In this document: positions 1 to 21,995 of the stretch, one piece after another
How positions within the stretch are numbered: position 1 is the first letter of the stretch
How the letters are laid out: each line of letters starts with the position of its first letter
Virus record (IMG/VR): IMGVR_UViG_3300009537_000201
Coordinates: 1-21,995 of that record
Source: a virus
Reading direction: 5' to 3' (one strand)
Length of the DNA: 21,995 nt
The notes under the pieces: model-generated
Seen by the model: the letters and a program-made list of their open reading frames with translations, nothing else
Databases searched by the model: none
What the model was told of the DNA's origin: nothing
Position numbers and translations under genes: made by a program

Positions 1-873
1 GACATGAATTTCTACATGGAAGTGCTTACCCGAACGAACGTCACGGTGGGTCCGGTCTACATGACCTTCACTCCGCTGAAGGGCATGAGCGATGTTGTCT
101 CAAGGTTTATGAACGACAAGCCGGAAGGCACGGCGGTCATCCAGATGAGCCTTGAGGACGCCGAGCATTATACGCCCGAACAGCGAAAGGCCATCATGGC
201 CTCTTACCCGGCCCATGAACTTGAGGCCCGCGTTCACGGCGTGCCGGTACTGGGGTCGGGCAAGGTATTCCCGGTCAGGGAGGATTCTATCAAGGTTCCG
301 GCCTTCCACATCCCCGGCTACTGGCCGAGGATCGTAGGGTCGGACTTTGGGTGGGACCACCCTTCTGCCTTCGTGTGGATGGCGTGGGACCGCGACACCG
401 ACACGGTGTATGTCTACGACTGTTACCGGGCGCGCGAACAGACACCGATCATCCACGCCGCCGCCGTCAATTCACGGGAGAAGTGGATTCCGGTGGCATG
501 GCCCCATGACGGGCTCCAGCACGACAAGGGTTCCGGCGTCCAGTTGGCCGAGCAGTACCGGAAACTGGGAGTCAACATGAGAAGGGAGCGGGCCATGTTC
601 AAGGACGGGTCCAACGGGCTTGAGGCCGGGATCATTGAAATGCTCCAGCGGATGCAGACAGGTCGGTTCAAGGTATTCGATCACCTGAACGACTGGTTCG
701 AGGAGATCAGGGTGTACCACCGCAAGGAAGGGCTGATCGTCAAGAAAGCGGATGACCTGATGTCAGCCACCCGCATTGGGATCATGGACCTTCGATTCGC
801 AAGGGTCAAGCCGGACAAGCGCAGGAAGGAGATCGTCAGCTTCGAGGCAATCGACCCGGTTGCAGGGTATTGA
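1..873 (+). CDS. terL: Terminase large subunit, C-terminal part (5' end outside window)
   Basis: This is the motor and nuclease protein that packages phage DNA through the portal. The frame is open from base 1 (the first codon is GAC), so the ATG at base 4 is probably internal and the ATPase Walker motifs lie upstream. About 290 residues are visible, against 450-600 for the family. Counting from the Met at base 4, a TFTPLKG segment (residues 21-27) resembles the ATPase coupling motif. The nuclease domain begins near residue 108 with VGSDFGWDHP. D114, D169 (in PHDG) and D250 or D251 (in KKADDL) are plausible metal-binding acids of the RNase H-like fold. The gene ends 104 bases before the next start. 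The family call is by motif recognition and is quite secure; the subtype is not. Confidence 0.9.
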   Translation, partial: DMNFYMEVLTRTNVTVGPVYMTFTPLKGMSDVVSRFMNDKPEGTAVIQMSLEDAEHYTPEQRKAIMASYPAHELEARVHGVPVLGSGKVFPVREDSIKVPAFHIPGYWPRIVGSDFGWDHPSAFVWMAWDRDTDTVYVYDCYRAREQTPIIHAAAVNSREKWIPVAWPHDGLQHDKGSGVQLAEQYRKLGVNMRRERAMFKDGSNGLEAGIIEMLQRMQTGRFKVFDHLNDWFEEIRVYHRKEGLIVKKADDLMSATRIGIMDLRFARVKPDKRRKEIVSFEAIDPVAGY

Positions 874-977
874 ACCGGGCAAAAAGAACCGCCGGTCATG
901 TACACGATCTGTAACAACACGCCACTCGGGCGGGACGGCAACGCGAGCCACCGGCAAATTTTCAGGAGACGACAATA
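874..977 (+). other. Non-coding gap between terL and the first structural gene
   Basis: This gap has no convincing open frame. It carries a possible long-range inverted repeat, gccggt at 891-896 and accggc at 950-955, followed by AAATTTT; the loop is over 50 bases, so it is a weak candidate. A clear Shine-Dalgarno AGGAG at 964-968 sits 9 bases before the ATG at 978. No promoter could be recognised. Confidence 0.45.
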
Positions 978-1559
978 ATGCAGCCATTTACGCTTTCAGG
1001 GACTTCCGTTGCCGCGAGCCTCACCGGCTTTGCGTCGAACGTCACGGGTGCCACGTTCACCCTGACGGCCAACGACGCCAACGACGACCTCGCCCACAAG
1101 GTCACGGTCAAGAACGATTCCGCGACGGATCATTCCGGGAAAACAGTCGCACTCGTCGGGACCGACGCAGACGGGCGACCGCAGACCGAGACGCTGACTG
1201 GGCCTGGGACGAGCGCGACTGTCACGTCGTCAAAGTATTTCCTGACGCTCACTTCCGCGACCCCAAGCGCGACCATCGGATCGGACACCTTCGACATTGG
1301 TTGGGCGGCTGATGCCGTGACGGCATCCTTCTACCCTGACAAGCACCGCAACACGTTCTCTGTCGGGTTCGAGTGTTCCATCTCTGGAAGCCCTACCTAC
1401 ACGGTTCAACACGCGATGGCCGGAACGACTTGGTACAACCACTCGACGGTCGCCGCAAAGACCGTTGCTGCCGCCGGAAGCTACACGACACCCGTGAGCG
1501 CGATCCGGCTTTTGTTCACCGCCGCAGGAACCGTGACCGTCGAAGGTATCCAAGCCTGA
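978..1559 (+). CDS. Beta-rich phage structural protein, function unknown
   Basis: A 193-aa protein with a strong Shine-Dalgarno (AGGAG, 964-968). It is rich in Thr, Ser, Ala and Gly with short alternating hydrophobic stretches, as in beta-sandwich virion proteins. The first half contains segments such as HKVTVKNDSATDHSGKTVAL and GTDADGRPQTETLTGPG, which resemble small structural proteins of tailed phages. The second half (from about residue 125, ECSISGSPTYTVQHAM) looks like a separate beta domain ending in TVTVEGIQA. There is no signal peptide or membrane segment. It stands between terL and the fibre genes, so a fibre-attachment or virion-surface role is possible, but this is inference. A head decoration protein is the main alternative. 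Confidence 0.7.
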   Translation: MQPFTLSGTSVAASLTGFASNVTGATFTLTANDANDDLAHKVTVKNDSATDHSGKTVALVGTDADGRPQTETLTGPGTSATVTSSKYFLTLTSATPSATIGSDTFDIGWAADAVTASFYPDKHRNTFSVGFECSISGSPTYTVQHAMAGTTWYNHSTVAAKTVAAAGSYTTPVSAIRLLFTAAGTVTVEGIQA

Positions 1560-1595
1560 TAACAAGTTCCGCTCAAGCGGACTGGAGAATGAAAA

Positions 1596-2837
1596 TTGGC
1601 GTTCGCTGAATACTACGATTCAACGGGGGCACCGGGGAGCGGGAGCGCGGGGTCGAGTTCTACCATTCGGGCCGAGTTCGACGCGATCCAGGATGCTTTC
1701 GACAAACTGCCGGACCTTTCCGGCAACGCGAGTCTGCCGGTCTTTGTCAATTCCGGCGAGACCGCGCTTGAGGCGGTTTCCGCATCATCCGCCCGCACAA
1801 ACCTCGGTCTTGTCATCGGCACGAACGTACAGGCGTATGACGCGCAACTGACCGATCTCGCCGGGCTGTCGTATTCCGGCAACGCGCTTAAAGTGGTGCG
1901 CGTCAACTCGGGGGAAACGTCCTTTGAATTGGCCGCAGTCACGGGAGATGCCGCGACCGCAAGCCCGTTGAGTCAGTTCGCGGCGACGACTTCCGCCCAA
2001 CTGGCCGGGGTCATTTCAGACGAGACGGGTTCCGGCGCGCTGGTATTCGCCACAAGCCCAACCCTAGTCACCCCGGCCCTCGGGACGCCCTCCAGCGTAA
2101 CGCTCTCTAACGCAACGGGCCTTCCTGTATCAACGGGGATTACAGGACTGGGCACAAATGTTGCGACGTTCCTCGCAACCCCGTCGAGCGCCAACCTTGC
2201 GGCTGCGCTGACGGATGAGACAGGAAGCGGTGCGGCGGTATTCGCCACAAGCCCGACGCTAACAACTCCGACTATCGGGGTGGCGACGGCTACCTCGGTC
2301 AACAAAGTGGCGATTACCGCGCCTGCGACCTCCGCGACACTGACCTTGGCCGATGGGTCCACGCTTGCGCTTTCAGGGGCGTATAGCTGCACCCTTACCG
2401 TTTCCGGCGCGACGACCCTGACATTGCCGACCTCAGGAACGCTGGCGGTGTTGGGAGCCAATACGTTCACCGGGGCGCAGGCCCTCGGGAACAACAACCT
2501 GCTTTCGATCAAGCAGGCGACGTACAACTCAGAGATCGACGACGGCAACAGTTCCACCGCCGACACGATTGACTGGTCAGCCGGGCATCGGCACAAGTCA
2601 ACTCTAACCGGGAATTGCACGTACACGTTCATCGCCCCAAGTGGGGTGTGTTCGCTTGTGCTGAAGGTCGTCCAGGACGGGACCGGGAGCCGCACCGTTT
2701 CATGGCCTGCGTCGGTCAAGTGGGGGAGCGGGACACCACCTACGCTTACGACCACGGCCGGGGCCACTGACATCGTCGGGCTTTACTACGACGGCACGAA
2801 CTACTACGGTGCCGTCATGGTGGCTGACGCATCGTGA
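1596..2837 (+). CDS. Tail fibre protein, module A (TTG start)
   Basis: A 413-aa fibre-like protein. The start is the TTG at 1596, with GGAG at 1584-1587. The nearby ATG at 1589 opens only a 6-codon frame, and the TTG start aligns exactly with the N-terminus of the fibre at 3636: about 46 of the first 71 residues are identical without gaps (AEYYDST at 4-10, RAEF at 25-28, TALEAVSA at 56-63). This N-terminus probably attaches the fibre to the particle. Next comes VQAYDAQLTDLAGL, then two FATSPTL repeats 65 residues apart with ALGTPSS and TGLP signatures, as in many phage tail fibres. The C-terminal 105 residues (near GVCSLVLKVVQDGTGSRTV and GLYYDGTNYYG) form a beta-rich tip domain of a type I recognise from other phage fibres. 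It overlaps the next gene by 4 bases. Confidence 0.8.
   Translation: MAFAEYYDSTGAPGSGSAGSSSTIRAEFDAIQDAFDKLPDLSGNASLPVFVNSGETALEAVSASSARTNLGLVIGTNVQAYDAQLTDLAGLSYSGNALKVVRVNSGETSFELAAVTGDAATASPLSQFAATTSAQLAGVISDETGSGALVFATSPTLVTPALGTPSSVTLSNATGLPVSTGITGLGTNVATFLATPSSANLAAALTDETGSGAAVFATSPTLTTPTIGVATATSVNKVAITAPATSATLTLADGSTLALSGAYSCTLTVSGATTLTLPTSGTLAVLGANTFTGAQALGNNNLLSIKQATYNSEIDDGNSSTADTIDWSAGHRHKSTLTGNCTYTFIAPSGVCSLVLKVVQDGTGSRTVSWPASVKWGSGTPPTLTTTAGATDIVGLYYDGTNYYGAVMVADAS
1989..2075 (+). repeat. Fibre repeat, copy 1 (residues 132-160)
   Basis: This encodes a 29-residue unit centred on DETGSGALVFATSPTL. A second copy starts 195 bases downstream (2184). Protein similarity is much higher than nucleotide identity, so this is an old duplication under protein-level constraint, typical of trimeric fibre shafts. 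Confidence 0.7.
2184..2270 (+). repeat. Fibre repeat, copy 2 (residues 197-225)
   Basis: Second copy of the 29-residue unit, centred on DETGSGAAVFATSPTL. It aligns without gaps to the unit starting at 1989. Confidence 0.7.
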
Positions 2838-3634
2838 GCATTACCAGCGGCGGATCAATCGGTTCCGGCGGGTTCACAAGCACATCGAGCGGGACGACGC
2901 TCACGATTACCGGAGTCACCGCTTCGGTGAATGATGAAATCATTCTCCCGATTGCCGCTGACAACTACCACACGACATTCGGGTATCTGCACGACATCGC
3001 AAGCGTTACCGATTCGGCGGGGAATTCGTGGGCGATCCTAAACGACAACACGAATGACGCGGCTTACACATACAGCCCGACCAGCACGCAGAACGACGGC
3101 GCGACCATCGCGTTGTTCCACACAAAGGTCACAAGCGCCCTGTCATCCGGGACGATCACGATTACTTTAGGCCACGCCAAGACCGCGAAGGCCGCGTCCC
3201 CGTGGAAGTTCACGGTCGGGGCGGAGATGAGGTTGGCTGTCATGTCCAGCAAAACTGTTGGTGCAGGGAAAACATTTGATAGCGTCAGCAGATACACGGC
3301 TTGGCCGCTTTCTTCGCTATCAATATCTGGGTTACAGTCCAATGAATATCTGTTCTTCCGGGCAACTGGTGGGGAAATTGCCACATCACCTGGCAGCGTT
3401 ACTTATACCAGTGGGTTTTCAAATATCAACGAAAGAATTGCAAATACCGGATCGTCTCCCACATCAATGATCTGCGGTGCGGAGTTCAAAGTAGAGACGA
3501 CCACAAGCAAGACCAGTTCGCCAGCTATTGATATGTACCCAGGTACTAGAGATTTTTCCAGCATTATGATCGCCCTCAAGGAAGTCCCCATCGCATCCGC
3601 CGCAGGCGGCATGATGATGGCGGTGGGATTCTAA
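2834..3634 (+). CDS. Beta-rich fibre-associated protein, module A partner (GTG start)
   Basis: A 266-aa protein starting with GTG at 2834, which overlaps the upstream TGA by 4 bases, so translation is probably coupled. It is Ser/Thr/Gly-rich and predicted to be all beta. Segments such as [14 protein letters not shown], then [25 protein letters not shown] and [11 protein letters not shown] near the end, match in order SDTQGNTWTKAKEW, GYTKL, SEYKIETSAGSTSDPG and ASVFVAFYG in the gene at 5701. The two therefore look like distant paralogues. It ends in a Gly/Met-rich tail ([11 protein letters not shown]). The second half (from about 3240) is visibly less GC-rich than the first. Its place after each fibre gene suggests a fibre-tip, adhesin or fibre-chaperone role; I cannot decide which. 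Confidence 0.65.
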
Positions 3635-3635
3635 A

Positions 3636-5699
3636 ATGTCGAGCGCCGAATACTACGACTCCACGAACGCCCCGGCGCAGAACTCGGTCGGCTCAAGCGC
3701 CACGATGCGTGCCGAGTTCAACGCGGTCGAGGCCGGGTTCGGGAAACTTCCCGACATTGCCGGGAACGCCAACAAGGCGATATTCGTAAACGCCGGGTCA
3801 ACCGCCCTTGAGGCGGTGTCGGCGGCGACGGCAAGGACGAACCTTGGCGTCAGCACCGCGCTCTACACCGACTACGGTATGTCGTTCACATACAGCACGA
3901 CAACCACGATGGCCGATCCGGGCTCAGGCGTGATCCGGCTGGACGACGCTGATCTAACGCTTGTCACCGCAGCGGCGATTGACGATCTTTCCGCGAACAC
4001 CGGGAACCCGGATGTCTCTACATGGATACTATCGTGGGACGATAGTACGAGTACTGTTCGCGGCACGCTGTTCCTGCGAAAAGTATCCGCGATGGAGAAC
4101 TTCGCCGTGTACAGCATCACGGGTGCGTCCACCGATAACTCCGGGTGGACGCAGCTTGCTCTCACATACGTCACACACAGCGGGTCATTCTCGAACTCAG
4201 ACCCGTTGATCGTGGCGTTTTCGAGGGCCGGCGACCTTGGCGCGACAGGACCGACAGGGGCGACCGGGGCTGATTCAACGGTTCCTGGCCCGACAGGACC
4301 AACCGGCGTGACTGGCGCGACCGGGGATACTGGCCCGACAGGGCCGACCGGGGATACTGGCCCGACAGGGCCGACCGGGGCAGATGGAGATATTGTTGAT
4401 GGCGCAACGCTCGCAACCGGCCTGACGTTCCCGAATACCGGGCTGCACCTGCTGGACACGAACGCCAGCCACGATCTGATTATCGCGCCGGGGTCGGACC
4501 TCACGGCAGATCATACCCTGACGATTACGACCGGGGATGCAGACCGGACGCTAACTCTCAGCGGTGACGCAACCGTAAGCGGGACGAATACGGGCGACCA
4601 AACCTCTGTTTCAGGGAACGCCGGGACTGTTACGGTAGCGGATGCCGGCGGCGATACGACCACATGGGTTTTGCTAGGCACAAGCCAAACCGGGAGCCTG
4701 TCTCCGGCGACGGACGCAGGGCTTACTTACGATGCCGACACCAACGCGCTCACGGCGACAACCTTTGTTGGGGCGTTGACTGGAACGGCGAGCGGCAATC
4801 TTGTATCTGGCGGCGCACTCGGCACCCCGTCCAGCGGTACGCTTACGAATTGTTCTGGATTGCCAGCAGCGGGCGTTTCAGGGACCGCGCTTGTCTCAGC
4901 AGACATTGGGTCATCTGTTCAAGCCTACGATGCAGGACTGGCTTATCTGGATGGCCTGAATTTCACAGACGAGTCCACGTTCAAGGCCGGTGTCAATCTT
5001 GAAATCGGCACGGATGTTCAAGCCCACGACGCCGAACTCGCCGCCATTGCGGGCCTGACTTCAGCCGCCGACAAGGTTCCGTACTTTACAGGTTCCGGCA
5101 CCGCCGCAGTTGCGGACCTGACTGCCACTGGCCGCTCCATCATTGACGACACCACGATTGCGGCTGTGCGCACGACCATCGGCGTTGGCATGACAGATTT
5201 CATGGTGCTGTCAGCCGCAGGCGGGAACCCGACTACGACCAGTGGTTGCGCTGCGGTTGCTCAAGCCGAAACCACCACGAACAAGATCAATACATGGGTT
5301 CTGGACTTCGACGCCGCGACTCAAGAGAACGCATTTTGGGACGTTCGGATGCCGTCGAATTGGGACGCCTCCACTGTCACGGCTCAGTTCATCTGGACCG
5401 CCACCAACACCGGCAACGTGGTGTGGGGCATTCAGGCTGTTGGCTTTTCGGACGATGACGCGCTGGACACCGCCCACGGAACCGCGCAGGAAGTGACGGA
5501 CGGCGTTACAGTTGCAAACGACGTGATGATTTCCGCCGCGACCTCCGCTCTGACTATCGGCAACAGTCCCGCCGCAGGCGACTACACCGTGTTCCGGGTG
5601 TACCGAAAAGCCGCTGATGGGGCCGATACCTGTACTGTGGACGCAAGACTGCTCGCGGTTCGCATCGCCTACACCGTGACCAAGCTGGGGCAGGTGTAA
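3636..5699 (+). CDS. Tail fibre protein with collagen-like region, module B
   Basis: A 687-aa protein that starts one base after the previous stop. Its N-terminus is the paralogue of the fibre at 1596 ([27 protein letters not shown]). The order is: attachment domain (about 1-72); a beta domain with EYAVYSITG-like features to about 198; a collagen-like stretch of 16 Gly-X-Y triplets, mostly GPT, GAT and GDT, broken once by STVP (199-252); a beta region with [15 protein letters not shown]; two VQAYDA/VQAHDA fibre repeats; and a C-terminal beta domain (about 528-687) that contains [20 protein letters not shown]. Collagen-like shafts are known in phage fibres and form trimeric stalks. It is probably a receptor-binding or stalk protein. 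There are no membrane segments or signal peptide. Confidence 0.8.
4230..4391 (+). repeat. Collagen-like Gly-X-Thr coding repeat
   Basis: This encodes residues 199-252 of the module B fibre: five triplets ([15 protein letters not shown]), a STVP break, then eleven more triplets dominated by GPT. Within it a 27-base unit is repeated exactly in tandem (4323-4349 and 4350-4376), which points to a recent slippage or unequal-crossover expansion. Thr fills most Y positions, as in many bacterial and phage collagens that lack hydroxyproline. Confidence 0.88.
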
Positions 5700-5700
5700 G

Positions 5701-6426
5701 ATGCCTTTCTCTTTAGACAGCGGCAACGTAGGAACTACATCCCAATCTTCGGGTCCGTACACAAGTTCCACAGCGACTGTTACTAGTATCTGTGCAGTTG
5801 GAAAGTTGCTGACGATGGAGGTACGGACGAATGATTCCGGGAGCGATGGCGAAACGTCGAACCATACTTCGGCATCAGATACACAAGGTAATACATGGAC
5901 GAAAGCAAAAGAGTGGTCAAATAGTAGTTCCACCACAACCTCACTCTGGTACTGCGTTGTCGCTACTGGACTCACTACGTCCGACACCGTAACTGTCAAT
6001 TTTTCGTCGGCCAATTATACGATACAAAGATTGAACTTATGGTCGAATCCTTACAGCACTATCGGGGTAGATGGTTCAACAGGCGATGCGACCGACGCGG
6101 CGGCTGGTCCGGTTACGCTGGTTTTATCGTCTTTAACCTCAAGAGAACATATCTATTTTCGTCTCGATGGCGTAGATAACGGTGCTGCCCGAGTTGATTG
6201 GGCCGCAAGCACCGGATACACAAAGTTATCTACCATTGGCGGCGTTTTTCGTGGCATAGGATCAGAATACAAGATAGAAACCAGCGCAGGTTCGACTAGC
6301 GATCCGGGGGATTCGACTTCCGAAGGTAATCGGGCGTCAGTATTTGTAGCGTTCTACGGAACCAGCGGAGCAACTCACCAACGCTCCCCATCCGGCGGCG
6401 TAGCTTACGGAGGTCATTCGTACTAA
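5701..6426 (+). CDS. Beta-rich fibre-associated protein, module B partner
   Basis: A 241-aa protein with its ATG one base after the previous stop. It is Ser/Thr-rich, with SDTQGNTWTKAKEW near residue 60, SREHIYFRLDGV near 155 and SEYKIETSAGSTSDPG near 198. These match the order of similar segments in the gene at 2834, so it is probably a distant paralogue. It ends in GGVAYGGHSY. Its base composition is clearly lower in GC than its neighbours: rough counts give 38-50% per 60 bases, against about 60% in the fibre upstream. That suggests separate acquisition or rapid exchange. Likely a fibre-tip or host-contact protein by position; no catalytic motif is visible. Confidence 0.65.
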   Translation: MPFSLDSGNVGTTSQSSGPYTSSTATVTSICAVGKLLTMEVRTNDSGSDGETSNHTSASDTQGNTWTKAKEWSNSSSTTTSLWYCVVATGLTTSDTVTVNFSSANYTIQRLNLWSNPYSTIGVDGSTGDATDAAAGPVTLVLSSLTSREHIYFRLDGVDNGAARVDWAASTGYTKLSTIGGVFRGIGSEYKIETSAGSTSDPGDSTSEGNRASVFVAFYGTSGATHQRSPSGGVAYGGHSY

Positions 6427-6893
6427 TGAAATACGCGCTCATCAAAGACGATCAGGTCACGGAATATCGTGAGTATCCTACTCAGGTCGAATCGAAGCAT
6501 ATCAACGGCAAGCCGATGCTGCGGCCTGTCCGGTATGTCTCCGCCGTCGGGTATGACTCCAGAATCCACACCAAGGCCGTGACGACCACGATCACGGATA
6601 CCGAAGTGGTGCAGGAGGAAGCGTTGACGGAGCGCCCGCTTGCCGATGTTCAGGCCGAATCCATGCGGCGTGTCAGGGACGAAGCGCGGGACGCGATTGA
6701 AAGCGCCTACCCTGACTGGTACCAGCGCAACATCGGGATGGGTCTTGAGACGGACGAAAGCGCAGCGCAGCGTTGCCGGGACTTCATTGCCGCCGTGCGT
6801 ATTGCGAGCAATGCGGCGGAAGATGCCATTGGCGCGGCAACCACTGTCACAGATGTTGTCGCGGTCACGCCGAACTGGCCGGTTCCGCAATGA
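6426..6893 (+). CDS. Small phage protein following the fibre genes, possible fibre-assembly factor
   Basis: A 155-aa protein whose ATG shares one base with the upstream TAA (TAATG), so it is probably translated by re-initiation. The N-terminus (MKYALIKDDQVTEYREYP) is short and beta-like. The C-terminal half is helical (SMRRVRDEARDAIESAYPDW, CRDFIAAVRIASNAAEDAI). A beta head with a charged helical tail, placed directly after fibre genes, is the layout of tail-fibre assembly chaperones, but I see no diagnostic motif, so that role is an inference. It overlaps the next gene by 4 bases. Confidence 0.6.
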   Translation: MKYALIKDDQVTEYREYPTQVESKHINGKPMLRPVRYVSAVGYDSRIHTKAVTTTITDTEVVQEEALTERPLADVQAESMRRVRDEARDAIESAYPDWYQRNIGMGLETDESAAQRCRDFIAAVRIASNAAEDAIGAATTVTDVVAVTPNWPVPQ

Positions 6894-7063
6894 GCAGGTT
6901 TGACCCCGAGAAGTACCAGCAGCGCAAGACCAATATCGCGGCGCTCCGCGCGAAGTCAGCGCCGACGACGCTTAATGAAATCATCGAGCACGTCATCCTG
7001 ATCGAGAAGGTGTTGGGGCTTGACCCGTCCGCATTGTCAGCGCGGAAGAACAAGAACAAATAG
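6890..7063 (+). CDS. Small charged helical protein (57 aa)
   Basis: The start is the ATG at 6890, within an ATGA overlap with the upstream stop, giving a 57-aa protein; the frame is open further upstream but the coupled start fits the local pattern. It begins MSRFDPEKYQQRKTNIAALR, has a hydrophobic helix (IIEHVILIEKVLGL) and ends in a Lys/Asn-rich tail (ARKNKNK). I do not recognise the family. It lies just before the portal gene and could be a minor connector or non-virion assembly factor; nothing in the sequence settles this. Confidence 0.55.
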   Translation: MSRFDPEKYQQRKTNIAALRAKSAPTTLNEIIEHVILIEKVLGLDPSALSARKNKNK

Positions 7064-7070
7064 GGGCTTA

Positions 7071-9305
7071 ATGGAAACCGAACAGATCGAGAACGAAAGT
7101 CCGCAGGCAGATTTCGAGAAGCTGGATTCCCTCGGCCTTTCGCTTGCCAAGAGCCGGTCAGAATCAATTTCGGCAAGGCGATCTTCCGGCATCGAGGACC
7201 GCTGGACCAAGGCCGAGGAACAGTACGAGGGCATTGACGACGCCAACCGTTCGCAGGGCGCATCCATTGATTCTCGCGGCGCGTTCAGTTCCAGTTCATC
7301 CGGAACCAAGGCTACCCGGTCAACGGCCTATGTGAACATCACCCGCCCGTACACGGACGCTGCATCGGCCCGCGTGGCGGATATGTTGCTGCCGACCGAC
7401 GAGCGTAACTTTGGCGTTGATTGCACTCCGGTCCCCACAAGCCTGATCGACATGGCGAAGGGGAAGTTCACCAAGGGCCAGCAGGGACAGATCGAGGCGG
7501 CGACCGCAGGGAACCCCGGACTGATGGCGCAGACCATCAACCAGGCGAAGGAAGAAGCCGACAATCTTATCAAGGAAATGCGCGCCAAGGCCAAACGCGC
7601 CGAGGACCGCATCGAGGACTGGTTCATCGAGGGGCAGTATTACAGTGTTGTGCGCGAGGTCATCGAGGACTCCGCGAAATACGGTGTTGGCATTCTCAAG
7701 GGGCCGTATCCTGTCAAGCGCAAGACGAGCGCCATTTTTGAAAAAGACGGCCAGATTCAGATTGTCATGGAAGAAAAGATCGTCCCCGAGTCAAAGCGCG
7801 TCAACCCGTGGAACTTCTTCCCCGACCCGGCCTGCGGTGGCGACATTCGCAAGGGCGGGCATATCTGGGAGCGGGACACCATCACGCGAAAGGGATTGCG
7901 CGACCTGAAGGGCGTGGACGGGTACATCGACGAGCAGATCGACGCGGTGCTGGCCGAGGGGCCGCAAGCCGCTGAAGCGGAAGTCAGGACCGAGTTCTCC
8001 GAGAACACCGGCACCGACAAGCCGTATGAAATCTGGTATTACCAGGGGTGCCTCGAAGCCGAGGACATGCGGGCCGCCGGGTGCGAGTGCGATGACGGCG
8101 ATTACATCGACGCCTTCATCACGCTTGTCAACAACCGCGTGATCCGCGCCGTTACGAACCCGCTCGATACCGGCGAGTTCATCTACGACACGATGCCGTG
8201 GCAGCGCAGGTCCGGCAGTTGGGACGGCATCGGGATTCCAGAGCAGGGCGAGACGCCGCAGCGCATCGTGAATGCCGGTGTTCGCAACATGATGGACAAC
8301 GCCGGCATCGCGGCGGGCGGGATTTTCCTATACCGCGACGGGTCTATCGAGCCTGTGGACGGGAAGTGGGAACTCGGGCCGCGCAAGTTCTTCCGCATCG
8401 GCGAGGATGCGGAGGTCGTCAACACCGAGCAGATTTTCAAATACATCGAAATCCCCATCCGCCAGCAGGAATTGGGACAGATCATCCAGTTCGCGCTCAA
8501 GGTCATGGAGGACGTAACCGGCCTCCCCATGATTATGCAGGGCCAGCAGGGCAAAGCCCCGGAGACGGTCGGCGGGATGCAGTTGCTCAACGCCAACGCA
8601 TCCACCGTGTTACGGCGCATCGCCCGCATATTCGATGACCGCGTGACCGAGCCGCACGTCAGGCGTTACTACGCATGGCTGCTTCAGTACGGCGAGGACG
8701 AAAAAGAGAAGGGCGACTTCCAGATTTTCGCAAGGGGTTCGACCGCGCTTGTCGAGCGCGACCAGCAGACGCAATTCCTGATGCAGTCCGTCCCGCTCGT
8801 CCTGCAAGCCCCGCCGAATGTGACCGGGATCGACACGAAGAAATTCCTGAAGGCTGTTTACAAGAATCAGAAGATGGACACCGAGGAATTCTTCCTGACG
8901 CCGGAGGAACTGACGAAGATCGAACAGACGATGCAGAAAAGCCAGCAGCAAAAACCGGATCAGGGCACACAGATCGCCCAGGTCAAGGCGCAAACGCAGG
9001 TCGCGTTGCAGGACAAGGAACAGAAGTTCGAGGCGCAGGAAAACCAGAAGGACCGCGAAACTGAACTGGCTATCGCAAGGCTCGAACACCAGTTCAACAC
9101 CATGAAACTCAACGGCGACCGCCAATCGAACATCGAGGAACTAAAGGCGAAGCTGGCTGAGATCACGATGGAACTTCGCAGTTCACAGGCTGAAACGGCG
9201 GCGAAACTCAAGACCCAGCGCGATCTGGGTTCGGTGCGCCCCGTGACCAAGCCGCCGACTGAGCCTCCGGGCCGCGCCCCGGCAGGGATGGCGTACCAGA
9301 GATGA
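7071..9305 (+). CDS. Portal (head-tail connector) protein
   Basis: The portal forms the dodecameric ring at one capsid vertex through which DNA enters and leaves. I chose the ATG at 7071 (METEQIENES, 744 aa), which has GGGG at 7063-7066 just upstream; the frame extends to an ATG at 7020, but that lies inside the preceding gene. The length matches podovirus portals (P22 about 725, N4 about 763). Typical segments are VNPWNFFPDPACGG in the first half and MEDVTGLPMIMQGQQG from residue 479, followed by VGGMQLLNANASTVLRRIAR. The C-terminus (about 621-715) is Gln/Lys/Glu-rich and predicted to be coiled coil, like an extended portal barrel. It overlaps the next gene by ATGA. Confidence 0.88.
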   Translation: METEQIENESPQADFEKLDSLGLSLAKSRSESISARRSSGIEDRWTKAEEQYEGIDDANRSQGASIDSRGAFSSSSSGTKATRSTAYVNITRPYTDAASARVADMLLPTDERNFGVDCTPVPTSLIDMAKGKFTKGQQGQIEAATAGNPGLMAQTINQAKEEADNLIKEMRAKAKRAEDRIEDWFIEGQYYSVVREVIEDSAKYGVGILKGPYPVKRKTSAIFEKDGQIQIVMEEKIVPESKRVNPWNFFPDPACGGDIRKGGHIWERDTITRKGLRDLKGVDGYIDEQIDAVLAEGPQAAEAEVRTEFSENTGTDKPYEIWYYQGCLEAEDMRAAGCECDDGDYIDAFITLVNNRVIRAVTNPLDTGEFIYDTMPWQRRSGSWDGIGIPEQGETPQRIVNAGVRNMMDNAGIAAGGIFLYRDGSIEPVDGKWELGPRKFFRIGEDAEVVNTEQIFKYIEIPIRQQELGQIIQFALKVMEDVTGLPMIMQGQQGKAPETVGGMQLLNANASTVLRRIARIFDDRVTEPHVRRYYAWLLQYGEDEKEKGDFQIFARGSTALVERDQQTQFLMQSVPLVLQAPPNVTGIDTKKFLKAVYKNQKMDTEEFFLTPEELTKIEQTMQKSQQQKPDQGTQIAQVKAQTQVALQDKEQKFEAQENQKDRETELAIARLEHQFNTMKLNGDRQSNIEELKAKLAEITMELRSSQAETAAKLKTQRDLGSVRPVTKPPTEPPGRAPAGMAYQR

Positions 9306-9589
9306 TCCAAAACTGGATCAGCAAGGTGGTTTCAGTATTCCGCAAGGAACCGGAATCAGGGCGCATGGACGTGGGAGAACCCGCCAACGGGCCGTTTTCA
9401 GTATACGACCGCACGACCCCGACGTGGAAGAAGGTCGAGGCTCACATCGAGAGCCGAATCGCGTCTTTGCGAACCAAGAACGACACGAACCTTGACGCCG
9501 TGGAGACGGCGAAACTCAGGGGCCGAATCGCAGAACTGAAGCGGTTGGCGTCCCTTGGTGAGGACAGGACTCCCAAGGCAGAGGAATAA
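9302..9589 (+). CDS. Small helical protein between portal and scaffold
   Basis: A 95-aa protein whose ATG overlaps the portal stop (ATGA). It starts with an amphipathic helix (MIQNWISKVVSVFRKEP), followed by a charged, helical C-terminal half (KKVEAHIESRIASLRTKN, AKLRGRIAELKRLASLGE). No catalytic or binding motif is recognisable. Small helical genes are common between portal and scaffold genes in this type of head cluster. The amphipathic N-terminus could contact a membrane or another protein. Function unknown. Confidence 0.6.
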   Translation: MIQNWISKVVSVFRKEPESGRMDVGEPANGPFSVYDRTTPTWKKVEAHIESRIASLRTKNDTNLDAVETAKLRGRIAELKRLASLGEDRTPKAEE

Positions 9590-9654
9590 CGGATCAGCCG
9601 ACCCGCGCAAGCGGCCCGGCATGAAGGTGGCGACCCGTTCAGGCTCGCCGGATG

Positions 9655-9673
9655 GCCCCGCACGGGGCTTTTT
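9655..9673 (+). terminator. Rho-independent terminator-like hairpin before the scaffold gene
   Basis: A 5-bp all-GC stem (gcccc / ggggc, 9655-9659 with 9664-9668), a 4-base loop (gcac) and a run of five T (9669-9673). It sits in the 99-base gap between the 95-aa gene and the scaffold gene. It may be a partial terminator that separates the portal transcript from scaffold and capsid expression. Confidence 0.65.
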
Positions 9674-9688
9674 ATTTGGGGCAATACG

Positions 9689-10630
9689 ATGACAGAAGAA
9701 GAACTGAGTCAGGAGGAACTGGATCGGGCTCTTGAGGCTGGATTCAACAAAGCGGTTGGGGCAGAGTCCAGCCCCGCCAAGCCCGAACCCAAGGCTGACG
9801 CGGAAACGCCCCAGCCGGAAAGTTCCAAAGAGACGACAGATGAGATACCGGACGACGAATCGGAAGTCGTAAAGGACGACGAGACAAAAGAGGAAAAAGA
9901 ACCGCCCAAGGACGAGGCAAAAGATGGGAAGCCATCCGAACCGAACGTAGATGAAGCGATCAACCGGGCCATTGAGTCCCGCCTGAACGCTATCCGGGAG
10001 GAACGGATTACAGCCGAACGCAAGATGTTCGGGAAACTCGGAGCGATGGAAGCCGCGATCAAGCGCCTGCACGACCGCCCTACGGTCGGCAACCGCAAGA
10101 TGGCGGACGAAGCCATCAAGGAAATGTCCGAGGAATACCCGGAACTTGCCGGCAAGATGAAGAAGGTGGTGGACGCAATCTCGGGACAGGAACAGCCGCC
10201 GCAGAAACAGGCACCGGCCTTTGACCCTGCATTGTTGCAGGCCCAACTGGTTGATGCCATGAACAAGCAGCAGGCCGCGCTGACCGACAAGTTCAACAAG
10301 GAAAAAGAAGAACTTCAGTTCGCCATCATCGAGGACAGGCATCAGGACTACAAGCAAGTCCTGAACGGGACGGAATTCAAGAAATGGTTCGAGGCCCTGC
10401 CGGATGAACGCAAGAAGCAGTATTCGGGAACGAACAGTGGGTTCGTGATCTCAAGGATGATTACCGAGTACAAGGAGTCTGTCAAAAGACAGGCCAAAGT
10501 GAAGGAAGAAAAGACAAAGAAACTGGAGCGGGCCGTCGCCCCCAAGACGGTCGAAACCTCCCCGAAGAAACAACTTACCGACGACGAGTACCTTGAGCTG
10601 GGGTTCAGAAAGGCCCAAGGGAAAGCGTAG
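9689..10630 (+). CDS. Capsid scaffolding protein (candidate)
   Basis: A 313-aa protein, very rich in Glu, Asp and Lys, immediately upstream of the major capsid gene, the usual place for a scaffold. The N-terminal third (about residues 1-90) is acidic and low-complexity (TTDEIPDDESEVVKDDETKE). The middle (about 90-220) is helical and coiled-coil-like (INRAIESRLNAIREERITAE). A Gln-rich segment (EQPPQKQAPAFDP) follows, and the C-terminus is basic and helical (KVKEEKTKKLERAVAPK), as expected for a segment that binds the coat protein. There is no protease motif. GGGG at 9678-9681 may serve as Shine-Dalgarno. The call rests on composition and position, not on a family signature. Confidence 0.78.
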   Translation: MTEEELSQEELDRALEAGFNKAVGAESSPAKPEPKADAETPQPESSKETTDEIPDDESEVVKDDETKEEKEPPKDEAKDGKPSEPNVDEAINRAIESRLNAIREERITAERKMFGKLGAMEAAIKRLHDRPTVGNRKMADEAIKEMSEEYPELAGKMKKVVDAISGQEQPPQKQAPAFDPALLQAQLVDAMNKQQAALTDKFNKEKEELQFAIIEDRHQDYKQVLNGTEFKKWFEALPDERKKQYSGTNSGFVISRMITEYKESVKRQAKVKEEKTKKLERAVAPKTVETSPKKQLTDDEYLELGFRKAQGKA

Positions 10631-10659
10631 GACAACAACAAAAACCAGGAGAACAATAA

Positions 10660-11700
10660 ATGGCTATTCATGCCTATACGACCCAGGCGGGTCGCGTCAA
10701 CACCATCAAGGGCGAAATCATCGGTCACGCCCAGCACGTCGAGGCGCTTGCGCCCTTCGCGCAGACCCGCAAGATCGACAAGAACAAGGGCAACACCGTG
10801 ATCTATGCGTCGTTCATTCCCTACGGCGCGGCGACCACCAACGCCAACACCATCAACCGCCCGAGCGTGACTGCCTCGGCCCATGTCTTGACGGAAGGTT
10901 CTGCCCCCGTGGCCGACATCCTGACCCGGCGCGACATCACCGTGACGCTTCAGCAGTTCGGCGCGGTGTATAGCTGGACCGACCAGACCGCCGATCTGTA
11001 CGAGGACGACATCTCCGGCGAGGCTGCAAAGCAGCTTGGCGAGCGCATGGGACTTCTGCGGGAAATGATCCGCTGGGGCGTGCTCAAGGGTTGCACCAAC
11101 GCCTTCTACGCCGGTGGCACCACTCGCGGCACCGTGGATGAGGCGGTGAGCTGGAACTTCCTGTCGAAGGTTGCCCGCAACCTCATGGCGAACCGCGCCA
11201 AGATGATCACCAAGGTTCTTTCCCCGAGCGCGAACTACGCCACTTATCCGGTCGAACCCGGATTCGTCGTGGCCGCGCACACCGACCTTGAGCACGACAT
11301 CCGCGCGCTTCCTGGCTTCATCCATGTGGCGTCTTACGGAAGTCGTAAGCCGCTGCACGACATGGAACTGGGTTCCTGCGGCCGCTTCCGCTTCGTGCTT
11401 TCGCCGGAACTTGGCCCGGTTATCGACTCCGGCGCCGCCGTAGGCTCTACCGGCCTTCTGTCCACCGGGACCACGTATGTTGACGTGTACCCGATGATCG
11501 TGATGGCTGAGGACGCTTGGGGCGATGTGGCGCTTCGCGGGGCCGACTCCATGAAGGTCTACGAGAAGAAGGTCGGCGCGACCGACTCCGGCGACCCGCT
11601 TGGCCAGAAGGGATTCATCGGCTCGAAGTTCTACATGGCGACGACCATTTTGAATAACGGCCATATGGCAGTTGCCGAGTGCGGAGCCACTTCGCTATAG
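10660..11700 (+). CDS. Major capsid protein, N4-gp56 family
   Basis: A 346-aa HK97-fold type coat protein that builds the icosahedral head. Recognisable parts are the N-terminal segment GRVNTIKGEIIGHAQHVEAL (about residues 8-27), a middle region with HTDLEHDIRALPGF, and the C-terminal segment DPLGQKGFIGSKFYMATTIL, followed by NNGHMAVAECGA. These are typical of the coat-protein family named after N4 gp56, though this one is somewhat shorter than N4's own (about 400 aa). It has a strong Shine-Dalgarno AGGAGA (10647-10652) and a terminator after it, consistent with very high late expression. There is no N-terminal extension that would suggest an attached scaffold or protease domain. Confidence 0.9.
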   Translation: MAIHAYTTQAGRVNTIKGEIIGHAQHVEALAPFAQTRKIDKNKGNTVIYASFIPYGAATTNANTINRPSVTASAHVLTEGSAPVADILTRRDITVTLQQFGAVYSWTDQTADLYEDDISGEAAKQLGERMGLLREMIRWGVLKGCTNAFYAGGTTRGTVDEAVSWNFLSKVARNLMANRAKMITKVLSPSANYATYPVEPGFVVAAHTDLEHDIRALPGFIHVASYGSRKPLHDMELGSCGRFRFVLSPELGPVIDSGAAVGSTGLLSTGTTYVDVYPMIVMAEDAWGDVALRGADSMKVYEKKVGATDSGDPLGQKGFIGSKFYMATTILNNGHMAVAECGATSL

Positions 11701-11749
11701 TAATCAATGGCTTACAGGATGGTTAGCCATTCTGTAACACAACCATAAC

Positions 11750-11775
11750 GGGGCCGGTCACACGGCCCCTTTTTT
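11750..11775 (+). terminator. Rho-independent terminator after the major capsid gene
   Basis: A 7-bp stem (ggggccg at 11750-11756 with cggcccc at 11763-11769), a 6-base loop (gtcaca) and six T (11770-11775). It lies in the 90-base gap after the capsid gene and stops just before the next Shine-Dalgarno (GGAGG, 11777-11781). It is probably leaky, so that genes downstream are still read at a lower level. A weaker inverted repeat (AATGGCT 11706-11712, AGCCATT 11725-11731) lies upstream. Confidence 0.85.
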
Positions 11776-11790
11776 CGGAGGAACACACAC

Positions 11791-12264
11791 ATGAGTTTTG
11801 CACACATCCAGCCCCACGGCATCACCGCCTGCTTTGCCTCGGCGGGGCTTGCCGAAGGCACCAACAGCGCGACCATCAAGATCGCCGCGCCCAACGGTGC
11901 CGGTGTCGATTTCGCCATTGACGGACTTGGTTATCACAAGGCGGACACCGACAACATCGCAGTCACCGCGCATGCCGCGCAGGCCGTGACGACCACTTGC
12001 CTTTATCTGGTGCAGATCAATTCGAGCGGTACGGTCAGCACCAAGAAGGGCACGGCGGTCAGCAACACCGACCTCGCGGCCGGCACGGTCGTTCTCCAGT
12101 GGCCCCTGCCCGACGACAACAACTGTCCGATTGGCGGGTACAAGATCGCGCTGGCGAATGCGGCGACGTTTACGAATGGGACGACTGACATGAGCGCCAC
12201 GGATGTCACCGCCACCTTCTACAATATGATCGGTGGTATGCCGGCCAGCCCTGTCACTTCGTAA
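11791..12264 (+). CDS. Beta-rich structural protein after the capsid gene, possible head decoration protein
   Basis: A 157-aa protein with a strong Shine-Dalgarno (GGAGG, 11777-11781). Composition is Ala/Thr/Gly-rich with alternating hydrophobic residues (TNSATIKIAAPNGAGVDFAI, TCLYLVQINSSGTVS, GTVVLQWPLPDD), predicted all beta. Its place directly after the coat gene, with its own ribosome site and flanked by hairpins, suits an abundant decoration protein on the head surface. I see no diagnostic motif of a named decoration family, so the role is inferred from position and fold impression. A minor head protein is the alternative. Confidence 0.65.
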   Translation: MSFAHIQPHGITACFASAGLAEGTNSATIKIAAPNGAGVDFAIDGLGYHKADTDNIAVTAHAAQAVTTTCLYLVQINSSGTVSTKKGTAVSNTDLAAGTVVLQWPLPDDNNCPIGGYKIALANAATFTNGTTDMSATDVTATFYNMIGGMPASPVTS

Positions 12265-12287
12265 TCCACAACAACAAATGGACGATT

Positions 12288-12312
12288 GCACGGGGGCATA
12301 GCGCCCCCGTGC
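12288..12312 (+). promoter_or_regulatory. Strong GC hairpin without a T run
   Basis: A perfect 10-bp stem (gcacgggggc at 12288-12297 with gcccccgtgc at 12303-12312) closes a 5-base loop. No T run follows (CTTACGT), so it is not a classic intrinsic terminator. It ends 8 bases before the GGAGG of the next gene. It may stabilise the 3' end of the upstream mRNA, cause partial termination or mark an RNA processing site. Confidence 0.7.
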
Positions 12313-12334
12313 CTTACGTCGGAGGAATAAAACA

Positions 12335-13174
12335 ATGATTAACTGGCAAGCATTTCGTCAGGTTGGCGTTTACGACAAGCTGCGCTTCAAGAAAAACGCC
12401 GTCATCCTCACCGAGAATTCGGACGGCACCGAGACTTCACTTGCTGTCGCTGAACTCGCCGCGCTGAATGACTTGGGCGCGACCGATCTTCAGAAGATTG
12501 ACGGCATCACAAACGGGACCGCCGCCGCGAACAAGGCACTGGTGCTGGGCGCGTCCGGGGAAATCGCAACAATTACCTCTGCAACTATTACCACGCTTAC
12601 CGCACCGAATATGGCTGGTAATGTAACATTTGCTGATGGTACTACGGATGTGGACTTTGCCTCGCATGATGGCACGAATGGCCTGAAGCTGGGCGGGACG
12701 CTTGTTACGGCGACTGCGGCTGAAATCAATCGCGCTTGCGATTCTTCGGCCAAGGTTGTGACCACGACATCTACGGCGTTGAGCCTGACCGTGACGCAGC
12801 ACGCGAATCGAATCGTTCTTATCAACACCGACTCGACCGTCGCCAACACATTCACCCTGCCGGCCGCGACCGGAAGCGGCGAGAAGTTCGAGCTTGTGAA
12901 CAACATCGCCCAGACGCAGGGCACGGTTGTTATCGCGGCCAACGGGACGGACGTGATGAGCGGCATCTGCATCGCGCTCGACTCGACCGCTGCGGCCGAC
13001 GCCATGTGCTTCCTGACTTCCGCCACTTCGGACAAGGTGACGTTCAATCTCACCACGACCGGCGGGCTTGGGCAGGATACCGTGGAGGCGTGGGACGTGG
13101 CCGCGAATACCTGGCGCGTGAAGGTCATCATCAACGGGTCGGGCAGTCTCGCAACGCCGTTCTCAGAAACCTGA
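12335..13174 (+). CDS. Beta-rich structural protein, possible head fibre or decoration protein
   Basis: A 279-aa protein with a strong Shine-Dalgarno (GGAGG, 12321-12325). The N-terminal part (MINWQAFRQVGVYDKLRF) is followed by ELAALNDLGATDLQKIDGIT and NGTAAANKALVLGASGEIAT, segments that recur in phage fibre and head-fibre proteins. TAAEINRACD near residue 129 is another such motif. The C-terminal half is beta-rich (HANRIVLINTDSTVANTFTL, EKFELVNNIAQTQGTVVIAA). Because it lies downstream of the coat gene rather than in the fibre cluster, a fibre or decoration attached to the capsid is plausible. This is inference from motif style and place. Confidence 0.65.
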   Translation: MINWQAFRQVGVYDKLRFKKNAVILTENSDGTETSLAVAELAALNDLGATDLQKIDGITNGTAAANKALVLGASGEIATITSATITTLTAPNMAGNVTFADGTTDVDFASHDGTNGLKLGGTLVTATAAEINRACDSSAKVVTTTSTALSLTVTQHANRIVLINTDSTVANTFTLPAATGSGEKFELVNNIAQTQGTVVIAANGTDVMSGICIALDSTAAADAMCFLTSATSDKVTFNLTTTGGLGQDTVEAWDVAANTWRVKVIINGSGSLATPFSET

Positions 13175-13329
13175 TTTTCTCATTAGTGACGCGGTTGGGG
13201 AGCAATTTCTCCGAGGCACAAAAATAACAACAGAGTCTCGACGGCGTATCTCACGCCGCTGTCATCTGGACGCCGGCCATCCAGAGAGAAAGAAACCGGC
13301 ACCAATTCACCTTCTGACGGAGGAAAACA
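13175..13329 (+). other. 155-base non-coding gap with short hairpins
   Basis: No open frame of note. Two small inverted repeats are visible: cggcgt/acgccg (13242-13247 with 13253-13258, loop of 5) and tctgga/tccaga (13265-13270 with 13280-13285, loop of 9). Neither is followed by a T run. A clear GGAGG (13319-13323) serves the next gene. No promoter could be recognised. Confidence 0.5.
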
Positions 13330-13839
13330 ATGGCAAGCCTGTTGCTTGGGTGCGGGAACGCCCGTGCCAAGAAGCTGTATCTGACGGACCAAAAGGAATG
13401 GTCCGGTGAACTCACGACGCTCGACATGAACCCGGATTGCGGGGCGGATGTCGTGTGGGATTTGGAGCGCCGCCCGCTTCCGTTTGCCGATGAGGCATTC
13501 GACGAGATCGCCGCATACGATGTGCTGGAACACATCGGGAGGCAAGGCGACTGGATGGGATGGTTTGACGAAATGGACGAGTATTGGCGCATCCTGAAAC
13601 CGGGCGGCATGTTCGGCGCTGTCCTTCCGATCAACACCGATGCGCTGGTGGACCCAGGGCACACGCGGTTCTTTCACCCGATGTGGTTCTACTTCCTCAA
13701 CAAGAAGTTTTACGAGGACGCGCTGGGCAAGAACCTTCAGGTGACGGACTACCGCTGGTACATCAAGAACTGGTGGGAAGTGGTGGATGTCGTCTACATG
13801 GAAAACCATCACTTCGGCGTGATCCTGAAGAAAGTATGA
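13330..13839 (+). CDS. SAM-dependent methyltransferase (class I, Methyltransf_11-like)
   Basis: A 169-aa protein. LLLGCGN (residues 4-10) is the glycine-rich SAM-binding motif I. LDMNP (31-35) ends with the motif II region. ADVVWDLERRPLPFADEAFD (39-58) and YDVLEHI (63-69) match the typical class I pattern in which the last motif lies near the catalytic site. LKPGG (89-93) is the usual post-motif loop, and DPGHTRFFHP (108-117) is often seen in phage and glycan-cluster members. At 169 aa it is a minimal domain without a target-recognition domain, so a DNA base methyltransferase is unlikely. It overlaps the glycosyltransferase gene by ATGA, which suggests a shared substrate such as a glycan or virion protein. 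The true substrate is unknown. Confidence 0.82.
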   Translation: MASLLLGCGNARAKKLYLTDQKEWSGELTTLDMNPDCGADVVWDLERRPLPFADEAFDEIAAYDVLEHIGRQGDWMGWFDEMDEYWRILKPGGMFGAVLPINTDALVDPGHTRFFHPMWFYFLNKKFYEDALGKNLQVTDYRWYIKNWWEVVDVVYMENHHFGVILKKV

Positions 13840-14525
13840 GCAGCGTCGATGTCGGCATGGACGGCCTTCGCGTTATGGTCGGCATACCGGCCGGGCGCGA
13901 TTTCCACCCGTATGTTGTCAAGTCCCTGATCGGGACGATAGAGGCGTGCCACAGACTTAATATCCATTGCGGGATAGGGATGGTTGCCAATTCCGCCGTC
14001 ATCCAGTGGGCGCGTGACGAAGTGCTTGACCAATTCATCGGGTCGGACGCAAACCGCCTGTTCTGGATCGACTCCGACATGGTGTGGGAACCGGCCCAGT
14101 TCATACGGTTGCTGGCGATGTCCAAACTGCGGGATGTGGTGTGCGCCACTTACCCGGCGAAGATCGACTCGCAGCCGACATACTTCGTCAAGTACGACAA
14201 AGCGAAAGGACTTGTCTATGACGAATACGGCCTCGTCGAGATAGAAGGGGTCGGCCTCGGGTTCACTGTTATGACACGCGAAGTGGCCGAAGCCGTGACG
14301 GCCGCGAGCGATAAAATCATGGATGAAGTCACCGGGAAAGAGATGGCGTCCGTATTCACCGTGGGCTCCATCAACGGGAATCGGCGCGGCGAGGACATGG
14401 CGTTTTTCAATATGATCCGCGAGTGCGGGTTCAAGGTTCACCTTGACCCGTCCATCGACCTAGGCCATATCGGCACCAAGGTCTATCGCGGGAAATTCAC
14501 AGATGCTTTCAAAACCGCCGGATGA
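13836..14525 (+). CDS. Glycosyltransferase-like protein (GT-A fold)
   Basis: I chose the ATG at 13836 (229 aa), which overlaps the methyltransferase stop by ATGA. The frame is open further upstream but would lie inside the methyltransferase gene. LFWIDSDMVW (75-84) holds a DXD-type motif (D79-S-D81), the metal and nucleotide-sugar site of GT-A enzymes. RGEDMAFFNMIRECGFKVHL (184-203), then DLGHIG (208-213), is the ED...H acceptor-side pattern of this fold. There is no signal peptide or membrane segment, so it acts in the cytosol. It would transfer a sugar to an unknown acceptor; with its methyltransferase neighbour it may decorate a virion protein or a host glycan. Confidence 0.78.
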   Translation: MSSVDVGMDGLRVMVGIPAGRDFHPYVVKSLIGTIEACHRLNIHCGIGMVANSAVIQWARDEVLDQFIGSDANRLFWIDSDMVWEPAQFIRLLAMSKLRDVVCATYPAKIDSQPTYFVKYDKAKGLVYDEYGLVEIEGVGLGFTVMTREVAEAVTAASDKIMDEVTGKEMASVFTVGSINGNRRGEDMAFFNMIRECGFKVHLDPSIDLGHIGTKVYRGKFTDAFKTAG

Positions 14526-14543
14526 CACCGGCATAGGAGACGT

Positions 14544-15002
14544 ATGGCTGCACAGACAGTAATCAAGAAAAACCGCGTTGAGTCCGGGGACGAAGTAAAG
14601 TCAGGGGTGGCGAAATTCGATGGGCCGGAACTGAGCGATACCGATGTCGAGGTTGCCGAGCCTAGGGCGATTGACGAGAAGGCCGAACTCATGAAGTTCA
14701 TGGAGGAACCCGTAACCGTCGTTGTCCACGAATCACCGATTGATTCTCTCCCGGTGGTCGATGTCGGCGTGGACGGGCAGACTGAGTTCTTCGTGCGCGG
14801 GGTTCCCAAGATCACGAAGCGCAAATTTGTCGAGCAGTTGGTTCGTGCCCGCCAAACGCACTACCAGATGGAGGAAAAGGAAGGCGGGTCGGTCATCGAC
14901 TACCGCTGGCGCACATCGCAGCGTTACCCGTTCTCCGTCGAGGAAGATACCCCCAAGGGTCGTGCGTGGCTGAAGCGCATCATTTCAGGAGCGCGTGCGT
15001 AA
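14544..15002 (+). CDS. Conserved-looking phage protein of unknown function
   Basis: A 152-aa protein with its own Shine-Dalgarno (AGGAGA, 14535-14540). The N-terminal half is acidic and probably disordered (ELSDTDVEVAEPRAIDEKAE). The C-terminal half is more compact: EPVTVVVHESP, then VDGQTEFFVRGVPKITKRKF, VRARQTHYQMEEKE and RYPFSVEEDTPKGRAWLKRI. This arrangement is one I associate with phage genes that sit between head genes and the adaptor in podovirus-like clusters. The Lys/Arg-rich TKRKF region could bind nucleic acid or another virion protein. No function is established from the sequence. Confidence 0.6.
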   Translation: MAAQTVIKKNRVESGDEVKSGVAKFDGPELSDTDVEVAEPRAIDEKAELMKFMEEPVTVVVHESPIDSLPVVDVGVDGQTEFFVRGVPKITKRKFVEQLVRARQTHYQMEEKEGGSVIDYRWRTSQRYPFSVEEDTPKGRAWLKRIISGARA

Positions 15003-15686
15003 GTGTCCACTTTCCTCGAACTTTGCAAGGACGTTCGCCGCGAAGCGGGGATTTCCGGTACTGGCCCGTCCGCCGTGACGGGTCAGACCGGGGAAATGGC
15101 CCGCGTGGTCGAGTGGGTAAACGCCGCGTGGGTGTCCATCCAGAACTCGCAACGCTATTGGCGCTGGATGCGCTCTACCGCATCGGCCACGACAACCACG
15201 GGTGACAATTCGTACACCTATTCCGATTTTTCCATCACTTCCTTCGGTTTCTTCCATCCGCAGACATTCTCCATCTATACCACTTCCGTCGGGCAAGGCG
15301 ACGAGTCCATTCTTTCGTACATGCCGTGGGACTTGTGGTATCAGACCTACAACTTCGGCGGCGGCGCTTCCATCCAGAACCGCCCCGCGCACGTTTCGAT
15401 TGATCCCTCCAACAACGTCAGGCTTGGGCCGAAGCCGGATTCCACCGGCTATACGATCCGGTGCGAATACCAGAAGGCGGCGACGGAAATGTCTGCTGAT
15501 GCGGACGAACCGGAAATGCCTGCACGGTTTCATTCCGCGATTGTCTGGTGGGCGCTCAGGCATTACGCCCTGTACCAGTCCGCGCCTGAAGTCTTGGAAA
15601 GGGCGGGGCGCGAACTGAGGACTGTCATGGCCGCGCTCAAGGCCGACCAGTTGCCGGATATTTATTTCGCGGGTCCGCTGGCGTGA
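15003..15686 (+). CDS. Head-tail adaptor protein (SU10-adaptor-like)
   Basis: A 227-aa protein with a GTG start directly after the previous TAA. The N-terminus (STFLELCKDVRREAGISG, then GQTGEMARVVEWVNAAWVSI) is the helical pattern I recognise from phage adaptor proteins that bind below the portal. The middle is beta-rich and aromatic (YMPWDLWYQTYNFGGG, HVSIDPSNNVRLGPKPD). The C-terminus is helical (FHSAIVWWALRHYALYQSAP). Position between head genes and the nozzle candidate agrees. It overlaps the next gene by GTGA. The family match is from memory of the pattern. Confidence 0.75.
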   Translation: MSTFLELCKDVRREAGISGTGPSAVTGQTGEMARVVEWVNAAWVSIQNSQRYWRWMRSTASATTTTGDNSYTYSDFSITSFGFFHPQTFSIYTTSVGQGDESILSYMPWDLWYQTYNFGGGASIQNRPAHVSIDPSNNVRLGPKPDSTGYTIRCEYQKAATEMSADADEPEMPARFHSAIVWWALRHYALYQSAPEVLERAGRELRTVMAALKADQLPDIYFAGPLA

Positions 15687-17728
15687 GAGGGACGCAACTC
15701 CCGCAAACGCAGGTTATATTCATCCCGTTCCGGGGCGGGTTTGACGACGAGACGCCACCGCTTTCAATCCCGCATGGCGTCGTCAGGTCCGCGCAGAACT
15801 TTGAGAGCGACATCAACGGCGGGTATTCCACGATCACCGGGTACGAGCGGTTCGATGGCAGGACCGCGCCATCGGACGCGATCTATGCCGTCATTGACAT
15901 AACCCTCACCGGGGCCATCTCGGCGGGAGACACCATCACTGGGGTCAATTCCTCCGCGACCGCAGAAGTCGCGTCCAACAACACGACCAATCTGGTCATC
16001 ACGAAGATCGCAGGCACATTCGAGTCAGGCGAAGTCCTGAACGTCGGCGGCTCTCCACAGGCCACGACGACATCCGCCGCAACGGTGGATGGTGCCGCGA
16101 CGGCAGAGCTGCACGCAATCTATAAAAACCAGGCCGCCGACATATACCGTGATGATATTGCAGCCCCCACCGGATCGGGTTCGATCCTCGGGGGATTTTA
16201 TTTCGGTGGCACCTGTTATGTGTTCCGAAACAACGCGGGTGGCACCGCCGCCGATATGTGGAAGTCCACCACGTCAGGGTGGTCGCAGATCACGTTCTTC
16301 TACGAAGTGTCGTTCACCGCTGGCTCAGGGTCAGAGCCGGCGGAAGCCGCGACCATCACGCAGGGCGCTGTTTCTGCAACAGTCAAGCGCGTCGTACTTG
16401 AGTCCGGGTCATGGGCGGGCGGGACGGCGGCTGGGCGGTTCATCGTGGACACGCCATCTGGCGGGAGTTTCACGGCGGGGGCTTTCACGGCCGGGGTCAC
16501 GGCCACATGCTCCGGGGCCGAATCCGCCATAACGCTTTTACCGGGTGGCAGCTTCAAGGCCGTCCAGTACAACTTCGGCGGCGGGGCTAGTACGAACCGC
16601 ATCTACGGATGCGACGGCGTGAACCGTGGCTTCGAGTTCGACGGCACCGTATTCGTCCCGATCACTACCGGCATGACGGACGACACGCCTGATTATGTGA
16701 TGGGGCACAAGAACCATTTGTTCTTCTCGTTCGGGTCAAGCGTCCAGCACTCATCCGCGGGATACCCGTACCAGTGGACCCCCGTGACGGGGGCGGCTGA
16801 ACTTGGCGTAGGGGAAGATGTAACCGGGTTCATGCCGGCACACGGTTCTGAACTCGGTGGCGCGATGATCATCACGACGCGCAACAGGACATACGTTTTG
16901 TACGGGTCAAGTTCGTCTGACTGGAACCTCGTCACGTTTTCTGCCACGACCGGGTGCATCGGAAAGACAATGCAGGACATGGGGCCGGTGATTATGTTCG
17001 ACGACCGTGGGCTTACCAGCCTTTCAGCCGCGCAGTCCTACGGCAACTTCGCATCGAAAACGCTGTCTCGCAACATCCAGCAATGGTTGAGCGACAAGAG
17101 GACATTGACGACCTGCTCAAGCGTCAACCGGGACAAGACGCAGTACCGCCTGTTCTTCTCGGACGGGAGCGGCGTCTACGTTACATTCGACGGGAACAAG
17201 GTTGTCGGCATCATGCCGGTGGCGTTTTCCGATCAGGTGACGTGTTCGTGGGAAGGCGAAACTTCAACCGGCGCATTCGTGTCGTTCTTCGGTTCCACGG
17301 ACGGGAAGGTTTACCAGTTCGACCGGGGCACGTCGCTGGACGGGGACTCAATCGAGACGTATCTGTACGTTGCGTTTGATTTCGTCAATTCCCCCCGCGT
17401 CAACAAGCGATACCGCAAGGCCGTGTTCGAGGTCCAGGGTGACGGATACGCCGAGTTCGTGTTCTCGTATGAACTTGGATACAACAGTTCTGAAATATCC
17501 CAACCCGGCAGCACGACATACGAAACGAACTTTTCGTCCGTGCGATGGGACTCCTTTACATGGGACGCCTTTGTATGGGACGGGGCAACGCTTTCCCCGA
17601 CTGAGGCGGACATGACCGGGACTGCGGAGAACGTTTCGATCCGCGTTTCCAGCAACACGGACTATTTCTTCCCGATCACATTATCCGGCGTGCTGCTCCA
17701 TTACACACCAAGGAGGCTGCTGCGATGA
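15683..17728 (+). CDS. Large tail nozzle / tail-tube-like structural protein (candidate)
   Basis: A 681-aa protein starting with GTG at 15683, which overlaps the adaptor stop by 4 bases. The N-terminus (FRGGFDDETPPLSIPHGVVR, then NFESDINGGYSTITGYERFD) is a pattern typical of long structural proteins encoded right after the adaptor in podovirus-like phages. The rest is beta-rich, with a Thr/Ala/Gly-rich insertion (about residues 70-150 and 200-270) and later segments consistent with a propeller-like body (ATGCIGKTMQDMGPVIMFDD, YRLFFSDGSGVYVTFDGNKV). By position it would form the tail nozzle that continues the DNA channel below the adaptor. There is no enzyme motif. The function is inferred mainly from context. 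Confidence 0.7.
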   Translation: MRGTQLPQTQVIFIPFRGGFDDETPPLSIPHGVVRSAQNFESDINGGYSTITGYERFDGRTAPSDAIYAVIDITLTGAISAGDTITGVNSSATAEVASNNTTNLVITKIAGTFESGEVLNVGGSPQATTTSAATVDGAATAELHAIYKNQAADIYRDDIAAPTGSGSILGGFYFGGTCYVFRNNAGGTAADMWKSTTSGWSQITFFYEVSFTAGSGSEPAEAATITQGAVSATVKRVVLESGSWAGGTAAGRFIVDTPSGGSFTAGAFTAGVTATCSGAESAITLLPGGSFKAVQYNFGGGASTNRIYGCDGVNRGFEFDGTVFVPITTGMTDDTPDYVMGHKNHLFFSFGSSVQHSSAGYPYQWTPVTGAAELGVGEDVTGFMPAHGSELGGAMIITTRNRTYVLYGSSSSDWNLVTFSATTGCIGKTMQDMGPVIMFDDRGLTSLSAAQSYGNFASKTLSRNIQQWLSDKRTLTTCSSVNRDKTQYRLFFSDGSGVYVTFDGNKVVGIMPVAFSDQVTCSWEGETSTGAFVSFFGSTDGKVYQFDRGTSLDGDSIETYLYVAFDFVNSPRVNKRYRKAVFEVQGDGYAEFVFSYELGYNSSEISQPGSTTYETNFSSVRWDSFTWDAFVWDGATLSPTEADMTGTAENVSIRVSSNTDYFFPITLSGVLLHYTPRRLLR

Positions 17729-17769
17729 ACAACGACCAAAGACAGGAGACAGTGGAACATGGCGGCTGA
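17725..17769 (+). CDS. Possible 14-codon leader peptide
   Basis: The ATG at 17725 overlaps the previous stop (ATGA), follows a strong AGGAGG (17711-17716) and opens a frame for MNNDQRQETVEHGG, ending at 17769, past the next gene's ATG at 17759. Its translation would carry ribosomes across that start and might couple or tune it. It may equally be chance: the next gene has its own AGGAG at 17743-17747. Confidence 0.3.
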   Translation: MNNDQRQETVEHGG

Positions 17770-19588
17770 CATTTGGGGATACGACCCGAACGTGGGGTTT
17801 AACTGGGGCAGTACGGATTCCAGCGAATCCAACGCGCTGCAACAGCCGTTGGCTGAAAACCAGGTCGATCAAAGCACTTCCGGCCAGCCGCAGATGAATA
17901 CCACCGCGACCGGCCCGGACTGGAACGATCCGAACTGGTGGAACACGCAGGCGGCAAAGGACTGGATTTCCGGGCTTGACCCGTCGCAGTTGACATCGGA
18001 ACAGATCAACAATTTCTACAATCAACTTGGCGCGGCTGGAATCTCCGGCAATGCGGCGGCTGATTATCTCACGAATAATTTCTCGCCGGACCAGATCGAC
18101 TCCTTTCTGGGAAACCTCAATTATGACCAGACGGACCCCGGCTGGCAGGACATTCTTTACAAAACAGCGAAAAGCCTACAGTCGCCCTACGGCCCAAATT
18201 CCGTAAACGAGAACAACGACATTTGGGGCACGGCACAGTGGGCACCGGGCACGGAACCGGACCCGAATACGCCGTGGCACAATCCGGGGTGGTTCTGGGA
18301 ATACCCCAACGATGGTAGCGGCCCGATCTACGTCATGCGCTCAAACGCCTATGGCGGGGCATTGCCGGACGATCAAGTAATCTGGCGCGACTCAGCCGGG
18401 AAGTTGCACTATGGCGTCCCGCCGACAGGTTCATGGACGGATCAGAACAATCCGGTGAACTGGGGCGGGGCCGGTCAAGTCGGCGGTCAACCGTGGCCCG
18501 GAAGCGGTGGCGGAACACCGCCTCCCGGCGGAACTCCACCCCCAGGCGGAACTCCCCCTCCGGGCGGGACACCGCCACCTGGTGGAACGCCTCCTCCGGG
18601 TGGAACCCCTCCCCCCGGCGGAACCGGACAGGATCAGTGGGACAGTCTCCTTGGCCTGCTCACGAAATGGACGCAGAACTATCAAGGCTCAAGTCCGCCG
18701 CTGCCGGAGATGCCAGCCAACCCGCAGACCCAACAGGCGCAGGCTCAGGGGTACAACGTCGATACGGTCGAGGATCGCGTCAACCGGCTCATGCAGGGCG
18801 ACTCGCTTCTCATGCAGCAAGCCAAGACGCAGGCCATGCAGGCGGCTAATTCAAGAGGGCTCCAGAATTCCTCGATGGCCGCAGGAGCAGGCGTGGATGC
18901 CGCGCTTCGTTCCGTTCTCCCGATTGCGGGGGCCGATGCTTCTGCGACCAATGCCGCCCGCCAGTTCGAGGCGAATTCAAAGAACGCGATGGAGCAGTTC
19001 AACGCCTCCGAGTACAACAAGATTCAGCAACTCGGGTTTCAGGGCGCGGTCGATGCGACGTTACAGAAACTCCGTGGCGATCAGGCCCAAAGCGTTGCCG
19101 AACTCCAGTCGTGGACTCAACGCGGTGTTGCCGCGCTTCAGGCGAAGGTTCAGTACGACCTCACGCAGCAAGAACTGGATGTCAAGACCAGATCGCAACT
19201 CATGGATTCCGCCGGCCGGATGTTCCAGCAGGGGCAGCTTGAGATTTCCAAGATTCTGCAAAGCCCCGATCTGGACGTTGCGGCCAAGCAGGACGCCGTG
19301 GACAAGCAGGTCACATTGATGAAGGTCGGACTGGCCGGACTTGCAAGGCTCGGTGGAATATCGACCGGCGAACTCCTGAACTTCTTCAACGAAGTGGCGA
19401 GCGGCATCTACACTGGCGGGCCGGGGTTGGGGTCGGTACCCGAAAACCAGACCGGGGGCGTAACCGACATGACCCAAAACCAGAAAGACTACCTCGACAG
19501 CCTTGGGGTTGACTGGCGGAACATGACGTATGCTGAAATTGAGCAATATCTTAGCAACTACACCACAGACTGGAATCAGGGTAACTAA
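17759..19588 (+). CDS. Internal virion / ejection protein candidate with GTPPPG repeats
   Basis: A 609-aa protein with AGGAG at 17743-17747. The N-terminal 245 residues are rich in Asn, Asp, Trp and Gly (PDWNDPNWWNTQAAKDWISG). Residues 252-287 are six perfect GTPPPG hexapeptides, a likely stiff linker. The C-terminal half is helical and Gln/Ala-rich. NSRGLQNSSMAAGAGVDAAL (364-383) is a motif I recognise from internal or ejection proteins of podovirus-like phages, and long helices follow (AVAELQ-type and KQDAVDKQVTLMKVGLAGLA). It has no signal peptide or catalytic motif. With the following genes it probably forms the protein set delivered into the host before DNA. Its last base is the first base of the next ATG (TAATG). 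Confidence 0.68.
   Translation: MAADIWGYDPNVGFNWGSTDSSESNALQQPLAENQVDQSTSGQPQMNTTATGPDWNDPNWWNTQAAKDWISGLDPSQLTSEQINNFYNQLGAAGISGNAAADYLTNNFSPDQIDSFLGNLNYDQTDPGWQDILYKTAKSLQSPYGPNSVNENNDIWGTAQWAPGTEPDPNTPWHNPGWFWEYPNDGSGPIYVMRSNAYGGALPDDQVIWRDSAGKLHYGVPPTGSWTDQNNPVNWGGAGQVGGQPWPGSGGGTPPPGGTPPPGGTPPPGGTPPPGGTPPPGGTPPPGGTGQDQWDSLLGLLTKWTQNYQGSSPPLPEMPANPQTQQAQAQGYNVDTVEDRVNRLMQGDSLLMQQAKTQAMQAANSRGLQNSSMAAGAGVDAALRSVLPIAGADASATNAARQFEANSKNAMEQFNASEYNKIQQLGFQGAVDATLQKLRGDQAQSVAELQSWTQRGVAALQAKVQYDLTQQELDVKTRSQLMDSAGRMFQQGQLEISKILQSPDLDVAAKQDAVDKQVTLMKVGLAGLARLGGISTGELLNFFNEVASGIYTGGPGLGSVPENQTGGVTDMTQNQKDYLDSLGVDWRNMTYAEIEQYLSNYTTDWNQGN
18512..18619 (+). repeat. Six tandem 18-base repeats encoding GTPPPG
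   Basis: The copies start at 18512, 18530, 18548, 18566, 18584 and 18602. All six encode exactly GTPPPG, but they use different synonymous codons for Thr, Pro and Gly, so the nucleotide copies have diverged while the peptide is fixed. This is a coding repeat, not a CRISPR array. Confidence 0.92.
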
Positions 19589-20025
19589 TGATTATCCGCC
19601 CTTCCGTCTATGAGGACATCAAGCGCGAGGATTTCAGGGAATTGGTCATCCGTGGGCTCAAGCCGGAAGAAATTGGCATGATCCCGTGCTGGGAGAAATT
19701 GGAAAACATGGCTGAGACAGCCATTCGATTTGGGTTTTGGGAGTGTGCCGAACACGACGGGAAGATCGTGGGGCACATTCTCGCCTTTGTTGGCGACAAC
19801 CCGATGTTCTATGGGCGCATGGCGTCTGTGCTTGCGTGGTACTCGGAATATCCGGGGGCCGGGATGGCTCTGTTTCGCCGCTTCTCGGAATGGGCCGCGG
19901 CACAGCACGTCGCGTCTGTTTCCATTCACACCAACCCTGATTCAAGACTTGACGAGTTCCTGACCGGCAATGGCTGGATCATGTGCCCGAATTATCTGAA
20001 AGTCGTCAGCAGTATGGACAGCTAG
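19588..20025 (+). CDS. GNAT-type N-acetyltransferase-like protein
   Basis: A 145-aa protein whose ATG shares one base with the upstream TAA. The layout fits a small GNAT domain: an N-terminal beta strand (MIIRPSVYEDI), a central strand pair (FGFWECAEHDGKIVGHILAF), a helix after the acetyl-CoA loop (YPGAGMALFRRFSEWAAAQH, about residues 88-107) and a C-terminal strand-helix-strand (SVSIHTNPDSRLDEFLTGNG, then YLKVVSSM). The loop PGAGMA resembles the pyrophosphate-binding Q/RxxGxG/A motif without its usual first residue, so activity is not certain. Small GNAT-like genes occur among structural genes of podovirus-like phages. Its substrate, host or virion, is unknown. Confidence 0.6.
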   Translation: MIIRPSVYEDIKREDFRELVIRGLKPEEIGMIPCWEKLENMAETAIRFGFWECAEHDGKIVGHILAFVGDNPMFYGRMASVLAWYSEYPGAGMALFRRFSEWAAAQHVASVSIHTNPDSRLDEFLTGNGWIMCPNYLKVVSSMDS

Positions 20026-20038
20026 GAGAACAATAACA

Positions 20039-20827
20039 ATGCCATTTCTTATTCCACTGATCCCGGTACTGACCGGCTCTATTACAGGATTAGCGGCAGG
20101 GTTGGCGGTCGGCTCCGCAATGGTCGGCGGACTCGGCTACCTCGCCAAAGACTCGGACTTTATGAAAATAGGCGGACTGCTCGGGATCGCCTCGCTCGCC
20201 ACTGGGATTGCGGGGGCAGGTGAAGTCGCCGCAGCCGACGCATCGGCGTCAACAGACTTCGGCGTGGACCCCGGCTATGAAATAGACGCATCCAGCACCG
20301 ACTTCGGCGTGGACCCCGGCACAGAGGTTGACGCGCAGGGGATCGTTCAGACAGGGGAAGGTGTCGACACTTCTACCGGGGTGCCGGAGCAGATCATCGA
20401 GGAAGGGAGCGCGGATTTCGGCGTTGACCCAGGATACCCGATGGATTCTTCCAGTGCGGAATTTGGCGTGCCCGATGAAATGAAAACCGGTATCACGGAT
20501 TCCGGCGTCGAGTATGACGAAAACGGCAATGCAATGGTCAAAAACCAGCAGGCCGACATAACCGACCCGGAAGGAAGGCTGAAAGGGGCGATGGAGAATG
20601 CCGCGCCCCAACAAGACAAGGCGCAGGGACTTCTTGATGACCTGCTTGGCAAACTCTCCACCAATAAGCAGAACCAGGCCGAACTGTTGCGCCTCGGTGG
20701 TGGAGTTCTCAAGGGACTCGCACCAGACCCGCGAGAGGATTATTTCAAGTTTCTCAAAATGAAGTGGCTCCGTGAACAACAGAACATGAACAACATTCCG
20801 CAGATCAAGTTGAGGATGAACGCATGA
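20039..20827 (+). CDS. Membrane-active internal virion protein candidate with FGVDPG repeats
   Basis: A 262-aa protein with AGGAG at 20024-20028. The N-terminus holds two hydrophobic, Gly/Ala-rich segments (about residues 3-35 and 43-60: LIPVLTGSITGLAAGLAVGS, MKIGGLLGIASLATGIAGAG), likely to insert into a membrane. The middle is acidic and carries DFGVDPG at residues 73, 88 and 126, plus a degenerate EFGVPD copy at 141. The C-terminus is helical and basic (REDYFKFLKMKWLREQQNMN). A hydrophobic N-terminus and placement among likely ejection genes suggest a protein that enters the host membrane during DNA delivery. A holin is less likely because of the long soluble part. It overlaps the next gene by ATGA. 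Confidence 0.6.
   Translation: MPFLIPLIPVLTGSITGLAAGLAVGSAMVGGLGYLAKDSDFMKIGGLLGIASLATGIAGAGEVAAADASASTDFGVDPGYEIDASSTDFGVDPGTEVDAQGIVQTGEGVDTSTGVPEQIIEEGSADFGVDPGYPMDSSSAEFGVPDEMKTGITDSGVEYDENGNAMVKNQQADITDPEGRLKGAMENAAPQQDKAQGLLDDLLGKLSTNKQNQAELLRLGGGVLKGLAPDPREDYFKFLKMKWLREQQNMNNIPQIKLRMNA
20255..20434 (+). repeat. Dispersed FGVDPG coding repeats
   Basis: A 21-base sequence is identical at 20255-20275 and 20300-20320, 45 bases apart, and appears with synonymous changes at 20414-20434. All three encode DFGVDPG, and a fourth degenerate peptide copy (EFGVPD) starts at 20459. The exact pair suggests recent internal duplication of a 15-residue unit. Confidence 0.8.
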
Positions 20828-21321
20828 AGGGGCTGATGCAGAAGGCCGCGCCTCCGAAATATCTTTCGGGCGCTGAAAAGTACCTACCGCCGGAAATGCA
20901 GGGCGCTTTCGAGAAAGCCGTGCTGGCCGGACAGAAGTTCATGTATTCCGAACCGATGGCCGACATGATTAACCAGATGCTGTCCGGCGAAGGGCAGGTC
21001 GAGAAGAAGGTGGCCGAGGGCGTTGTCGGGCTCATGGGCGTCATCATGTCGAGGTCGAAGCCGCAGATGCCGCCGCAAATCATCATCCCGGTGGCGGTCG
21101 AACTTCTCTACGAAGGACTTGACATGCTGACTGAGGCGGGGCGGATGGAGGAACTTTCGCCCGAGCAGATGCGTCTTGCGGTTCAGGCCACCGTTGCGCT
21201 CATGGCGACCAAACTCGGGGCCAAGCCGGATCAGGTGCGCTCGCTTCTCATGGGGCAAGTCAACCAACAGCCTGAACCCGGAATGATGGGGCGGATGCAG
21301 CAGAGCGGAGGTATGCAATGA
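20824..21321 (+). CDS. Met/Gln-rich helical protein, internal virion candidate
   Basis: A 165-aa protein coupled by ATGA to the gene before. It is helical, with SGAEKYLPPEMQGAFEKAVL (about residues 15-34), a hydrophobic stretch (KVAEGVVGLMGVIMS) and ELSPEQMRLAVQATVALMAT. The tail is Gly/Met/Gln-rich (EPGMMGRMQQSGGMQ). Met is unusually frequent. I recognise the style from small genes beside ejection proteins in podovirus-like clusters, but no named family. It probably belongs to the internal core or assists its assembly. It overlaps the next gene by ATGA. Confidence 0.55.
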   Translation: MKGLMQKAAPPKYLSGAEKYLPPEMQGAFEKAVLAGQKFMYSEPMADMINQMLSGEGQVEKKVAEGVVGLMGVIMSRSKPQMPPQIIIPVAVELLYEGLDMLTEAGRMEELSPEQMRLAVQATVALMATKLGAKPDQVRSLLMGQVNQQPEPGMMGRMQQSGGMQ

Positions 21322-21995
21322 GCGGACTCCTTCGCAGGATGGCGGCTGGTTTTGGCGAGGCCGCAGAGGACATCGGGAAGCAGAGGTCCGCCAGTATTGC
21401 CGCGCAAGAACTTGAGATGATGCATAGCGAAAACGACCAGAAGAAGCTGGATCAAATCGAGCGCCTTCGCCACGGCAACAAGATGGATGAATTGCAGTTC
21501 AGCGCCAAAGAGTCCGCTAAAGACCGGGAGGCGCAACGCGAACTAAAGAAATTTGAAATATCATCGCGTCAGGGGTCAACAATCACTGGAGACGACGGCT
21601 CGGTCTACAACCTCAAGGGCGGGAAGGCCGTCCCTGTTGAGATTGAAGGCGGCGGCAATCTCTACTCCAACGACAAGCACGCAGAAATCACCAAAGAACG
21701 TGACAGGCTTGTGGCCGCAAGGGAAAATATAAAGCTAGAGTACATGAAGGACTCTACGAATAAAGATTTCGCCAATGCGGCCACATCTGAGATTGACAAG
21801 ATTGACAAACAAATTAAGGACATTGATTCCAAACTCAAAACCAGCAAGACCCTCGGGGGTAAATTCAAGAACGTGGAAAGCGGCGGTTCGTCTGGTCTGC
21901 TCGGCAAGATAACAGATCAGGGCGCTCCTGATGATGTTGCCCCCGCAGCAGATTCAAAGAGTCCAGATGCGTCATCCCCTCCTGCGTCCGCGCTC
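21318..21995 (+). CDS. Coiled-coil internal virion protein candidate, 3' truncated by window end
   Basis: The frame opens at the ATG at 21318 (overlapping the previous TGA) and is still open at the last base, giving at least 226 residues. It begins MSGLLRRMAAGFGEAAEDIG and continues with a highly charged helical region (EMMHSENDQKKLDQIERLRH, ESAKDREAQRELKKFEISSR). A short beta or turn segment follows (TITGDDGSVYNLKGGKAVPV), then a second coiled coil (EITKERDRLVAARENIKLEY, SEIDKIDKQIKDIDSKLKTS), and a Pro/Ser/Asp-rich linker at the edge. Position suggests the first part of a large internal or ejection protein, perhaps with an enzyme domain beyond the window; this cannot be seen here. Confidence 0.6.
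   Translation, partial: MSGLLRRMAAGFGEAAEDIGKQRSASIAAQELEMMHSENDQKKLDQIERLRHGNKMDELQFSAKESAKDREAQRELKKFEISSRQGSTITGDDGSVYNLKGGKAVPVEIEGGGNLYSNDKHAEITKERDRLVAARENIKLEYMKDSTNKDFANAATSEIDKIDKQIKDIDSKLKTSKTLGGKFKNVESGGSSGLLGKITDQGAPDDVAPAADSKSPDASSPPASAL

Follow-up and report, generated by a model that had tools for sequence, protein, structure and literature searches.

Podoviruses with two receptor-binding proteins are already known; in K1-5 and KP32, an adaptor or a branched arrangement connects these proteins. The cultured coliphages PTXU04 and Pondi (Xuquatrovirus) and their relative HelliStehle_Bas95 carry two tandem fibre genes behind the gene for the nozzle protein of the tail, both starting with Y-F/Y-N anchors. 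For SU10 (Kuravirus), cryo-EM revealed that W839, W847 and W857 of the nozzle protein gp17 form a quasi-threefold star, clamped by the residues Tyr23-Ile24-Tyr25 of gp16, the trimeric short fibre (PMC9509320). In SU10, a single short-fibre gene adjoins the nozzle gene, and fibres of the second type are attached to the adaptor instead of the nozzle (PMC9509320).

Here, we describe a new form of dual-fibre arrangement in a 21,995-base IMG/VR virus fragment from an uncultured phage; this whole stretch of DNA is referred to as the window. It encodes two fibres, FibA and FibB, with the same type of N-terminal anchor, each followed by a beta-rich partner protein. The likeness to SU10 consists in three Trp residues, predicted to be quasi-threefold, in a putative dock loop of the nozzle, in aromatic residues close to the N-terminus of the fibre with a helix behind them, and in fibre genes that adjoin the nozzle gene in most relatives of the window; the Trp spacings are 8 and 10 in SU10 (PMC9509320) compared to 5 and 5 in the window. 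PTXU04, Pondi and HelliStehle_Bas95 share with the window a homologous nozzle with a single W triad, but their fibres are encoded behind the nozzle gene, no ParA- or ParB-like partner lies between them and their anchors are distant. In the uncultured contigs L027-L036, two tandem fibres carry the anchor of the window and the nozzle has one triad; these fibres, too, lie behind the nozzle gene without a partner between them, and the dock reads WG rather than WD. K1-5 and KP32 would have in common with the window two specificities per particle, but the window fibres carry one and the same anchor. Finally, HMO-2011-type phages have a related portal and nozzle with a fibre behind the latter, and differ in their anchor class (GYTRQ...GHxHDG) and in a Y/F-based nozzle repeat.

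Gene layout of the window

The genes of the window make up a podovirus set comprising the large terminase subunit (terL), portal, a scaffold-like protein, an N4-gp56-type major capsid protein (MCP), an adaptor and, as nozzle, a stabilization protein of the P22 gp10 type, and the phage is a short-tailed, uncultured podovirus of the P22/HMO-2011 type. It is most closely related to uncultured contigs, L004 among them (MCP 80%, portal 64%), and to MW202426, another uncultured phage; HMO-2011-type phages are more remote. The features relevant to the fibre locus are as follows:

4..873, + strand: C-terminal part of the large terminase subunit, truncated at the contig start (PF17289, E 3e-18; phrog_5653, E 4e-25)
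978..1559, + strand: g978, beta-rich protein between terL and fibA (no family match)
1596..2837, + strand: fibA, tail fibre 1, 413 aa, TTG start (anchor profile E 8e-28; PHROG tail fibre matches to the C-terminal domain)
1596..1811, + strand: FibA anchor domain (EYYDST...), predicted to plug into the nozzle (46 of 72 residues shared with the FibB anchor; family alignment)
2834..3634, + strand: parA, first beta-rich partner, 266 aa (overlapping fibA by GTGA; L004 orthologue with 51% identity; all-beta AF2 model of low confidence)
3636..5699, + strand: fibB, tail fibre 2, 687 aa (anchor profile E 3e-28; PHROG tail fibre matches)
3636..3851, + strand: anchor domain of FibB (46/72 identity to the FibA anchor)
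4227..4388, + strand: GPTG repeat of collagen type in the shaft of FibB (PF01391, E 3.8e-6, slightly below its cut-off; repeats D1/D2)
5701..6426, + strand: parB, second beta-rich partner, 241 aa, of foreign composition (z 8.5 against ParA; GC3 0.459, z -6.6)
6426..6893, + strand: g6426, small protein (position and size only; no significant family match)
7068..9305, + strand: portal protein (phrog_332, E 1e-50)
15003..15686, + strand: head-tail adaptor (phrog_10775 tail protein, E 6e-8; homologue in MW202426 annotated 'head completion adaptor')
15683..17728, + strand: nozzle, P22 gp10-type 'stabilization'/'head-closure' protein (homologues so annotated in MW202426, vB_Pun_Y3 and Vibrio phage 1.232)
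17546..17578, + strand: predicted fibre dock WDSFTWDAFVW, a triple W-D-x-F-x repeat, nozzle residues 622-632 (translation; conserved in 48 nozzles; resemblance to the SU10 Trp star)

The genes fibA, parA, fibB and parB, which the original prediction had placed at the correct coordinates, follow each other end to end, with the GTGA overlap at position 2834 and 1-nt gaps ahead of fibB and parB, and no promoter or terminator signals above shuffles were found in this gene set. The place of g978 is taken by a different small protein in L054 and L020. Judged by position and size, g6426 may correspond to the fibre-assembly-like small protein that related phages often carry there.

Two annotation matters were noted in passing. 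PHROGs and several GenBank records give the name 'amidase' to homologues of the nozzle protein, probably a misannotation. In addition, positions 12335-13174 encode a 279-residue fibre-like protein behind the capsid genes, perhaps a head fibre, the N-terminus of which recurs on two consecutive ORFs of L008 (8098-9486 and 9592-10344).

Two fibres with a common anchor

Residues 1-72 of FibA and FibB align without gaps and with 46 identities (64%; BLASTP E 2e-26), in agreement with the originally predicted similarity of the N-termini and divergence of the remainder: beyond this region, only short low-complexity patches match between the two fibres. Both N-termini belong to a family of YY anchors, defined by an aromatic pair, a conserved R-x-E and an F..LP motif (profile E 8e-28 and 3e-28), in which all 49 rows have the aromatic pair at positions 6-7. 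No credible match to the anchor turned up in the PDB, and the anchor was not found in bacterial genomes. A phase-variable or invertible fibre system was rejected, the inverted repeats being imperfect and chance-like, on account of these repeats and the absence of a recognisable recombinase or reverse transcriptase among the window ORFs, the main genes of which were scanned against families.

A profile built from six anchors retrieved 54 loci in one IMG/VR scan. Together with the earlier loci, 66 fibre genes from 58 loci, several near-identical contigs included, were surveyed for their placement. The nozzle gene was the nearest annotated upstream gene for 54 of the 66 fibre genes, in 53 cases within 77 nt, and another 8 followed a further anchored fibre in tandem. 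The remaining four, namely fibA and fibB of the window and the fibres of L004 and L054, lie in or next to the interval between terL and portal, the L054 contig ending before the portal. In the window, both anchored fibres are located in this interval and none behind the nozzle gene. As to copy number, 17 of 21 larger records contained one anchor and four (L029, L031, L034 and L036) contained two; tandem anchored fibres also occur in L027-L036, in L003 and in the cultured Xuquatrovirus phages. On these sequence comparisons, the anchor is an attachment domain of podovirus fibres that occurs throughout the group in linkage with the nozzle gene; that two fibres carry it therefore does not suffice to demonstrate a duplication event. 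It had been anticipated that the idea of a duplicated cassette would suffer if the N-terminus occurred on many non-duplicated fibres at random places; the former was indeed observed, with one copy in 17 of the 21 records, but placement was far from random, being nearly always behind the nozzle gene.

The fibres L004:917-1591 and L054:3282-4826 have nearly the same C-terminal domain of approximately 100 residues (DGTAPVGTLANG...NEWIFYSKNTRTGKVL), the two loci being otherwise distant.

A tryptophan triad in the nozzle as putative fibre dock

Some 50 residues ahead of its C-terminus, the window nozzle reads WDSFTWDAFVW. Among 48 aligned nozzles, W622 and W627 were each conserved in 46, W632 in 41 (otherwise mostly F or Y) and F630 in 44 sequences, while the flanks and the rest of the loop were variable. 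Altered triads were found in L070, where the triad is F-based, and in L003, L014, L016, L051 and L055, where the third W is replaced by F or Y. A PDB search with the nozzle profile yielded no credible match. Three near-identical pentapeptides in one chain fit a threefold-symmetric ligand, and by analogy to the Trp star of SU10 the loop may serve as the fibre dock. The expectation that phages with two fibres have two triads was refuted: all examined nozzles with the C-terminal triad, including those of the window and of the tandem-fibre contigs L027-L036, have it once. Accordingly, both fibres are predicted to use the same docks.

In L027-L036, the dock reads WGxFxWGxFxW instead of WD, and the first anchors have GNP instead of GSS, whereas the second anchors keep S21. 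A covariation of D-to-G/N in the dock with S21 of the anchor was considered and dropped, because the second fibres of these contigs combine S21 with a WG dock.

As a control group, we used HMO-2011, CRP-345, RHph_N3_19, phiM6 and HTVC104P, whose fibres have a different N-terminus (GYTRQ...GHxHDG). None of these five nozzles contains a W triad; a Y/F-based triple repeat, e.g. IYGSSTYGTATYGG, is found in the same place, and the fibres lack the YY anchor. This joint change of anchor class and nozzle loop class, along with the very strong genetic linkage between anchor and nozzle gene, argues against the alternative that the shared N-terminus is a generic fibre domain without information on nozzle attachment. 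Although the PDB search found no structure of the anchor and docking is proposed by analogy, we regard this alternative as very unlikely. The Y/F triple repeat in the place of the W triad, noted for the HMO-2011-type nozzles of L086, L087, L088, L091 and L094 with their GHxHDG-type fibres, hints at a possible dock-key code. In its full form, such a code would pair the W-D-x-F-x repeat with YY anchors and a Y/F-G-x-x-x repeat with GHxHDG anchors, and a single dock class serving both fibres would lead to particles with random mixtures of two receptor-binding specificities from one genome; we put this forward tentatively, as a proposal that may well turn out either way and that we would not yet favour.

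The prediction of only one dock type, and the fact that relatives with a single fibre are the rule (17 of 21 records), could also mean that the two fibres are not equivalent, one of them being the working fibre and the other decaying or a mere reserve for recombination. However, both ORFs are intact with conserved anchors, and the diverged relative L004 (MCP 80%) likewise keeps two fibre genes at this place, the first of which is seen by its C-terminal end only. We therefore consider non-equivalent fibres quite unlikely.

The partner proteins ParA and ParB

The proposed order of short motifs in the two partners was borne out by their alignment, which extends across the greater part of both proteins and comprises DSAGNSW/DTQGNTW, EFKVET/EYKIET and a late strand. 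BLASTP aligned ParA and ParB over 94 residues (E 3e-5), and the full Smith-Waterman score of 127 compared to 51.9 +/- 8.8 for shuffled sequences (z 8.5; 0 of 1000 as high) and to a best score of 83 among 790 other ORFs of related phages. The resemblance is a weak signal from a single pair, as the ParA orthologue of L004 reached only z 1.8 against ParB. The profile-profile comparison suggested in the original prediction was a small one with too few sequences and gave 12% probability, and the suggested structure predictions returned beta-rich AF2 models for both partners, albeit with low confidence (pLDDT 54 for ParA and 47 for ParB). Taken together, the sequence data suggest that ParA and ParB are probably distant homologues.

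Searches of phage genomes, plasmids, PDB, Pfam and PHROGs revealed no significant relatives of either partner, and in IMG/VR a relative of ParA was found in L004 only and none of ParB. Foldseek searches of BFVD with the low-confidence ParA model matched many phage minor tail proteins and uncharacterised beta proteins at E 2e-5 and weaker, and neither partner model matched a PDB fold at E <= 0.001. Matches to a PRD1-like fold were dropped, with TM about 0.25. Judged by gene order and the low-confidence beta models, each partner most likely acts on the fibre encoded ahead of it, as a separate protein of the tip or surface that contacts the receptor.

Fibre assembly factors of the Tfa/gp38 type are encoded directly behind the fibre gene in overlapping or abutting frames. 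Since parA and parB are placed in the same manner, they could alternatively be assembly factors or chaperones for their fibre that do not become part of the virion. The predicted all-beta structure and the many minor tail proteins among the BFVD matches of the low-confidence model speak against such a function, and g6426 may already fill the usual place of a fibre-assembly-like protein, so that we judge it rather unlikely and prefer the assignment as tip or surface proteins.

The C-termini of several fibre-adjacent proteins consist of a Gly/hydrophobic stretch with a final aromatic residue (..GGMMMAVGF, ..VAYGGHSY, ..AAAGAFNF and ..VVFGCNF), as seen in window positions 2834-3634 and 5701-6426 and in L003:9161-9781 and L003:13087-13764.

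Module stacking versus tandem duplication

The original prediction of a duplicated receptor-binding cassette held insofar as the two fibre types share an attachment domain and each has a partner; that one cassette had been copied in tandem did not find support. In situ duplication, in which a fibre-partner cassette was copied head to tail and shafts, tips and partners diverged afterwards, would account for the same two-gene order, the homologous anchors (E 2e-26) and the weak resemblance of the partners (z 8.5). The two window anchors, however, resemble those of other phages as much as they resemble each other: FibA is 66% identical to L035, and FibB is at similar distances to L034 and L035. 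In the anchor tree, which is based on 73 columns only, FibA and FibB were not sisters, FibA grouping weakly with L004 and FibB lying outside, and the second anchors of L027-L036 formed a clade of their own. An AU test did not reject the sisterhood of FibA and FibB (p 0.32), nor did it reject other pairings.

The composition of the genes points in the same direction as these distances, in that parB has a GC3 of 0.459 compared to 0.729 +/- 0.041 for the other genes (z -6.6; parA z -2.3). A comparison with related phages, also proposed initially, returned single anchored fibres in 17 of 21 records and, in L004, the order of a FibA-type fibre end (VLWASGTAPTLTTTAGATDLIGFYYDGSNYYGAAMVLDAS), ParA (51% identical), a 224-residue anchored fibre with an unrelated body and the portal, without parB. 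Thus, the first slot with fibA and parA was kept and the second slot was exchanged. Moreover, L027-L036 have tandem anchored fibres without such partners. On this evidence, in situ duplication appears unlikely, and the sequences are better explained by modules stacked and exchanged on one type of anchor than by copying.

Discussion

We consider it probable that the locus as a whole is a two-slot cassette which arose by module stacking and whose two fibres use the same nozzle docks. The receptor-binding cassette would occupy the terL-portal interval, whereas such fibres are usually encoded behind the nozzle gene. FibA and FibB would be made from one tightly packed gene set and would form trimers with unrelated shafts and tips. 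Through its aromatic pair (EYYDST), the anchor of about 70 residues is predicted to clamp the W loop WDSFTWDAFVW near the nozzle C-terminus. A hexameric nozzle with one loop per subunit would offer six equivalent docks, for which FibA and FibB would consequently share or compete, giving rise to progeny with mixed or alternative fibres. The earlier suggestion of two fibre types or alternative fibres on a common attachment domain thereby gains a concrete form from the single dock motif and the SU10 precedent, with mixed or alternative occupancy of the docks as its predicted outcome. ParA and ParB would each act on the fibre that precedes them, most likely at its tip or surface, and the cassette would have originated by stacking and exchange of modules on the common anchor rather than by a single copy event.

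The window nozzle family has no detectable sequence homology to SU10 gp17 (hhalign probability 0.2%), and the dock is thus a match in motif and position that is possibly convergent. By analogy, the window locus may work like the short-fibre dock of SU10, used here by two fibre types, although it does not belong to the SU10 family by sequence.

If this is right, the loose idea of 'two fibres' becomes a defined interface of three Trp residues versus an aromatic pair, which is testable in cultured coliphages such as PTXU04. For a large group of uncultured podoviruses, part of the host-range apparatus could then be read from sequence: the nozzle repeat would indicate the accepted class of fibre anchor, and counting the anchored fibres in a genome would distinguish particles of single specificity from those of mixed specificity.

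Follow-up and report, generated by a model that had tools for sequence, protein, structure and literature searches.

A fibre-partner gene of atypical codon composition in a tailed phage, probably gained by exchange between phages

Why should one gene in a tailed phage genome, lying directly behind a tail fibre gene, be written in codons so unlike those of its neighbours, and is this a property of the protein, of the gene family or of the gene's history? The window analysed here is the whole of the 21,995-base IMG/VR virus record IMGVR_UViG_3300009537_000201, from a tailed phage in which genes for terminase, portal and major capsid protein are recognised, and the genes and AT-rich segments described from g2 to the portal all lie on its plus strand. 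The gene in question, parB (5701..6426), codes for a 241-residue all-beta tail protein, the partner of fibre B, and is AT-rich along its full length. Its ATG lies one base past the fibB stop (stop at 5699, start at 5701) and its stop overlaps the ATG of the following gene at 6426; the reading frame is genuine, with its coordinates correctly given. The initial annotation had reported a drop in GC and frequent A- or T-ending codons in this gene, and both observations hold. The GC content of parB is 50.0% against 58.4% for the window, and none of the 19,819 windows of 726 bases that do not overlap parB reaches 50.0%, the minimum being 52.3%. At third codon positions parB has a GC fraction (GC3) of 0.459, the lowest of 23 genes, the other 22 falling at 0.633–0.828 (46% versus about 73% for the remaining genes), and the lowest 240-codon stretch elsewhere, among 6,107 stretches with parA and parB left out, is at 0.60. 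The annotated figure of about 38–50% GC per 60-base block is borne out as a lowered mean (50% over the 12 blocks of parB, 58.7% over 353 blocks outside it) but not as a range, which runs noisily from 37% to 65%, and single blocks prove little because 10.8% of those outside parB are also at or below 50%. Segmentation of the genes from the terminase to the portal resulted in two AT-rich blocks, and one of these (5728..6482, GC3 0.44) very nearly coincides with parB.

The protein is rich in serine, threonine and glycine, and so the drop might be due solely to an amino-acid content heavy in Ser, Thr and Asn. This was controlled for by resampling codons from the other window genes for parB's own amino acids, by which a GC3 of 0.72 is expected and 0.44 observed (z = −9.6), with a z of −11.9 for the codon log-likelihood; overall the amino-acid-controlled deficit is −0.26 to −0.28 (z −9.0 to −9.6). 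Fourfold sites give 0.47 in parB versus 0.62–0.81 in seven neighbouring genes, and fibA, Ser/Thr-rich too, stands at z −0.4. The deviation thus persists among synonymous codons, where the initial annotation had allowed that it might vanish, and amino-acid content as the sole cause is refuted and keeps practically no weight. Among 585 homology-supported genes in 70 related contigs the two bottom ranks are taken by parB and the family gene of contig L002, the nearest relative, at about −0.26 each. That second gene bears also on the reading that a foreign fragment was joined into the contig during assembly, a concern raised by the window being a single IMG/VR virus record: the same anomaly recurs in an independent contig, and the AT-rich block corresponds to about one ORF, set close behind fibB and overlapping its downstream neighbour, and we regard an assembly chimera as very improbable.

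The surroundings of parB consist of two modules, fibA-parA and fibB-parB, placed between g2 (978..1559) and the portal gene (7071..9305), which has a typical composition and forms the right-hand edge of the fibre/partner slot. The fibres fibA (1596..2837) and fibB (3636..5699) begin with a common 72-residue anchor of 64% identity (1596–1811 and 3636–3851), giving two fibres with one attachment end, and fibB carries a collagen-like Gly-X-Y repeat at 4285–4380 coded by short tandem repeats. The composition of fibB breaks at codon 104 (p 0.003), with a GC3 of 0.83 in the anchor up to this codon and 0.65 after it; a general GC drop past the fibre anchor is not claimed, being seen in 16 of 22 fibres (Wilcoxon p 0.068).

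The cargo of this slot differs among relatives, as the following arrangements show. In L078 the homologue of g2 abuts the portal, so the fibre/partner block (1560–7070) is lacking at that place, and in MW202426 the portal directly adjoins the terminase. Ahead of its portal L002 carries parA together with a short fibre, and no parB, whilst L009 has there a gene of normal GC matching a virion-protein PHROG. The order in L010 is fibre, a Laminin_G_3 lectin-like gene, one further gene and portal; the lectin-like gene (L010:1189-1908) is AT-rich (−0.29) and occupies parB's position after the fibre. In L112, which comes from the same metagenome as L002, a fibre-type ORF is followed by a partner of the parA/parB family, stop and start overlapping, and the similarity of that ORF to fibB is confined to one short repeat (E 0.019). 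The L112 ORF is 1,915 residues long (L112:203-6702), and in its record no homologue of the window's capsid or portal was detected. Elsewhere in the window, adjacent genes at 13330–14525 are kept in L002, one coding for a Methyltransf_11 methyltransferase and the next having no Pfam match.

The other partner gene, parA (2834..3634), codes for a 266-residue protein of parB's family and is a mosaic in its codon composition. Its GC3 is 0.76 in the first 138 codons and 0.46 from codon 139, a break with a sharp left edge whose likelihood ratio of 25.0 was equalled in none of 300 permutations; by the same test neither parB nor the L002 copy has an internal break. Identity to the L002 protein is 61% ahead of codon 139 and 41% beyond. 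The AT-rich patch itself (3251..3556, GC3 0.39), which the initial annotation had missed, covers codons 139–241, and it is therefore most of the C-terminal half that is unusual and not the last strand and tail. In the structural model a strand at 132–141 is followed by a low-confidence loop, near the break, and the patch stops at the start of the last predicted strand. Of the arguments against a requirement for AT-rich codons across the gene, this contrast within one gene is the strongest.

Together parA and parB belong to one all-beta phage family, of which 24 copies are found in 23 virus records. An alignment of parB, parA and the L002 protein (a parA orthologue at 50% identity) was used in tblastn and gave 15 loci in viral contigs, of which L093, L097 and L098, as embedded or partial matches, were omitted from the alignment; a second alignment gave 12 loci, nine of them new and three (L104, L109, L113) re-finds of L086, L089 and L092. 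All rows of the 24-row alignment are similar in sequence over the domain, including a 10-residue motif region, and the best segments of parB to family loci have 29–38% identity. No match to parB was found in Pfam or PHROGs up to E 1, nor any to 15 family members in either collection, and NCBIfam gave for the 24 members one stray match, to a radical SAM enzyme. No phage record was found by tblastn with parB, parA, L095 and L086; in cellular genomes two scans yielded 125 and 71 pattern matches, of which none could be confirmed as a homologue. By sequence parB has no match in the PDB and the family profile one, at E 0.83, and a literature search with terms not specific to the family turned up no paper on it.

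AlphaFold2 models of parB and parA, made from input alignments with rows in common, are confident and all-beta (pLDDT 86.4 and 82.6, pTM 0.85 each), and these models, with their shared top matches in BFVD (48 matches for parB and 35 for parA at E≤1e-3), agree on a single predicted fold. The parB model has two beta-sandwich-like halves, a division suggested also by alignments to solved structures, which split near residue 117 and among which no match stands out. The best Foldseek match in the PDB was a chain of a phage PR772 structure (E 0.007, TM-score 0.24), and the best by VIA-align a GH86 agarase at Z 6.2 (4.2 Å over 133 residues), in a range common to models that have no clear match. Relatives of the parB domain are also found fused in long structural-type proteins (L086, L089, L092, L099).

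Since both partners are of one family and follow fibres whose anchors are alike, parB could be a recent duplicate of parA that has since drifted. The identity between them is however only about 20–28%, and in the family tree parA is joined to the L002 protein at 100/100, in agreement with the major capsid protein (MCP) and portal, whereas parB stands elsewhere on a long branch with no settled position; recent duplication is accordingly quite improbable. In the other carriers of the family, matches to the window's core genes are rare, with portal in 0 of 21, MCP in 1 of 21 (weak) and the terminase gene TerL in 1 of 21, an absence that is suggestive only, because the carrier contigs are mostly fragments. 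No TerL was seen in the L002 contig.

A further possibility is that selection on codons is specific to the gene, the family being AT-rich in every genome for reasons of folding (through slow translation), mRNA structure or low expression, with no transfer at all. In favour, three members (parB, the L002 copy and L090) show a strong AT bias, and the L002 copy keeps a GC3 of about 0.5 despite wide synonymous divergence from the window, the third-position identity at conserved residues being 0.45–0.61 over parA, portal, MCP, g12, g18 and g14. When each copy is measured against the GC3 of its own contig, the deviations run from −0.27 to +0.19 in 22 of the 24 copies; L094 and L100, with too few context codons, were scored separately at −0.07 and −0.27. 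The family mean is −0.049 (shift p 0.011), and a mild intrinsic AT preference of the family is possible. That low GC3 characterises the family as a whole was rejected, in that residuals run in both directions, and the explanation by codon selection is already weakened by the six of 22 copies that are GC-richer than their own genome, two of them by +0.16 and +0.19, as it is by the first 138 codons of parA. We hold it to be unlikely, if not negligibly so. The spread is what sets the family apart, with a standard deviation of 0.115 versus 0.061 in 470 homology-supported genes of similar length (Levene p 1.4e-5) and with 7 of 22 copies versus 18 of 470 control genes deviating by more than 0.12 in either direction; when the window and L002 are left out the excess is weaker, at 4 of 19 (p 0.008).

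From the same controls a built-in positive control for the composition test emerged. Genes for HNH and endonuclease VII proteins are often mobile, and among the nine lowest control rows four scanned proteins match these families, the endonuclease-type genes L007:9602, L005:606, L066:2909 and L063:6114 being among the strongest low-GC3 outliers. Another of the lowest rows, L008:8070, has the same first 100 residues as one endonuclease-type protein.

Overall the best explanation is that parB is a separately made, adhesin-like tip protein of fibre B, gained in an exchange with a phage whose GC content is lower, and this we consider probable. Exchange is supported because the deviation of parB survives the amino-acid control, because the composition of the family varies in both directions, because the carriers are mostly without this phage's core genes and because parA has an internal composition break. 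Counted against it are the slightly negative family mean, the weaker excess of spread once the window and L002 are removed, the long branch of parB and the want of a donor or close homologue of parB, as well as a search around parB in which no flanking repeats marking a recombination site were found. The initial annotation had proposed a recent acquisition or exchange, and it is the exchange that is upheld; "recent" is not, no donor or close relative of parB having been found and composition by itself giving no date.

How such an exchange might work can be outlined. Recombination inside a co-infected cell would replace the distal part of the fibre together with its partner gene as a cassette, whole as for parB or in part as for the C-terminal half of parA, whilst the fibre anchors would remain with the virion, and a new receptor could in this way be reached with the tail untouched. 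The parB protein would sit at the fibre tip and bind a cell-surface receptor, probably a sugar. That it is a host-contact protein, as the initial annotation had supposed, is consistent with its position, its predicted fold and the lectin domain that L010 has in this slot, and on the same grounds (position, fold class and lectin-type gene) a tip adhesin is its likeliest function; the role of a chaperone appears less likely, given that relatives occur as fusions with long virion-type proteins. It may further be that in this phage group adhesins are exchanged in the slot that separates terminase from portal, where tip proteins of the unnamed family, each made from its own gene and built of beta-sandwiches, or other lectin-like proteins are swapped entire or in part behind a constant anchor and GC3 delimits the receptor swaps, a generalisation that we put forward tentatively and think on balance doubtful.

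Phages are well known to exchange host-contact genes, and parB adds one more case to an established principle. The gain lies in a tail-domain family that apparently has no name, present in 23 virus records, and, in parA, a clear case of composition separating typical from atypical parts within one gene. If receptor binding proves true, the family would become a source of further adhesins to be recognised in uncultured phages and matched to their fibres.

Several known systems invite comparison. The predicted fold of parA and parB is matched in BFVD by mycobacteriophage minor tail proteins and by uncharacterised proteins of tailed phages, for example X2KSL9 of Mycobacterium phage Hawkeye and A0A0F6SJ03 of Sinorhizobium phage phiN3, at only 9–22% identity among the matches listed; the genomes of phiN3 and S-CBWM1, searched with a profile, gave no family match. 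The gp38 adhesin and Tfa proteins are likewise encoded directly after a fibre gene and are of similar size at about 20–28 kDa (for parB by residue count), but parB is without a PHROG or Pfam match, a lack still compatible with a protein of gp38 type, and a polyglycine architecture is not evident in it (PMC7289586). In Alteromonas phages A5 and V22 a fibre and a downstream chaperone form shared host-recognition modules (PMC10579305). The second gene there is a fibre chaperone, in contrast to the predicted all-beta parB, whose relatives are also domains of long virion-type proteins. The likeness lies in the arrangement, for in both settings a fibre and a small following gene recur in distantly related phages, and the exchange of modules is proposed (PMC10579305).
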